64,000 bases of DNA from Vicinamibacterales bacterium (lineage in GTDB: Bacteria > Acidobacteriota > Vicinamibacteria > Vicinamibacterales > UBA8438), in the NCBI GenBank assembly GCA_958296065.1, contig CATQHX010000010.1, positions 62,001-126,000 of the forward strand. Direction: 5' to 3'. The stretch's first letter is position 1. The number at the start of each line of letters is the position of its first letter. Position numbers and translations under genes: made by a program. Positions 1-64,000 of this stretch are shown in pieces. The notes below the pieces were generated by a model that was not told where the DNA came from, did not search any database, and saw nothing but the letters and a program-made list of their open reading frames with translations.

Positions 1-264
1 GAGCCGTCCGAAGGCATCGACGGTCTGCGCCACGGCGGCGTCCACCGCGGCTGGGTCACGGACGTCTCCCGCCACCGCCAACGCCCGGACACCGAGCGCC
101 TCGATTTCCCCGCGGGTGGGTTCCAGGTGCTCCGCCTTGCGGCTGGTAATGGCCACGTCGCAGCCGTGCGCGGCCAGGGCGAGCGACAGCCCCCGGCAGA
201 TGCCGGTGCCGCCCCCGGTTACGAGCGCCGCATTGCCCTTCAGCAGATCAGGTTCGAACCCCAT
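1..264 (-). CDS. Short-chain dehydrogenase/reductase (SDR), N-terminal part, cut by window edge
   Basis: The 88 visible codons form the N-terminal half of a Rossmann-fold SDR. A beta strand leads into the glycine-rich cofactor loop 'LVTGGGTGICRGLSLALA' (about residues 15-32), followed by 'VAITSRK', which ends the second strand and favours NADP(H), and a 'GDVRDPAAV' segment typical of the adenine-binding loop. The loop has Cys where most members have Gly (GTGIC instead of GTGIG). The TGGGTG form resembles 2,4-dienoyl-CoA reductase or peroxisomal enoyl-CoA reductase relatives, but the substrate cannot be fixed from this half. The ATG is preceded by a good GGAGAGGA ribosome site. It lies 23 bases after the orphan antitoxin gene on the same strand and could be co-transcribed with it. 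Confidence 0.85.
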   Translation of the reverse strand, partial: MGFEPDLLKGNAALVTGGGTGICRGLSLALAAHGCDVAITSRKAEHLEPTRGEIEALGVRALAVAGDVRDPAAVDAAVAQTVDAFGRL

Positions 265-287
265 TGAGTGTCCTCTCCTTCGTCTCC

Positions 288-458
288 TTACTTACCGTCC
301 GGATGCCGCTCGCGAAGCTCGCGCGATGTCGGTCGAAACGCTACCCTCTCGAGCTCCGCCAGCACGAAATCGGACAGGGAAGTTCCCTCCATCGCCGCCT
401 TCGCCTTGAGCGCGCGATGCAACTCCACGGGGACGTTCCTGACCTGGAGATTCGGCAT
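288..458 (-). CDS. Small VapB/FitA-like antitoxin without a partner toxin
   Basis: A 56-residue protein begins 'MPNLQVRNVPVELHRALKAK' and continues with a 'GTSLSDFVLAELE' helix. A short N-terminal strand followed by two helices is the ribbon-helix-helix layout of FitA/VapB antitoxins, and the 'R.VP.ELHRALKAKA...G.SLSDF' pattern is characteristic of those that pair with PIN-domain toxins. The start is fixed by an in-frame TAG four codons upstream (468-470). In a normal module the toxin gene follows and overlaps, but here the next gene is the dehydrogenase (start 264), so the antitoxin appears solitary. The perfect dyad at 475-489, just upstream, would be the expected autoregulatory operator. 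Confidence 0.75.
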   Translation of the reverse strand: MPNLQVRNVPVELHRALKAKAAMEGTSLSDFVLAELERVAFRPTSRELRERHPDGK

Positions 459-474
459 GCGATCAGACTATTTG

Positions 475-489
475 CATGCAGTCTGCATG
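475..489. promoter_or_regulatory. Perfect palindrome, probable operator of the orphan antitoxin
   Basis: CATGCAG-T-CTGCATG is a perfect 7+1+7 inverted repeat lying 17 bases upstream of the antitoxin start codon on the minus strand. Ribbon-helix-helix antitoxins repress their own promoters by binding such short dyads. On the minus strand a TTGGAC hexamer (complement of 489-494) could act as a -35 box, with the dyad occupying the spacer. This is an inference from position and symmetry. The dyad also lies upstream of the plus-strand transporter gene at 557, so it may affect both directions. Confidence 0.5.
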
Positions 490-556
490 TCCAATGTCCC
501 GCCGCGTGTCCCATGCCGTTCTTGCCGGCTGGAACCCGGCGCGCCGCAGCCATACA

Positions 557-1591
557 ATGCGCGAGTTGCCGGTGCTGACGGTCCTGACCAACGCCTTTCC
601 CCTCTGGCTGCTCCTTGCCAGCGGCATCGCTCTGGTCCGCCCCGAGCTGTTCACCTGGTTCAGCGGGCCGTTCATCACCGTCGGGCTGGGCGTCATCATG
701 CTGAGCATGGGGATGACGGTCGGGTTCGAGGACTTCCGCCGCATCGCCCGCGAACGGACCAGCGTCCTGCCCGGCGTCGCGCTGCAATACACGCTGATGC
801 CGCTGCTCGGGTGGAGCATCGGGTGGCTGCTGGATCTGCCGACACCGTTCGCCGTCGGGCTGATCCTCGTCTCGTGCTGCCCGGGCGGCACCGCCTCGAA
901 CGTGATCGCGTTCCTGGCCCGCGCCGACGTCGCTCTCTCCGTAACGATGACCACCGCCTCGACGCTGCTTGCGGTGCTGATGACACCGACGCTGACCGCG
1001 CTGCTCGCGGGAAGCCGGATCGACGTGCCGGCCGGGGGACTACTGCTCGACACCCTGCAAGTCGTCGTGCTTCCCGTGGTGGCCGGCGCGGTGCTCAAGG
1101 CGCGCTTCCCGGCCGCCTGCCGCCGCGTCCTGCCGGTGGCGCCGCTGGTGGCGGTGGCCACCATCGTGCTGATTGCCGCCTCGGTCATCGGCGGCGGACG
1201 GGAACAGGTGATCGAGGCGGGCGCCCGCTTGCTGCTCGCCGTTCTCTTCCTGCATGCCGGCGGGTTCGTGCTCGGCTACACGGTGGCCCGCCTCTGGATC
1301 GGCCGCGAGCAGGCGGCGCGAACCGCTGCCATCGAAGTGGGCATGCAGAACTCGGGGCTCGGCGTCGTCCTGGCACGGCAGAACTTCGCGAATCCGCTGG
1401 TCGCCATCCCGAGCGCGATGTCCGCCGTGATGCACTCGATCGTCGGCAGCGTCGCCGCCGCGATCTGGCGGATGGCGAAGGCGCGGCCGCCGCAAGGGGA
1501 GCCCGCCGCGGGTGATGGCGGCAGCATCGCGACGGCGGCGGACCAACCAGGCGCCAGTTCGCCCGACGATGCTGCACAATGGAGGCAGTAA
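557..1591 (+). CDS. Bile acid:sodium symporter family (BASS/SBF) membrane transporter
   Basis: A 344-residue polytopic membrane protein with about nine or ten hydrophobic segments. Family signatures are 'MLSMGMTVGFEDF' (residues 48-60), the cation-site motif 'SCCPGGTASNVIAFLAR' (106-122) and 'EVGMQNSGLGVVLA' (260-273), all highly conserved in SBF-like sodium-coupled carriers. Bacterial members carry organic anions such as bile acids, pantoate, pyruvate or sulfonates; the actual substrate is unknown. The chosen ATG at 557 starts just before the first transmembrane helix; the longer reading frame back to 476 adds a non-hydrophobic stretch and would overlap the palindrome. There is no obvious Shine-Dalgarno site. 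The tail is Gly/Ala-rich. Confidence 0.88.
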   Translation: MRELPVLTVLTNAFPLWLLLASGIALVRPELFTWFSGPFITVGLGVIMLSMGMTVGFEDFRRIARERTSVLPGVALQYTLMPLLGWSIGWLLDLPTPFAVGLILVSCCPGGTASNVIAFLARADVALSVTMTTASTLLAVLMTPTLTALLAGSRIDVPAGGLLLDTLQVVVLPVVAGAVLKARFPAACRRVLPVAPLVAVATIVLIAASVIGGGREQVIEAGARLLLAVLFLHAGGFVLGYTVARLWIGREQAARTAAIEVGMQNSGLGVVLARQNFANPLVAIPSAMSAVMHSIVGSVAAAIWRMAKARPPQGEPAAGDGGSIATAADQPGASSPDDAAQWRQ

Positions 1592-1635
1592 GGGAGCGAC
1601 GCGGCGAAAAGCGCTCCGCGCAAGGGGTGTCGGCA

Positions 1636-2052
1636 ATGAAGAAAGTGCTTACGGTCGTGGCGTGCGTTCTTGTCCTGCTTGCCGCTGCAGCGTCCGCGGA
1701 CGCGCAGTCGCGCAAGACGACGGGAATCGTGTCCATTCTCGCGGGCGCCGGTCTCGTTGTCGCCGCGTTCGACTACGAGACCGACATCTGCCCCGACGGC
1801 TACAGCAAGCACACCTCTCAGTACCAGCCGACGCAGTGCCTCTACGTCAGTCTGGATCCGCCGTTCGACACGGACCTCCGCGACGCGACCACCAACGCGG
1901 ACTTCACGCGTCCCAAGCTCGCCTGGGCCGGCATCGGCGCCATCGGCCTCGGCGCCGTGCTCCTTACGCTGCCGGACAACCGCGTGACGAGAGATCTCGA
2001 CGTGCAGGTGTCGCCGGAGCGGGTGGCGGTGCGGCGGAAGTTCGGCTGGTAG
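1636..2052 (+). CDS. Exported hypothetical protein with signal peptide
   Basis: The 138-residue product starts with a clear Sec signal, 'MKKVLTVVACVLVLLAAA', followed by an Ala-x-Ala type site near 'ASADAQS'. The mature part has a hydrophobic segment ('GIVSILAGAGLVVAAF'), a Cys pair separated by about 20 residues ('DICPDGY...TQCLYV') that could form a periplasmic disulfide, a second hydrophobic segment ('WAGIGAIGLGAVLLTL') and a basic end. I do not recognise a family. The ATG at 1636 is preferred over upstream alternatives because the signal peptide begins there. It converges with the DUF4202 gene. Confidence 0.65.
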   Translation: MKKVLTVVACVLVLLAAAASADAQSRKTTGIVSILAGAGLVVAAFDYETDICPDGYSKHTSQYQPTQCLYVSLDPPFDTDLRDATTNADFTRPKLAWAGIGAIGLGAVLLTLPDNRVTRDLDVQVSPERVAVRRKFGW

Positions 2053-2174
2053 GCCCCCGCCGCCGGGGGACGCATGCGCTTCTCTCCAACCCGTGCCTTC
2101 CACACTCCCGAAGACCGCGACCGTCACGCAACGCAGGTGCGACCTCGGTTGGCAGCCTGATCGGTCTCTCCCGA

Positions 2175-2774
2175 TCAACCGATGGCGCGCGCCACGAGCG
2201 CCCGCAACTCCGGTGCAAGGTCGAGATCCAGCGCCGCCGCCCGGCCCTGGTCGGACATCTTCCGCCACGTCTTCCGCAGAATTCCCACAACCTTCTCGTC
2301 GTCGTGCCGCGCCGCGAACCGTACGAGGTAGTGGCTCAGGAAGACCAGGCAGGCAACGTCCTCAAGTAGCTGAACCTCGGAATCCGCCTTCAGACGCTCC
2401 TTCCGCAGCAGCGCCTGGATTCGCTCGACAGTGTCGTCGTCGTAGCCGATCCCCCGCAGAATCTCGCCCGCGGTCTCCGCGTGGAAGCGGCCCAGGTCCG
2501 TTCGCCAGCGGCGGTAGCCGTCGCGACCCTCCGGATAGCTGTCGCGCGGCACGGTCCAGCGTCGGATGTGCTGGCAGCGCACGGCCAGTCGTACGATCTC
2601 GGAAGCCTCCGGGGCGAAACGCTCCAGCGCATCCGACATCCGTTGCGCGTAGAGCAGTTCCTTCGGATGGGAGGCACAGTCGGCCGTCTCGACGTTGGGA
2701 TCCTCGGCGTTCGCACGGTCGAAACGCGCGACAGCTTCCCGGAAGCGCTCCGACGGCTCGAATGTCCGGCTCAT
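2175..2774 (-). CDS. DUF4202 family protein
   Basis: A 199-residue, mostly helical soluble protein. Typical DUF4202 segments are 'RFDRANAEDPN' near the N-terminus, 'KELLYAQRMSDALERF', 'AVRCQHIRRWTVPRDSYP' (about residues 66-83) and 'DVACLVFLSHYLVRFA'. The His-rich helical core (Q-H-I-R-R-W and a later F-H-A-E) looks like a degenerate HD-type metal site, but the family function is not known to me. It is transcribed divergently from the sulfur-assimilation leader that begins around 3070, with about 300 bases between them, so a shared control region is possible. A GGAGCC sequence precedes the ATG. Confidence 0.75.
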   Translation of the reverse strand: MSRTFEPSERFREAVARFDRANAEDPNVETADCASHPKELLYAQRMSDALERFAPEASEIVRLAVRCQHIRRWTVPRDSYPEGRDGYRRWRTDLGRFHAETAGEILRGIGYDDDTVERIQALLRKERLKADSEVQLLEDVACLVFLSHYLVRFAARHDDEKVVGILRKTWRKMSDQGRAAALDLDLAPELRALVARAIG

Positions 2775-3039
2775 CGCGGTGGCTCCGTAGCCCGCGGCGT
2801 AAACGCCTGGTTGACCGGCGCGCAGGCGGGTATGTTCCGGCCGGACTCAGTCCGGCGCTCCGACGTAACCCGCCTTCTCAAGGTGCAGGATGATCTTCCT
2901 TCCCCGCAGACAGGTATGACCGCGTAAACAACCTTGTACTGTAGCACGCGGGTCAGCCGCGCCCCCTCGAAACCATTCCGGACGATCGGCCGTCCCGCCG
3001 ACGGTGCCGCAACGGCGCGCGGGGACATCGGCCTCCAGC
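2775..3039. other. Divergent intergenic region without a supported gene
   Basis: This non-coding stretch separates the DUF4202 gene from the cysteine leader. It contains a compact perfect hairpin, GCCGGAC-TCA-GTCCGGC, at 2840-2856. The hairpin has no T-run and lies where the DUF4202 transcript would begin, so it is more likely a 5' leader structure or protein-binding dyad than a terminator. No convincing ORF or RNA gene is seen. Confidence 0.4.
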
Positions 3040-3070
3040 TTGACGCGCGGCCGTGCTTACACGCTAGAAT
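3040..3070 (+). promoter_or_regulatory. Candidate promoter of the cysteine leader/siroheme operon
   Basis: TTGACG (3040-3045) and TAGAAT (3065-3070) resemble sigma70-type -35 and -10 boxes, separated by 19 bases, which is somewhat long. Transcription from here would start about 3077, so the leader ORF start at 3087/3090 would be close to the 5' end and the AGGAG at 3073-3077 would be at the very margin of the transcript. A promoter slightly further upstream is therefore also possible. The assignment rests only on hexamer similarity. Confidence 0.35.
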
Positions 3071-3089
3071 TCCAGGAGTAAGCACCGTG

Positions 3090-3191
3090 ATGACGATATT
3101 GTTGACCGTTTGCGCTTGTTGTTGCTGTTGTACGGGGTCCCGAGGGATCCCCCGCGCCGACGGTCTTACCGCGTTGCACGCCGCTACCTAG
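3090..3191 (+). CDS. Cysteine-rich leader peptide (attenuator ORF)
   Basis: A short ORF of 33 codons begins 'MTILLTVCACCCCCTG': six of the seven codons at 3111-3131 are Cys (TGC GCT TGT TGT TGC TGT TGT). Four of the six are TGT, which is rare in this G/C-ending genome, where neighbouring genes use TGC almost exclusively. Initiation could be at ATG 3090 or GTG 3087; an AGGAG at 3073-3077 supports either. The ORF ends at TAG 3189-3191, 32 bases before a strong intrinsic terminator. Leader peptides with runs of the regulated amino acid's codons are the sensors of transcription attenuators (trp, his, leu), and poly-cysteine leader ORFs are known upstream of sulfur genes in mycobacteria. Here it probably senses charged tRNA-Cys and controls the siroheme/sulfite reductase operon. 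Confidence 0.8.
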   Translation: MTILLTVCACCCCCTGSRGIPRADGLTALHAAT

Positions 3192-3256
3192 ACGAGACAG
3201 AGCAAGCAACGCGCGACACCAAGGCCCGGGGGGCGGACGCCCTCCGGGCTTTTTTT
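3133..3256 (+). promoter_or_regulatory. Cysteine-responsive transcription attenuator (alternative RNA pairings)
   Basis: Three pairings can be drawn in the leader RNA. First, GGGG-TCCC (3134-3141) can pair with GGGA-T-CCCC (3144-3152) directly after the Cys codons. Second, CCCCCGCGCC (3149-3158) is complementary to nine of ten bases of the terminator's 5' arm, GGCCCGGGGG (3223-3232), and would act as an antiterminator. Third is the terminator itself (3224-3256). A ribosome stalled on the Cys codons (3111-3131) would cover the first hairpin, free 3149-3158 and favour antitermination; a ribosome running to the stop would allow termination. A further 8-bp pairing, CGCGTTGC 3170-3177 with GCAACGCG 3206-3213, brackets the stop codon. 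The logic is that of classical amino-acid attenuators. Energies were not computed. Confidence 0.6.
3224..3256 (+). terminator. Intrinsic terminator of the cysteine attenuator
   Basis: An 11-bp stem GCCCGGGGGGC (3224-3234) / GCCCTCCGGGC (3239-3249), with one G-U wobble (3230:3243), closes a GGAC tetraloop and is followed by seven T residues (3250-3256). It is the clearest rho-independent terminator in the window, and it lies between a short leader ORF and the operon's structural genes rather than at an operon end, which is diagnostic of attenuation. Confidence 0.9.
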
Positions 3257-3317
3257 GTGCCCTTGCATGGTTAGTGGACCCTTGCGTGTCGCATCCCCCG
3301 CGAGAAGGAGACCACTC

Positions 3318-3595
3318 GTGACCGTCGAGACGCCGCAACGAGCCGATGCGCGGGTCGTCGAGTGGGACGCCAATCCGGGATCGCCAGGATCAACCCGCTC
3401 GCCGACCGGACCAGGCAGGACGTCTGGCGGCGCATCATCGAACACGACGTGCCGTACAATCCGCTGCATGATCTCGGGTATCCGAGCACCGGCCGCGGCC
3501 CGTGCACGAGCGCGGTGCCGCCGGACGAGGTCGACCGCGCGGGCCGGTGGCGGGGCAGCGCCAGGACGGAATGCGGACTGCACGGCCGCAGCCAG
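3318..3595 (+). pseudogene. cysH: Decayed adenylyl-sulfate (APS) reductase, cysH remnant
   Basis: A GTG at 3318 with an excellent AGAAGGAG ribosome site (3303-3310) starts a frame reading '...RADARVVEWDAN'. After 3374 homology moves to another frame: '(G)IARINPLADRTRQDVW', 'HDVPYNPLHDLGYPS', 'AGRW' and 'TECGLH'. This is the C-terminal third of APS/PAPS reductase (intact: INPLADWT, GYPSIGCAPC, AGRWWWE, KECGLH). About 150 N-terminal residues are missing, a one-base deletion lies near 3375, and the first Cys of the iron-sulfur CxxC is Arg (GRGPC), although the C-terminal catalytic Cys remains. The normal stop is gone, so the remnant reads in frame into the siroheme synthase gene at 3596. The GTG frame ends at 3620, overlapping the next start, and may still give translational coupling. 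It cannot encode a working reductase. Confidence 0.8.
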
Positions 3596-4201
3596 ATGTA
3601 CCTCTACCCCGCCTTTCTGAAGCTCCGCGGCCGGCAGGTGGTGGTGGTGGGCGCAGGACCCGTCGCCGCCTCGAAGCTGCGAGGTCTGCTCGACGCGGGG
3701 GCGAACGTCACCGTCGTGGCGCCGAAGTGGGTCGACGAAGCGGCCGCGGCGGACGTCACGCGGGTTGAACGCGAGTTCCGGCCGTCCGATCTGGACGGCG
3801 CGTGGCTGGTCGTGGCGGCGGCGACGCCGGCCGTCAATCGAGAGGTGGCGCAGGCGGCCGAGGCGCGTTGCGTTTTCGTCAACGCGGTCGACGACCCGTC
3901 CAACGCCAGCCTTTACTTGGGCGGCGTCCTGCACCGCTCCGGGGTGACCGTCGCCGTTTCCACCGACGGGCAGGCGCCGGCCCTGGCCGGGCTGCTGCGC
4001 GAGGCCCTCGACGCACTGCTGCCGCCCGACGAGCTCGAACGCTGGCTGTCCGAGGCCGCGCGGCTGCGCCGGCGGTGGCGGGCCGAGCAGGTGCCGATGG
4101 CAGCACGCCGTCCCGAACTGCTCGAGGCGCTGGTGAAGCTGTACACACGTGACGGAAGCCAGGCGGACCGGGGAGCGGAGACCGCGACCCGCGGAGCATG
4201 A
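3596..4201 (+). CDS. Precorrin-2 dehydrogenase / sirohydrochlorin ferrochelatase (CysG N-domain, Met8-like)
   Basis: The 201-residue protein starts 'MYLYPAFLKLRGRQVVVVGAG' with the Rossmann motif GAGPVAASK (about residues 18-26), then 'ANVTVVAP', 'LVVAAATPAVNREVAQAA' and 'FVNAVDDPSNASLYLGGVL', the standard siroheme synthase NAD-binding and active-site region including the catalytic Asp of 'VDDP'. The helical 'SVSTDGQAPALAGLLRE'-type segment ('AVSTDGQAPALAGLLREAL') follows. It oxidises precorrin-2 and inserts iron to make siroheme, the prosthetic group of the reductase encoded two genes downstream. There is no Shine-Dalgarno site at ATG 3596; translation is probably coupled to the cysH remnant, whose frame is continuous with it. 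The methyltransferase domain is a separate downstream gene. Confidence 0.85.
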   Translation: MYLYPAFLKLRGRQVVVVGAGPVAASKLRGLLDAGANVTVVAPKWVDEAAAADVTRVEREFRPSDLDGAWLVVAAATPAVNREVAQAAEARCVFVNAVDDPSNASLYLGGVLHRSGVTVAVSTDGQAPALAGLLREALDALLPPDELERWLSEAARLRRRWRAEQVPMAARRPELLEALVKLYTRDGSQADRGAETATRGA

Positions 4202-4205
4202 GTTC

Positions 4206-5081
4206 ATGACGTCCAGCATGAGGCCAACGCCACCCGCGGAACCCGGAGTTCGTGGCGAGACCCTGCGCCGCGGGTTACCGGGGTTCGTATCGCTGGTCGG
4301 TGCCGGTCCCGGCGACCCGGAACTGCTGACGCTCAAGGCGGCCCGGCGCCTCGCCGAGGCGGATCTGTTGCTGTACGACGGGCTCGTGCCGACGGAGATC
4401 ACGGCGCGGGCGACGCGGGCGCAGCACTTCTGTGTCAGCAAGCGGGCGGGGCGCCCATCGGTGGACCAGGAGACGATCCATCAGGTGATGGTCCGCGGCG
4501 CGCGGCGCGGCAAGCGTGTCGTACGGCTGAAGAACGGCGACCCGTTCCTGTTGGGGCGGGGCGGTGAGGAGGCCCTGGCCCTGCGCGCCGCGGGTATTCC
4601 GTTCGAGGTCATTCCGGGGATCACGGCGGCGGTCGCGGCCCCCGCGCTGGCGGGTATTCCGGTGACTCACCGCGGGCTCGCGGCCGGGTTCACGGTGGTC
4701 TCGGGGCATGCCCCGGCGGCGTTCGAGCCGATTCTGGGTGCGGTGGCGCCCGGATCGATGACCGTCATCGTGCTGATGGGCCTGCGGAACCGCGGGCGCG
4801 TCGCCGAGACGTTGCTGGGACGAGGCTGGCGCCCGCAAACGCCGGCGGCGATCGTGCTGGCCGCGTCGACACCCGAGATGCGGGTCTGGACGGGGCGACT
4901 CGACCAACTGGGAATCGCTCCCTTGGATGCTTCGGCCGGCGCACCTGGCACGATAGTCGTCGGCGAGGTGGCGTACCTGAGCACGCTGGTCGGCGGAACG
5001 CCGGCACGGACGCTCACCGCAGCCGCAGTCGCGCAGCCGGAGCGGACTCTCGAACGCGTGGGCAAACAAGGAAACGTGTGA
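4206..5081 (+). CDS. cobA: Uroporphyrinogen-III C-methyltransferase (SUMT)
   Basis: The 291-residue protein carries all SUMT signatures: 'FVSLVGAGPGDPELLTLKA' (about residues 28-46), 'ADLLLYDGLV', 'VVRLKNGDPFLLGRGGEE', 'FEVIPGITAAVAAPALAGIP' and 'VTHRG'. It transfers two methyl groups from S-adenosylmethionine to uroporphyrinogen III, giving precorrin-2 for the preceding dehydrogenase/ferrochelatase. ATG 4206 lies four bases after the preceding stop; a GTG at 4149 would add a charged, non-conserved extension. Together with the upstream gene it reconstitutes the functions of a split CysG. About 25 residues precede the fold and about 20 low-complexity residues follow it. Confidence 0.93.
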   Translation: MTSSMRPTPPAEPGVRGETLRRGLPGFVSLVGAGPGDPELLTLKAARRLAEADLLLYDGLVPTEITARATRAQHFCVSKRAGRPSVDQETIHQVMVRGARRGKRVVRLKNGDPFLLGRGGEEALALRAAGIPFEVIPGITAAVAAPALAGIPVTHRGLAAGFTVVSGHAPAAFEPILGAVAPGSMTVIVLMGLRNRGRVAETLLGRGWRPQTPAAIVLAASTPEMRVWTGRLDQLGIAPLDASAGAPGTIVVGEVAYLSTLVGGTPARTLTAAAVAQPERTLERVGKQGNV

Positions 5082-5082
5082 C

Positions 5083-7359
<2,277 letters not shown>

Positions 7360-7953
7360 ATGGCATACGAGGCAGCGGCGCTGCAGCGCTTCGGCCTGAA
7401 GCTGTTCGCGGATCCCGCGTCGGCGGGCGCTCCGAGCACGATGATTCCGGTCTTCCACCAGTGGATCCAGGAGCACGCCGTGCCCGGACTCCTGATCGAC
7501 GTGGCCGACTACACGCACCTCGTCGACGGCCCGAGCGTGCTGCTCGTGGCCCACGAGGCCAACTACGCGATCGACGAGACGGGGGGGCGTCCCGGCCTGT
7601 CGTACACCCGCAAGCAGCCGCTCGAAGGGACGTTCGAGCAGCGACTGGCTGCCGCGGCGGCGGCTCTGATTACCGCGGCCCGGCGCCTGGAGCAGGACAC
7701 CTCCCGCATGACCGGCGGCGGCATCACGTTCCCGGGGAACGAAATCGAGTTCGTGGCCAACGATCGCCTGGCCGCGCCGAAGAACGCCGACACCGAGCGC
7801 GCTCTACGACACGAGCTGGCAGGGTTCGGCGGCCGGCTTCTCGGAGGCGCCGACGTGGAGGTCGGGCCGCTGGACGACCCCAGCCGTCTCGGTTTCACCA
7901 TCAAGACGCGCGAGCCCGTTCCGCTCGAAACGCTGCTGTCCAGGGTAGAGTGA
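7360..7953 (+). CDS. Conserved-looking unknown protein coupled to the siroheme reductase
   Basis: The ATG directly abuts the reductase stop codon (no spacer), so the 197-residue product is almost certainly co-translated and functionally linked. It has an alternating alpha/beta pattern: 'IPVFHQWIQEHAVPGLLIDVADYTHLVDGPSVLLVAHEANY' split across two strands, a basic patch 'GRPGLSYTRKQPLEG', a long Ala-rich helix and a final 'LGFTIKTREPVPLETLL'. I do not recognise a named domain and see no metal-binding Cys/His cluster. Position suggests a role in electron delivery, assembly or regulation of the reductase, but this is inference from operon structure only. Confidence 0.75.
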   Translation: MAYEAAALQRFGLKLFADPASAGAPSTMIPVFHQWIQEHAVPGLLIDVADYTHLVDGPSVLLVAHEANYAIDETGGRPGLSYTRKQPLEGTFEQRLAAAAAALITAARRLEQDTSRMTGGGITFPGNEIEFVANDRLAAPKNADTERALRHELAGFGGRLLGGADVEVGPLDDPSRLGFTIKTREPVPLETLLSRVE

Positions 7954-7987
7954 AGTCGGAGCCCCGCGAGCGGCCCAGGGGAAACCG

Positions 7988-8053
7988 ATGCTGTCCAGCT
8001 TCACGATCAAGGACTTCAAGAGCTACCGCGAGGCTACCCTGAAGCTGGCCCGC
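7988..8053 (+). pseudogene. N-terminal stub of an AAA/SMC-like ATPase
   Basis: ATG 7988 opens 'MLSSFTIKDFKSYREATLKL', the exact style of the first strand and loop of RecF/SMC-like AAA ATPases ('...I.NFKSY..A.L.L'), which normally continues into the Walker A loop. Homology stops abruptly at about 8053, before any P-loop, at the point where an oppositely oriented ORF ends. This is a truncated remnant left by a deletion or rearrangement. It is not a functional gene. Confidence 0.6.
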
Positions 8054-8292
8054 TACGTTAGCTCGCCCTCCCACAGCCGGTGCACGAAGACCTCCGCCGG
8101 CAGGATGTCGATGTCGTCTTCAGTACGCCGTGCGCGAGACTCCAGACAGACCACGATCCGCCGGCCGACGCCCGGATGGTCGTACTCAGCCGCGAACAGC
8201 GCGAGCTGGTCTACGTCTTCGAGCTCCGGTTGCGCGGTTGCGGACCGGTCGTGGACGGTTGCGAGCAAACCCACCCGCGCGCACCAGGCCAT
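8053..8292 (-). CDS. Hypothetical protein or remnant convergent with the ATPase stub
   Basis: A 79-residue ORF with plausible protein character: 'DVDQLALFAAEYDHPGVGRR' followed by a strand 'IVVCLESRARRTEDDIDILP' and a terminal 'FVHRLWEGEL'. The alternation of hydrophobic strand and acidic turn looks like the C-terminal end of a larger protein, but I cannot name the family and there is no good ribosome site. Its stop codon sits exactly at the breakpoint of the ATPase stub. It may be a decayed piece of a former accessory operon. Confidence 0.35.
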   Translation of the reverse strand: MAWCARVGLLATVHDRSATAQPELEDVDQLALFAAEYDHPGVGRRIVVCLESRARRTEDDIDILPAEVFVHRLWEGELT

Positions 8293-8358
8293 GAATCAGT
8301 TGTGCTAATACAAAGAGTGCTTGCCATAAGCCGCTGAGGTAGGTACAGTGGCCGGTTC

Positions 8359-9366
8359 ATGCATTTGGAGGCGCTCAACATCTTCTGCGACGTGGTCCGG
8401 CACCAGAGCTTCTCGCGCGGGGCGCTCGCCAACTCGGTCAGCCAGTCCGCGGCCAGTCAGGCGGTGCGGCAGATCGAGCGGCGGCTCGGCGCGCAGTTGA
8501 TCGACCGGTCCCGGCGGCCGTGGCAACTGACCCCCGAGGGAAAGCTCTTCTTTCAGGGCTGCCAGGAGATCGTCGACCGCTACCACGAGCTCGAGGAGGC
8601 GGTCCAGCGCAGGCAGGATCCGGCCGGCTATACGGTGCGGCTGGCGTCGATCTACTCGGTCGGGCTGCACGACCTCAGCCAGTATGTCGATCGGTTCCGC
8701 GAGGCGGTACCCGGCGCCCACGTCGACATCGAGTACATGCACCCGGACGAGATCCCCACGCGCATCCAGAACGATCAATCGGATGTGGGATTGCTGGCCT
8801 TTGCCACGCCGGGCCGCGACCTTACCGTGGTCCCGTGGCGGCAGCAGGCGATGGCCGTGGCGTGCCCGCCGACGCACCGGTTCGCGAGCCGGACAACGGC
8901 GATCGGACCGTGGGAACTGGCCGGCGCCGCGTTCGTGACGTTCGAACGCGGCCTTCGGGTCCGCCGTGAGCTCGACCGCTACCTGCGGCGACACGGGGCC
9001 GACGTCGACGTGGTTGCCGAGTTCGACACCATCGAAAACATCAAGCAGGCGGTGGAAGACGGCGCAGGCGTCGCGATTCTGCCCGAGTCGACGCTGCGCC
9101 GCGAAGTGGAGCGGCAGACGCTGGTGGCCGTCCCGCTGGACCGGCTCGACGATGAGGCGCGGTTCGTGCGGCCTCTGAGCATCGTCCACCGGCGCCGGCG
9201 CCGGCTCAATCCGGCCGTGACCGAGTTCATCCGGCTGCTGCGTCTCGACGGAGCCGGGCCGACCGACGGCGATGTGTCGGCGAGGCCGGCCGCCGGGGCC
9301 GCGACTCGAACCACCGGCACGGCGCACACCACCGGACACACCGCACCGGCCACGGCCACGCCGTAG
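8359..9366 (+). CDS. LysR-type transcriptional regulator next to glutamate synthase
   Basis: The 335-residue protein has the N-terminal winged helix-turn-helix of LysR regulators, 'LEALNIFCDVVRHQSFSRGA' with 'VSQSAASQAVRQIERRLGAQ' (residues 3-45), a linker helix 'CQEIVDRYHELEEAVQRR' and a periplasmic-binding-protein-like effector domain ('VRLASIYSVGLHDL...', 'DVGLLAFA', 'VEDGAGVAILPEST'). About 40 Ala/Thr/Pro-rich residues extend past the normal C-terminus. It lies 27 bases upstream of gltB in the same direction, a setting like that of GltC, so control of glutamate synthase is a reasonable inference. The inducer is unknown. Confidence 0.88.
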   Translation: MHLEALNIFCDVVRHQSFSRGALANSVSQSAASQAVRQIERRLGAQLIDRSRRPWQLTPEGKLFFQGCQEIVDRYHELEEAVQRRQDPAGYTVRLASIYSVGLHDLSQYVDRFREAVPGAHVDIEYMHPDEIPTRIQNDQSDVGLLAFATPGRDLTVVPWRQQAMAVACPPTHRFASRTTAIGPWELAGAAFVTFERGLRVRRELDRYLRRHGADVDVVAEFDTIENIKQAVEDGAGVAILPESTLRREVERQTLVAVPLDRLDDEARFVRPLSIVHRRRRRLNPAVTEFIRLLRLDGAGPTDGDVSARPAAGAATRTTGTAHTTGHTAPATATP

Positions 9367-9393
9367 CCGGCGCTCATCCGTGGATTTCGAACG

Positions 9394-12300
9394 ATGAAGG
9401 AGCAGAATTCACGTCCCGCGCCCCGCCCCGCCGGCATGCTGCCGCGCGCCGAGGGACTGTACGACCCGCGCTTCGAGCACGACTCGTGCGGCGTCGGATT
9501 CGTCGTCAACATCAAGGGCGAGCGATCGCACAAGCTCGTCCGACAGGCGTTCGAAGTCTCCGTGAATCTCCTGCACCGCGGCGCGTGCGGCTGCGAAGTG
9601 AACACCGGCGACGGGGCCGGCATGCTGCTGCAGCTTCCGCACCGGTTCTTCCGCAAGGTGGCCCCGGCCGCCGGCTTCGATCTGCCCGAGCCGGGGTCCT
9701 ACGGCGTAGGGATGGTGTTTCTGCCCCGCGACGCCGCCGAGCGGAGGCGGGCGGAGGAGATTTTCGGCCGCATCGTCGAAGAGGAGGGCCAGCGGCTGCT
9801 CGGCTGGCGCGACGTGCCGACCGACAACGGACACCTCGGTGCTACCGCCAGGAGCGGCGAGCCCGTCATCCGCCAGATCTTCATCGGCCGCGACCCGACG
9901 CTCGACGACACCCCGGATGCGCGCGCCCGGTTCGAGCGCAAGCTCTACGTCATCCGCAACCGGACCGGGCACGAGGTCGACCGCCTGCGGCTTCGCGAGC
10001 GCGACCTGTTCTACGTCGCCAGCCTCTCGTCCAACACGATCGTCTACAAGGGGATGCTGATCGCCGACCAGGTCGAGCGCATGTTCCCCGACCTGGGAGA
10101 TCCCGACGTCGAGTCGGCTCTCGCGCTCGTGCATTCGCGGTTCAGCACCAACACGTTTCCATCCTGGCCGCTGGCCCACCCGTACCGCTACTGCGCCCAC
10201 AACGGCGAGATCAACACGCTGCGGGGCAACATCAACTGGATGCGGGCGAGAGAGGCCCTGTGCCGATCCGAGGTCTTCGGAGACGACCTGCAGAAGCTGT
10301 TCCCGCTCGTTCGCGAGGGCCAGAGCGATACCGCGACGTTCGACAACGTGCTGGAGTTCCTGGCCCTGACCGGACGCCCGCTCGCTCACGCGGTCCTGAT
10401 GATGATTCCCGAGCCGTGGAGCAACCACGAGTCGATGAGCCCGGAGCGGCGGGCGTTCTACGAGTATCACGCCTCGCTCATGGAACCGTGGGACGGTCCG
10501 GCTTCGATCGCGTTCACCGACGGCACCGTCATCGGCGCGGTGCTCGACCGCAACGGGCTGCGGCCTTCGCGCTACTACGTCACCAAGGACGACATGGTGA
10601 TCATGGCGTCCGAGGTGGGCGTCCTCGACATCCCGCCGGAAAACGTGCTGGTCAAGGAGCGGCTGCATCCGGGCCGCATCTTTCTGGTCGACACGGCGCA
10701 GGGACGGATCGTCGACGACGAGGAGATCAAGCGCGACCTCGCCCGCGAGCAGCCCTACGCCGCATGGCTCGAGCGGGAACTCGTGCACATCGACAGACTG
10801 CCGCCGGCACCCGCAGCCCCGTCCACGCCGCGGGCACCGATCCGCACGCAGCAACGCACCTTCGGCTACAGCGAGGAGGATCTGCGAATAATCCTCGCGC
10901 CGATGGCGCAGAACGGCGCCGAGCCGATCGGGTCGATGGGTACCGACACGGCGCTCGCGGTGCTTTCCGACCGCTCCCGGCTGCTCTACGACTACTTCAA
11001 GCAGCTCTTCGCGCAGGTGACCAATCCGCCGCTCGATGCGATCCGGGAGGAGCTGGTGACCGACATGGGCTCGACGCTCGGCGCCGAGGCCAACCTCCTG
11101 GCGCCCGACGCGCGATCGTGCCACCACGTGAAGGTGGACGCCCCGGTGATCACGAACGACGAGCTGGCCCGTCTGCGGCACATCGACGACCCCGCATTCC
11201 GCTCTGCGACGCTGCCGATGCTGTTCGACCCGGGTGCCGGCGCGGCGGGTCTCGAGAAGGCCATGGACGATCTGTGCCGCGCGGCGAGCGAGGCCGTGGC
11301 CGAGGGAGTGGCGTTGCTCGTGCTCTCGGACCGCGGCGTCGATCGCGAGCACGCGCCAGTGCCGGCCCTGCTCGCCACGGCCGGCGTGCACCACCACCTC
11401 GTCCGCGAGGGCTCGCGCACGAGGTGCTCGCTCATCGTCGAGACCGGGGAGGCCCGCGAGTGCCACCACATGGCGCTGCTCGTCGGGTACGGCGCGGCGG
11501 TCATCAATCCGTACCTGGCGTTCGAGACCATCGGGGAGCTGCTGGCCGACGGCGAGGTGCAGGACGTCGATTTCGACCACGCGGTTCGGAACTACATCAA
11601 GGCCTGCACGAAGGGCGTGCTGAAGGTGATGTCCAAGATGGGCATCTCGACGCTGCAGAGCTACCGGGGCGCGCAGATTTTCGAAGCGGTCGGGCTCGAC
11701 AAGGCGTTCGTCGACCGCTGCTTTACCTGGACGGCGTCGCGCATCGGCGGGATCGGCATCGACACGGTGGCCGAGGAGGTCGGCCGCCGCCATGCGCGGG
11801 CCTTTGCCGAGCGCGGCCGGGAAGACGACGAGCTCGACTCCGGCGGCGAGTACCAGTGGCGCCGCGACGGCGAGTATCACCTGTTCAATCCCGAGACCGT
11901 CTTCAAGCTGCAGCACGCCAGCCGCAGCAACCAGGTGGCCGTGTATCGCGATTACGCCCAGCTCGTCAACGACCAGAGCCGGCAGCGCGCGACGCTGCGC
12001 GGCCTGCTGGAGCTGAAGCCGGCGGCCGAGCCGGTCCCCCTCGAGGAGGTAGAGCCGGCCGAGGCCATCTTCAAGCGCTTCTCCACCGGCGCCATGTCGT
12101 ACGGCTCGATCAGCGCCGAGGCGCACGAAACACTGGCCATCGCCATGAACCGGCTCGGGGGCAAGTCGAACACCGGCGAGGGGGGCGAGGATCCCGGCCG
12201 GTTCCTCCCGGACGAAAACGGCGACCTGCGGCGCAGCGCCGTCAAGCAGGTCGCCTCGGGCCGCTTCGGGGTTACCAGCGAGTATCTCGTCAACGCCGAC

Positions 12301-13992
12301 GACCTGCAGATCAAGATGGCCCAGGGGGCCAAGCCGGGCGAGGGCGGTCAACTGCCCGGCTTCAAGGTCTATCCCTGGATAGCGAAGGTGCGCTACTCGA
12401 CTCCCGGCGTCGGGCTGATCTCACCGCCGCCGCACCACGACATCTATTCGATCGAGGACCTGGCGCAACTCATCCACGACCTGAAGAACTCGAACCCGGA
12501 CGCGCGGGTGCACGTAAAGCTGGTCGCGGAGGTGGGCGTCGGCACGGTGGCGGCCGGAGTGTCGAAGGCCCACTCGGACGTGGTGCTCATCTCCGGACAC
12601 GACGGCGGCACCGGCGCCTCGCCGCTGACCAGCATCAAGCATGCCGGCGTGCCGTGGGAGCTCGGCCTCGCCGAGACGCAACAGGTCCTGGTCCTCAACG
12701 ACCTGCGCGACCGCATCGTGGTGCAGGTCGACGGACAGATGAAGACCGGCCGCGACGTCGTCATCGCCGCGCTGCTCGGCGCCGAGGAGTACGGTTTTTC
12801 GACGGCCCCGCTGGTGGTGACCGGATGCATCATGATGCGGGTCTGCCACCTCGACACCTGTCCGGTCGGCATCGCCACCCAGAATCCGAAGTTGCGCGAG
12901 CGCTACTCCGGCAAGGCCGAGTTCGTGGAGAACTACTTCCGGTTCGTCGCCGAGGAGATCCGGGAGTTGATGGCGCAGCTCGGCTTCCGCTCCATAGACG
13001 AAATGATCGGCCGGGCGGATAGGCTGGACGTCCGCAAGGCGGTCGATCACTGGAAGGCTCACGGTGTGGATCTGTCGACGATCCTTCACCAGCCGGACGT
13101 GGCCGACGCGGTGGGCCGCCGCTGCCTGCAGCCGCAGGACCACGGGCTGGACCGCGCCCTCGACAACACGCTGATCGAACGCTGCGCGGACGCTGTCGAG
13201 CACCGCCGTCCGGTGCAGCTCGCACTGCCGATCCGCAACGTGAACCGGACGGTAGGCACCATGCTCGGCTCGCGGATCAGCCGTCGGTGGGGTGCCGCGG
13301 GGCTGCCCGACGACACGATCCGGATCGCGTTCACAGGCTCGGCCGGGCAGAGCTTCGGCGCGTTCGTGCCCCGCGGAGTCTCGATGACGGTCAAAGGGGA
13401 CGCGAACGACTACTTCGGCAAGGGGTTGTCGGGTGGCAAGCTCGTCATCTACCCGCCCGCGGAGTCGACCTTCGCCCCGGAGAGGAACATCATCATCGGC
13501 AACGTCGCGCTGTACGGCGCGACCGGCGGCCAGGCCTTCGTGCGGGGCGTCGCCGGGGAGCGCTTCGGGGTCCGCAACAGCGGTGCGCACGCCGTCGTCG
13601 AAGCGGTCGGCGACCACGGGTGCGAGTACATGACCGGCGGCCGCGTGGTGGTGATCGGATCGACCGGACGCAACTTCGCCGCCGGCATGAGCGGCGGCAT
13701 CGCCTACGTGCTCGACATGGACGGAGACTTCGAACACCGCTGCAATCCCGGAATGGTGGACCTGGAAGCGCTGGAGGACGACGACATCCAGCTCGTCGAG
13801 GGCCTGCTGACGCGGCATGTCGAGCTGACCCGGAGTACCGTGGCGGGACGGCTGCTGAGCGACTGGGATTCGGCGCAGCGGCGGTTCGTGAGGGTGATGC
13901 CGCGCGACTACAAGCGCGTGCTGCGGGCCGAGGCCCGGGCACGCGCCGAGTCACGGCCGCCGCAGTTCGCCGAGTTGATTGGCGCACAGTGA
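9394..13992 (+). CDS. gltB: Glutamate synthase (NADPH), large subunit
   Basis: The 1532-residue length is typical. The N-terminal glutamine amidotransferase domain has its nucleophile at Cys32 ('[10 protein letters not shown]'), implying removal of about 31 residues as in other GltB proteins. The central and FMN-binding barrel domains include '[20 protein letters not shown]' and '[10 protein letters not shown]...[11 protein letters not shown]'. The 3Fe-4S ligands are Cys1145, Cys1151 and Cys1156 ('CIMMRVC....C'). The C-terminal beta-helix shows the usual Gly-rich repeats ('[13 protein letters not shown]', '[11 protein letters not shown]'). With GltD it converts 2-oxoglutarate plus glutamine into two glutamates, completing the cycle with GlnA. 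Confidence 0.97.
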
Positions 13993-14005
13993 CATACGGA
14001 GACCG

Positions 14006-15451
14006 ATGGGCAAGCTGAAAGGGTTCCTCGAAATCGAACGGCAGGCGGCGCCAAAAAGGCCGACCGAAGAGCGTCTGGCCGACTGGAGCGAAGTCTATCT
14101 GCCGTACGCGACGCCCGACCTGCAGGCGCAGGGCGCCCGTTGCATGGACTGCGGCATCCCGTTCTGTCACCAGGGTTGCCCGCTCGGCAACCTGATCCCG
14201 GACTGGAACGACCTCGTCTACCGCGGAAAGTGGCAGAGCGCCATCGACCGGCTGCACAAGACGAACAACTTCCCGGAATGGACCGGCCGGTTGTGTCCGG
14301 CTCCGTGCGAGGGATCGTGCGTGCTGGCGATCGACAGCGATGCCGTGACCATCAAGGCGGTCGAGCTCTCCATCGTGGAGCGCGCGTTCGAAGAGGGATG
14401 GGTCGCGCCTGTGCCGCCGAGCGTACGCACCGACAAGTCGGTAGCCGTCGTCGGTTCGGGACCGGCGGGGCTGGCCGCGGCCGACCAGCTCAACCGGGTC
14501 GGACACACCGTCACGGTCTTCGAGAAATCGGACCGCATAGGCGGCCTGCTGCGCTACGGCATTCCCGAGTTCAAGATGGAGAAGCGCTTCCTCGACCGGC
14601 GGCTGGCGATCATGGAAGCCGAGGGGGTACGGTTTCGGACGGGCGTCAATGTCGGGGTCGACGTCTCCGCGGGACGGCTCCGCGCCGACCATGACGCGCT
14701 GCTGCTGGCCGGCGGCGCCGGCTGGCCCCGCGATCTGAAGGTCCCTGGCCGGGAGCTGCGCGGCATCCATTTCGCAATGGACTACCTGACCCAGCAGAAC
14801 CGTCGCAACGAAGGCGACGAGGTGCCGGCCGCGGAGGCCATCACCGCCAGGGACAAGCGGGTCGTCATCATCGGCGGCGGCGACACCGGAGCCGACTGCC
14901 TGGGCACCGCGCATCGGCAGGGGGCGGCGTCCGTCGCCCAGTTCGAACTGCTGCCGCGGCCGCCGGATCAGCGGAGCGCCGACAACCCCTGGCCGAACTG
15001 GCCGAACATCTTTCGCGTGTCCGCGGCGCACGAGGAGGGCGGAGACCGCGTCTACTCCGTGTCGACCGAGCGCTTCTCGGGGACCGAAGACGGCCAGGTC
15101 GCGAGGCTGCACGGCACCAAGGTCGAAATGAAGCGCCGGGACGGACGCATGACGTTCGAGCCGGTGCCGGATACCGCCTTCGAGATGGAGGTCGATCTCG
15201 TACTCCTGGCAATGGGTTTCCTGGGTCCGGAGCGGGAAGGACTCGTGACGGAACTCGGCGTCCGCTTGACGGACCGCGGCAACGTCTGGCGCGACGACGA
15301 CTGGATGACCAGCGTGCCGTCCGTCTTCACCGCGGGCGACATGCAGCGCGGCCAGTCGCTGATCGTCTGGGCCATCGCGGAGGGCCGCAGCGCCGCCCGC
15401 GGGATAGACGCATGGCTGATGGGCAGATCCGACCTGCCGGCTCCCGTGTAG
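14006..15451 (+). CDS. gltD: Glutamate synthase, small subunit
   Basis: The 481-residue protein has the N-terminal Cys-rich iron-sulfur region ('CMDCGIPFCHQGCPLGN', 'RLCPAPCEGSC'), an FAD-binding Rossmann fold ('VVGSGPAGLAAADQL') and an NADPH-binding fold ('VVIIGGGDTGADCLGTA'), and ends with 'TAGDMQRGQSLIVWAIAEGR', all diagnostic of GltD. It passes electrons from NADPH to GltB. ATG 14006 follows a GGAG ribosome site and lies 13 bases after the gltB stop; an earlier frame start inside gltB is less likely. Translation is probably coupled to gltB. Confidence 0.96.
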   Translation: MGKLKGFLEIERQAAPKRPTEERLADWSEVYLPYATPDLQAQGARCMDCGIPFCHQGCPLGNLIPDWNDLVYRGKWQSAIDRLHKTNNFPEWTGRLCPAPCEGSCVLAIDSDAVTIKAVELSIVERAFEEGWVAPVPPSVRTDKSVAVVGSGPAGLAAADQLNRVGHTVTVFEKSDRIGGLLRYGIPEFKMEKRFLDRRLAIMEAEGVRFRTGVNVGVDVSAGRLRADHDALLLAGGAGWPRDLKVPGRELRGIHFAMDYLTQQNRRNEGDEVPAAEAITARDKRVVIIGGGDTGADCLGTAHRQGAASVAQFELLPRPPDQRSADNPWPNWPNIFRVSAAHEEGGDRVYSVSTERFSGTEDGQVARLHGTKVEMKRRDGRMTFEPVPDTAFEMEVDLVLLAMGFLGPEREGLVTELGVRLTDRGNVWRDDDWMTSVPSVFTAGDMQRGQSLIVWAIAEGRSAARGIDAWLMGRSDLPAPV

Positions 15452-15505
15452 TTCTTCTCCGTCGGCCTCCGGCCGCGGTCACGTGCCTGGCCGAGACATT
15501 CTTCG

Positions 15506-15535
15506 GGCGACGTCCGTCGCCGGTCACACCTGCTT
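15506..15535 (+). terminator. Weak terminator candidate after gltD
   Basis: A small hairpin GGCGAC-GTCC-GTCGCC (15506-15521) precedes TTTTT at 15534-15538 with a 12-base gap, so it is not a classical terminator. It marks the boundary between gltBD and the NifA-like gene, and the T-run merges into the sigma54-like promoter. Confidence 0.25.
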
Positions 15536-15537
15536 TT

Positions 15538-15553
15538 TGGCACGTTCCTTGAA
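15538..15553 (+). promoter_or_regulatory. Sigma54-like promoter with altered -12 element
   Basis: TGGCAC-N5-TTGAA matches the sigma54 consensus TGGCAC-N5-TTGCA with perfect spacing, except that the near-invariant GC of the -12 box is GA. The -24 half is perfect. Transcription would begin close to the ATG at 15567 of the sigma54 activator gene, suggesting possible autoregulation. The defective -12 box may make it weak or non-functional. Confidence 0.4.
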
Positions 15554-15566
15554 TAGTCACAATGGG

Positions 15567-17195
<1,629 letters not shown>

Positions 17196-17207
17196 CACCG
17201 CCGGGAA

Positions 17208-17412
17208 ACAAAAATGTTATTTACGGGTTCTGCGTAGTACATATTTGTAGATTCATACCCTGCCAACGTCCTCCGCACGCTGCCTCCCAGAGCCGCGCGC
17301 TCTACCTCCCCAAGCCGCGGAATACCGCCAAAAGGCCGCCGCGCCGGGCCTGCCGCGCCCGCGCTCCGCGAATCGACCAATTCGTCGGATCCAACCCGTG
17401 CAACAAAAATGT
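17208..17412. promoter_or_regulatory. Three ACA-N4-TGT dyads, candidate activator sites upstream of glnK
   Basis: The 408-base gap between the activator gene and glnK is AT-rich in an otherwise G+C-rich genome. It contains ACAAAAATGT at 17208-17217 and again at 17403-17412 (embedded in an identical 12-mer AACAAAAATGTT), plus ACATATTTGT at 17239-17248. The first two sites are 31 bp apart centre to centre, about three helical turns, so they lie on one DNA face. The last lies about 130 bp upstream of the sigma54 promoter, a usual distance for enhancer-bound activators. The motif is not the canonical NifA TGT-N10-ACA site. Confidence 0.45.
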
Positions 17413-17533
17413 TGTGTTGTGCCTCATATACTACATTTTCGAATATCTTAACTCCACGGACTCCTGCTGCGACGTGGTCCTCGCGGCACGATCTTGTTGG
17501 GGTTTTACGAAAATGTCGTGCATCCTTGCGATC

Positions 17534-17549
17534 TGGCCTGCATCTTGCT
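17534..17549 (+). promoter_or_regulatory. Sigma54 promoter of the glnK-amtB operon
   Basis: TGGCCT-N5-TTGCT has the invariant GG of the -24 element and GC of the -12 element with exact spacing. Transcription would start near 17560, giving a 5' leader of about 44 bases before the glnK ATG. A sigma54 activator is encoded immediately upstream, and glnK-amtB is a classic sigma54-dependent operon in other bacteria, so context supports the site. Confidence 0.65.
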
Positions 17550-17603
17550 TCTCGTGTCCGCAACGCCTTCTTACGTGCACGAAATCCGACCTGGAGACAG
17601 CTC

Positions 17604-17942
17604 ATGAAACTCATCACGGCAATCATCAAGCCACACATGCTCGACGGAGTGCGCGATGCGCTCTCGAAGTCGGGGATCAAGGGACTGACCGTCACCGAAG
17701 TCAAGGGCTTCGGGCGCCAGAAGGGTCACACCGAGGTCTACCGCGGCGTCGAGTACTCCGTCGACTTCGTACCCAAGGTGAAGATCGAGATCGTCACCGA
17801 CGACGAGCACGTCGCCTCCGCCATCGCATCGATCACGGAGTCGGCACGCACCGGCGAGATCGGCGACGGAAAGATCTTCGTCAGCGACATCGGACAGGCG
17901 ATCCGAATCCGTACGGGCGAGTCGGACTCGGCGGCTCTGTAG
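17604..17942 (+). CDS. glnK: P-II nitrogen regulatory protein (GlnK, partner of AmtB)
   Basis: The 112-residue protein is a complete P-II: '[20 protein letters not shown]', '[20 protein letters not shown]' leading into the T-loop with the uridylylation Tyr51 ('VEYSVDF'), the nucleotide-binding '[10 protein letters not shown]' and a C-terminal 'IRIRTGE'. It integrates 2-oxoglutarate, ATP/ADP and uridylylation state, and blocks AmtB when nitrogen is plentiful. Position 42 bases upstream of amtB identifies it as GlnK rather than GlnB. A GGAG site lies ten bases before the ATG. Confidence 0.96.
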
Positions 17943-17984
17943 GCAACAACGCACGACCACGCACGACCAGCAAGGACAACGTCA

Positions 17985-19286
17985 ATGAAAGATACACCTC
18001 GTCGCTCATTCGCCCGCCTGTTCCTGCTCGCGCTGTTCGGTGTCGCGCTGTTGCCGCACGCCGCGCTCGCCCAGGACGTGTCGGAAGAGATGTTCGCCGT
18101 CAACAACACCTGGATGCTGGTGGCGACGTTCCTCGTCTTCATCATGCATCTCGGCTTCGCCTGCCTGGAATCGGGGCTGACGCAAGCGAAGAACGCCGTC
18201 AACATCCTGTTCAAGAACACGGGTGTCATCTCCATAGGCCTGATCACCTACGCCTTCGTCGGTTTCAACCTGATGTATCCCGGTGACTTCAACGGCTACG
18301 TCGGATTCGCCGGCTTCGGCATCGACGCGGGTCCGGAAGGCGTAACGAGCGCCTACAACACCGGGTATACCTACTGGACCGACTTTATTTTCCAGGCGAT
18401 GTTCGCCGCGACGGCCGCCACCATCGTTTCCGGCGCGGTGGCCGAGCGGATCAAGCTGAACTCGTTTCTAATCTTCACGACGATCTATGTCGCGATCTTC
18501 TACACGATCGCCGGGTCGTGGAAGTGGGGCGGCGGCTGGCTCGACCAGATGGGGTTCTACGATTTCGCCGGCTCCACCCTCGTGCACTCGGTCGGGGGCT
18601 GGGGCGCACTCGCCGGCGTCATCGTGCTCGGTCCGCGGCTCGGCAAGTACGGCGCGCATGCGAAGCCGATTGCAGGACACAGCATGCCGCTGGCCACCAT
18701 CGGCGTCTTCCTGCTCTGGCTCGGCTGGTTCGGGTTCAACGGCGGCTCGGTGCTGAGCGCCGATCCAGGCCTGGTCTCGCTGGTCTTCGTCACGACCTCG
18801 CTGGCCGCCGCGGCCGGCGTCATCGGCGCCATGATCATGTCGTGGTCCGTGCAGCACAAGCCGGACCTGTCGATGGTCCTCAACGGGGCTCTCGCCGGCC
18901 TCGTCGGCATTACCGCGGGGGCGGACGTGATCAGCGTCAACTTCTCGATACTGGTTGGCCTCGTCGCCGGCATCATCGTCGTCGGTTCGGTGCTCTACAT
19001 CGACCGCGCGAAGCTCGACGACCCGGTCGGGGCAATCTCGGTCCACCTGGTCTGCGGCATCTGGGGCACCCTGGCGGTCGGGATCTTCAGTGCGGACCAC
19101 TCGTTCGTCACGCAGTTGATCGGCGTCCTGGCGTACGGCGCCTTCTCGTTCCTGGGCGCACTGCTCATCTTCTTCGCGCTGCACAAGAGCATCGGCCTCC
19201 GCGTCAGCGAAGAAGAGGAGCGGATGGGTCTCGACGTCGGCGAGCACGGCATGGAGGCCTACGGCGGATTCCAGATCACGCACTAG
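17985..19286 (+). CDS. amtB: Ammonium transporter
   Basis: The 433-residue inner-membrane channel protein has a cleaved signal peptide (residues 1-29, ending 'AALAQ'), an N-terminus 'VNNTWMLVATFLVFIMHLGF', 'ACLESGLTQAKNAVNIL', 'GAVAERIK', 'GSTLVHSVGGWGALAG' with the first pore His, 'WLGWFGFNGGSVLS' and 'AISVHLVCGIWGTLAVG' with the second. About eleven membrane segments are visible. It conducts ammonium at low supply and is gated by the adjacent GlnK. It is expected to be transcribed from the sigma54 promoter at 17534. Confidence 0.97.
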   Translation: MKDTPRRSFARLFLLALFGVALLPHAALAQDVSEEMFAVNNTWMLVATFLVFIMHLGFACLESGLTQAKNAVNILFKNTGVISIGLITYAFVGFNLMYPGDFNGYVGFAGFGIDAGPEGVTSAYNTGYTYWTDFIFQAMFAATAATIVSGAVAERIKLNSFLIFTTIYVAIFYTIAGSWKWGGGWLDQMGFYDFAGSTLVHSVGGWGALAGVIVLGPRLGKYGAHAKPIAGHSMPLATIGVFLLWLGWFGFNGGSVLSADPGLVSLVFVTTSLAAAAGVIGAMIMSWSVQHKPDLSMVLNGALAGLVGITAGADVISVNFSILVGLVAGIIVVGSVLYIDRAKLDDPVGAISVHLVCGIWGTLAVGIFSADHSFVTQLIGVLAYGAFSFLGALLIFFALHKSIGLRVSEEEERMGLDVGEHGMEAYGGFQITH

Positions 19287-19298
19287 GCGCACCGGAGG

Positions 19299-19345
19299 GC
19301 CGGCGCGGACGCCCGCAAGCCGGGAGCGTCCGCTGTCCGGCCGGC
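19299..19345 (+). terminator. Long GC hairpin after amtB
   Basis: GCCGGCGCGGACGC (19299-19312) pairs with GCGTCCGC (19326-19333) and, after a six-base bulge, GCCGGC (19340-19345). There is no T-run, so it may slow or partly end transcription, or protect the glnK-amtB mRNA 3' end, upstream of the porin gene. Confidence 0.35.
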
Positions 19346-19408
19346 GCGCAAATCCCGGGGGCCGCTTTGACCGGCGGCTCCCCCAAACGGAGGAAAGCGG
19401 TCAGCGTC

Positions 19409-20227
19409 ATGCACAGATCAACCAACCGTCTCATCGTCTTCGCCTTCACCTGCGCCGCGACAGTCGGCCTTGCGGTCGCTCCCTCGCAGGCGCAGGACAT
19501 GGGTAACAGCGGCAACGTGAGCCTTTCCAGCGGCGTGGACATCGTCAACCAGTACTACTTCCGCGGCATCGTCCAGGAGACCGGCGGCTTCATCGCGCAG
19601 CCGTTCCTCGACGGCAGCATCAGCTTCGGGGCGGCATCGTTCACGGCGGGTACGTGGAGCAGCCTGCATTCGACCGACGACCCGAACGCCTTCGACGGAG
19701 CTCCCGCCAGCTTCTACGAAACGGACTTCTATGCCGGCATCGGCGGGGCGGCCGGCCCCGTGGGTCTCGACGTGACCTACACGGCCTACATGAGCCCGCG
19801 CGGGAGCTGGGGCACCGTCAAGGAGCTCGCTCTCGGCCTGAGCCTCGACAATGTGGCCGCCCCGTATGCGACGATCGCGTTCGAGCTCTCCGGGAATGCC
19901 GCCGGGGACAGCGGTGGCACCTACTTCGAACTGGGTATCGAGCCCTCCGCTCCGCTCGACGACGCCCCAATCAGCTTGTCTTTTCCGGTTGCCATCGGCA
20001 TGAGCCCGAGCAACTACTACAACCCCGGCGGTGTCAACCACGCCTTCGGGTTCTTCAGCGCTGGTGCGTCGATCGGCATCCCGCTGAACGTTCCGGAGGG
20101 GTACGGCTCCTGGGAACTGGGCATCGGCCTCAACGCCCTCGTGTTCGGGGATGGTCTCAAACAAATCAACGGAGACGACAGCGGTACGAAGATCATCGCC
20201 CTGTTCGGCCTGGGTCTCGGCTACTAG
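19409..20227 (+). CDS. TorF-like putative outer-membrane porin
   Basis: The 272-residue protein has a Sec signal peptide ('LIVFAFTCAATVGLAVAPS', cleavage near AQA) and a mature part of alternating amphipathic strands opening 'GNVSLSSGVDIVNQYYFRGI', which matches the start of TorF-family (Gcw_chp-type) outer-membrane proteins, whose first strand reads like 'YVFRG.'. It ends with a hydrophobic strand and aromatic residue ('IALFGLGLGY'), as outer-membrane barrels do. TorF-like genes sit next to P-II/ammonium transporter genes in several Proteobacteria, so it may be a nitrogen-regulated porin. The substrate is unknown. AACGGAGGAAAG upstream of the ATG is a strong ribosome site. Confidence 0.75.
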   Translation: MHRSTNRLIVFAFTCAATVGLAVAPSQAQDMGNSGNVSLSSGVDIVNQYYFRGIVQETGGFIAQPFLDGSISFGAASFTAGTWSSLHSTDDPNAFDGAPASFYETDFYAGIGGAAGPVGLDVTYTAYMSPRGSWGTVKELALGLSLDNVAAPYATIAFELSGNAAGDSGGTYFELGIEPSAPLDDAPISLSFPVAIGMSPSNYYNPGGVNHAFGFFSAGASIGIPLNVPEGYGSWELGIGLNALVFGDGLKQINGDDSGTKIIALFGLGLGY

Positions 20228-20288
20228 GAGCCGGAGGCCAGCGCGTGTGAATTGGGACTCTGCTCTCCTCCTCGGCGGGGTCGCCAAG

Positions 20289-20322
20289 GTAGGAGTCGGA
20301 GGCGCGGACCTCCGGCTCCTAC
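20289..20322 (+). terminator. Strong 14-bp hairpin between porin and glnD
   Basis: GTAGGAGTCGGAGG (20289-20302) pairs with CCTCCGGCTCCTAC (20309-20322), with one G-T wobble, around a CGCGGA loop. An unpaired copy of the 5' arm, AGGAGCCGGAGG, sits at the porin stop codon (20227-20238) and could compete with it. There is only a CTTT downstream, so termination may be factor-dependent. It lies 134 bases before the glnD start. Confidence 0.5.
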
Positions 20323-20455
20323 TGCTTTCGCCGTGCGCCTGATAAGATACGCCGGTTGGGCCACTCCCAGCAGGCCGGAACAAGCGGGCCGGGTGCGAGA
20401 ACATGCTCGGTTCGCTCCGCGTCGAGGGTTTGCGTATCAGCTCGCCGAGACCGTG

Positions 20456-23038
20456 ATGCCTCACACCGACCATGCGCCCTCGCCCACCGCCAAGGAGTCG
20501 CGCGGCGATTTGTCCGGACTGTCCGCTCGCCTGGCCGAGGCCCGCGAGCAACTGCGCGCCGCTGCGGAACGCGCTTGTGCGGGGGTCCGCACCCTGCGGC
20601 GCTACTCGACTCGCATGGACGGCATCCTGAAAGACATCTATCAGGCCGCCCACGAGCTTACGGACAAGCCGACCGCGCTGATCCCGCTAGGCGGTTACGG
20701 ACGCCGTCACCTTTGCCGGCACTCGGACATAGACCTGCTGATTGTCGTCGACGGCATGATCGGCGCACCGGAAGAACGGTTTCTGCGGGCAATCCTGCAT
20801 CCGCTCTGGGATCTCGGACTGGAGGTCGGGCACCAGGTGCGTCAGCTCTCCGAGTTCGCCGAGCCCGAAAGCGACAATCCGGAGTACCTGGCCGCGCTGT
20901 TGGACGCACGCTTTCTCGTCGGCGACCGCAGTGTGTTCGAACGCTCGGTGCAGACCTGCCTGGCCGCCGAGTCGCCCTGGCGTGCACCGATGCGGGCAGC
21001 GCTCGTCGATTTGGCCCGCCAACGCCACGGGCAATTCAACCACACGGTGTTTCAGCTCGAGCCGGACATCAAGGACGCTCCCGGCGGACTGCGCGACGCA
21101 ACGGCCATCCGGTTGCTGGCAGAAATGGCGCGCGGTGCGCCGGGCGAGCCGTACATGGACGTGGGACGCCTGGACGAAGCCGAGGACTTCATGTTGCGGG
21201 TCCGCTCGATCCTGCACTTGGAGCGCGGGCACAACGTCAACGTGCTGGCGCACGGGATGCAGGAGGTCGTAGCCCGGCGCTTCGGCTCGCCGGGCGAGCA
21301 GAAACGACGCCAGGTCGAACTGCTGATGAGCACCTACTACCACCACGCGCGGCGCATCGACCGCTCGATGGCAACGGTGCTCAAGTCATCGCAGGCACCG
21401 CCGGACAGGAACCAGACTGTCACCCGGGCAGGTGAGGACCTCGAGCTCGCCTGGGACGGCGTCCGGTTCGTCGACGGCACGCTCGCCTCGCTCCAGCCGC
21501 ACAGTTGGCTGCGTCCCTTCGAAGCCGCCCTGGAACAGGACGAGGATGTCTCCGAGCAGGTGCTCACGTGCATCGAGCGCCATGGCGAGCGCTACGCGCC
21601 GGAGAGCTTCTTTCCTACCGAGGAGGAACGTGACCGGCTGCTGCGGGTGCTGAGCCCGCGTCCGGGTCTGTACGACCGGCTTTCCGACATGCACGGGCGC
21701 GGCCTGCTCGGCAGGATGTTCCCCGAGTTTCAGAGGGTCTACTGTCTCGTCGTGCGCGACTTCTACCACAAGTACACCGTCGACGAGCACACGCTGCGCA
21801 CCATCCGCAACGTGGAAGCACTGTGCACGCCCCGCACGGACAGCCGCAAGCGCTTCGGCGGCATCCTGCGCGAGCTGGAGCAGCCCGAGCTGCTGGTACT
21901 GGCGCTTCTCTTTCACGATGTCGGCAAGTGGACCAACAAGAACCACGCTGAAGAAGGGGTCCGCATGGCCATCGGGGCCCTGCGCCGTATCAAGCTTCCC
22001 GAGAAGGCAATCGCCACGGTGGAGTTTCTTATCCGGCACCACCTGCAGATGCCCGTGCTGGCCTTCCGACGGGACGTGGAGGATCCGAAGACGGCGACGC
22101 AGTTCGCCAGGCTCGTCGGTACCGAGGAACGGCTCAAGCTGCTGTGTCTGCTGACCCTTGCCGACGTCGACGCCGTCAGCCCCGGTGTCATGACACCGTG
22201 GAAGGAAGAGATGCTGTGGCGTCTCTACGTCGACACCTACAACCGGCTCACGCTGGGCTACAGCGACGACTCCATCGATGACGCGGGTGCCGTCCGGGAG
22301 GAATTGAGCTCCCAGCGCCCACCCGACGTTTCACAGGACGATCTCGACGCGTTCATAGAAGGGCTGCCGCAGCGCTACCTGCGCATGGTCGAACGCCAGC
22401 GAGTCTACGAGCACGTCCGACTCGCGCGCGGCCTGCAACCCAAGGAGGTAAGGTCGCTGCTCGAGCAGAAGGACGCAGCTTGGGAACTCAGCACGATCGC
22501 GCCAGACCAGCCCGGCCTGTTCGCCAACGTGTGCGGGGTCCTGTCCTACTTCGGCATGAACATCCTGCGCGGTCAGGCGATGACCAACCGGCACGGGCTC
22601 GTCATCGACATCTTCCAGTTCGCGGACCAGGAGGAATTCCTGCGCCTGAACCGGGTGGCGCGCGACGAGCTCACGGCGCTCCTCGAGGACGTGATTTCCG
22701 GACGAGTGGATATCGCGGACAAGCTGCGCGGACGCTGGGGCTCGCGGTCGACCAGCGACACCCCGCAACGGACCCGACCGACCGTGCGCTTCAACAACCA
22801 CTACTCCCGGCGGTTCACGGTCCTCGAGGTGGTGGCCGCGAACGCGTGGGGTCTGCTCTATCGTCTCAGCCGCACCCTTTCCGCTCACGGCTGCGACATC
22901 GACCTGGTGCTGATCTCTACCGAGGGCGCGCTGGCCATAGACGTCATTCACCTTACGAAGGACCGCGCCAAGCTGTCGGACGCGGATCAGCAAGCGATGA
23001 AGCACGAGCTGCAGCAGACGCTCGCCACGAATCCGTGA
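20456..23038 (+). CDS. glnD: [Protein-PII] uridylyltransferase/uridylyl-removing enzyme
   Basis: The 860-residue protein has the complete GlnD order: nucleotidyltransferase domain with 'GGYGRRHLCRHSDIDLLI' (residues 79-96), PII-uridylyltransferase helical domain, HD hydrolase domain ('LLFHDVGKW', His487-Asp488) and two C-terminal ACT domains ('APDQPGLFANVCGVLSYFGM' about residue 680 and 'NAWGLLYRLSRTLSAHGCDI' about residue 800). It uridylylates P-II when glutamine is low and removes UMP when glutamine binds. The start at ATG 20456 fits the usual length. The second P-II gene follows after 17 bases. Confidence 0.96.
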   Translation: MPHTDHAPSPTAKESRGDLSGLSARLAEAREQLRAAAERACAGVRTLRRYSTRMDGILKDIYQAAHELTDKPTALIPLGGYGRRHLCRHSDIDLLIVVDGMIGAPEERFLRAILHPLWDLGLEVGHQVRQLSEFAEPESDNPEYLAALLDARFLVGDRSVFERSVQTCLAAESPWRAPMRAALVDLARQRHGQFNHTVFQLEPDIKDAPGGLRDATAIRLLAEMARGAPGEPYMDVGRLDEAEDFMLRVRSILHLERGHNVNVLAHGMQEVVARRFGSPGEQKRRQVELLMSTYYHHARRIDRSMATVLKSSQAPPDRNQTVTRAGEDLELAWDGVRFVDGTLASLQPHSWLRPFEAALEQDEDVSEQVLTCIERHGERYAPESFFPTEEERDRLLRVLSPRPGLYDRLSDMHGRGLLGRMFPEFQRVYCLVVRDFYHKYTVDEHTLRTIRNVEALCTPRTDSRKRFGGILRELEQPELLVLALLFHDVGKWTNKNHAEEGVRMAIGALRRIKLPEKAIATVEFLIRHHLQMPVLAFRRDVEDPKTATQFARLVGTEERLKLLCLLTLADVDAVSPGVMTPWKEEMLWRLYVDTYNRLTLGYSDDSIDDAGAVREELSSQRPPDVSQDDLDAFIEGLPQRYLRMVERQRVYEHVRLARGLQPKEVRSLLEQKDAAWELSTIAPDQPGLFANVCGVLSYFGMNILRGQAMTNRHGLVIDIFQFADQEEFLRLNRVARDELTALLEDVISGRVDIADKLRGRWGSRSTSDTPQRTRPTVRFNNHYSRRFTVLEVVAANAWGLLYRLSRTLSAHGCDIDLVLISTEGALAIDVIHLTKDRAKLSDADQQAMKHELQQTLATNP

Positions 23039-23055
23039 CCCGCAAGCAAGCCGCC

Positions 23056-23388
23056 ATGAAGATGATCGAAGCCATCGTTCGACCCAATCGGGTCGACGCC
23101 ATCAAGGACGCGCTGTCCAAGCAGGACATCTCGGGAATCACCGTCAGCGAGGTGCGCGGTCACGGCCGCCAGCGCGGTCACACGACCGTATATCGGGGCC
23201 GGGAATACGACATCAGCCTGCTGCCCAAGGCCAAGATCGAGGTCGTGGTGGCCGACGACATGGTCGATACGGCGATAGACGCGATCATGGATGCGGCGCG
23301 CACAGGCGAAATCGGCGACGGACGGGTCTTTGTGCTGCCGGTAGAGCAGAGCCGGATTATTCGGACGGGCGAGCGGGACGTCGTGTAA
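23056..23388 (+). CDS. glnB: Second P-II nitrogen regulatory protein (GlnB)
   Basis: The 110-residue P-II protein shows 'MKMIEAIVRPNRVDAIKDAL', 'TVSEVRGHGRQRGHTTVYRG', T-loop Tyr51 in 'REYDISLLPKAKIE', and 'GEIGDGRVFVLPVE'. It differs from the amtB-linked copy in the T-loop (DISLLPK against SVDFVPK), as expected for a paralogue with other targets. Lying between glnD and glnA, it is most likely the GlnB that relays uridylylation state to GlnE. The ATG is very close to the glnD stop, suggesting translational coupling. Confidence 0.95.
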   Translation: MKMIEAIVRPNRVDAIKDALSKQDISGITVSEVRGHGRQRGHTTVYRGREYDISLLPKAKIEVVVADDMVDTAIDAIMDAARTGEIGDGRVFVLPVEQSRIIRTGERDVV

Positions 23389-23463
23389 CGGGCGGGCCGT
23401 GCCCGCAACGGCTCGGCGTCTCGCGCAGGGTAGGCACCATTTCGCAGAACGAGAGGTAACCGA

Positions 23464-24900
23464 ATGACAGCGAACGACGTGATGGCAAAGATCAAGGATG
23501 AGGGAATCCGGGTCGTCGACCTGCGCTTCGTCGACCTGCCCGGGCTGTGGCAGCACTTCACCGTGTCGGCGAAGGAGTTCTCCGCGGACGTCTTCGAGGA
23601 GGGCATCGGGTTCGACGGATCGAGCATCCGCGGATTCCAGCAGATCCAGGAGAGCGACATGCTGCTGTTCCCGGATCCGTCGACCGCGTTCGTCGATCCG
23701 TTCGCAGCCGAGACTACGCTCTGTCTCATCTGCAACATCAAGGATCCGATCACCGGCGAGTCCTACACGCGGGACCCGCGCCACATCGCCCAGAAGGCCG
23801 AGGCGTACCTGAAGTCGACCGGCATCGGCGACACCGCCTACTTCGGTCCCGAGCCCGAGTTCTTCATCTTCGACGACATCCGCTTCGGGCAGACCTACAA
23901 CGAGGGCTATTACCACATCGACGCGGGTGAGGGTTTCTGGAACGCCGGCCGCGCGGAGAACCCGGACGCCGCCGGCAACTCGCGCAACCTCGGCTACAAG
24001 CCGCGGTACAAGGAAGGCTACTTCCCGGTGCCGCCCATGGACAGCCACCAGGACCTGCGCACCGAGATGCTGCTCACCCTCGAGGAGGTCGGCGTCGACA
24101 TCGAGGTCCATCACCACGAGGTGGGCACGGCGGGCCAGGCCGAGATCGACATGCGCTTCGACTCGCTGGTCAGCATGGGCGACAAGCTGCTGAAGTACAA
24201 GTACTGCGTCAAGAACGTGGCGCGGCGCCACGGCAAGACGGTGACGCTCATGCCGAAGCCCATCTTCCAGGACAACGGGTCCGGCATGCACGTGCACCAG
24301 AGCGTCTGGAAGGACGGCCGGAACCAGTTCTTCGAGGCCGGCACCTACGGCGACCTCAGCGACGCGGCGCTCCACTACATCGGCGGCATCCTCAAGCACG
24401 CTCCGGCACTGCTCGCCCTGACCAACCCGACCACCAACTCCTACCGCCGGCTGGTTCCGGGCTACGAGGCGCCGATCAACCTGATCTACTCGATGCGCAA
24501 CCGCAGCGCCGCGGTCCGCATCCCGGTCTACTCGAGCAGCGAGAAGGCGAAACGCATCGAGACCCGCTTCCCCGACCCGACGTGCAACGGCTACATCGCG
24601 TTCAGCGCTCTGCTGATGGCGGGCCTCGACGGCATCCAGAACAAGATCACGCCGCCGGGACCGCTCGACAAGGACCTGTACGATCTTCCGCCGGAGGAGA
24701 AGGCCCAGATCGACAGCACGCCGGCCGACCTGGCCGAAGCGCTCGACGCCCTGGAGAACGACCACGAGTTCCTGCTCAAGGGCGACGTCTTCACGAAGGA
24801 CGTGGTCGAGACCTGGCTCTCCTACAAGCGGGAGAACGAGATCGACGCGATCCGCCTGCGGCCGCATCCGTGGGAGTTCGCGCTCTACTTCGACATCTAG
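23464..24900 (+). CDS. glnA: Glutamine synthetase type I
   Basis: The 478-residue length is typical of GSI-beta. Motifs are '[13 protein letters not shown]' (about residues 47-59), '[11 protein letters not shown]', '[10 protein letters not shown]', the ATP/glutamate-site '[10 protein letters not shown]' and 'NRSAAVRIP', and the adenylylation site Tyr406 in '[10 protein letters not shown]'. It forms glutamine from glutamate, ammonium and ATP. The presence of Tyr406 together with glnE downstream shows classic control by reversible adenylylation. GAGAGGTAACCG before the ATG provides a ribosome site. It probably has its own promoter in the 75 bases after glnB. Confidence 0.97.
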
Positions 24901-24927
24901 CCAACTCCCGGTTTCCGGGTTCGCGTT

Positions 24928-24967
24928 CGGCGGGACTCCGGCGCTTGCGCGCGCCTGGGTCCCGCCG
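24928..24967 (+). terminator. Hairpin after glnA
   Basis: CGGCGGGAC (24928-24936) pairs perfectly with GTCCCGCCG (24959-24967) around a 22-base GC-rich loop. A smaller CCCGG-TTT-CCGGG hairpin precedes it at 24907-24919. There is no T-run, so factor-dependent termination or 3'-end protection between glnA and glnE is the likely role. Confidence 0.4.
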
Positions 24968-25135
24968 GCGCTCTTCCTTCCGCTTCCCCACCAGTCCCCC
25001 GTGAGGGCGTCGGAGGCATGGCCCGCGCGCCGCATCGCCGCCGCTATTGTCCGGCCCTGACCGCGACGGCGAGATCGGTCGGCGGTATGATTCCGCAATG
25101 CCCCGCCGCGAGCCCCGGCACGGAGCCCGGTCGAC

Positions 25136-28100
25136 ATGGACACCCTGACACCGCGCGACATATTTCTGGGGAGGGAGCTCTCGGCGGAAACCGCGGCCCG
25201 CTTCCTCGAACGCTTCGGCCCGCGCGACGGCGAGGCGGCCGACAAGAACCTGCAGCAGCTCGCCGACGAATTGCCCAGCCGGCTGGCGCTGGGCGAGCTG
25301 GCCCCCACGCTGTTCGACATCCTCTCGACGACGCCGGATCCTGACGCCGCGCTCGTCGGCTTCTGCCGCTACGTCGGCACGCGAACGCCCAGGGCCGCGT
25401 TCGTTCGCGAGCTGACTGCCGATCCCCGACTGCTCGACATCCTGATGCAGATCGTCGGGACCTCTCCCTTCCTGAGCGAGATTCTGATCCGCAATCCCGA
25501 GTACCTCTACTGGCTACGGCAGCGGCTGGACGCCGCGCCCCCCGACCGCCTCGACTACGAGACCGAGCTGGACCGGCTGGTGGACAACGCTCAGACCGTC
25601 GAGCAGCAGGTGAACGTGCTGAAGCGCTTTCAGCGGCGGGAGATGCTGCGCGTGGCGGCGCGCGATCTCTTCGGGATGCTGAACCGGGAGTCGTTGACGA
25701 CCACCACCACCCAGTTGTCCAACCTGGCCGACACGATTGTCGACCGCACACTGCGCATCGCCGCGGCGGAGGCCACGGCGAAGCAGGGTCCGATCCCGGG
25801 GCGGTTCGCGGTCATCGGCATGGGCAAGCTCGGGGGCGGCGACCTGAACTACAGCTCCGACATCGACCTCATCTACGTCTACGACGCCTCCGCCGAGGAG
25901 GCCGGCGCGGCCCACGGACGCTACCAGAAGCTCGGGCGGCGGCTCACCAGCCTGCTGGCCAACCATACCGCCGAGGGCTACCTCTACCGCGTCGACATGC
26001 GGCTACGGCCGATGGGCGGCGGCGGCAACCTCGTCTACTCGCTGAAGCAATCGGCGCAGTACTACGAGAGCCTCGGAGAGACGTTCGAGCGGTTCGCGAT
26101 GCTGAAGGCGCGGCCGATCGCCGGCGACCTGGAGCTTGGCCGGCGGTTCGTCGACATGGTCACGCCGTTCGTCTACCGCAAGTACCTCGATCACGCCGCC
26201 ATCGAGGAGCTCGCCCGCTACAAGGCCCGGGCGGACCGGGAGCATGCGCGTCACGGCGACCTCGACCTCAACATCAAGGAGGGCCGCGGCGGCATCCGCG
26301 AGGTGGAGCTGTTCGCGCAGGTGTTCCAGTTGATCTACGGCGGCGACCAGCCGGCGCTGCGGACGGGACACACGCTGACCGCCCTCGACCAGCTCGGCGC
26401 CCACGACTTCATCGAGCCGGAGGTACAAGGGGATCTGTCGACCGCCTACATCTTTCTGCGGAACATCGAGCACGGGCTCCAGGCGGCCGAGGGCCAGCAG
26501 ACGCACAGCCTCTCGGCCAGCGCGCGGGGCCTGCGGGCACTGGCGCGGCAGCTCGGATTCGACGAGATCGAGACGCTCACCGCCGTGCTCGACCGCCATC
26601 GGGATCGGGTGCACGCCGTCTACGCCAACCTCTTCCACGGCGAAACGGGCGAGGAAGGGCTGGCCGGGCGCGAGGTGTTCCGCCTGCTGGCCGGCGAAAT
26701 CGATGACGACCAGGGGCGGACGCGCCTCGCGGAGGCCGGCATCGAGAACCCCGATGGGGCGCTGCAGGCAATCAAGGCGCTGGACGCGGCGCCATCGCAG
26801 GGCCGGTCATCCTCTCGCAACCTCCTGGCGAACCTGCTGGCGTCGATCCTCGCGAGCGAGACGCCGCTGTACGCGCCGGGACAGGTTCTGATCCGCCTCG
26901 AGAAGGTCGTCGCCCGGGGGGGGGCGCCGGCCGCGCTGTATCGCACGCTGCTCGAGGACGACGCGCTCCGGAGCCGGCTGTTGATCGGCCTCGACGCCGG
27001 CGACCTGTTCGCCGCGCGGCTCGCCGCGTACCCGGAGCTGCTCGACTTCCTGCCGGTAGTGAACCTGGACCCGGATGCGTTTCGCACGGCGGTGACGGCC
27101 GCCTTCGACGAAGTCGTCGCGAACGGTCCGGACCTCGCGTCGCGCCTCGATCCCTTCCGCCGCATCAAGGCGATCGAAGAGTTCAAGGTGCTCGCCGAGT
27201 GGCTGACCGGCCGCCGCCTCCCACCGCTGAACGACAAGCTGTCGCTCGTCGCCGACTGCGCCATCGCGGCCGCCGCGCGCGCGGTGGCGCGCGACCACCC
27301 TCCTGCGCCGGACGCGTCGGACCCGGACGCCGGCTGGACCGTCTTCGCCCTCGGCAAGCTCGGCAGCCGCGAGTTGACCGTGCACTCCGACCTCGACCTG
27401 GTCTTCGTCTACGCGGGCGAGACCACCGACGCCGCCCGGTTCCAGAGCCACCAGAAGTTCGTGCGGGCCATCTACGACCTGCTCTCCAAGCGGACGGCGG
27501 CCGGAGCGGCCTACGAGATCGATACGCGGCTGCGCCCCGAGGGCAAGATGGGGGCGCTGGCGATTCCGTTCCCCGCGTTCCAGCGCTACTTGCGCGAACG
27601 GGCGGAGACCTGGGAGCGCATGGCCTGGACGCGCTGCCGCCCGGTCGGCGGTGACGCGGCGCTCGCCGCGCAGGTCCGCGAGACCGTCGACGGCTTCGTC
27701 TACGGACCCTGGGCAGCCGACATCCCCGGCTATGCCCGGCACGTCCGCTCCCGCATCGAACGCGAGCTCGCCCGGGAGGCGGCCGGCGACCACCTGGACC
27801 TGAAGCGCGGCCGCGGCGGCCTCGCCGATATCGACTTCCTGCTACAGGTGCTGCAGATTCGGGAGGGACCCACCAACCCCGGGTTCCGCGTCGCCGGCAC
27901 CCGCTGGCTCCTCGCGACGTTGCCCGAGACCGACTTCCTGCGCCCGGTGGAGGCCGATACCCTTCGCGACGCCTACTGGTTCCTCCGCGAGCTGGAGACC
28001 GTGCTGCGCATCCACACCGACACCGGCGGCGGGGCTATCTCCACCGATCCGACCCAGTTGGAACCGCTGGCGCGACGGCTGCGGGAGCCGATGTCAGGCG

Positions 28101-28192
28101 AAGACCTGCTGGCCCGTTACCGCGAGTTCACCGACCGGGTGCGGGCGATCTACGACGCGGGGATGGAGCGGCTGGACCGCGCTTCCGCGTAG
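25136..28192 (+). CDS. glnE: Glutamine synthetase adenylyltransferase / adenylyl-removing enzyme
   Basis: The 1018-residue protein has the two-nucleotidyltransferase architecture of GlnE: an N-terminal adenylyl-removing domain with 'GMGKLGGGDLNYSSDIDLIY' (from residue 228) and a C-terminal adenylyl-transfer domain with 'ALGKLGSRELTVHSDLDLVF' (from about residue 738), each followed by 'DMRLRP' or 'DTRLRPEGKMG' and the helical 'KEGRGGIREVELF' / 'KRGRGGLADIDFL' segments. It adds or removes AMP at Tyr406 of the glutamine synthetase encoded just upstream, directed by P-II and glutamine. The gene is complete. Confidence 0.96.
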   Translation: MDTLTPRDIFLGRELSAETAARFLERFGPRDGEAADKNLQQLADELPSRLALGELAPTLFDILSTTPDPDAALVGFCRYVGTRTPRAAFVRELTADPRLLDILMQIVGTSPFLSEILIRNPEYLYWLRQRLDAAPPDRLDYETELDRLVDNAQTVEQQVNVLKRFQRREMLRVAARDLFGMLNRESLTTTTTQLSNLADTIVDRTLRIAAAEATAKQGPIPGRFAVIGMGKLGGGDLNYSSDIDLIYVYDASAEEAGAAHGRYQKLGRRLTSLLANHTAEGYLYRVDMRLRPMGGGGNLVYSLKQSAQYYESLGETFERFAMLKARPIAGDLELGRRFVDMVTPFVYRKYLDHAAIEELARYKARADREHARHGDLDLNIKEGRGGIREVELFAQVFQLIYGGDQPALRTGHTLTALDQLGAHDFIEPEVQGDLSTAYIFLRNIEHGLQAAEGQQTHSLSASARGLRALARQLGFDEIETLTAVLDRHRDRVHAVYANLFHGETGEEGLAGREVFRLLAGEIDDDQGRTRLAEAGIENPDGALQAIKALDAAPSQGRSSSRNLLANLLASILASETPLYAPGQVLIRLEKVVARGGAPAALYRTLLEDDALRSRLLIGLDAGDLFAARLAAYPELLDFLPVVNLDPDAFRTAVTAAFDEVVANGPDLASRLDPFRRIKAIEEFKVLAEWLTGRRLPPLNDKLSLVADCAIAAAARAVARDHPPAPDASDPDAGWTVFALGKLGSRELTVHSDLDLVFVYAGETTDAARFQSHQKFVRAIYDLLSKRTAAGAAYEIDTRLRPEGKMGALAIPFPAFQRYLRERAETWERMAWTRCRPVGGDAALAAQVRETVDGFVYGPWAADIPGYARHVRSRIERELAREAAGDHLDLKRGRGGLADIDFLLQVLQIREGPTNPGFRVAGTRWLLATLPETDFLRPVEADTLRDAYWFLRELETVLRIHTDTGGGAISTDPTQLEPLARRLREPMSGEDLLARYREFTDRVRAIYDAGMERLDRASA

Positions 28193-28205
28193 GTCGAACG
28201 CACCT

Positions 28206-29204
28206 CTACTGGTGACCCAGCACCGGGTGCGGAACGTAGGGCTCCTCGAGCCGCAGGCACTCGTCGTCCTGAAGCGCGACATCGAGAGCCGCGACCGCCT
28301 CGTCGAGCTGTTCGATTCTCGTAACACCGACGATCGGCGCGGTCAGGCCCGGCTGGCGGAAAATCCAGGCAAGGGCGATCTGGGCTGGCGTGACTCCGTG
28401 ACGGCGTGCGAGCTCGACGACCGCTTCGACGACGCGGAAGTCCGCATCGGCGTAGTAGAGAGACTGTGCGTACTCGTCGGTCTGCGCACGCAGCGTCTCC
28501 CCGCCCTTCTTCGCGTCGGCGCCGGCGGAACGGTCGCGGTTGCCCGCCAGGAATCCGCGCGCCAGCGGACTCCACGGGATGATCCCGATCCCCTCGGCCC
28601 GGCAGAGCGGGAGCATCTCGCGCTCCTCCTCGCGGTAGACGAGGTTGTAGTGGTTCTGCATCGACACGAAGCGCGCCCAGCCGTGGCGCTCCGAGACCCG
28701 GAGCATCTGCGCGAATTGCCACGCGAACATGCTCGACGCGCCGATGTAGCGCGCCTTGCCTGTCCGGACGATGTCGTTCAGCGCCTCGAGCGTCTCCTCG
28801 ATCGGGGTGTGCGGGTCGAAGCGATGGATCTGGTAGAGGTCGACGTAGTCGGTCCGGAGCCGCCGGAGCGAGGCGTCGATGGCGTCGAACAGGTGCTTGC
28901 GGGACAGGCCGCGGTCGTTGGGCCCGTCGCCCATGGGGAAGAACGCTTTCGTGGCGATGACCACCTGGTCGCGCGTCGTGAAGTCGTTCAGCGCGCGGCC
29001 CACGATCTCCTCGCTGACGCCCCGCGAGTACATGTCCGCGGTGTCGAAGAAGTTGATGCCCGCGTCGAGCGCGTGCCGGATGAACGGTCGGCTGGCTTCC
29101 TCGGGCAGGATCCAGGGGCGCCAGGCGGTCGACCCGAAGGTCATCGTGCCGAGGCAGAGGCGCGAGACGCGCAGGCCGGTCCGGCCCAAATTGACGTATT
29201 CCAT
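28206..29204 (-). CDS. Aldo/keto reductase
   Basis: The 332-residue TIM-barrel oxidoreductase starts 'MEYVNLGRTGLRVSRLCLGT' and shows the catalytic Asp/Tyr in 'GINFFDTADMYSRGVSEE', Lys in 'VIATKAFFPM', His in 'LYQIHRFDP' and the NADPH-binding end 'PIVGVTRIEQLDEAVAAL'. It resembles the YajO/potassium-channel-beta-like AKRs. The substrate is unknown. ATG 29204 is chosen because the family N-terminus begins there. It converges with glnE, with only 13 bases between the stop codons, and no terminator is visible. Confidence 0.92.
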   Translation of the reverse strand: MEYVNLGRTGLRVSRLCLGTMTFGSTAWRPWILPEEASRPFIRHALDAGINFFDTADMYSRGVSEEIVGRALNDFTTRDQVVIATKAFFPMGDGPNDRGLSRKHLFDAIDASLRRLRTDYVDLYQIHRFDPHTPIEETLEALNDIVRTGKARYIGASSMFAWQFAQMLRVSERHGWARFVSMQNHYNLVYREEEREMLPLCRAEGIGIIPWSPLARGFLAGNRDRSAGADAKKGGETLRAQTDEYAQSLYYADADFRVVEAVVELARRHGVTPAQIALAWIFRQPGLTAPIVGVTRIEQLDEAVAALDVALQDDECLRLEEPYVPHPVLGHQ

Positions 29205-29317
29205 GTCGGGCTCGTGATTCGCGCGGATCCGGGAGACCGTCCCGGACGCACTACGGCTTGGGCGGCATCGGCCGCCAGGGTCGGTCACCCCGCGCCGCTA
29301 CCGGGTCCCCCGCTCTA

Positions 29318-29551
29318 TCAGGGGACCGTGTGATAGTGACCGTGCACCGGATCCCACACCTGCCGCGAGCCGGAACCGCCGTCCGCGGTGAACGTGTAGA
29401 CGAGCACTCCCGCGATGGCCACCAGGACGGCGATGAGCGCGTAGGTGCCGAACCTGGATCCGTCCTCCTGCTTGAGGGCGCAGCACTGCTTGTACTTCCG
29501 CCCGCTGCCGCACGGACAGGGATCGTTGCGGCCTGCCTTCGCTGCTGCCAT
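29318..29551 (-). CDS. Small SEC-C motif membrane protein
   Basis: The 77-residue protein starts with a SEC-C zinc motif, '[18 protein letters not shown]' (residues 7-24), followed by one membrane helix '[19 protein letters not shown]' and a short tail with 'VHGHYHTV'. SEC-C motifs bind zinc and occur at the end of SecA; a free copy tethered to the membrane suggests a SecB-like or SecA-interacting adapter, but the role is not known. The start abuts the divergent amidohydrolase promoter region. Confidence 0.75.
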
Positions 29552-29649
29552 TGTTTCTGCTCCGCGGCCAGTATACTGCCCGACGGTCCGTGGCGGAACC
29601 CGGCGGTATCGACCTTCCGCGGCTTCCGTGGCGCTCCGGCGAGGACACC

Positions 29650-30594
29650 ATGACGGCATTCGATTCCGCGCGCCTCAACGACGCGCATTGCCACTTCTTC
29701 TCGGCGGGGTTCTTCGCCGCGCTCGCCCGCGATCCCGCGGCGCCGCGGGTGACCGACCCGGCCGTCGATCTGCCGGCGGCGCTCGGCTGGGACGCGCCGG
29801 GCGATCCCGCGCAGCTCGCCGACCGCTGGGTGGCGGAGCTCGACCGGCACGGCGTCGGCCGCGTGGCCATGATGGCCAGCGTCCCCGGCGACGAAACGTC
29901 CGTCGCCGCCGCGGTAGCGCGCCATCCATCCCGCTTTGCCGGACTGTTCATGGTTAATCCGACGGCGCCCGACGCGGAGGAGCGTGTCCGCAGCGGTTTC
30001 GGTGAGCACCGGCTGCGTTGCGCCTGCCTCTTTCCGGCGATGCACCACTTCGCCCTCGACGACGAGTGCGTCACGGCCGTCTTTCGCGCGGCCGCCGACC
30101 ACGGCTGCGCGGTCTTCGTCCACTGCGGGATGCTGTCGGTCGGCGTCCGCCGCAAGCTCGGTCTGCCGTCGCGCTTCGACGTCCGTCTCGGCGACCCCCT
30201 CGCGGTCGTACCCGCAGCGCTGGCGTTTCCCGGCGTGCCGGTCGTCGTACCGCACTTCGGCGCGGGCTTCCTGCGCGAAACGCTGATGGCCGCCGACCTC
30301 GCGGCGAACATCCACGTCGACACGTCGAGCTCGAACGGCTGGACGAAGTACATGCCCGGATTGAGCCTCGCCGACGTGTTCCGCCGGGCGCTGGCGGTGC
30401 TCGGCCCGGAACGCGTCCTGTTCGGATCGGACTCGTCGTTCTTTCCGCGAGGCTGGCAGGAACCGATTCACGAGGCGCAGTCCGCGATTCTCGACGAGAT
30501 CGGGATCGGCGGAGCCGAACGGGCTGCGATCTTCGCGGGCAACTTCGACCGCGTGTTCGGTCCCGCCGGAACTCCGTCGCCGCCTACCGATTGA
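29650..30594 (+). CDS. Amidohydrolase-2 family metal-dependent hydrolase
   Basis: The 314-residue protein has the amidohydrolase-2 TIM-barrel pattern: '[10 protein letters not shown]' at the N-terminus (HxH metal ligands), 'AVFVHCGML' (third ligand), '[13 protein letters not shown]' (fourth) and '[15 protein letters not shown]' with the catalytic Asp. The family includes decarboxylases and lactonases; the substrate is not evident. The start at ATG 29650 places the first metal motif near residue 11, as usual. It is divergent from the SEC-C gene and convergent with the quinone reductase. Confidence 0.85.
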
Positions 30595-30721
30595 GGTCTC
30601 CCGGTGGGAGAGCTGGGCGGCTTGGCGGGAGCGCGCGGCCGGACGCTGATCCAGCAGAGCCAATCCAGCCGCAAGGCGACCTGGAAGAGCAGGCCGATCA
30701 CCGCAAGAGCGAGCGCGCGTC

Positions 30722-31717
30722 CTACGGGACCAGCAGCAGCTTCCCGGTGTGGACGCTCGACTCCATGACCCGGTGCGCCTCGGCCGCCTCCGCGAGCGGG
30801 TAGGTGGCGTGGACGATTGGCCGCAACTCCTCCGACGCGAACCGCGGCCAGACGCGGGCGCGCAGAGCCGTCATGATCTCGGCCTTCTGCTCGACCGAGC
30901 GCGCGCGCAACGTAGCTCCGGTCACTGTCAGGCGGCGAGACATCAGCCGCGCCAGGTCCAGCTCCCCCCGTGCCCCTTCCATGAGGGCGATGATCACCAG
31001 ACGGCCCTCGACGGCGAGGCTGGCGACGTTGCGTTCCAGGTAGGCACCACCAACCATGTCGAGGATGAGGTCGACCCCGCGACCGGCGGTGACGTCGCGC
31101 AGCACCGCCACGAAGTCCTCCGCACGGTAGTCGATGGCGCGCTCGGCTCCGAGCTCCACACAGGTCGCACACTTGGCGGGGGTCCCGGCGGTCGCGAAGA
31201 TGCGCGCCCCGAACAGGCGCGCGAGCTGGATAGCCACGGTGCCGATACCGCTCGATCCGCCATGCACGAGAAGCGACTCGCCTTCCCGCAGCCGGCCGCG
31301 GTCGATTACGTTGGTCCAGACGGTCGCGTACGCCTCGGGGAGCGCCGCCGCCTCGAGCAGCGACACGCCCGGGGGTATCGGCAGACACTGCGGGGCCGGG
31401 GCCAGGCAATACTCGGCATAACCTCCGCCGGTGAGCAACGCGCACACCTCGTCGCCCACCGCGAGATCGGACACGCCGTCGCCGACCGTCTCGACCGTCC
31501 CCGCCACTTCCAGCCCCGGAATGTCGGAGGCGCCCGGCGGCGGCGGGTAGTTCCCCCTGCGCTGCATCGTGTCGGCCCGGTTGACGCCGGCCGCCTCGAC
31601 ACGAATCAGTACCTCGCCGACGCCTGGAGCCGGCACCGGCCGGGTGCCGATCCGCAATCCCTCCGGCGGACCGGGCTCCGCGATGTCGACGACGCGCATG
31701 GTCTCGGGAATAACCAT
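30722..31717 (-). CDS. NAD(P)H quinone oxidoreductase (PIG3/zeta-crystallin type)
   Basis: The 331-residue zinc-free medium-chain dehydrogenase starts 'MRVVDIAEPGPPEGL' after five residues, with 'GEVLIRVEAAGVNRADTMQR' and 'RRGNYPPPPGASDIPGLEVA' characteristic of the PIG3 subfamily, a cofactor loop 'LLVHGGSSGIGTVAIQLA' and 'VDLILDMVGGAYLERNV'. Zinc-ligand cysteines of alcohol dehydrogenases are absent, as expected. It probably reduces quinones with NADPH. It is transcribed away from the lysine biosynthesis genes. Confidence 0.92.
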   Translation of the reverse strand: MVIPETMRVVDIAEPGPPEGLRIGTRPVPAPGVGEVLIRVEAAGVNRADTMQRRGNYPPPPGASDIPGLEVAGTVETVGDGVSDLAVGDEVCALLTGGGYAEYCLAPAPQCLPIPPGVSLLEAAALPEAYATVWTNVIDRGRLREGESLLVHGGSSGIGTVAIQLARLFGARIFATAGTPAKCATCVELGAERAIDYRAEDFVAVLRDVTAGRGVDLILDMVGGAYLERNVASLAVEGRLVIIALMEGARGELDLARLMSRRLTVTGATLRARSVEQKAEIMTALRARVWPRFASEELRPIVHATYPLAEAAEAHRVMESSVHTGKLLLVP

Positions 31718-31862
31718 CTATGCAAGCTCCTGGATCTGCGCACGGTGCGGGACGCCCGGCGCCGCCATTCCCCGGCCGGGGGAGAACCCGGCGCGAGTAT
31801 AATTCGTGTCGCATGTACCGGTTTCTTGCGCCTTGTGCGCCCTTCTTTCGGAGCCACCGAGC

Positions 31863-32327
31863 ATGGCCGTGACCATCAAGCGGGTCAGCCTGTGGCAGAC
31901 GGAGATCAAGAACGAGCCCGGCGCCCTCAGCGCGGTGCTGGAACCCCTGGCTCAAGCGGGCATGGATCTCCACGCGGTGATGAACCGGTGCATCCCCGGA
32001 CGGCGCGGACGGGCCACGGTGGAGATCCTCCCCAGGTCCGGCCGCCGCACCTCTGCGCTGGCACGCGCCGCGGGTTTCAGCCAGTCCCCCACCGAGGCCC
32101 TGCTGGTGGAGGGGATCAACCGGCCCGGCCTCGCCTACGCGGTGGCCAACAGTATTGCGTGGGCCGGCATCAGCCTGCGGTTCCTCTCGGCCCAGAGCGC
32201 CGGCGAGCATTACTCCGCGCTCCTCGGATTCCGGACGCCGGCGGAGCGCCGCAAGGGCGAGTCACTGATTCGCAAGGTCGCGAACGACGCGGAAGAAGCG
32301 GCGTCCGGGGAAGCGGCCACGCAATGA
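31863..32327 (+). CDS. Tandem ACT-domain protein preceding dapB
   Basis: The 154-residue protein has two ACT-like repeats: 'SLWQTEIKNEPGALSAVLEP' with 'LAQAGMDLHAVM' (residues about 8-40) and 'EALLVEGINRPGLAYAVANS' with 'IAWAGISLRFLS' (about 79-110). ACT domains bind amino acids. Its ATGA overlap with dapB makes co-translation certain, so a role as a lysine- or aspartate-family sensor is plausible but unproven. No catalytic domain is present. A short Ala/Glu-rich tail follows. Upstream there is about 145 bases to the divergent quinone reductase. Confidence 0.8.
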   Translation: MAVTIKRVSLWQTEIKNEPGALSAVLEPLAQAGMDLHAVMNRCIPGRRGRATVEILPRSGRRTSALARAAGFSQSPTEALLVEGINRPGLAYAVANSIAWAGISLRFLSAQSAGEHYSALLGFRTPAERRKGESLIRKVANDAEEAASGEAATQ

Positions 32328-33022
32328 GCGTGCGGATTGTCCTGGTCGGCTACGGCCGAATGGGCAAGGCAATCGACGCACTGAGCACCGACCACGGCTG
32401 CGATGTGGTCGAGCGTCTCGACGTCCACAACAACCTCGACGGCGAGGGAATCGATGCGCTGACGGCGGCCGACGCCGACGTGGCTATCGAGTTCTCCCTG
32501 GCCGACTCGGTCGCCTCCAACGTGAAGAAGCTGGCCGCGCGCGGCCTCAACGTCGTCGTCGGCACCACCGGCTGGGACACGCAGGAAGCCGAGGTCCGGC
32601 GCGTAGCGGAGGAAGCCGGAATCGGCGTCGTGCACGCCGCGAACTTCTCGCTCGGCGTCAACCTCTTCCAGGCCGTCGTCGAGCGCAGCGCGGCGCTGTT
32701 CGCGCGCCACGAGGACTTCGGGAGCTGGATCCACGAGGGGCATCATGCGGCGAAGCAGGACGCTCCGTCCGGCACTGCCCTGGCCCTGCGAACCGCCATG
32801 CGGGAGGCGGGATACGGGCGGAACATCGACGTGACGTCGACACGTGCGGGCAGAATGCCCGGGATGCACACCATCGGGTACGACGGTCCGTTCGACACGA
32901 TCACGCTGACCCACACCGCCCGCGACCGGGCGACGTTCGCGCGGGGCGCGCTGGAGGCGGCGCGCTGGGTGTGCGGCAGGCGCGGCTGGTTCTCGATGCG
33001 CGACGTACTCGGCATCGACTGA
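32324..33022 (+). CDS. dapB: 4-hydroxy-tetrahydrodipicolinate reductase
   Basis: The 232-residue protein opens with the NAD(P) motif 'VRIVLVGYGRMGKAID' and has 'VVVGTTGW', 'AANFSLGVNLF' and the substrate/catalytic motif 'HEGHHAAKQDAPSGTALAL' (catalytic His and Lys). It is somewhat shorter than the E. coli enzyme but within the range of short DapB proteins. It overlaps the ACT gene by four bases and is followed after 15 bases by dapA, forming the core of the diaminopimelate/lysine operon. Confidence 0.93.
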   Translation: MSVRIVLVGYGRMGKAIDALSTDHGCDVVERLDVHNNLDGEGIDALTAADADVAIEFSLADSVASNVKKLAARGLNVVVGTTGWDTQEAEVRRVAEEAGIGVVHAANFSLGVNLFQAVVERSAALFARHEDFGSWIHEGHHAAKQDAPSGTALALRTAMREAGYGRNIDVTSTRAGRMPGMHTIGYDGPFDTITLTHTARDRATFARGALEAARWVCGRRGWFSMRDVLGID

Positions 33023-33037
33023 CTCGCGGGGGACGCC

Positions 33038-33955
33038 ATGCAGACACGCTGGGCGGGATGCGGCACGGCCCTCGTCACGCCGTTCACGGCGAGCGGCGAC
33101 GTGGACCAGGCGGCGGTCAGGCGGCTGGCGCGGCGGCAGGTCGACGGCGGCGTGCACTTCCTGGTTCCCTGCGGGACCACGGGGGAGAGCCCCACGCTGT
33201 CGCACGCCGAGAAGCTGCGCGTCGTGGAACTCGTCGTGGACGAAGCGAACGGCGCCGTCCCGGTGCTGGCCGGAGCCGGCGGCTACGACACGCGGGCTGC
33301 CATCGAGCTGGTGCGCGACCTGGCGAGCGCCGGGGCGACCGGTATCCTCTCGGTCACGCCTTACTACAACAAGCCGACGCCCGAGGGACTGTTCCGGCAC
33401 TACGGCGCCATCGCCGACAGCACCGAGCTGCCGATCGTGTTGTACAACGTACCGGGCCGGACCGCCTGCAACATCGCCCCCGCCACGCTGCTCCGACTCC
33501 TGGAGATCGCCAACGTGGTCGGCGTGAAGGAGGCATCGGGCGACCTCGGACAGCTATGCGAGATCTGCCGCGCCGTGCCGGACGACTTCTGCGTCCTTTC
33601 GGGAGACGACGCGTTCACCCTCGCGGTGATGGCACTCGGCGGCACCGGAGTAGTCTCGGTGATCGCCAACGAGGCACCGTCCGAGATGGCGGCGCTCGTG
33701 GATCAAGCGGCGGCGGGCGACTTCACCGCCGCCCGCACCACCCACGAGCGGCTGTTGCCGCTCATGCAGGTGAACTTCATCGAGTCGAACCCGATCCCCG
33801 TCAAGGCGGCGATGGCGGAGCTGGGACTGCTCGAGCTGAACTACCGTCTGCCCCTGGCGCCGCCCGCGCCCGCCGCGCAAGCGGGCATCGCGGAGGTGCT
33901 GAACGAGATGGGGCTGGCCGTGCAGGAATGGGAAACCAGCGCGCATCCGCGGTGA
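33038..33955 (+). CDS. dapA: 4-hydroxy-tetrahydrodipicolinate synthase
   Basis: The 305-residue Schiff-base aldolase shows 'GCGTALVTPF', 'PCGTTGESPTLSH', the Tyr of 'LSVTPYYNKPTPEGLF' and the catalytic Lys164 in 'NVVGVKEASGDL', then 'VLSGDDAF' and 'VSVIANEAP'. It condenses pyruvate and aspartate semialdehyde. It follows dapB closely. The next lysine gene, dapD, is on the same strand but separated by a reversed toxin-antitoxin pair. Confidence 0.95.
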   Translation: MQTRWAGCGTALVTPFTASGDVDQAAVRRLARRQVDGGVHFLVPCGTTGESPTLSHAEKLRVVELVVDEANGAVPVLAGAGGYDTRAAIELVRDLASAGATGILSVTPYYNKPTPEGLFRHYGAIADSTELPIVLYNVPGRTACNIAPATLLRLLEIANVVGVKEASGDLGQLCEICRAVPDDFCVLSGDDAFTLAVMALGGTGVVSVIANEAPSEMAALVDQAAAGDFTAARTTHERLLPLMQVNFIESNPIPVKAAMAELGLLELNYRLPLAPPAPAAQAGIAEVLNEMGLAVQEWETSAHPR

Positions 33956-34037
33956 AGAGCGCCGGAACCGCCCCTGCCACGCTCCGCCGTCACACGGGCC
34001 GAGCGCCCGCGCCGGTGGGCGCCAAGGCCCGACCCGG

Positions 34038-34427
34038 TCAGCAGGTAGCGACCTGCGGGAGCAGATCGAAGTGGCGATCGGACGTGCACAGAACCAGATC
34101 ATGCTGAACGGCGAGGGATGCGATCCACAGATCGTTCGTGGGGATGGCCAGCCCCCCGGCGCGAAGCTGCAGGTAGAGCCGCGCATAGTGGTGCGTCGTC
34201 TGTTCGTCAGGCAGGAGAACCGAGACACGCGGGCTGTTCAGAAACCGTTGCAGGTTGGCGGCGTTCATCGACTCCCGGCGGCCGGCCACGAAACCGGCCC
34301 GGAGCTCGCCCAGCACGACGAGCGGCATGCGAATGGAGCGCGCGCCGCGAACGATGGCGACCCGCTCGGCGTGGCCGCGCATGAAGTCGCTGTAGGCATT
34401 GGTGTCGAGGGCGACGTTCACTTCCAT
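34038..34427 (-). CDS. VapC-type PIN-domain ribonuclease toxin
   Basis: The 129-residue PIN protein has the acidic active-site residues Asp8 ('NVALDTNAYSDF'), Glu41 in 'PLVVLGELRAGF', Asp98 in 'IPTNDLWIASLA' and a late Asp in 'LVLCTSDRHFDLLP'. VapC toxins cleave tRNA or rRNA. It overlaps the antitoxin gene by ten bases, which is normal for such modules. The pair is oriented against the dap genes that flank it, indicating insertion. Confidence 0.9.
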   Translation of the reverse strand: MEVNVALDTNAYSDFMRGHAERVAIVRGARSIRMPLVVLGELRAGFVAGRRESMNAANLQRFLNSPRVSVLLPDEQTTHHYARLYLQLRAGGLAIPTNDLWIASLAVQHDLVLCTSDRHFDLLPQVATC

Positions 34428-34654
34428 GCCTCGTCGTCGATGCGCTGGAAGTCGGCAACGGCACGGTCGAAGTCCGGATCGTCCTCCCAGGTTCCGATCA
34501 GGTGATCGAGATCCGCATGCGCAGTCGGAACGGCGTCCACGCCACGCGCGAGCGCTTCGACGACGACGGTGTTGAGGCTCTTGGCTTCACGCTTGGCAAT
34601 CTGCCGGAGGGCGCGATCTATCGCACTGGGAACGGCGCGGATCGTATACTGCAT
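34418..34654 (-). CDS. VapB-type ribbon-helix-helix antitoxin
   Basis: The 78-residue protein starts 'MQYTIRAVPSAIDRALRQIA', with a ribbon-helix-helix pattern ('KREAKSLNTVVVEALARGV'), and ends with an acidic toxin-binding tail ('GTWEDDPDFDRAVADFQRID'). It precedes and overlaps the PIN toxin gene. Its start is only 23 bases from the divergent dapD start, so its promoter and operator must overlap the dapD upstream region. Confidence 0.88.
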   Translation of the reverse strand: MQYTIRAVPSAIDRALRQIAKREAKSLNTVVVEALARGVDAVPTAHADLDHLIGTWEDDPDFDRAVADFQRIDDEAWK

Positions 34655-34677
34655 GCGGCGGGCGCAGGCAAAGTATC

Positions 34678-35556
34678 ATGACAATGCAGGCAACGCAAGG
34701 ACAACCGGACCACATACGCCTGACCGAACGGATACAGCAGCTTTACGCTCAGGCCGCCGAGGCCGATCGGGAAGAGGCGCGCGCCGCCTTCGCCGCGCTG
34801 CGGACCGAGCTCGCCGCGGGCCGCGTGCGGGCGGCCGAGCGCGACCGGTCGTCGCCGACCGGCTGGCGCGTCAACGCGTGGGTCAAGCAGGGCATCCTGG
34901 TCGGTTTCCGCTGCGGCGACGTGGTGGCGTTCGATTCCCCCAGCGCCCAATCGCCGTATCTCGACAAGGACACGCTGCCCCTTCGACCGCTCTCCACGGC
35001 GTCGAACGTCCGGCTCGTGCCGGGCGGATCGTCCGTTCGCGACGGCGCATTTCTCGGCCGCGGGGTCATCTGCATGCCGCCGATGTACATCAACATCGGC
35101 GCCTGGGTCGGAGACGGCAGCCTCATCGACTCGCACGCGCTCGTGGGCTCCTGCGCACAGGTGGGCAGCGGCGTGCACGTCAGCGCCGGGGCGCAGATCG
35201 GCGGGGTGCTGGAGCCGGTGGGAGCGCTGCCCGTGATCGTCGAGGACGACGTGCTGGTCGGCGGCAACACCGGCCTCTACGAGGGCGCGGTGGTCAAGCG
35301 CCGGGCCGTCATCGGGGCCGGCACGGTGCTGACCGGGTCGACTCCGATCTACGATCTGCCGCGGGGACGGATCATCAGGCCGGCGGCGGGTGAACCGACG
35401 GTGGTCCCGGAGGGCGCGGTCGTCGTCCCCGGGGCGCGCGCCGTCACCAGCGGAGCGGGCCCCGATTGGGGTCTGTCGCTCGCCACGCCGGTCATCGTCA
35501 AGTACCGCGACGACCGCACCGACACGCGCACGGAGCTCGAAACATGGATCCGGTAG
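34678..35556 (+). CDS. dapD: Tetrahydrodipicolinate N-succinyltransferase
   Basis: The 292-residue protein has an N-terminal helical domain and a left-handed beta-helix acyltransferase domain with hexapeptide repeats ('GAFLGRGVICMPPMYINIGA', 'GSLIDSHALVGSCAQVG', 'GVHVSAGAQIGGVLEP', 'DVLVGGNTGLYEGAVV'). The 'MPPMYINIGAWV' and 'VEDDVLVGGN' motifs are diagnostic of DapD. It succinylates tetrahydrodipicolinate, committing the pathway to succinylated intermediates, so a DapE-like step must follow, and the next gene fits. ATG 34678 or 34684 could be used. Confidence 0.93.
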   Translation: MTMQATQGQPDHIRLTERIQQLYAQAAEADREEARAAFAALRTELAAGRVRAAERDRSSPTGWRVNAWVKQGILVGFRCGDVVAFDSPSAQSPYLDKDTLPLRPLSTASNVRLVPGGSSVRDGAFLGRGVICMPPMYINIGAWVGDGSLIDSHALVGSCAQVGSGVHVSAGAQIGGVLEPVGALPVIVEDDVLVGGNTGLYEGAVVKRRAVIGAGTVLTGSTPIYDLPRGRIIRPAAGEPTVVPEGAVVVPGARAVTSGAGPDWGLSLATPVIVKYRDDRTDTRTELETWIR

Positions 35557-36563
35557 CCGAACCGCTCGTCGACCTCGCCCGCAACCTCATCGACATCGAA
35601 TCCACCAGCGGCGGAGAAGCCGCGGTGACCACCTGGCTTGCCCGCGACCTGCGCGAGCGGGGCTACCAGGTCACCGAGCAGCCCGTGGTCGACGACCGGG
35701 TCAACGTCATCGCCACGGTCGACGCCACCGAGCCGGAGACCGTCTATTCGACCCACATCGACTGCGTCCCGCCCTACTTTCCAAGCCGGGTTGAAGGCGA
35801 CACGCTGTACGGCCGGGGCGCCTGCGACGCCAAGGGGATCCTGGCCGCCCAGATCATGGCCCTCGACCGGCTCCGCGAGTCGGGCGAGAACCGCGTCGGC
35901 CTGCTCGTCGTGGTGGGCGAGGAGAACGGCAGCCACGGGGCCCGCGCCGCCAACCGGCTCTCGAACCGCTCGCGGTACCTGATCAACGGCGAGCCGACCG
36001 ACAACCGGCTCGGCGCCGCCACCAAGGGGGCCTACAGGGTCCGCCTGTCGGCCACCGGCCGCGCCGTGCACTCCGCCTATCCGGAGCTCGGCGAGTCGGC
36101 CGTCGAGAAGCTCCTCGACGCGCTGGTCGCGCTCCGCCACCTCGACCTGCCGGTCGATCCGGTGCTCGGGACCAGCACCTACACGGTCGGCGTGCTGTCC
36201 GGCGGGGTGGCCCCCAACGTCGTCCCTCCGGTAGCCGAGGCGGACGTCAATTTCCGCACCGTCGAGCCGGCGGCGCGCATGCGCGAGCGGCTGGACGCGT
36301 CGATGCCCGGCTCGGTGTCGATAGACGACGTCATGATCGTCCCGCCGGTCCGATTGACGACCCTGCCGGGGTTCGAGACCGCGCCCTTCTCGTTCACCAC
36401 CGACATCCCGTTCCTGACCTCGTGGGGCGATCCGCTGCTGGTCGGCCCCGGCTCCATCCACGTCGCGCACACCGCGGAGGAGCACGTGAGGATCGACGAG
36501 CTGGTCGAGGCGGTCGATCTGTACGAGAAGCTCGCGCGGGACCTGCTGGCCACCGAGAGCTGA
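35544..36563 (+). CDS. M20 family metallopeptidase, probable succinyl-diaminopimelate desuccinylase
   Basis: The 339-residue protein has M20 motifs: 'VYSTHIDCVPPYF' (His metal ligand), 'LYGRGACDAKG' (bridging Asp), 'VVVGEENGSHGA' (catalytic Glu and ligand), 'LINGEPTDNRLG' and a late 'HVAHTAEEHVRIDEL' (final His). A dimerisation domain lies in the middle. M20 proteins include DapE, ArgE and LysK-like enzymes; the 13-base overlap with dapD strongly favours succinyl-diaminopimelate desuccinylase. ATG 35544 is chosen within the dapD end. Confidence 0.87.
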   Translation: MDPVAEPLVDLARNLIDIESTSGGEAAVTTWLARDLRERGYQVTEQPVVDDRVNVIATVDATEPETVYSTHIDCVPPYFPSRVEGDTLYGRGACDAKGILAAQIMALDRLRESGENRVGLLVVVGEENGSHGARAANRLSNRSRYLINGEPTDNRLGAATKGAYRVRLSATGRAVHSAYPELGESAVEKLLDALVALRHLDLPVDPVLGTSTYTVGVLSGGVAPNVVPPVAEADVNFRTVEPAARMRERLDASMPGSVSIDDVMIVPPVRLTTLPGFETAPFSFTTDIPFLTSWGDPLLVGPGSIHVAHTAEEHVRIDELVEAVDLYEKLARDLLATES

Positions 36564-36712
36564 CCCTGACCCAACCGGCCAATCCCTAACTGCCCTGATC
36601 CAACTGCTACATTCATTGTACGGTCAGCCGATAGACGCCCTGGGCAATCCGCCATCGCACGGGTAGCATCCGACTAAGCGAACGGGACCGATCCGACGTA
36701 CCCCTACCCGCC

Positions 36713-37999
36713 ATGCAGGACCAAGCTCACGCCGCCGGTCACCGGCAGCGCCTCCGCGAACGATTCCTGCGGTCGGGTATCGAGGGCTTCGCCGACTACG
36801 AGGTGGTCGAGCTGCTGCTGACCCTGGCGATTCCCCGCGGCGACGTCAAGCCGCCGGCCAAGGCCCTGATCGCACGCTTCGGCAATCTCCGCGGCATCCT
36901 GGACGCTCCGGTCGAGAAGCTACGGTCCGTTCGCGGCATCGGAACCGTCACCCCAGTCGCGCTACGAATCATCAAGGCTGCGGCAACCCTTTATCTGCGC
37001 CAGGGGAGCGAGGGACGTGATGCGCTCACGGATCCCTCCCGCCTGGAGGATTTCTGGCGGATGCGGCTCGGGGAACTCCGGATCGAGGTCTTCGAGGTCG
37101 CCTACCTGGATTCGGCGTACCGGCTTCTGCCTGACGACCACGAGGGGCATGAGGCCGTCGAGCGACTCGAAGAAGGCACGATCGACCGGGCAGCAGTCTA
37201 CCCCCGTCGGGTGATCGAAACGGCACTAGGACGGGGCGCGGCAGCGATCGTCCTGGCGCACAATCATCCCAACGGAGAGGTAACGCCGAGCCGGCACGAC
37301 AAGATCCTGACGCGGGCGATCGTGTTGGGCGCGGAGACAGTGCAACTTCGCGTGGTGGACCATCTTGTGGTCTCGGCGGAGCAGGTCTTCAGCTTTCGGA
37401 GAACGCCTCCTGTGACCGTCTCTCCCGGCATTCTGCCGCACTTCCCGGAGCTCGACGATGCCCAGCGCGCGGCCGTCGGCCATCTCGACGGTCCACTGCT
37501 GGTCGTCGCCGGGCCGGGCTCCGGCAAAACGCACTGCATCGTGCTGCGGGCGTTGAACCTCCTGCTGCTGAAGGAGGCGCAGCCGAAGGAGATCGTGCTG
37601 TGCACGTTCACCCAGAAAGCCGCCTTCGAGATGCGCGACCGGCTGGCCGCGGCGGCCCGAGCAGTTCGCTACGAGGGCGATCTATCCGATCTGACGATCT
37701 CGACCATCCACGGCTACTGCCATCGGGTGCTCACCCGCTACCGCCACCGGACCGGACTGGGGCACGACTACGAGACACTGGACGAGTTGACGCAACTCTT
37801 GTTCATTTTCGAGCACTTCGATGAGATCATCGGCCCGCCCACAGACGACCTCTACGTCACCCGCTGGAGAACACGCTGGACGGCGATCGAGGGCGCGCGC
37901 GGATACTTCGACAAGATCAACTCGAAGCGTATGATAACAACTGTTTTGATTGGTCCGTCCTCGGTTCTTTCAGGGCGGGCGCGTGAACGGGTAAGCTGA
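36713..37999 (+). pseudogene. RadC-UvrD fusion, helicase part truncated
   Basis: One continuous frame encodes a full RadC-like protein (helix-hairpin-helix 'SVRGIGTVTPVALR', JAMM motif His183-x-His185 ... Ser193-x-x-Asp196 in 'AHNHPNGEVTPSRHDK') fused in frame to the beginning of a UvrD/Rep helicase ('DAQRAAVGHLDGPLLVVAGP', Walker A 'GPGSGKT' about residues 267-273, 'CTFTQKAAFEMRDRL', 'TIHGYCHRVL'). Helicase homology ends at about residue 402 (near 37930, 'GYFDKI'), and the last 25 residues are unrelated. Most helicase motifs (II-VI) are lost, so ATPase activity is impossible. An IS66 element lies 75 bases downstream but its target duplication shows it did not cause the truncation. Confidence 0.75.
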
Positions 38000-38009
38000 A
38001 AGGCGCAAG

Positions 38010-39605
38010 GTACTCGTTTACCGGGGTGACCGCTGTTGGTGCGGGTCGCAGCGTTACGCGCCGTCACGCGGTCGGGGGCGGACGTTGGAAGGCGTCGGGG
38101 ACCACGGGGTGAGGAGCTCGAAGCATCGTGGCGATGAGTGGGGGAAGGTCGAGTTGACGTTGCCTGGCAGTGCGGACGACGCTGGCGAGGATCTGCTGCG
38201 TGTCGGCGCCGTGACGGGTGCGATTGCCACCGCACACCTTGCGGGTTACCACCGCGGGGCGGATGGCCTGTTCGGCACGCCAGTGGGTCGCATCCACCGC
38301 CGAGTCCCAGAGAAAGGTGAGCAGGGCGGTGAACTCGGTGGCCAGATGGTTGGCGAAGCGCTCGGCGGCGACCAGTCGCGGTGGCGTGTCGACCAGCCAG
38401 GCGAGTTCGGCGAGGAGTCGGTTGCGGGCAGCGACCAGCTCGTCGTCGGTCAGGCACCCGGCGTTGCGTCTGTTGCGCAATTCCAGCGCGTCCTGCAGGA
38501 CCACTTGCACGTTGCCAGCCCACGGGCTGCGCGGATGGTCGTCCTGGATTTCGCTGCAGCGTCGGAGCAGGTGCGCCAAACAGCTCTGATGGCGCGCGGT
38601 GTCGAAGCAGCGATACACCACCCACCCGTCGCGCACGAGCACGCCGTCGAAATCGTCTTCCAGGACGGTTACGGCGTCGTCGAACCCGCGGCCGGGAAGA
38701 ATCGCGTAGACGGTCGTGGCCGGCGTGGTGAATACCGAAAGCCAGTGGCGGACAGCACCCACGCGCCACCCGGTCTCATCCGGCGTGACCACGTCGCTTT
38801 CTCGTACCTGCCGGTACAATGCGGCGTAGGTCGGCGCCGCGTCACGGGCGGTGCGATGCAACAGATGCGCGAGGCCCCCCGGCGTGACGGGCAGGCCGAA
38901 GCGGGTCCCGAGCAGGTCGGTCACCTTCGCCAGCGGCGTGCCCATCTGCGTGTGCATCTGCACGGCCAGGGAGGCGACTTCGGGCCCCAGTTGCACGCGG
39001 GCCGCCCCCAGCGCGTCAGAGGTCTGCAGTGCATGGCGGCCTTGGATGCGCCGCCGGCACTGCGCGCAGTGGCCGACCTCGATGTCGAAGCGCCGCACAA
39101 CGGGCCGCACCACCGGGAGGTCTTCCTGATACTGCGTCGCGACGCGCTCTACTGCGACCGCGCCGCCGCAATCCGGACACTTGGTCGGCAGCGGTGCTTG
39201 GTGGACTTCGTCGACCTGCGCCGGCCGCCGACGGCATGCCTGCCGCCCGTACTGCGCACCGGCGCGCCGTCGAGGACGTTTGCCACAACCCTGCCGCCGC
39301 TCTTTGGCGAAGGGTGCCGCCTGGCGGAAACCCGCGCGCCGCGCCGCGTCACGCTGCTGCTGGAGCCGTCCCGTGCGGCGCTTCCGCCGATCCCGGTCGC
39401 GCTCGGTGCGCGTCACATCCTCCCGCAGTTGCGTGTTCTCACGCTCCAGTTCTTCGATTCGGCTGTCCCGCGGGTCCGGCTCCCGCCGGGATGCATCCGG
39501 GTCATTGGACTGCCGCGGCGCGCGCATACCGACAGTATCAGCTCGGAAGCACCGCACCTGCAGACCGATTCGCGGCTCTCTGGCCGTGACCCGCTAAATG
39601 AATAC
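38010..39605. mobile_element. Complete IS66-family insertion sequence (single-transposase type)
   Basis: The element is bounded by imperfect terminal inverted repeats: GTACTCGTTTACCGGGG at 38010-38026 and, on the complement from 39605, GTATTCATTTAGCGGGT. The flanking 8-mer GGCGCAAG occurs directly at 38002-38009 and 39606-39613, an exact 8-bp target duplication, the size IS66 elements make. The total length is 1596 bp. It carries one transposase gene on the minus strand and no tnpA/tnpB accessory genes, like the smaller IS66 subgroup members. Intact ends and duplication point to a fairly recent insertion. Confidence 0.9.
38064..39557 (-). CDS. IS66-family transposase
   Basis: The product of up to 497 residues has an N-terminal coiled coil ('RIEELERENTQLREDV'), a basic Arg-rich linker, a zinc-binding region ('TKCPDCGGAV...CAQCRRRI'), and a DDE catalytic core ('SDVVTPDETGWRVGAVRHWL', 'GVLVRDGWVVYRCFDTARHQ', 'VDATHWRAEQAIRPAVV', giving D, D and E) with the usual insertion between the second and third acid. 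Translation may start at 39557 or at the internal ATG 39527. The frame is intact, so the element may be active. Confidence 0.92.
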   Translation of the reverse strand: MRCFRADTVGMRAPRQSNDPDASRREPDPRDSRIEELERENTQLREDVTRTERDRDRRKRRTGRLQQQRDAARRAGFRQAAPFAKERRQGCGKRPRRRAGAQYGRQACRRRPAQVDEVHQAPLPTKCPDCGGAVAVERVATQYQEDLPVVRPVVRRFDIEVGHCAQCRRRIQGRHALQTSDALGAARVQLGPEVASLAVQMHTQMGTPLAKVTDLLGTRFGLPVTPGGLAHLLHRTARDAAPTYAALYRQVRESDVVTPDETGWRVGAVRHWLSVFTTPATTVYAILPGRGFDDAVTVLEDDFDGVLVRDGWVVYRCFDTARHQSCLAHLLRRCSEIQDDHPRSPWAGNVQVVLQDALELRNRRNAGCLTDDELVAARNRLLAELAWLVDTPPRLVAAERFANHLATEFTALLTFLWDSAVDATHWRAEQAIRPAVVTRKVCGGNRTRHGADTQQILASVVRTARQRQLDLPPLIATMLRAPHPVVPDAFQRPPPTA

Positions 39606-39727
39606 GGCGCAAGCTGCGTGCTCGTTGAGCAGGGGGCAAACCTGATGAACCTGGTGCAGTTCAAGCGCCACGACCGCGGCCCCGTCGCCGACGGCGCGCC
39701 CGATGTTGACCCGAACCGAGGCGAAAT

Positions 39728-40785
39728 GTGACGGATGAAAAGAACTGTTTCGTAATTTCACCGATCGGCGAGCCGGATTCTGACACCCGGAAGCGCGCCG
39801 ATCAGATTCTGAAGCACGTGATCAAGCCGGCTGTCACGGAATGTGGCTACACCGCCGTGCGCGCAGATGAAATCGAGAAGCCAGGGATCATCACGAGCCA
39901 AGTTATTCAACGAGTAGTGGCCGACCCCTTGGTTGTTGCGGATCTCACGGAGCGAAACCCCAACGTCTTCTACGAGCTAGCGATTCGCCATGCGCTGCGA
40001 AGCCGCTCGTTCAGCTCATTAAGAAGGGAGAGCGGATCCCCTTTGACGTCGCGGGGACCCGAACGATCCAAATCGATCACCATGACCTCGACAGCGTCGA
40101 GACTTCGAAGCGGGAGGTCGCTTCCCAGATCCGCGCGCTTGAGAAGGACCCTTCCGATATGGAGACTCCGATTTCAGTGTCCCTCGATCTCCAGATTCTG
40201 CGGGAAAGCGAGAAACCAGAAGAGCGCTCTCTCGCTGACCTTGTAAGCTTGGTCGCCGATCTTCGGGCGGGTATGGCGAAGCTCAACGCGCAGGTCGGCG
40301 GCGGCGGCGACGCAGAGGATGGAATCCTCGAGGAAATCAAGAACACGTTGAGGTCGTTGCCCCATCGCTTGGAGGAGCGATTCGACCGCCCATTCGGCAT
40401 TTCCTCAATGCGGGGCCTCCATCGCATCCATCCAATGGCGATCCGCGAACTCACATCCGGGCTACATGGGAACCCATGGTTTGGAGTCCTCGTTGTTGCG
40501 AGCCTCTTCCGCGACTCGCTCCCTTGGATCTACGATGTGGGTGTTGAGGCATATCGGGGCTTGCGAGAAGGGCGTTCAGATGGGCAGAAGCAGCTGGAGG
40601 AGTTCACAAGGGTCATCGAGTTCACGCTCCATGGTCCCCTTGTACACGAACTTCTCGGAGGAAGAAATAAGAGCACATTTGTGCTCCTAGAGTCTGTCGA
40701 GCCGATGCTTATGGAACTCAAGGCACAAGGGGCACGACTTGGCCCGAGTAGCCGCAAGAGAACGAAACCGGAGTCGGGCGCTTAA
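39728..40785 (+). pseudogene. TIR/deoxyribosyltransferase-like protein broken by one frameshift
   Basis: From GTG 39728 the frame reads 'NCFVISPIGEPDSDTRKRAD', 'GYTAVRADEIEKPG' and 'VVADLTERNPNVFYELAIRH', a Rossmann-like nucleoside-deoxyribosyltransferase/TIR-fold domain often found in bacterial defence or stress proteins. At about 39998 one base is missing: the frame becomes nonsense while frame +1 continues the domain ('KPLVQLIKKGERIPFDV', 'TIQIDHHDLDSVETSKREVA') and a C-terminal helical part ('SLADLVSLVADLRAGMAKL') to the stop at 40785. Restoring one base gives about 352 residues. Either the gene is a recent pseudogene or the sequence has a single-base error. Codon use is less G/C-biased than in neighbours, suggesting transfer. 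Confidence 0.75.
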
Positions 40786-41204
40786 CAGCCCTCTGTGACA
40801 AAAGAGTCGGCGGACCCCTCGCTTCCGCTCCAGGTAGGCGACCGCAGCCCGCATCTCGCCGGCGCCCCACGCCCCCGGCGGATTCACCACCGGCCGGTAC
40901 GGTCTCCTCACTCGTCCTGATCCGAGGCGACGTGGTACCCAGCCTGCGCCGGGCTCAACGCCGTTTTCGCCCAGCACCACAAGCCCGAAATCGCCCACTG
41001 ATCCCCAGCAGGACCCGCATAGGCGACACGCTGCACGCCGGCAACGGCACCCGAGTGGCGATTCGCGAGCCTCGACGCGAAGCTGGCGACCGCGGCCGCC
41101 GCGGAGGGCATCATCAACCGGACGGATTGACGGAGGCCGCGACCGTTGCCCCCGTCGCGCCCTCGCCAGGACGACGCCTCCTACCTCCGTCGCTGTCCTT
41201 CGCG
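40786..41204. other. Non-coding stretch between defence-like pseudogene and cyclophilin gene
   Basis: About 420 bases without a supportable gene. Several open frames exist on both strands but none shows a recognisable protein pattern or ribosome site. A short plus-strand frame ending at the TGA near 41130 ('EWRFASLDAKLATAAAAEGI') has some coding flavour and could be a fragment. The region probably marks the edge of the decayed island. Confidence 0.4.
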
Positions 41205-42356
41205 CTATCGCCGCACCACCTCTGCGTCGATGATCTCCACCCGGTCGACCGGCGTCTCCCCCTCCGTCGGCACCGCCTCGATACGCTCGACCACGTCGAG
41301 GCCCTCCACGACGACCCCGAAGACCGTGTAGACGCCGTCGAGCGCCGGGGCCGCGGCGGTCACGATGAAGAACGACGTCGAAGCGCTGGCCGGGTCGTCG
41401 AGGCGCGCCATGGACACGATGCCGCGCACATGCCGCGTGTCGTTGAACTCCGGCTGCATGTTCTGCACGAACCGCTGCTGGCGGTCGGTGAGCGGCCCGC
41501 GGCGGGTCGGCAGGTGGCCGCTCTGGATGACGAAGCCGGGCACCACGCGGTGGAACGCGATGCCGTCGTAGACGCCGGAGTCGACCAGCCGCAGGAAGTT
41601 GCGGACGTGGTTCGGCGCGCGATCCGGGTACATGTCGATCGCGATGCGCCCTTGGGTGGTGTTCAGAACCGCTCGGAAGCCGGCGAGCTCGGCGTCCGTC
41701 TCGGTCGTGAACGGCGGTATCTCGGGCGGAGGCTTGTCGCGGATCGTCACGCGGTGCACCGCGACACGTTCCGCGGCGCGGCCCTCGCCATCGACGGGGG
41801 TCTGGGAGATCCGGGTGACGACATCCATGCCGTCGGCCACCTGGCCCCAGATGGTGTGCTGGCCGTCCAGCCCCGGCTGGTCGACGACGCAGATGAAGAA
41901 CTGCGAGCCGCCGCTGCCCGGCTGGCCGGGTACCAGCACCGCCGAGACCGTGCCCCGCACGTGCCGCGCGTCGCTGAACTCGGCATCGACGAGGCCAAGC
42001 CCGCCCTGGCCGTGCTCCGCGGCCCGTTCGGGATCGGCCGTGAAGGGGTCGCCGCCCTGCACGATGCCGTGAGCCACCATGCGGTGGAACGTCGTCCCGT
42101 CGAAGTGCCCTTCTCCGGCGAGCTGCATGATCAGACCGACGTGATTGGGCGCCAGATCCGGCCGCAGATCGATGGCGACCGTGCCGAGGTCGGTCTCGAG
42201 CACCGCCTGCTTGCCGCTCATCTCATCGAGGGTGAGCGGGGTGACGAACGGTTCGCCGGCCTGCGCGGCCAGCACCGGGGCCGCGGCCAGCCAGGCCAGC
42301 ATCGGGAGTCCGGGCCAGACGGCCCTCTGCAATCGAAGCAACACACCGGTTTTCAT
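41205..42356 (-). CDS. Exported tandem cyclophilin-type peptidyl-prolyl isomerase
   Basis: The 383-residue protein has a signal peptide ('LPMLAWLAAAPVLAAQ') and two cyclophilin domains in series. The first (about residues 48-215) has 'DGTTFHRMVAHGIVQGGDP' and 'GSGGSQFFICVVDQPGLDG'; the second (about 225-383) has 'DGIAFHRVVPGFVIQSGHL' and 'STSFFIVTAAAPALDGVYTV'. The Arg of the FHR motif is kept in both; the QFF active-site motif is QFF in the first and SFF in the second, so the second may be weakened. It presumably helps fold periplasmic proteins. ATG 42356 is chosen for the signal peptide. Confidence 0.9.
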   Translation of the reverse strand: MKTGVLLRLQRAVWPGLPMLAWLAAAPVLAAQAGEPFVTPLTLDEMSGKQAVLETDLGTVAIDLRPDLAPNHVGLIMQLAGEGHFDGTTFHRMVAHGIVQGGDPFTADPERAAEHGQGGLGLVDAEFSDARHVRGTVSAVLVPGQPGSGGSQFFICVVDQPGLDGQHTIWGQVADGMDVVTRISQTPVDGEGRAAERVAVHRVTIRDKPPPEIPPFTTETDAELAGFRAVLNTTQGRIAIDMYPDRAPNHVRNFLRLVDSGVYDGIAFHRVVPGFVIQSGHLPTRRGPLTDRQQRFVQNMQPEFNDTRHVRGIVSMARLDDPASASTSFFIVTAAAPALDGVYTVFGVVVEGLDVVERIEAVPTEGETPVDRVEIIDAEVVRR

Positions 42357-42391
42357 CTGCACACCTCGCCCTGATCTAATAGCATGATCGG

Positions 42392-43210
42392 ATGCCTCTG
42401 TTGAACGAAGCCGAGCCACCGCCCCCTTCGCCGCGCCGGGGATGGCTGTACGTCCTCGTAGCGCTCGCCCTGGCCGCCGGCGCGGGCTACTACCTGTACG
42501 TGTCGGGGTTCCTGACGCCGTCCGAGGATGCCGAGCGCCGAGCCGCCGCCGAAGCATCGGCTCCGGCCCGCCCCACCCGAACCGCGCCGGCCACGCCGGC
42601 GCCCGAGCCGGCCGAGGCCCTTGCTCCCGAACCGGAGCCGGAACCCGAACCGGAGCCGGAGCCCGAACCGGAGCCGGCCGCTGCGCCCCCGCCGCCGGTC
42701 GTGCTGCGCGTCACCAGCGACGTCGACGGCGCGGAGGTGTTCATCGACCGGCGTTACGCCGGCACGACGCCGTTCGAGTCGTACGAGGTCGAGCCCGGAC
42801 GACACCGGATCAACGTCTCGGCCCCCGGCTACGAAGGCCATGCGGAGGACGTGCGGATCGGCGACGAGCTGACGACCGTCGACGTGCGCTTTCGGCAGGT
42901 CCGGCTGGACGCGCGCATCGCGGTGGTCCACAAGCACCGCTTCGGCGACTGCGAGGGACACCTCGTGGCCACGACGGGCGGCATCATCTACCAGACCGAC
43001 GACGACGACGCGTTCCAGGTCGGCCTGAACGGGCTGGAGGAGTTCGCCCTCGACTACATGGCGCACAATCTGCGGCTCAAGGTGCGCGGCGGACGGACCT
43101 ACAACTTCACAGACGGCGCGGAGAACGCGGACGCCCTCTTCGTGTTCCACCGCGCCGTGGAAGAGGCCCGCGAGCGCCTCTCCCGCGGCGAGCGGGCGGC
43201 GGCTCCCTGA
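42392..43210 (+). CDS. Membrane-anchored PEGA-domain protein with Glu-Pro repeat
   Basis: The 272-residue protein has a short cytoplasmic N-terminus, one membrane helix ('WLYVLVALALAAGAGYYLYV', residues 18-37), a Pro/Ala linker with ten or so Glu-Pro dipeptides (about residues 74-95, a low-complexity GAACCG/GAGCCG tract in DNA), a PEGA domain ('GAEVFIDRRYAGTTPF', 'VEPGRHRINVSAPGYE') and a C-terminal beta-rich domain ('HKHRFGDCEGHLVATTGG') of unknown function that occurs in similar Acidobacterial proteins. It is four bases from the glycosylase gene and divergent from the cyclophilin. Confidence 0.82.
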   Translation: MPLLNEAEPPPPSPRRGWLYVLVALALAAGAGYYLYVSGFLTPSEDAERRAAAEASAPARPTRTAPATPAPEPAEALAPEPEPEPEPEPEPEPEPAAAPPPPVVLRVTSDVDGAEVFIDRRYAGTTPFESYEVEPGRHRINVSAPGYEGHAEDVRIGDELTTVDVRFRQVRLDARIAVVHKHRFGDCEGHLVATTGGIIYQTDDDDAFQVGLNGLEEFALDYMAHNLRLKVRGGRTYNFTDGAENADALFVFHRAVEEARERLSRGERAAAP

Positions 43211-43214
43211 ACCC

Positions 43215-43808
43215 ATGGCGCGGACACGCTGCCCCTGGGGCGCGTCGGACCCCCTCTATGTCCCTTATCACGACGAGGAGTGGGGCGTTCCGCTGCACGA
43301 CGAGCAGCGGCTGTTCGAGATGCTGGTACTCGAGGGTGCCCAGGCCGGCCTGAGCTGGCTGACGATTCTGCGTCGGCGGGAGGGCTATCGCCGCGCCTTC
43401 GACGGCTTCGATCCGCAAGTGGTCGCCCGCTACGGCCCGCGCGACGTGGAGCGCCTGCTCGCCGACGACGGGATCATCCGCAACCGGTTGAAGATCGACT
43501 CGGCCATCAACAACGCCCGGGCGTTTCTCGCCGTGCAGGAAGAGTTCGACAGCTTCGACAGCTACATCTGGCGGTTCGTCGACGACCGGCCGACGCAGAA
43601 CGCCTGGACGACGCTGGAAGAGGTACCGGCGCAGACACCCGTCTCCAACGCGATGAGCAAGGACCTGCGGAAACGCGGCTTCACCTTCGTCGGCCCGACC
43701 ATCTGCTACGCCCACATGCAGGCCACCGGCATGGTCAACGACCACCTGGTCGGCTGCTTCCGCCACCGCGAGGTCCGGCTCCTCGGGAGCCGGGAGCCGG
43801 CGCCGTAG
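43215..43808 (+). CDS. tag: DNA-3-methyladenine glycosylase I
   Basis: The 197-residue protein starts 'MARTRCPWGASDPLYVPYHD' with the zinc Cys near residue 6, 'EEWGVPLHDEQRLFEMLVLE', 'QAGLSWLTILRRREGYRRAF', 'RNRLKIDSAINNARAFL' and the C-terminal zinc ligands in 'HMQATGMVNDHLVGCFRH'. This matches the TagI/HhH glycosylase family, which excises 3-methyladenine. It is probably co-transcribed with the preceding PEGA gene. Confidence 0.95.
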   Translation: MARTRCPWGASDPLYVPYHDEEWGVPLHDEQRLFEMLVLEGAQAGLSWLTILRRREGYRRAFDGFDPQVVARYGPRDVERLLADDGIIRNRLKIDSAINNARAFLAVQEEFDSFDSYIWRFVDDRPTQNAWTTLEEVPAQTPVSNAMSKDLRKRGFTFVGPTICYAHMQATGMVNDHLVGCFRHREVRLLGSREPAP

Positions 43809-43855
43809 AACGGCGTAGAGTTCCAGACCGGTTCGGTCGGGCGGGAAGCGGAGCC

Positions 43856-44701
43856 TCAAGCGACGGTCTCGGAGCCGGACGCGCGCAGACGCTGCAGGGC
43901 TATCGCCGCGGCGGTCGCCACGTTCAGCGAATCGACGGCCGGCTCGATGGCTATCCGCACCCGCTCTACGCACAGCTCGAGCGCCACCGGGCTGACGCCG
44001 GCCCCTTCGTTGCCGAGCACCAGCGCGATCCCGGTTTCACAGCCGCTCCCGGCGAACGCCTCGATGTCGGTCGCGGGTTCCAGGGGGGTGAGCGCCACCA
44101 CGCGGGTCCCGGCGTCCCGGATCCGCCGCAGGATGTCCGGCCACTCTCCCGCGCCCGCCACCCGAAACGGGAGCTGCAGCGTCGTCCCCATCGACGTGCG
44201 GATCGCCTTGCGGTAGAGCGGGTCCGCGCAGGCCGGCGACAGCACCACGCCGACCGCGCCGAACGCGGCGGCGCTGCGAAAGATGGAGCCAATGTTGTCC
44301 GGGTCCGAAACGCCGTCGAGCACCACGAGCGGACGACCCGGGGCCGCTGGCGGCAGCCCGGCGCCGCCGCTCCCGGGCACCGCACGTTGGCCCAGCGCCA
44401 GACAGCCGCGGTGAAAGCGGAAGCCGGTGATGCGCCGCAACTGGGCGGAATCGGTGATGTAGACGTCGACCTCGCGGCGGCCCGGGCCGCCGGCCAGCGA
44501 CGGCTCCAGCCCTTCGAGCGCGCTCTCGACGACCAGCAGCGCGTGTGCCCGGAAGCGCGACGCCAGCAGACGCTCGACCGCCAGCCGCCCTTCGGCGACG
44601 AAGAGTCCACGGTCGCGCATCAGCGCGGGGTCGGAGACGATGCGGAAGTCGTCCAGGCGGGGATCGTCGACGGCTGCGATGCGGATGCGGTTGACGGACA
44701 C
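43856..44701 (-). CDS. TrmH/SpoU-family RNA 2'-O-methyltransferase
   Basis: The 281-residue SPOUT enzyme has an N-terminal substrate-binding region ('RDRGLFVAEGRLAVERLL') and the three knot motifs: 'DNIGSIFRSAAAFGAVGV', 'GIALVLGNEGAGVS' and 'SLNVATAAAIALQRL'. It methylates tRNA or rRNA ribose; the exact target is unknown. The GTG start at 44701 shares a base with the preceding gene's stop (TAGTG), so translation is coupled to the acetyltransferase gene. Confidence 0.88.
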   Translation of the reverse strand: MSVNRIRIAAVDDPRLDDFRIVSDPALMRDRGLFVAEGRLAVERLLASRFRAHALLVVESALEGLEPSLAGGPGRREVDVYITDSAQLRRITGFRFHRGCLALGQRAVPGSGGAGLPPAAPGRPLVVLDGVSDPDNIGSIFRSAAAFGAVGVVLSPACADPLYRKAIRTSMGTTLQLPFRVAGAGEWPDILRRIRDAGTRVVALTPLEPATDIEAFAGSGCETGIALVLGNEGAGVSPVALELCVERVRIAIEPAVDSLNVATAAAIALQRLRASGSETVA

Positions 44702-45294
44702 TACGCCGAGTGGACCACCTGCCGCCGGCTGCGGTGTCGGTCCAGCACCTCCATGCCGATCTGCTTGCTCAGATAGACCTTCGACTCGCGATTGTTCCCG
44801 GCGTCCGGCTCGAACTTGACCACGTTGAACTCCAGGTGGTCCAACGTGCTCCGCATGCGGTAGAAGCAGTTCTTCGTCTTGACCACAATCTCGCTGAAGC
44901 CGTTGTCGTGGGCCCACGCCTCCTGCTCCTCGGTCAGGGCCCGAAAGAAGCCCTGCCCGCGCCAGTCGCGCCGCGTGCCGCCGATCCAACTGTAGAGCAC
45001 CTTGCGATCCCTGAACTCGACCGATGGCCGCAGCCGCTCCACCAGGTCGGCCAGCTTCGGCTCGGTCTCGTGCATCCGCAGCTCGTGCGAGACCTTGTAG
45101 GCGACCGGCGCCACCGTCGACGGATCGTCGGGCAGCGGCGCTTCCGCCATCAGGATCTGGTGATCGCGCTCGCCCAGCCGGCGCATCACTTCCGTCGCCG
45201 TCTTCTTACGCGGGAACTCGCCGAAGTACTCCTCGATGTACTCGATCTCCAGGGCGCCCTGCTGCAGTCCGTACTGGCGGATCTGGTACTCCAT
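44701..45294 (-). CDS. GNAT-family N-acetyltransferase
   Basis: The product of about 197 residues has a GNAT core: strand 'KVLYSWIGGTRRDWRGQGFF' containing the acetyl-CoA loop R-x-x-G-x-G-F, followed by 'RALTEEQEAWAHDNGFSEIV' and 'TKNCFYRMRSTLDHLEF'. The acceptor is unknown. ATG 45294 is preferred to GTG 45318 because the longer form would run nearly into the divergent fpg start (45326). Co-translation with the RNA methyltransferase suggests a translation or stress role, but that is inference. Confidence 0.75.
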   Translation of the reverse strand: MEYQIRQYGLQQGALEIEYIEEYFGEFPRKKTATEVMRRLGERDHQILMAEAPLPDDPSTVAPVAYKVSHELRMHETEPKLADLVERLRPSVEFRDRKVLYSWIGGTRRDWRGQGFFRALTEEQEAWAHDNGFSEIVVKTKNCFYRMRSTLDHLEFNVVKFEPDAGNNRESKVYLSKQIGMEVLDRHRSRRQVVHSA

Positions 45295-45325
45295 GCGGAT
45301 GGCGCGAGCATCATACACTGCGCGT

Positions 45326-46243
45326 ATGCCGGAGCTTCCGGATGTCGAGGTCTACGTCGAATGCCTGGCGGCGCGGGTCGCGGGTCAGCCGGTCGAGAGG
45401 GTCAGGCTGCTCCGTCCGTTCGTCCTCCGCTCCGTCGACCCACCCCTCGCCAGCGTGGAGGGGCGCACGGTGTGCGGCGTCGAGCGACTGGGCAAGCGCG
45501 TCGTCATCGGCCTGGCCGGCGACCTCTTCCTCGTTCTGCACCTGATGATCGCCGGGCGACTCCGGTGGCGCGACCGCGGCACGCGGATCCCCCGGAAGCT
45601 CGGCCTGGCCGCCTTCGACTTCCCGAGCGGCACGTTGCTGCTGACCGAAGCCGGCTCCATCAAGCGCGCCGCCCTGCACGTGGCCGCCGGACGCGCCGCC
45701 CTGCGGCAGCACGACCGCGGCGGACTCGAGGTGCTCTCCTCCGACCTGCACGCCTTCCGCGCGGCTCTCCGGCGTGAGAACCACACGCTCAAGCGCAGCC
45801 TCACCGACCCCCGCCTCTTCTCAGGGATCGGCAACGCCTACTCCGACGAGATCCTGCACGCCGCCGGCCTGTCGCCTCTCAAGCTCACCAGCCGCGTGAC
45901 CGAGGCCGAGATCTCCCGGCTTCACGAAACCGCGCGGACCACGCTGCGGGCCTGGACCGAGCGGCTGCGGCGGGAGACCGGCGACCGGTTCCCGGAGACG
46001 GTGACCGCGTTCCATCCCGGCATGGCCGTCCACGGCCGCTACGGCAAGCCGTGCCCGTCGTGCGGCTCGCCCGTGCAGCGCATCGTCTACGCCAGCAACG
46101 AGTCGAACTACTGCCCAGCCTGCCAGACCGGCGGCAAGCTGCTGGCCGACCGCGCGATGTCGCGCCTCCTGGGAAGCGACTGGCCGCGGTCGCTCGACGA
46201 ATGGGAGACGATGAAGGAGGGGCGTAGCGTGCCCGAACGGTAG
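45326..46243 (+). CDS. mutM: Formamidopyrimidine-DNA glycosylase / endonuclease VIII family
   Basis: The 305-residue protein starts 'MPELPDVEVYVECLAARVAG' with the catalytic Pro2 and Glu3, has the helix-two-turn-helix 'LFSGIGNAYSDEILHAAGLS' and a C4 zinc finger ('CPSCGSPVQRIVYASNESNY' then 'CPAC'). It removes oxidised bases. The first residues PELPD differ slightly from the usual PELPE, and the finger tail is longer than in E. coli Fpg, so a Nei-like or clade-specific specificity is possible. It is divergent from the acetyltransferase gene. Confidence 0.9.
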   Translation: MPELPDVEVYVECLAARVAGQPVERVRLLRPFVLRSVDPPLASVEGRTVCGVERLGKRVVIGLAGDLFLVLHLMIAGRLRWRDRGTRIPRKLGLAAFDFPSGTLLLTEAGSIKRAALHVAAGRAALRQHDRGGLEVLSSDLHAFRAALRRENHTLKRSLTDPRLFSGIGNAYSDEILHAAGLSPLKLTSRVTEAEISRLHETARTTLRAWTERLRRETGDRFPETVTAFHPGMAVHGRYGKPCPSCGSPVQRIVYASNESNYCPACQTGGKLLADRAMSRLLGSDWPRSLDEWETMKEGRSVPER

Positions 46244-46284
46244 TAGTGACGTCGGGCCTCGCCGTTCGATGCCGGAGGTGGGCA

Positions 46285-48282
46285 TCAGCGATCGACGGCG
46301 CGGAACAGGGCCGTCGCCGCGTCCAGCGCCTCGCGGTCACCCACCAGGACCGCGGTGTCGCCCGGCGAGTAACGGAACGCGTCGTCACGACGGTAGATCG
46401 GCGCGCCGTTGTGCACCACCGCCACCTGGATCGCACCGGTCCGCCGCCGCAAATCGAGTGTTCGGGCATTCTCATCAACCGCCGCCGAACCGGCCTCGAC
46501 TTCCACCAGCTCCAGCGCATCGTGAATGCCGAGATGCTGGAGGGTGTCCAGAGAAAGGTCGGGGGTGACGGTCCCGCGGAGCAGCCCGTAGTGCTCTCCG
46601 CGCACTGCGTCCAGCTCGTGCGCGATGCGGCCGGCAGGAATCTCGTAACCCTCGAGGGCGCGCTTGAAGAGCTCCAGGGACGCCTCGAACTCCTCCACGA
46701 CCACGGCGTCCGCGCCGAGGCGCTTCAGCTCCTCGATGGCGCGCACGTAGCGGGTACGGACGACGATACGAGCGGCAGGTGCGAGCCCGCGGGCCGCGGC
46801 CACGCCGCGTCGCTCTTCCATGGACGATGGAATGGCGAAGACGATGATCCGGGCGTGCGCGCCCGCGACGCGTTCCAGCAGCGCGTGCCGCGTACCGTCG
46901 CCGTAGACCGCAGGCAGCCCGTCGGCACGCGCCTGGCGCACGAGCTCGAGGTTCTGATCGATGACCGCGCAACGAATCCCGGCCGCCCGCAGCATGCGCG
47001 CGAGGTAGCGCCCGGCCACGCCGTAACCGATGACGACGGCGTGATCGGAATAGCCGGCGGCCGCCGTATGGGTCTCCTCCGTGTCGTGCGCCGGGCGCCG
47101 GACGGTGCCGGCCATCCACCCCGCCGCGAGCTCGGCCGCGGGCCGGGCCGCACCGATGAGAAACGGCGTGGCCATGAGCGAGAGCGCCGCCACCGACAGG
47201 AACGTCTGGTAGTCGTCGCCGGCGAACAGTCCCAGCGGCAGTCCGGCCGCCGCCAGCACGAACGAGAATTCGCCCACCTGCGCAAGGCCCAGGCCGCTGC
47301 GCAGCGCCGTCTCCGGCGGCCGGCCCCGGAGCACGATGGCCCCGCTCGCAACCACGGTCTTGACCGCGACGATCACGAGCGCCGCACCGACGACCAGCAA
47401 CGGCCGTTGCACCAGCAGCGACAGGTTGAGCAGCATGCCGATCGACGTGAAGAAGACGCCGCTGAACAGCACCCTGAAGGGAACGACGTCGGAGAGCGCC
47501 TGCTGACCGTACTCCGACTCCGAGATGATCAGCCCGGCGAGAAACGCCCCGATGGCCAGCGAGAAGCCGGCCGCGGCGCTCACGAGCGCGGTGCCGATGG
47601 CGAAGAAGCCGACGCAGAGCGTGAAGAGATCCCGGTTTCGCTCGGCCGTCACCCGGTCGAGCGTCCAGCGCACCGCGACCCGCCCGCCGACCACCAGCGC
47701 TGCCATCGCACCGACGCTGACCAGCATCCGCGTCCAGAACGCGGCCATGCCGGACCCCGCGCCGGTCGCCGCCAGCAGCGGCAGCAGCGCCATCAGGGGG
47801 ACGATGCAAAGGTCCTGGAACAGCAGGACCGACACTGCCTCCCGCCCGTGCGGCGTGTCGAGCTCGCCCCGGTCCGCGTACAGCTTCGTCACCGCCGCGG
47901 TCGACGACATCGCGACCAGGGCGCCGTAGAAGAACGCCCTGCCCAAAGGGATGTCCACGGCGGTACCGACAGCGACCCCCAGCGCCAGCATGCCGGCCAT
48001 CTGCGCCCCGCCGGCCACGACGACCGAACGCCCCCAGCGCAGCACGTTGGAGAGCGACAGCTCGAGACCAATCTCGAACAGCAGCAACACGACGCCGATC
48101 TCGGATAGCGCCGCCACTGCCTCCGGGTCCGGAATCAGGGCCAGACCGGACGGTCCGATGAACACGCCGACCGCGAGGAATCCGACGAGTTGCGGCAGGC
48201 GCAGTCGGTGCGCAAGGGCTACGACGGGCAGCGCCGACCCGGCGATGATCGCCAGGTCGCGGAGGACCCCGAGGTCGTGCAT
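46285..48282 (-). CDS. CPA2-family cation:proton antiporter with TrkA domains
   Basis: The 665-residue protein has about twelve membrane helices of the KefB/KefC type ('PQLVGFLAVGVFIGPSGLAL', 'EIGVVLLLFEIGLELS', 'FFYGALVAMSSTAAVTKLYA', 'VSVLLFQDLCIVPLMALLP'), then a TrkA-N Rossmann domain ('HAVVIGYGVAGRYLARML', from about residue 410) and a TrkA-C domain. It exchanges potassium or sodium for protons under nucleotide control. No KefF/KefG partner is nearby. It lies four bases downstream of metH and may share its transcript. Confidence 0.92.
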   Translation of the reverse strand: MHDLGVLRDLAIIAGSALPVVALAHRLRLPQLVGFLAVGVFIGPSGLALIPDPEAVAALSEIGVVLLLFEIGLELSLSNVLRWGRSVVVAGGAQMAGMLALGVAVGTAVDIPLGRAFFYGALVAMSSTAAVTKLYADRGELDTPHGREAVSVLLFQDLCIVPLMALLPLLAATGAGSGMAAFWTRMLVSVGAMAALVVGGRVAVRWTLDRVTAERNRDLFTLCVGFFAIGTALVSAAAGFSLAIGAFLAGLIISESEYGQQALSDVVPFRVLFSGVFFTSIGMLLNLSLLVQRPLLVVGAALVIVAVKTVVASGAIVLRGRPPETALRSGLGLAQVGEFSFVLAAAGLPLGLFAGDDYQTFLSVAALSLMATPFLIGAARPAAELAAGWMAGTVRRPAHDTEETHTAAAGYSDHAVVIGYGVAGRYLARMLRAAGIRCAVIDQNLELVRQARADGLPAVYGDGTRHALLERVAGAHARIIVFAIPSSMEERRGVAAARGLAPAARIVVRTRYVRAIEELKRLGADAVVVEEFEASLELFKRALEGYEIPAGRIAHELDAVRGEHYGLLRGTVTPDLSLDTLQHLGIHDALELVEVEAGSAAVDENARTLDLRRRTGAIQVAVVHNGAPIYRRDDAFRYSPGDTAVLVGDREALDAATALFRAVDR

Positions 48283-48286
48283 GGGG

Positions 48287-52087
<3,801 letters not shown>

Positions 52088-52119
52088 CGTAACGCAGGAT
52101 GTCGTAGCCCCTGCGGTTG

Positions 52120-52222
52120 TCAGGCTATGGTTCGAACGTGAGGGTACTTGATGATCTTCTCGTCGGAGGTGACCAGATCACACCGGTGCACCCCCGCTGT
52201 AGCCACGAGGGTCTGATCCGAC
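52120..52222 (-). pseudogene. C-terminal remnant of a PIN-domain (VapC-like) toxin
   Basis: Read on the minus strand, this stretch encodes '[20 protein letters not shown]' followed by '[13 protein letters not shown]' and a stop, the last third of a PIN toxin, where the 'D.LIVATA' Asp and the 'LVTSDEKI' Asp are the final active-site acids. No start codon, N-terminal Asp or antitoxin precedes it. It lies 33 bases upstream of metH on the same strand and is a relic of a toxin-antitoxin module. Confidence 0.65.
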
Positions 52223-52327
52223 CGGCCCGCGTTGCTCAGCACCACGCCGGCCGCCGTTGGTGCCCGCGCGACCGGCCCAGACGGCAACCACGACCCAAAC
52301 GGACCAGGCGAACGCTCGGACTGCCTC

Positions 52328-52750
52328 CTACCTGAACTCGCCGCAGGTCAGCATCATCGAGCCGTAGAAGGGATTGCGGAGCTCGCTGGTCGCCTGCAGC
52401 CACTCCCTGTCCACCATCGGGCAGTAGGCGAGGCGCAGCTCGCCGAACCCGACTTCCCTGCCGTACGCGATGAGGGCATCGCTCAAGGGGCCGAACGCGT
52501 CCCGCGCCGACCGGAGATCCGCCGCCTCCGCGAGCGCCTCGGCCGCCCTGCCGATCGCCGCCGCCTGCTCGCCCATCTCCGCCGCCTCGGCCGCGATCGC
52601 GCGGGCCGCCTCGGCCACCCCGTCCGTGGAGTCGTTGGCGAGCGCCACCTGGATGTGCAGATACGGCGCGGCCAGTCCGTCGGCAACCGCCGCGGACGCA
52701 GGAACCGCTACCGCCACCAATGCCGCCGCGAGCGCTGCAAGCCTGATCAT
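52328..52750 (-). CDS. Exported DUF3347 protein
   Basis: The 140-residue protein has a signal peptide ('LAALAAALVAVAVPASAAVA'), a helical middle with 'LANDSTDGVAEAARAIAAEA' and ends with the DUF3347 pattern 'RLAYCPMVDREWLQ' and 'RNPFYGSMMLTCGEFR'. The conserved Cys and Met residues (YCPM, SMMLTCGE) suggest metal handling; the same domain is attached to some copper/silver efflux adaptor proteins. No efflux genes are adjacent, so its role here is unknown. Confidence 0.8.
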   Translation of the reverse strand: MIRLAALAAALVAVAVPASAAVADGLAAPYLHIQVALANDSTDGVAEAARAIAAEAAEMGEQAAAIGRAAEALAEAADLRSARDAFGPLSDALIAYGREVGFGELRLAYCPMVDREWLQATSELRNPFYGSMMLTCGEFR

Positions 52751-53002
52751 GGTCTTCCTCCCTCGATCCCGCTGTCGGGCGCGGTCCCTCTAACGTACTC
52801 TCCCGGCACGGTGCTGACAACGCGCGGGGCCGATCAGCCTCGTCGCGCCTTGCCACGCGGGCGCCTGGCCGCTCTCAGTGCGACGCGGGGTTTCGCCACG
52901 GACTGCCTGGGCAGAGCGACACTCGCACCGGCAAGCGCCGTCTCACTCCGGCGCCTGCGGCGATCCGTTGCACTGACGGTCCAGCAACGGTAAGCTGCAC
53001 GC

Positions 53003-53920
53003 ATGCCTTCTACACGAACGTGCGCGGTTCTGGCGGTCCTGGCCGGACTGCTCCTGGCGGGCGCGGGCGTCACGGCGCAGCAGGAGCCCCTGTTCCGGAG
53101 CGGCACGCAACTGGTCGACCTGTTCGTCACGGTCACCGACCGCAACGGGCGCCTCGTACCCGACCTGCTTCAGGAAGACTTCGAGGTCTTCGACGACGGG
53201 GAGCAGGCCGAGATCGTGCTGTTCGAGAACGACGTCCGGCCGATCACGGTCGTTGTCATGCTCGACACCAGCGCCAGCATGGATCTCAACCGCAGGCGCC
53301 TGATGGCCGGCGCCGAGCAGTTCCTGATACGCATGCTGCCTTTCGACCGGGCGCGCGTCGGGGCGTTCAACGACAAGGTGGAGATCGAGCCGGCCGAGTT
53401 CATCGGCGACCGCGACGAGCTGATCTCCTGGCTGCCCCGCCTCGACTTCGGCAACTCGACGCGGGTCTACGACGCCGCCGCCACGGCACTCGAGGCGCTC
53501 TCGGACGTGCCCGGCCGGCGCGTCGTGCTGCTCTTCACCGACGGCGACGACACGGACAGCAACGCCGGCTCCCGCGACGTGCTCAACCGCGCCATCACCG
53601 ACGAAGTGATGATCTACTCCATCGGATTCGAGAGCAACTACTTCAACGGGGCCCGCTACGTGACGACTCGCCCGGACCGCAACCTGCGGCGGTTCGCGGA
53701 AGAAACCGGCGGCGGCTACTTCGAGTTGACCGAGGCGGCCGATCTGGGGCCGACCTTCACGCGGGTCGCCCAGGAGCTGCACAGCCAGTACGTCATCGGC
53801 TTCACGCCGCGGCGCGACGGGCGGCTGCACGAGATTGAGGTGCGCATCAAGCAGCGGGGCATGCAGGCCCGGGCGCGACGCTCGTACGCGGCGCCCACGG
53901 CTACCAACGACGGTCCGTGA
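53003..53920 (+). CDS. Exported VWFA-domain protein of the Acidobacterial type
   Basis: The 305-residue protein has a signal peptide ('LAVLAGLLLAGAGVTAQQ'), a beta-sandwich segment 'LVDLFVTVTDRNGRLVPDLL' with 'DFEVFDDGEQ', and a von Willebrand factor A domain with a complete metal site: 'VVMLDTSASM' (DxSxS), a Thr in 'GNSTRVYDA' and Asp in 'VVLLFTDGDDTDS'. The combination is the VWFA-related family expanded in Acidobacteria, the strongest lineage marker in the window. It probably mediates protein contacts in the periplasm or on the outer surface. Confidence 0.9.
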   Translation: MPSTRTCAVLAVLAGLLLAGAGVTAQQEPLFRSGTQLVDLFVTVTDRNGRLVPDLLQEDFEVFDDGEQAEIVLFENDVRPITVVVMLDTSASMDLNRRRLMAGAEQFLIRMLPFDRARVGAFNDKVEIEPAEFIGDRDELISWLPRLDFGNSTRVYDAAATALEALSDVPGRRVVLLFTDGDDTDSNAGSRDVLNRAITDEVMIYSIGFESNYFNGARYVTTRPDRNLRRFAEETGGGYFELTEAADLGPTFTRVAQELHSQYVIGFTPRRDGRLHEIEVRIKQRGMQARARRSYAAPTATNDGP

Positions 53921-53985
53921 GCGCCGCTGGCATCCACTGCCGATCGCCTGCCACCCCGACAACGCGAACCGGAATCGACCAATCC

Positions 53986-54546
53986 ATGTACTCCGCCCGG
54001 GTCGAGCATGCCGTCACCACGATGATCGAGGCGCACGGCTTGCAGCGGCGCAAGGCGGGCCGCGGCTTCGAGGCGTCCCACGCGTTCTCCGTGGCCCTGA
54101 TCGCCGCTGACTTCGGCATGGACGAGGACACGATCGTCGCCGCGCTGCTGCACGACACGCTGGAGGACACCGATCTGGCTCCGCAGGTCATCGAGGAGCG
54201 CTTCGGCGAACCGGTGCTGCGCATGGTGGAGGACGTCTCCGAGCCGCCGAAGCCGGCGCGCTGGAAAACGCGGAAGCTCGCCTATCTGGAGCAGCTCCGG
54301 GCGACGCCGCGGCTCGGCTCGCTGGCCGTCGCCTCGGCCGACAAGGTCCACAACCTCACGAAGATGGCGGCCGGCATCGAGGCACGCGGCGCAGCCTTTC
54401 TGAACGCGTTCAGCGCGGGCATCGAGGAGATGCTGTGGTACCAGAACGCGGTCTACGACCTGGCCGCGGCACGCTGGCGCCACGCCATTCTGGAGGAGCA
54501 CCGGCGGCGCCTCGACGCCTTCGTCCAGGCGGCCCGGACGCGCTGA
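53986..54546 (+). CDS. HD-domain hydrolase resembling small alarmone hydrolases (SpoT/Mesh1-like)
   Basis: The 186-residue protein is one HD domain: His in 'FEASHAFSVALIAADFGMDE', His-Asp in 'VAALLHDTLEDTDL' with the adjacent Glu-Asp characteristic of (p)ppGpp hydrolases, and Asp in 'ASADKVHNLTKMAAG'. The 'HDTLEDT' signature is that of the SpoT/MESH1 hydrolase domain, with no synthetase domain. It may degrade ppGpp or a related nucleotide. ATG 53986 is preferred over an earlier one inside the VWFA gene end. Confidence 0.82.
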   Translation: MYSARVEHAVTTMIEAHGLQRRKAGRGFEASHAFSVALIAADFGMDEDTIVAALLHDTLEDTDLAPQVIEERFGEPVLRMVEDVSEPPKPARWKTRKLAYLEQLRATPRLGSLAVASADKVHNLTKMAAGIEARGAAFLNAFSAGIEEMLWYQNAVYDLAAARWRHAILEEHRRRLDAFVQAARTR

Positions 54547-54598
54547 CCGCGGTGGCGGGACGGAACATCCTCCTTCCACCTGGAGGGTGGCCGCGCCA

Positions 54599-55285
54599 TC
54601 AGCCGCCCCTGCTCCGAGCCCGCGCCCACGCCCGCACGCGGCGCAGCCAGACGGCCCGCTTCATCCGAGCGCCGTCCTCGAGAAAACGCTGCAGGTCCTC
54701 GCGCGTCACGTGGGGAAGCACGCCGCTCTCGTCGCGCACCACGTACCCGCCTTCATCGAGGATCAGGAGCGTCAACGTTCCTGCAGCGTAGCGCCAGACC
54801 TCGGACACGCCGATCCCGGCGTAGATGGGAAGCTTGTCCAGCGAGTGACTCGTCAGGTCGACTTCGACGATCAGGTCCGGCGGTGGGTCGACGGCAAGAT
54901 CGATCGCCTCCGTCTCCCGGATGCGCTCGGCGTCCCGAACGTAGAAGCACGAGTCAGGCTCGCATCCACGGGCCGCGTCCTGGTGGATCAGGCTGGCTGA
55001 CCCGAGGTTCTCGCAGTCGATTCCGCTTCCCTCCGCCAGGGCCTCGAAGAGCGCCGCAAGACGACGATTCAGTCGTTCGTGCGCTACGGAGAGCACCATG
55101 ATTTCGAGCACGCCCCGGTCATAGGCCAAGTGGGCGGCATGACTGTCGGTCATGTCCGTGAGCAACCGATCGTACGCCGCCCAGCTCACGCCCCTCAGAA
55201 TCAGGCGCCGCTCACTCTCCGGCAGGACGGAATCGCCCCCCGACACCCGCGGCGGTGCACCGGTCGCTTCGCGCACGTGCGGCAT
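54599..55285 (-). CDS. Uma2-family (DUF820) putative endonuclease
   Basis: The 228-residue protein has the Uma2 PD-(D/E)xK fold: 'VSWAAYDRLLTDM' near the N-terminus, 'LEIMVLSVAHERLNRRLAAL', a catalytic Asp in 'EPDSCFYVRDA' and Glu in 'PPDLIVEVDLTSHS', then 'KLPIYAGIGVSEVWRYA'. These proteins are common in cyanobacteria and Acidobacteria and their biological role is unsettled. The basic C-terminus ('RRVRAWARARSR') is extra. It converges with the HD gene. Confidence 0.85.
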   Translation of the reverse strand: MPHVREATGAPPRVSGGDSVLPESERRLILRGVSWAAYDRLLTDMTDSHAAHLAYDRGVLEIMVLSVAHERLNRRLAALFEALAEGSGIDCENLGSASLIHQDAARGCEPDSCFYVRDAERIRETEAIDLAVDPPPDLIVEVDLTSHSLDKLPIYAGIGVSEVWRYAAGTLTLLILDEGGYVVRDESGVLPHVTREDLQRFLEDGARMKRAVWLRRVRAWARARSRGG

Positions 55286-55389
55286 GGATCGAACCTAGCA
55301 GTCCGTGATGAAACCCCGCGTCGCACCGAGAACGGCGAGGCGCCCGCGTGGCAAAGCGCGACGAGGAAGCATATAGGCCTATTCGAGTC

Positions 55390-55578
55390 CTAGCGCCCGG
55401 CGCCGCGTGAAACGGCGATCGGCTGGCCCTGCTCCTCCGACGCACAGTCGTCGCAGCCGTGGCACGATGAGGCCCCGCCGCCGCTCTTAGGGCTCGCAAA
55501 GATGCCCCTCAGGTGGCGGTAGAGCGAAACCACGGCGGTCCCGACGATGACCGCCACCGCCGCTTCCTGCCACTCCAT
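55390..55578 (-). CDS. FeoB-associated Cys-rich membrane protein
   Basis: The 62-residue protein has one membrane helix ('EAAVAVIVGTAVVSLYRHL') and a Cys cluster 'SCHGCDDCASEE' near the C-terminus. Its ATG shares a base with the FeoB stop (TGATG), so the two are co-translated. Small Cys-rich membrane proteins of this type follow feoB in many bacteria and probably help ferrous iron transport or sense redox/iron state. It is too short for most gene finders, but the coupling supports it. Confidence 0.85.
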   Translation of the reverse strand: MEWQEAAVAVIVGTAVVSLYRHLRGIFASPKSGGGASSCHGCDDCASEEQGQPIAVSRGAGR

Positions 55579-58094
55579 CACACTCCCCACCCTAGCAGAG
55601 ATCCCGCTTGGTAGACGAGGAGCGACGCCGAATACGCGAGCACCGACATATAGGCGAACATGAACGCCGGCCAGCCCCACGAGCCCGATTCCCGTCGGAC
55701 AACGCCGATCGTGCTCATGCATTGGCACGCCAGCACGAAGAAGACCATCAGTGAGACTCCCGCCAGGGGCGTCATCAACGGAGAGCCGTCCGCATGCGTC
55801 GCTTCCTGGAGGGACGTTCGCAGGGACTGGCTTTCCTCGTCGGCGTCCGCGATGCCGAAGACGATGCCGAGCGTCGAGACGAACACCTCGCGCGCGGCGA
55901 ACGCGCCGAGAATCCCGACGCCGATGCGCCAGTCGAAACCGAGCGGCTCCATGGTCGGCTCGAACAGGCGTCCGACCCGTCCGGCGATGCTGTACTCCAG
56001 GCTCTCGCCCGCCTCGCGGCCGGCGAGCAGCGCGAGTTGCTCCTCGCGAGCTTCCGGATCCGCCACGGTCGCTTCCACGTCGGCCCGCTGCGCCGCGTAC
56101 CGCTCGGCGATCTCCGCGCTGCGCGGGTAGGAGAGCAGCGCCCACAAGATGATGGTCATCGTCAGGATGATCGTCCCGGCATCGACCAGGAACTTCCGCA
56201 GCCCGCGCCACGTGACCAGCACGACGTTGCGCCATAGCGGGACGCGATAGGGCGGCAGCTCCAGGACGAGCGGCAGCCGCGGCCCCCGCAGAACGGTGCG
56301 GCGCAGGACCGCCGCGGCCCCGAGCGTCGCCGCCACCGAGAGCGTATACATGGAGAACAGAACCACGGCGCCGGCGCTGAACAGGCCCAGCACCCGCGCA
56401 TCGCCGGCGAACACGATGGCCGTCACCAGCGCGAACACCGGCAGACGGGCGCTGCAGGAGACCATCGGCAGGGTCAGCATGGTGATCAGCCGGTCCCGGC
56501 GGCTCTCGATGGTCCGGGTGGCCATCACCGCGGGGATCGCGCAGGCGAACCCGGACAGCATCGGCACGAACGCCTTCCCGTGCAGCCCGACGCGGCCCAT
56601 CAGGCGGTCGATGACGAACGCGACGCGAGCGAGATAACCCACGTCCTCCAGCACCGCGATGAAGAGGAACAGCATCGCGATCTGCGGCACGAACACCACG
56701 ACGTTGCCGACGCCGGCAATCACGCCGTTGACCATCAGATCCTGCAGCGGTCCCTCCGGCAGGACCACGGTGACGCCGGTCTGCAGCGCCGCGGTAGCCG
56801 ATTCGATGGCCCCGATGAACGGCTCGGACCAGGCGAACAGGGCTTCGAAAAGGAGTGCCATGACGATGGCAAAGACTCCCATGCCGTAAAGGCGATGCGT
56901 GAGGATGCCGTCGATGCGATCCGTCCAGCCGCGCGTGCCCGCCCCGGCCGGGGACACGTCGCGCACGTCGTCCACCACCGTCTCGATCCACCGGTAGCGC
57001 GCGGCGATGACCTCCTGATCGAGGTTCACCTGCTCGCCGGCCGCCCGCAGGCGCAGGTCGTCGACGGTCTTGCGGGCAGCGGCCGGCAACCCTTCGACGT
57101 CGTCCTCGTCGGTCGTGTGCGACAGCAGCGACCAGACCGCCCACGACCGGCGGGCAGCCGGCGTCCGGTCGAACGCCCCGCCGCGCAGGGTGCCTTCCAC
57201 CTCCGAGACCGCGTTCTCCACGGCCCCGGGGAACCCGGTCCACGTTACGTCGCCGCGCGGGGCCAACTCGCTGGCGCGGCCGATGGCTCGACGCAGGTCA
57301 TCGAGCCCCTCGCCCGTCGAGCCGACCGTCGGCACGACCGTGACGCCGAGCCAATCGCCCAGTCTGGCCGCGTCGACCGTCACGCCGGCCGCTTCCGCCT
57401 CGTCGATCATGTTCAGCGCGACCACCACAGGCACGCCGGTCTCGACGATCTGCAGGACGAGATAGAGACCGCGCTCTATCGTTCCCGCGTCCACGACGAC
57501 CACCACCGCGTCGGGTACTTCTCCCCGACGGCCCAGCACCTCGTCGACGGCGACCTGCTCGTCCGGCGAGTGGGTGCTGAGGCTGTAGGTGCCCGGCAGA
57601 TCCACCAGCTCGACGTGAGCCCCGTCCGGCAAGGTGATCTCCCGCGACGATCGGGTCACGGTGACCCCGGGGTAGTTGCCGACCTTGGCGCGCGCCCCGG
57701 TCAGGGCGTTGAAGATGGTCGTCTTGCCCGAGTTGGCGTTGCCGGCGACGAGCACGCGGGGGACCCGCGCCCGCGGCGCCGCGGCGCGCGGCGGATGGGC
57801 CTCGAAGCGGGTCGACGGCGCGGGTTCGGCGGCATCGGCGACGGCACTCACCTGGTCGAGAGGCGCCAGCGAGACCTCGGCGGCATCGGAGGACCGGAGG
57901 CTCAACAGGTAACCGCGCAGCCGGATCTCCAGCGGGTCGCCGAACGGCGCGCGGCGGACCATCTCGATCCGCGTGCCCGGCAGCAGGCCCATCTCCATGA
58001 GCCGGCCGCCGATGCGCCGGTCGCAGGCGATGCGATGGACGACGGCGGTCTCGCCTATCGGCAGTTGATCGAGCGTGCGGAGACCCTGGTGCAC
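55578..58094 (-). CDS. feoB: Ferrous iron transporter, FeoA-FeoB fusion
   Basis: The 838-residue protein begins with a FeoA-type SH3-like domain (residues 1-80, 'LMEMGLLPGTRIEMVRRAPF', 'PLEIRLRGYLLSLR') joined by a Pro/Ala linker to the FeoB G protein (G1 'GNANSGKTT' 118-126, 'DLPGTYSLS', 'LNMID') and the membrane channel with Gate motifs ('FVPMLSGFACAIPAVMATRT', 'MVSCSARLPVFALVTA', 'FFVLACQCMSTIGVVRRE'). It imports Fe2+. A natural FeoA-FeoB fusion is less common than separate genes. The Cys in 'FACAIP' and 'SCSARLP' is conserved. Confidence 0.96.
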   Translation of the reverse strand: MHQGLRTLDQLPIGETAVVHRIACDRRIGGRLMEMGLLPGTRIEMVRRAPFGDPLEIRLRGYLLSLRSSDAAEVSLAPLDQVSAVADAAEPAPSTRFEAHPPRAAAPRARVPRVLVAGNANSGKTTIFNALTGARAKVGNYPGVTVTRSSREITLPDGAHVELVDLPGTYSLSTHSPDEQVAVDEVLGRRGEVPDAVVVVVDAGTIERGLYLVLQIVETGVPVVVALNMIDEAEAAGVTVDAARLGDWLGVTVVPTVGSTGEGLDDLRRAIGRASELAPRGDVTWTGFPGAVENAVSEVEGTLRGGAFDRTPAARRSWAVWSLLSHTTDEDDVEGLPAAARKTVDDLRLRAAGEQVNLDQEVIAARYRWIETVVDDVRDVSPAGAGTRGWTDRIDGILTHRLYGMGVFAIVMALLFEALFAWSEPFIGAIESATAALQTGVTVVLPEGPLQDLMVNGVIAGVGNVVVFVPQIAMLFLFIAVLEDVGYLARVAFVIDRLMGRVGLHGKAFVPMLSGFACAIPAVMATRTIESRRDRLITMLTLPMVSCSARLPVFALVTAIVFAGDARVLGLFSAGAVVLFSMYTLSVAATLGAAAVLRRTVLRGPRLPLVLELPPYRVPLWRNVVLVTWRGLRKFLVDAGTIILTMTIILWALLSYPRSAEIAERYAAQRADVEATVADPEAREEQLALLAGREAGESLEYSIAGRVGRLFEPTMEPLGFDWRIGVGILGAFAAREVFVSTLGIVFGIADADEESQSLRTSLQEATHADGSPLMTPLAGVSLMVFFVLACQCMSTIGVVRRESGSWGWPAFMFAYMSVLAYSASLLVYQAGSLLGWGV

Positions 58095-58193
58095 GTGGAT
58101 GCCTCCCGAAGCTGGCGCGGCGCGGAAGTGCGGTTAGCCCGGTGCTCCGGAGCGGCTCCTCCAGAATGCGACCGGATCTCAGTTTCGCCTAGT

Positions 58194-59192
58194 CTACAGC
58201 AGGAACCCGTCCCGCAAGGGGTCTTCGTCGTCGATGACGAACTCATGGTGCCCGGTGACCCAGGCGCGTCCCTCTACCCGCGGCACGATGGCCGGCAGCT
58301 CGCCGACCGACGTACGATCCTCAATCGTCCCCGCAAACGTCGTGCCGATGAGACTCTCGTGCACGAAACACCCGCCGGAGTCGAGCAGCCCCATCGCGTC
58401 CACCACCGCCATCACCGCCGAGGTACCGGTTCCGCACGGCGAACGATCGACCTGCGCATCGGCGAAGACCGTCACGTTCCGCAGATGGGCGCTCTCTCGG
58501 TTCGGCGGACCGGTGAAGATCGTTCCGTAGGTCCCGCGCAGCCGGGCGTCGGTGGGATGCACGACATCGAGCGCCTTGTCGACACGGTCGCGGATCACGC
58601 CGCCGAGCGCGCGCAGCCTGCCCAGCTCCTCGCGGCGGATCGACACGCCGGCCGACTCGCTGTCGACAATCGCATAGAAGGCGCCTCCGAATGCAACGTC
58701 GACGGGAAAGACCCGGCCGTCCACCTCGACCGGCGTCCCCGCGTGCAGGACGAACGACGGCACGTTGACGAACGACACCGCCTCGACTCGGCCGTCCGCA
58801 CGCAGGCTCGCGCGCGCCCGCACGACACCGGCCGGAGTGTCGAGCAGAATGTCCCCGGCGGGGTCGGGCAGGTGCAGCAGACGTTGCTCGACAGCGATCT
58901 TCACCACCGCGATCACGCCGTGCCCGCACATCGTGCTGTAGCCCTCGTTGTGCATGAACAGAACGCCGGCGTGCGCACCGGCCGAAACCGGCTCGGTCAG
59001 CACCGCGCCGTACATGTCGGCGTGTCCGCGCGGCTCGCGCATCAGTGCGCGCCGGATGCGATCGTGCCGGCGGCGCACCCACGCGCGCTTGTCCAGCATC
59101 GAGGCTCCAACCGGGGCGGGGAACCCCTCGACCACCAGACGCAAGGGCTCGCCCGCAGCGTGCGCATCGATCGTCCTGATCCGTCGCGGCAT
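58194..59192 (-). CDS. Proline racemase family enzyme (probable hydroxyproline epimerase)
   Basis: The 332-residue protein has both catalytic cysteines, Cys89 in 'GYSTMCGHGVIAV' and Cys253 in 'RSPCGTGTSAVMA', plus 'TIDAHAAGEPLRLVVEGFP' at the N-terminus and 'GTYGTIFTGPP'. Two Cys residues indicate a racemase/epimerase, because related trans-3-hydroxyproline dehydratases replace the second with Thr. Whether proline or 4-hydroxyproline is used cannot be told; no catabolic genes are adjacent. It starts 26 bases from the divergent PQQ dehydrogenase gene. Confidence 0.88.
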   Translation of the reverse strand: MPRRIRTIDAHAAGEPLRLVVEGFPAPVGASMLDKRAWVRRRHDRIRRALMREPRGHADMYGAVLTEPVSAGAHAGVLFMHNEGYSTMCGHGVIAVVKIAVEQRLLHLPDPAGDILLDTPAGVVRARASLRADGRVEAVSFVNVPSFVLHAGTPVEVDGRVFPVDVAFGGAFYAIVDSESAGVSIRREELGRLRALGGVIRDRVDKALDVVHPTDARLRGTYGTIFTGPPNRESAHLRNVTVFADAQVDRSPCGTGTSAVMAVVDAMGLLDSGGCFVHESLIGTTFAGTIEDRTSVGELPAIVPRVEGRAWVTGHHEFVIDDEDPLRDGFLL

Positions 59193-59218
59193 GGAACGAT
59201 AGGTATCATAGGCGCGCA

Positions 59219-61042
59219 ATGGCGCGTCGCCACCGTCTCGCCCCCATGTCGACCGAGTATCCGAACCGTACCCGCGGCGCCCAACCGGAAAGGCCTCCGT
59301 TAGTCTTTCGCACGGCAATACACGTGGTGCTCGCGGCCATTCTCATGAGCTGTCTGGTCGTGGCGCTCGTGCAAACGCTGCCGCGGCAGAACGAACCCGA
59401 GACGTCGTACGGGTACGCCCGTGTAACCGACGCACGACTGCGCTCGCCGGCCCCGGCCGACTGGCTCATGTATCGGCGAACGTATGACGGGTGGGGATAC
59501 AGCCCGCTCGATCAGATCACCGCGCGCAATGTCGCCGATCTGGCGCCGGCGTGGATATTCCCGACCGGGGTGCGGGACGGAACGCCGCAGGCCGCTCCGA
59601 TCGTCAACGGCAACACGATGTTCGTGACGACTGCCGAACAGGTGATCGCGCTCGAGGCGGACACCGGCACGCTGCTGTGGCGCTACGAACGCTCGCTGCC
59701 TCCCGACCTGGTGCGTCCGCATCCGACCAACCGGGGCGTGGCCCTGTACGACGACAAGGTGTACGTCGGAACGCTCGACGCCCACGTCGTTGCCCTGCGG
59801 GCGACGACCGGCGAGGTCGTCTGGGACCGGGCCGTCGAGGACTACCGCCTCACCTACTACATCACCCTGGCGCCGCTGGTGGCGAACGGCAAGGTCATGG
59901 TGGGAACCTCCGGCGGAGAGCACGGCATACGAGGCTCGATAACGGCACTCGACGCGCTGACCGGCGACGAGGTCTGGAGACGGCACACGATTCCGGCTCC
60001 CGGCGAACCGGGCGGCGATACGTGGGACGGCGACTCGTGGCGCACCGGCGGCGGATCGGTCTGGTTGACCGGCAACTACGATCCCGCGCTCAACCTCACC
60101 TACTGGGGCGTCGGCAACGGGGGGCCGTGGACGGGCGACGCCCGCCCCGGCGACAACCTGTACACGAACTCCACCATCGCGCTCGACGCCGACACGGGCG
60201 AGTTGCGCGGCCACTACCAGTACCACTGGAACGGGTCGTGGGACTGGGACGAAGCGAGCCCGCCCCTGCTGCTGAACGTCGACCGCGGCGGCCGCACGAC
60301 GCCTGCCCTCGTGCACGCGGGGCGCAACGGGTACCTGTGGCTGCTGGAACGAAGTGCCGGCGGGATGCGGTTTCTCGACGCGCACCGCTTCGTACACCAG
60401 AATGTCTTCGCGGGTCTGGACCCGCTCTCCGGACGGCCGATGTACGACGACGCTCGCGTGCCGGGCATCGGAAAGCGAGCCGACTTCTGTCCCTCGACCG
60501 GCGGGGCGCGCAACTGGCCTCCGGAGGCGTACAACCCCGTTACGGGCCTGCTGTACATCTCGGCGCACAACAACCGCTGCGGCGTCATGGAGGGAGTGGC
60601 GGTCAGCTACCGGCCCGGCCGGGCCTTTGTGGGCGTGAAGCAGTCATGGTACAGGCGGGAAGGCACCAACCATCTCGACGAGCTGCAGGCCTGGAACGTC
60701 CATACCGGGCAGCGGATCTGGATCCGGGAGTTTCCGTTCGACGAAGAGGTCGGCCTCGAACCGCTCGGTGCGGTGCTGGCGACGGCCGGGGATCTGGTCT
60801 TCCTGGGCGGCACGGACTTGCGCGCCTTCCATGCCTCGTCCGGCGAGCCGCTCTGGGACATCAGGCCGCGGTACCACCGGGCGACCGGCACCCCGACGTC
60901 GTACGCCGTCGACGGCGTGCAGTACGTAGCCGTACCCTTCCAGGGTCTCGACGAGGGAAAACCCGGCGGGGAGGCTTCGGTCCCCGGGCTCGACTTGCAC
61001 GAAGACATCGTCGTGGCCTTCGCGCTCGATTGTCAGTGCTAA
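59219..61042 (+). CDS. Membrane-anchored PQQ-dependent alcohol dehydrogenase-like protein
   Basis: The 607-residue protein has an N-terminal membrane anchor or signal ('AIHVVLAAILMSCLVVALVQ', residues 33-52) and an eight-bladed quinoprotein propeller with tryptophan-docking repeats ('IVNGNTMFVTTAEQVIALEA', 'DDKVYVGTLDAHVVALRATT', 'GSITALDALTGDEVW'). The catalytic Asp342 is in 'GSWDWDEAS'; Asp344, two residues on, matches the Asp-x-Asp arrangement of lanthanide-using quinoproteins. The adjacent Cys-Cys disulfide of methanol dehydrogenases is absent ('PTNRGVALYDDK'). No PQQ biosynthesis gene or cytochrome is nearby. The substrate is unknown. Confidence 0.85.
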   Translation: MARRHRLAPMSTEYPNRTRGAQPERPPLVFRTAIHVVLAAILMSCLVVALVQTLPRQNEPETSYGYARVTDARLRSPAPADWLMYRRTYDGWGYSPLDQITARNVADLAPAWIFPTGVRDGTPQAAPIVNGNTMFVTTAEQVIALEADTGTLLWRYERSLPPDLVRPHPTNRGVALYDDKVYVGTLDAHVVALRATTGEVVWDRAVEDYRLTYYITLAPLVANGKVMVGTSGGEHGIRGSITALDALTGDEVWRRHTIPAPGEPGGDTWDGDSWRTGGGSVWLTGNYDPALNLTYWGVGNGGPWTGDARPGDNLYTNSTIALDADTGELRGHYQYHWNGSWDWDEASPPLLLNVDRGGRTTPALVHAGRNGYLWLLERSAGGMRFLDAHRFVHQNVFAGLDPLSGRPMYDDARVPGIGKRADFCPSTGGARNWPPEAYNPVTGLLYISAHNNRCGVMEGVAVSYRPGRAFVGVKQSWYRREGTNHLDELQAWNVHTGQRIWIREFPFDEEVGLEPLGAVLATAGDLVFLGGTDLRAFHASSGEPLWDIRPRYHRATGTPTSYAVDGVQYVAVPFQGLDEGKPGGEASVPGLDLHEDIVVAFALDCQC

Positions 61043-61140
61043 CGCCGCAGGACGCAGCGCAGCGAAGTGCTGAGGCGCAAGGTCATGGAGCGGGAGGGAT
61101 GGGCCGAAACGCCGAGCCAGCGAGGTGTTTCGGGGCGCTA
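61043..61140. repeat. Dispersed intergenic repeat, copy A
   Basis: The stretch directly after the PQQ gene stop begins CGCCGCAGGACGCAGCG and shares about three quarters of its first 65 positions with 63604-63670 (beginning CGCCGTAGAACGCAACG), including common GGCGCAAG and GGGCCGAA blocks. The second half folds as CCGAAAC...GTTTCGG (61104-61132). Both copies start within a few bases of a stop codon, suggesting a mobile or amplified palindromic repeat of the REP type. It lies between the dehydrogenase gene and tRNA-Glu. Confidence 0.55.
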
Positions 61141-61158
61141 GCGGGAGCCGCCCGTGGA

Positions 61159-61233
61159 TGGTAGCGGTACGGGGATTCGAACCCCGGTCCCGTGGCTGAG
61201 AACCACGTATCCTAACCCCTAGACGATACCGCC
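61159..61233 (-). tRNA. tRNA-Glu (anticodon CTC), CCA encoded
   Basis: The minus strand from 61233 folds as a complete cloverleaf: acceptor GGCGGTA/TACCGCT (first pair G-U), D-arm with 'GTCTAGGGGTTAGGATAC', anticodon stem CGTGG/CCACG around loop TTCTCAG giving anticodon CTC, and T-arm CGGGG-TTCGAAT-CCCCG. A templated CCA follows (61161-61159). The CTC anticodon reads GAG, the favoured Glu codon in this genome. It is antiparallel to the flanking protein genes. Confidence 0.96.
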
Positions 61234-61303
61234 ACTTGAGACCGCACAAGCATTTTAGCAACGCACCGTTTCGGCGGTCAACGAGGGGCGCTATCATTAG
61301 CGC

Positions 61304-62707
61304 ATGGTTCGCGCCGTCCTCGGACTCACGGCCGGGCTGGCATTGGGCGCCGCCGTCGCCGCCTGGATATCGGCCGGGCAGGCCATCGGTCCGGTCCTCG
61401 ACATCGTGCGGCCCGGCGAGTTCATCGGACGTGCCGCGTCCTTCGTCGCGACAGCGGAAACGCCCGGAGCACAGTTTCTGACGCTCACCGCCCACATCGA
61501 GCAGGAAGGGACCGTCTATCCCCTGTTCTCCCTGGACGACCCCGCCGGCGCCGCCCTCGAACAGGAGACGGACGATCGGCTGCGCATCTCGCGCACCCTG
61601 GACCGGGAGTCGCATCCCGATCTGGTGGAGGGTCCGGCGCGAGTCGTCGTCACCGCCACGAGGCCGGTGCTGTTCGGGCTGCGCGAGAGCGGGTCGGAGA
61701 CCGCCACGGACGTCACGGTGCGCCTGACGCCGCCGCGCCTGACGCCACTGTCGACGCTGCACTACGTCACGCACGGCGGCGCGGAGCTTGTCGTCTACCG
61801 GGTCACTCCCGAAGACGCCGGGTCGGGGGTCCGCGTCGGTGGCCGGGAGTACCCGGGCTACCCCGCCGCCGGCGCCGGAATCGAGGGCCGCGACGACCTG
61901 CGGGTGGCGTACTTCGCGCTCCTCCACGATCAGGATCTCGACACGCGGATCCAGCTCTACGCGCGGGATCCGGCCGGCAACGAGGCCACGGCCGACTTCG
62001 CGCACCGGATCTTCGAGCGGCAGTTCCGGCGCTCACGGATCCCGGTGGGTGACGGCTTCCTGCGGCGCGTCGTGCCTGCCATCGTGGCGGAGTCGCCGGA
62101 GTTGGCCGGCGAGGCGGCCGACAGCTCCACCGCGCCGGCCGAGCTGCTGCAACTCTATCTGCTCATAAACGGGCAGCTCCGGGAGAGCAACCGCGCGGCC
62201 ATAGCCTCGCTGGCGGCCGAGACCGCTCCCCGGCAGCTCTGGAGCGGCCCTTTCCGGCAACTGGCCAACTCGCAGGTCGAGTCGGGCTTCGCCGATCATC
62301 GGACGTACCTGTACGACGGGAACGAAATCGACCAGCAGGTGCATCTCGGGTTCGACCTCGCATCGACGGCCAACGCGCCGGTGCGCGCCTCGAACGCGGG
62401 CACGGTGATCTTCGCCGAATACCTCGGCATCTTCGGCCGCTGTGTCGTCATCGACCACGGCATGGGACTCCAGTCGCTGTACGCCCACCTGTCGTCCATC
62501 GACGTCACGCCCGGCATGCCCGTCGACCGCGGCCAACAGATTGGCCTGAGCGGGCAAACCGGCCTGGCCGGCGGCGACCACCTGCACTTCGCGATGCTGC
62601 TGCAGGGGCGGCCGGTGACGCCGATGGAGTGGTGGGACGAGCACTGGATAGAGGATCGGTTGCTGCGGAAGCTGCGGGAAGCAACCGGCACACCGACCTC
62701 CAGGTGA
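61304..62707 (+). CDS. M23 family peptidase (LytM-type, peptidoglycan or envelope)
   Basis: The 467-residue protein has an N-terminal signal/anchor ('LGLTAGLALGAAVAAWISAG'), a long beta-rich middle region and a C-terminal M23 domain (from about residue 325) with 'HLGFDLASTANAPVRASNAG', 'VVIDHGMGLQSLYAHLS' and 'GLAGGDHLHFAMLLQG'. The H-x(n)-D and HLH zinc ligands are present (His in 'VHLGFD', Asp in 'GFD', His in 'HLH'), so it should be catalytically competent. It probably cuts or remodels peptidoglycan. The extra N-terminal region is unidentified. Confidence 0.9.
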   Translation: MVRAVLGLTAGLALGAAVAAWISAGQAIGPVLDIVRPGEFIGRAASFVATAETPGAQFLTLTAHIEQEGTVYPLFSLDDPAGAALEQETDDRLRISRTLDRESHPDLVEGPARVVVTATRPVLFGLRESGSETATDVTVRLTPPRLTPLSTLHYVTHGGAELVVYRVTPEDAGSGVRVGGREYPGYPAAGAGIEGRDDLRVAYFALLHDQDLDTRIQLYARDPAGNEATADFAHRIFERQFRRSRIPVGDGFLRRVVPAIVAESPELAGEAADSSTAPAELLQLYLLINGQLRESNRAAIASLAAETAPRQLWSGPFRQLANSQVESGFADHRTYLYDGNEIDQQVHLGFDLASTANAPVRASNAGTVIFAEYLGIFGRCVVIDHGMGLQSLYAHLSSIDVTPGMPVDRGQQIGLSGQTGLAGGDHLHFAMLLQGRPVTPMEWWDEHWIEDRLLRKLREATGTPTSR

Positions 62708-62819
62708 CCGGCGCACCCGACTGCCGATATAATTGAAGGGTTTTGCTAGGTATCCGGGAACGCCCAGATTGCGTGCATCCCGGTTTCTCGCTTATCCACT
62801 TCCGCGCAGGAGAAGCTCG

Positions 62820-63596
62820 ATGCGACACCGTACACTTTGGATCATCGTCTCGCTAGCCGCGATCGTGGTCGCCGGCGCGTGCAATTCCCGCTCCGACGTA
62901 CCGCCCGTCTCGATCATCCCGGAAGGCGGCGGGGCGGCGGCCAACGCGATCGGCGAAACCGGCACCAGTACCGTCAGCGGTTCCATCACCCTCCAGGGCA
63001 CACCCCCGGCGGCCGAGACCATCCGCATGAACTCGGATCCGGTCTGCGTCAAGGCAGCGACGAACACCGAGACCGAGTACTACGTGGTCGGCGACGGCGG
63101 CGGGCTCGGCAACGTCTTCGTCTACGTCAAGGAAGGCCTGTCCGGTTCGTACCCGGCCTCCACCGAGACCGTCACCCTCGACCAGCAGGGCTGCCGCTAT
63201 ACGCCGCATGTCTTCGGCGTGCAGGTCGGCCAGACGGTGCAGATCACCAACTCCGACCCGACGCTGCACAACATCCACGCCACCCCGGCCATGAACGCGG
63301 AGTTCAACACCGGCCAACCGATTCAGGGCATGTCCATGGAGCGGACGTTCGACGAGGTCGAGGTCATGGTTCCGTTCAAGTGCGACGTGCACGGCTGGAT
63401 GAACGCTTACGTCGGCGTGCTCAGTCACCCGTACTTCGCCACGACCGGGCCCGACGGCGCGTTCGACCTCAGCAGCCTGCCGGCCGGCAACTACGTCGTC
63501 GCGGCCTGGCACGAAATGCTGGGTGAGCAGACGCAGAACGTAACGGTCGGCGACGGCGCGACCGCCGAGGTTTCTTTCACGTTCACCGTCGGCTAG
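62820..63596 (+). CDS. Lipoprotein with cupredoxin-like domain
   Basis: The 258-residue protein starts with a lipoprotein signal ('LWIIVSLAAIVVAGACNSR', lipobox VAGAC). A plastocyanin-like domain has 'VFGVQVGQTVQITNSDPTLH', 'NIHATPAMNAEFN' and 'VPFKCDVHGWMNAYVGVL', which supply His, Cys, His and Met ligands for type 1 copper. A beta-sandwich tail ('GAFDLSSLPAGNYVVAAWHE') resembles a carboxypeptidase-regulatory-like domain. Such proteins sit by cytochrome oxidase genes in Acidobacteria; here ctaA follows, suggesting electron transfer or copper supply to the oxidase. Confidence 0.82.
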   Translation: MRHRTLWIIVSLAAIVVAGACNSRSDVPPVSIIPEGGGAAANAIGETGTSTVSGSITLQGTPPAAETIRMNSDPVCVKAATNTETEYYVVGDGGGLGNVFVYVKEGLSGSYPASTETVTLDQQGCRYTPHVFGVQVGQTVQITNSDPTLHNIHATPAMNAEFNTGQPIQGMSMERTFDEVEVMVPFKCDVHGWMNAYVGVLSHPYFATTGPDGAFDLSSLPAGNYVVAAWHEMLGEQTQNVTVGDGATAEVSFTFTVG

Positions 63597-63603
63597 GAGT
63601 CCG

Positions 63604-63700
63604 CGCCGTAGAACGCAACGGAGCGAGTTCTGCGGCGCAAGCTCCTGGGGCGGTGGGGGCTGGGGCCGAACCCGGTTTGGCGGCGCTAGTCGAAGCAGCG
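63604..63700. repeat. Dispersed intergenic repeat, copy B
   Basis: This stretch begins eight bases after the cupredoxin stop and reads CGCCGTAGAACGCAACGG, with GGCGCAAG and GGGGCCGAA blocks in the same order as the copy at 61043. AGAAC...GTTCT can pair at its 5' end. A further short likeness, GGCGCCGTAGAACGGCG, occurs at the tag gene stop (43800). Function unknown; no ORF is supported. Confidence 0.5.
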
Positions 63701-63777
63701 AACCGGTTGGCCGAGGCGTCCTCGCACAGGACGCCTCGGTCGCGCGCCTTCCCCCGCGACCCTGGCGGTCTCCTCTC

Positions 63778-64000
63778 ATGCGCTGGCTGCACTACTACCT
63801 GAGCTTCTGCGCGGCGGCATCGCTGCTGCTGATCGTCGCCGGAGGTCTGGTCACCAGCACGGGTTCGGGGCTGGCCGTGCCCGACTGGCCGAACACCTAC
63901 GGCACCTTCATGTTCGCGTTCCCGCTGTCGCAGATGGTCGGCGGCATCTTCTACGAGCATGGCCACCGTCTCATCGCCAGCACTGTCGGCCTGCTGACGA
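63778..64000 (+). CDS. ctaA: Heme A synthase (COX15/CtaA), N-terminal part, cut by window edge
   Basis: The 74 visible codons begin 'MRWLHYYLSFCAAASLLLIV' and contain 'AGGLVTSTGSGLAVPDWPNT' and 'GGIFYEHGHRLIASTVGLL', the first helix, the conserved loop and the E-x-G-H-R heme-ligand motif of COX15/CtaA. The enzyme oxidises heme O to heme A for cytochrome oxidase. It supports an aerobic respiratory chain and the electron-transfer role suggested for the preceding cupredoxin. Confidence 0.92.
   Translation, partial: MRWLHYYLSFCAAASLLLIVAGGLVTSTGSGLAVPDWPNTYGTFMFAFPLSQMVGGIFYEHGHRLIASTVGLLT

Follow-up and report, generated by a model that had tools for sequence, protein, structure and literature searches.

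A conserved poly-cysteine leader with terminator and antiterminator as a predicted cysteine attenuator in Acidobacteriota

The amino acids whose operons are usually listed as having terminator-type attenuators do not include cysteine. Actinobacterial cys leaders that lack terminators were predicted in 2005 (PMC1262725), and the polycysteine leaderless small ORFs of mycobacteria (Canestrari 2020) are reported to attenuate downstream translation (PMC9031893, PMC9094748). A terminator-type Cys attenuator, uORFC-8-2, has been proposed before cysS in Rhodobacterales (PMC8632094). A survey of premature terminators notes that hardly any predicted acidobacterial attenuators have associated functions (PMC2965389), and cysteine is not mentioned in the main text of two other surveys (PMC11109978, PMC6429828). 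We found no description of a poly-Cys leader combined with a terminator and antiterminator in the open-access papers examined, where absence is not proof. An initial annotation of the locus studied here had suggested that a terminator-based cysteine attenuator in an acidobacterium looks new. A terminator-type cysteine attenuator had, however, already been predicted as uORFC-8-2, and the element is not particular to this bacterium.

The locus lies in a 64,000-nucleotide stretch of a Vicinamibacterales contig, here called the window, in which a short ORF precedes a partly decayed sulfite reductase operon (Table 1). The ORF product, VMTILLTVCACCCCCTGSRGIPRADGLTALHAAT, begins with VMTILLTVCACCCCC and ends at a TAG stop codon (3189-3191). 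The initial annotation had reported six Cys codons in seven, four of them the rare TGT. The sequence agrees, Cys codons occupying 3111-3113 and 3117-3131, and TGT is indeed rare, making up 6 of the 51 Cys codons in eight window genes (6 TGT versus 45 TGC). When all frames were scanned this run was unique in the 64-kb window, and none arose when the whole window was shuffled 40 times with dinucleotides preserved. Relatives of the same genus have the ATG at 3090 in common with the window, not the GTG at 3087. Leaders of the family prefer TGT (77 of 113 codons, with 36 TGC), the opposite of the 6:45 ratio in window genes; this preference could slow decoding or reduce pairing of the Cys codons with other parts of the RNA. 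That TGT and TGC are exchanged while Cys is kept points to translation of these codons.

Table 1. Coordinates of the leader, its RNA segments and the downstream genes in the window.
Feature	Position	Strand	Remarks
Predicted sigma-70-type promoter, TTGACG-N19-TAGAAT	3040..3070	+	Relatives keep TTGACG / TAnAAT ahead of the leader
AGGAG, possible Shine-Dalgarno of the leader ORF	3074..3078	+	Window sequence; not conserved
Leader ORF	3090..3191	+	33 codons plus stop; alternative start GTG 3087; start and Cys run kept in the family
Regulatory codons TGC GCT TGT TGT TGC TGT TGT	3111..3131	+	6 Cys of 7, 4 TGT
Segment 1	3134..3140	+	Pairs with 3145-3151 as 1:2 hairpin, -12.8 kcal/mol
Segment 2	3145..3158	+	Partner of segment 1, or of segment 3 (antiterminator)
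Antiterminator hairpin extension	3159..3220	+	Contains conserved GACGGTC (3160-3166), distal partner near 3215-3220
Segment 3, terminator 5' arm	3221..3234	+	3223-3234 alternatively pairs with segment 2
Segment 4, terminator 3' arm (to 3252) and T7 tract (3250-3256)	3239..3256	+	
cysH remnant, reduced to the C-terminal part (about 90 aa)	3323..3586	+	55% identity with L044 CysH; reading frame shared with cysG
cysG N-terminal domain (precorrin-2 dehydrogenase / siroheme synthase)	3598..4201	+	TIGR01470
Uroporphyrinogen-III C-methyltransferase (SUMT)	4149..5081	+	NF004790 and TIGR01469
Sulfite/nitrite reductase-family protein (NIR_SIR; NirA/sulfite-reductase family)	5083..7359	+	PF01077 and PF03460
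Conserved protein, no Pfam or NCBIfam match	7360..7953	+	Directly after reductase

A simple promoter scan of the window returned no match at the leader because the spacer of the predicted promoter is 19 nt long. A -35 TTGAC with a spacer of 17-19 nt is present in each of the 22 family leaders examined, a set that includes the window's own leader. A Shine-Dalgarno-like motif is absent in 20 of these 22, and an in-frame start lies 6-9 nt past the -10 hexamer in 17. These two properties suggest that most family members probably have a leaderless leader ORF. Probably this does not extend to the window, in which the start lies 16-19 nt past the -10 hexamer (16-21 nt in its genus).

Beyond the stop codon, after about 30 bases, lies an intrinsic terminator (3221-3256) with a 14-bp stem (10 GC), a 4-nt loop, a folding energy of -28.9 kcal/mol and a T7 tract at 3250-3256. 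The initial annotation had given a distance of 32 bases, close to our value, and had correctly pointed to a GC-rich hairpin with T7, but the 11 bp that it assigned cover only part of the stem. Its reading as a terminator-based attenuator gains from a competing antiterminator that it had not mentioned and that is both present and conserved. In all 14 leaders that we folded, the 1:2 and 3:4 hairpins form, and the 2:3 antiterminator forms when the fold excludes segment 1 and the 3' arm of the terminator. With plentiful cysteine, the ribosome would pass the Cys codons and reach the stop codon, and segment 1 would pair with segment 2; segment 3 would then be free, the terminator would form and transcription would halt ahead of the operon. 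Under a shortage of Cys-tRNA, the ribosome would instead halt at the Cys codons and cover segment 1. Segments 2 and 3 would then build the long antiterminator hairpin, and RNA polymerase would continue into cysG, SUMT and sulfite reductase. We infer that the leader is translated, and that stalling and readthrough occur under cysteine shortage.

Folding of the first full alignment with RNAalifold gave a muddled structure in which the Cys codons paired with GACGGTC. The causes were a partial misalignment of the terminator and the inability of full-length folding to represent alternative states; the result still yielded a usable covariance model, R1. For single family members, the 2:3 duplex was often no better than those of base-shuffled sequences. 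This test is weak because GC-rich sequence pairs strongly with ease, and support for the antiterminator therefore rests on conservation. We replaced these low-power controls with column-shuffled alignments and with less GC-rich distant examples. Against column shuffles, RNAalifold returned z = -3.2 and -4.2 for five window-type leaders, -6.0 and -8.9 for 14 leaders of the other type, and -5.9 and -5.3 for all 22, and at most 1 of 60 shuffled alignments was as good as the real one. One position of the 2:3 helix carries a compensatory change (U-A in 12 leaders, C-G in 7, C-A in 3), and its segment-3 base still fits the terminator, as A-U or G-U. Many base pairs differ by G-U only, and true double changes are few. 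The GACGGTC motif within the antiterminator is conserved across both leader groups though the reading frames differ, so that the constraint there is on RNA and not on peptide.

The promoter, poly-Cys ORF and terminator form a block upstream of orthologous reductases in the genus and in most other genera of the family, and the spacing of ORF and terminator is fixed in 14 aligned loci. Looking for the same leader upstream of orthologous operons had been proposed as a check in the initial annotation, and here poly-Cys codons with a terminator were recovered in 27 of 28 family genomes, each with one strong R1 copy, and in many others of the order. The 28th genome, 77% complete, has an R1 match only at E = 0.1. 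In the order Vicinamibacterales, 77 of 162 genomes have R1 matches. From outside the family we examined 40 of these loci, mostly the best-ranked with a few lower-ranked ones picked by hand; a leader could be read in 37, always with a terminator and three or more Cys codons, and in 34 of these 37 it precedes cysD-cysN, cysG-SUMT-SIR, cysH or cysK. The R1 search was blind to gene content, and matches to which our script assigned no leader (L193, L195, L199, L204, L207, L208) were left uncounted. One locus (L202) has a three-Cys leader before cysK followed by JAB, ThiS and ThiF domains, and resembles a CysO/CysM-type cysteine route. Within the family, the leader is found with TSUP, DUF2061, cysH, cysG, SUMT and sulfite reductase genes. 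In a sample of the phylum, 19 of 396 genomes had R1 matches at 1e-4, mostly within Vicinamibacterales, as expected because R1 was trained on one family.

The genes beyond the terminator had been annotated as a siroheme/sulfite reductase operon, and we identified a siroheme synthase N-domain, SUMT and a NirA/sulfite-reductase family protein. The protein encoded at 7360-7953 follows sulfite reductase in nearly all family members and is probably on the same transcript. The terminator is not the 3' end of an upstream gene, as the nearest one (DUF4202) lies on the other strand. The first downstream ORF starts with the truncated C terminus of CysH (APS/PAPS reductase), and the operon is partly decayed in the window. 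The relative L031 has a reductase 93-94% identical to that of the window; positions 3038-3288 and 3328-8049 of the window align to 4750-5001 and 6250-11036 of L031, and between leader and operon the window is shorter by approximately 1.2 kb. The absent segment encodes a TauE/SafE sulfite exporter and most of cysH. A second member of the genus, L033, likewise has neither exporter nor cysH, and both L033 and the window genome retain the leader. Searching the entire genome for the PAPS-reductase domain, a search that takes in CysD as well, returned the remnant and two other matches without similarity to CysH or CysD of relatives, and thus no convincing CysH or CysD besides the remnant. The assembly seems to lack both proteins, and sulfate may therefore not be the sulfur source of this genome.

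We consider it highly probable that the element is a ribosome-mediated transcription attenuator that senses tRNA-Cys charging, and very probably the operon would be switched on only at cysteine shortage. By every sequence criterion (leader ORF, Cys run, terminator, alternative helices, conservation and gene context) this is a conserved cysteine attenuator. Points against it are the ease of strong pairing in GC-rich sequence, the small number of true double changes and the partial decay of the operon in the window. The identical sensor codons ahead of cysteine genes, and a predicted leaderless start in most relatives as in mycobacteria, would also suit translational or Rho-dependent attenuation of the mycobacterial style, in which the leader ribosome governs translation of the next gene or access of Rho and the hairpin is incidental. 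We consider this improbable, as the terminator is kept with a T6-T8 tract throughout the family, the competing antiterminator is conserved, and the conserved structure stops at the T tract, upstream of the start of the next gene.

The probability is slighter still that the ORF encodes a functional small Cys-rich protein, which might for example bind metals or thiols, and has a terminator of its own but no tie to the operon. Its Cys-rich peptide, promoter and terminator would fit such a protein; however, only the Cys run is kept and the remaining peptide varies among relatives, even in reading frame, the antiterminator shows covariation, and the gene context is consistently one of cysteine supply despite differences in the first gene. 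Least likely of all is a riboswitch or T-box in place of a leader read by ribosomes. A structured 5' leader with a terminator ahead of sulfur genes would be in keeping with either, but no Rfam family matched at the gathering threshold, in relatives or in the window's own locus (L059), the weak matches in the window being far below threshold and on the opposite strand, and the Cys run is conserved with TGT/TGC exchange, as translated codons would be.

We scanned 84,980 genomes, blind to genes, for the pattern TGTTGYTGYTGY - N92-122 - CGGGCTTTTTT. This returned 61 stretches, which include the window's family. A fair share of the 61 look like chance, with Cys codons inside long ORFs or without a start codon. 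The same design appeared ahead of cysteine genes in Planctomycetota, Actinomycetota, Bacteroidota and Bacillota. Leaders precede cysD in Acidobacteriota (L090, L093, L096, L136) and Acidimicrobiia (L137), cysH in L104, L141 and a member of the Planctomycetaceae (L098), cysG in Acidimicrobiia (L146), sulfite reductase in Saprospiraceae (L101, L102) and cysK-cysE in Oribacterium (L150). In eight leaders (L097, L110, L134, L098, L136, L093, L099, L147) no more than 1 of 300 shuffles equalled the 2:3 duplex; the duplex was not significant against shuffles in L141, L102, L101, L137 and L146. The significant duplexes begin 6-15 nt beyond the last Cys codon, roughly where the front of a stalled ribosome would lie.

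In three Lachnospiraceae leaders (L097, L110, L134), four Cys codons follow one another and the antiterminator is a perfect 12-bp duplex. These leaders lie before genes for an ABC transporter ATPase and a family-3 solute-binding protein that may form a cystine transporter, which suggests that cysteine or cystine uptake is under attenuation there. In the two Saprospiraceae loci (L101:6850-7253 and L102, minus strand, about 1060-1460), two serial poly-Cys leader ORFs with 7 and then 8-9 Cys codons, each with its own terminator, stand before sulfite reductase as apparent tandem cysteine attenuators. Five-Cys leaders in Flavobacteriales (L094, L099, L147) precede an FAD-oxidoreductase-like protein and an ATP-grasp-like protein that is uncharacterised, which hints at a cysteine-linked pathway of yet unknown nature.

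On balance, we think it likely that poly-Cys leaders with intrinsic terminators are a widespread and so far unrecognised system of cysteine control: a regulon-level switch in Acidobacteriota (cysDN, cysH, cysG-SUMT-SIR, cysK) that also occurs in Planctomycetota, Actinomycetota, Bacteroidota and Bacillota, is often leaderless, and is arranged in tandem in Saprospiraceae. A complete conserved switch in phyla whose regulation is little studied would tie sulfur assimilation to the charging of tRNA-Cys in a way that can be tested directly. With its signature, cysteine-regulated genes, unannotated ones included, can be found in uncultured bacteria.

At the sequence level, the element resembles the trp, his and leu attenuators: a short leader ORF contains a run of codons for the end product, conserved 1:2, 2:3 and 3:4 helices are mutually exclusive, and an intrinsic terminator with a U tract separates the leader from a biosynthetic operon, here of genes that supply cysteine. 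It differs from them in that cysteine would be sensed and sulfur assimilation genes controlled, in the apparent leader start without a Shine-Dalgarno sequence in most relatives, and in an antiterminator made of a single long hairpin (about 80-95 nt). With uORFC-8-2 it shares a leader ORF with Cys codons, a terminal hairpin with U run and a proposed ribosome-mediated transcription attenuation. That element differs in sequence and phylum, and has a pair of tandem Cys codons and occurs before cysS in Rhodobacterales only, whereas the present leaders mostly have 4-8 Cys codons before sulfate assimilation genes; the window's has six, before a siroheme/sulfite reductase operon in Acidobacteriota. 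Consecutive Cys codons in a short ORF before cysteine operons are common to our leaders and those of mycobacteria and other actinobacteria. The mycobacterial ORFs are leaderless, and a leaderless start is likely in most family members here, though probably not in the window. Those leaders have no identifiable terminator and a reported translational action, whereas here terminator and antiterminator are conserved. The window element joins the sensor of the mycobacterial poly-Cys leaders to the switch of the trp and his attenuators.
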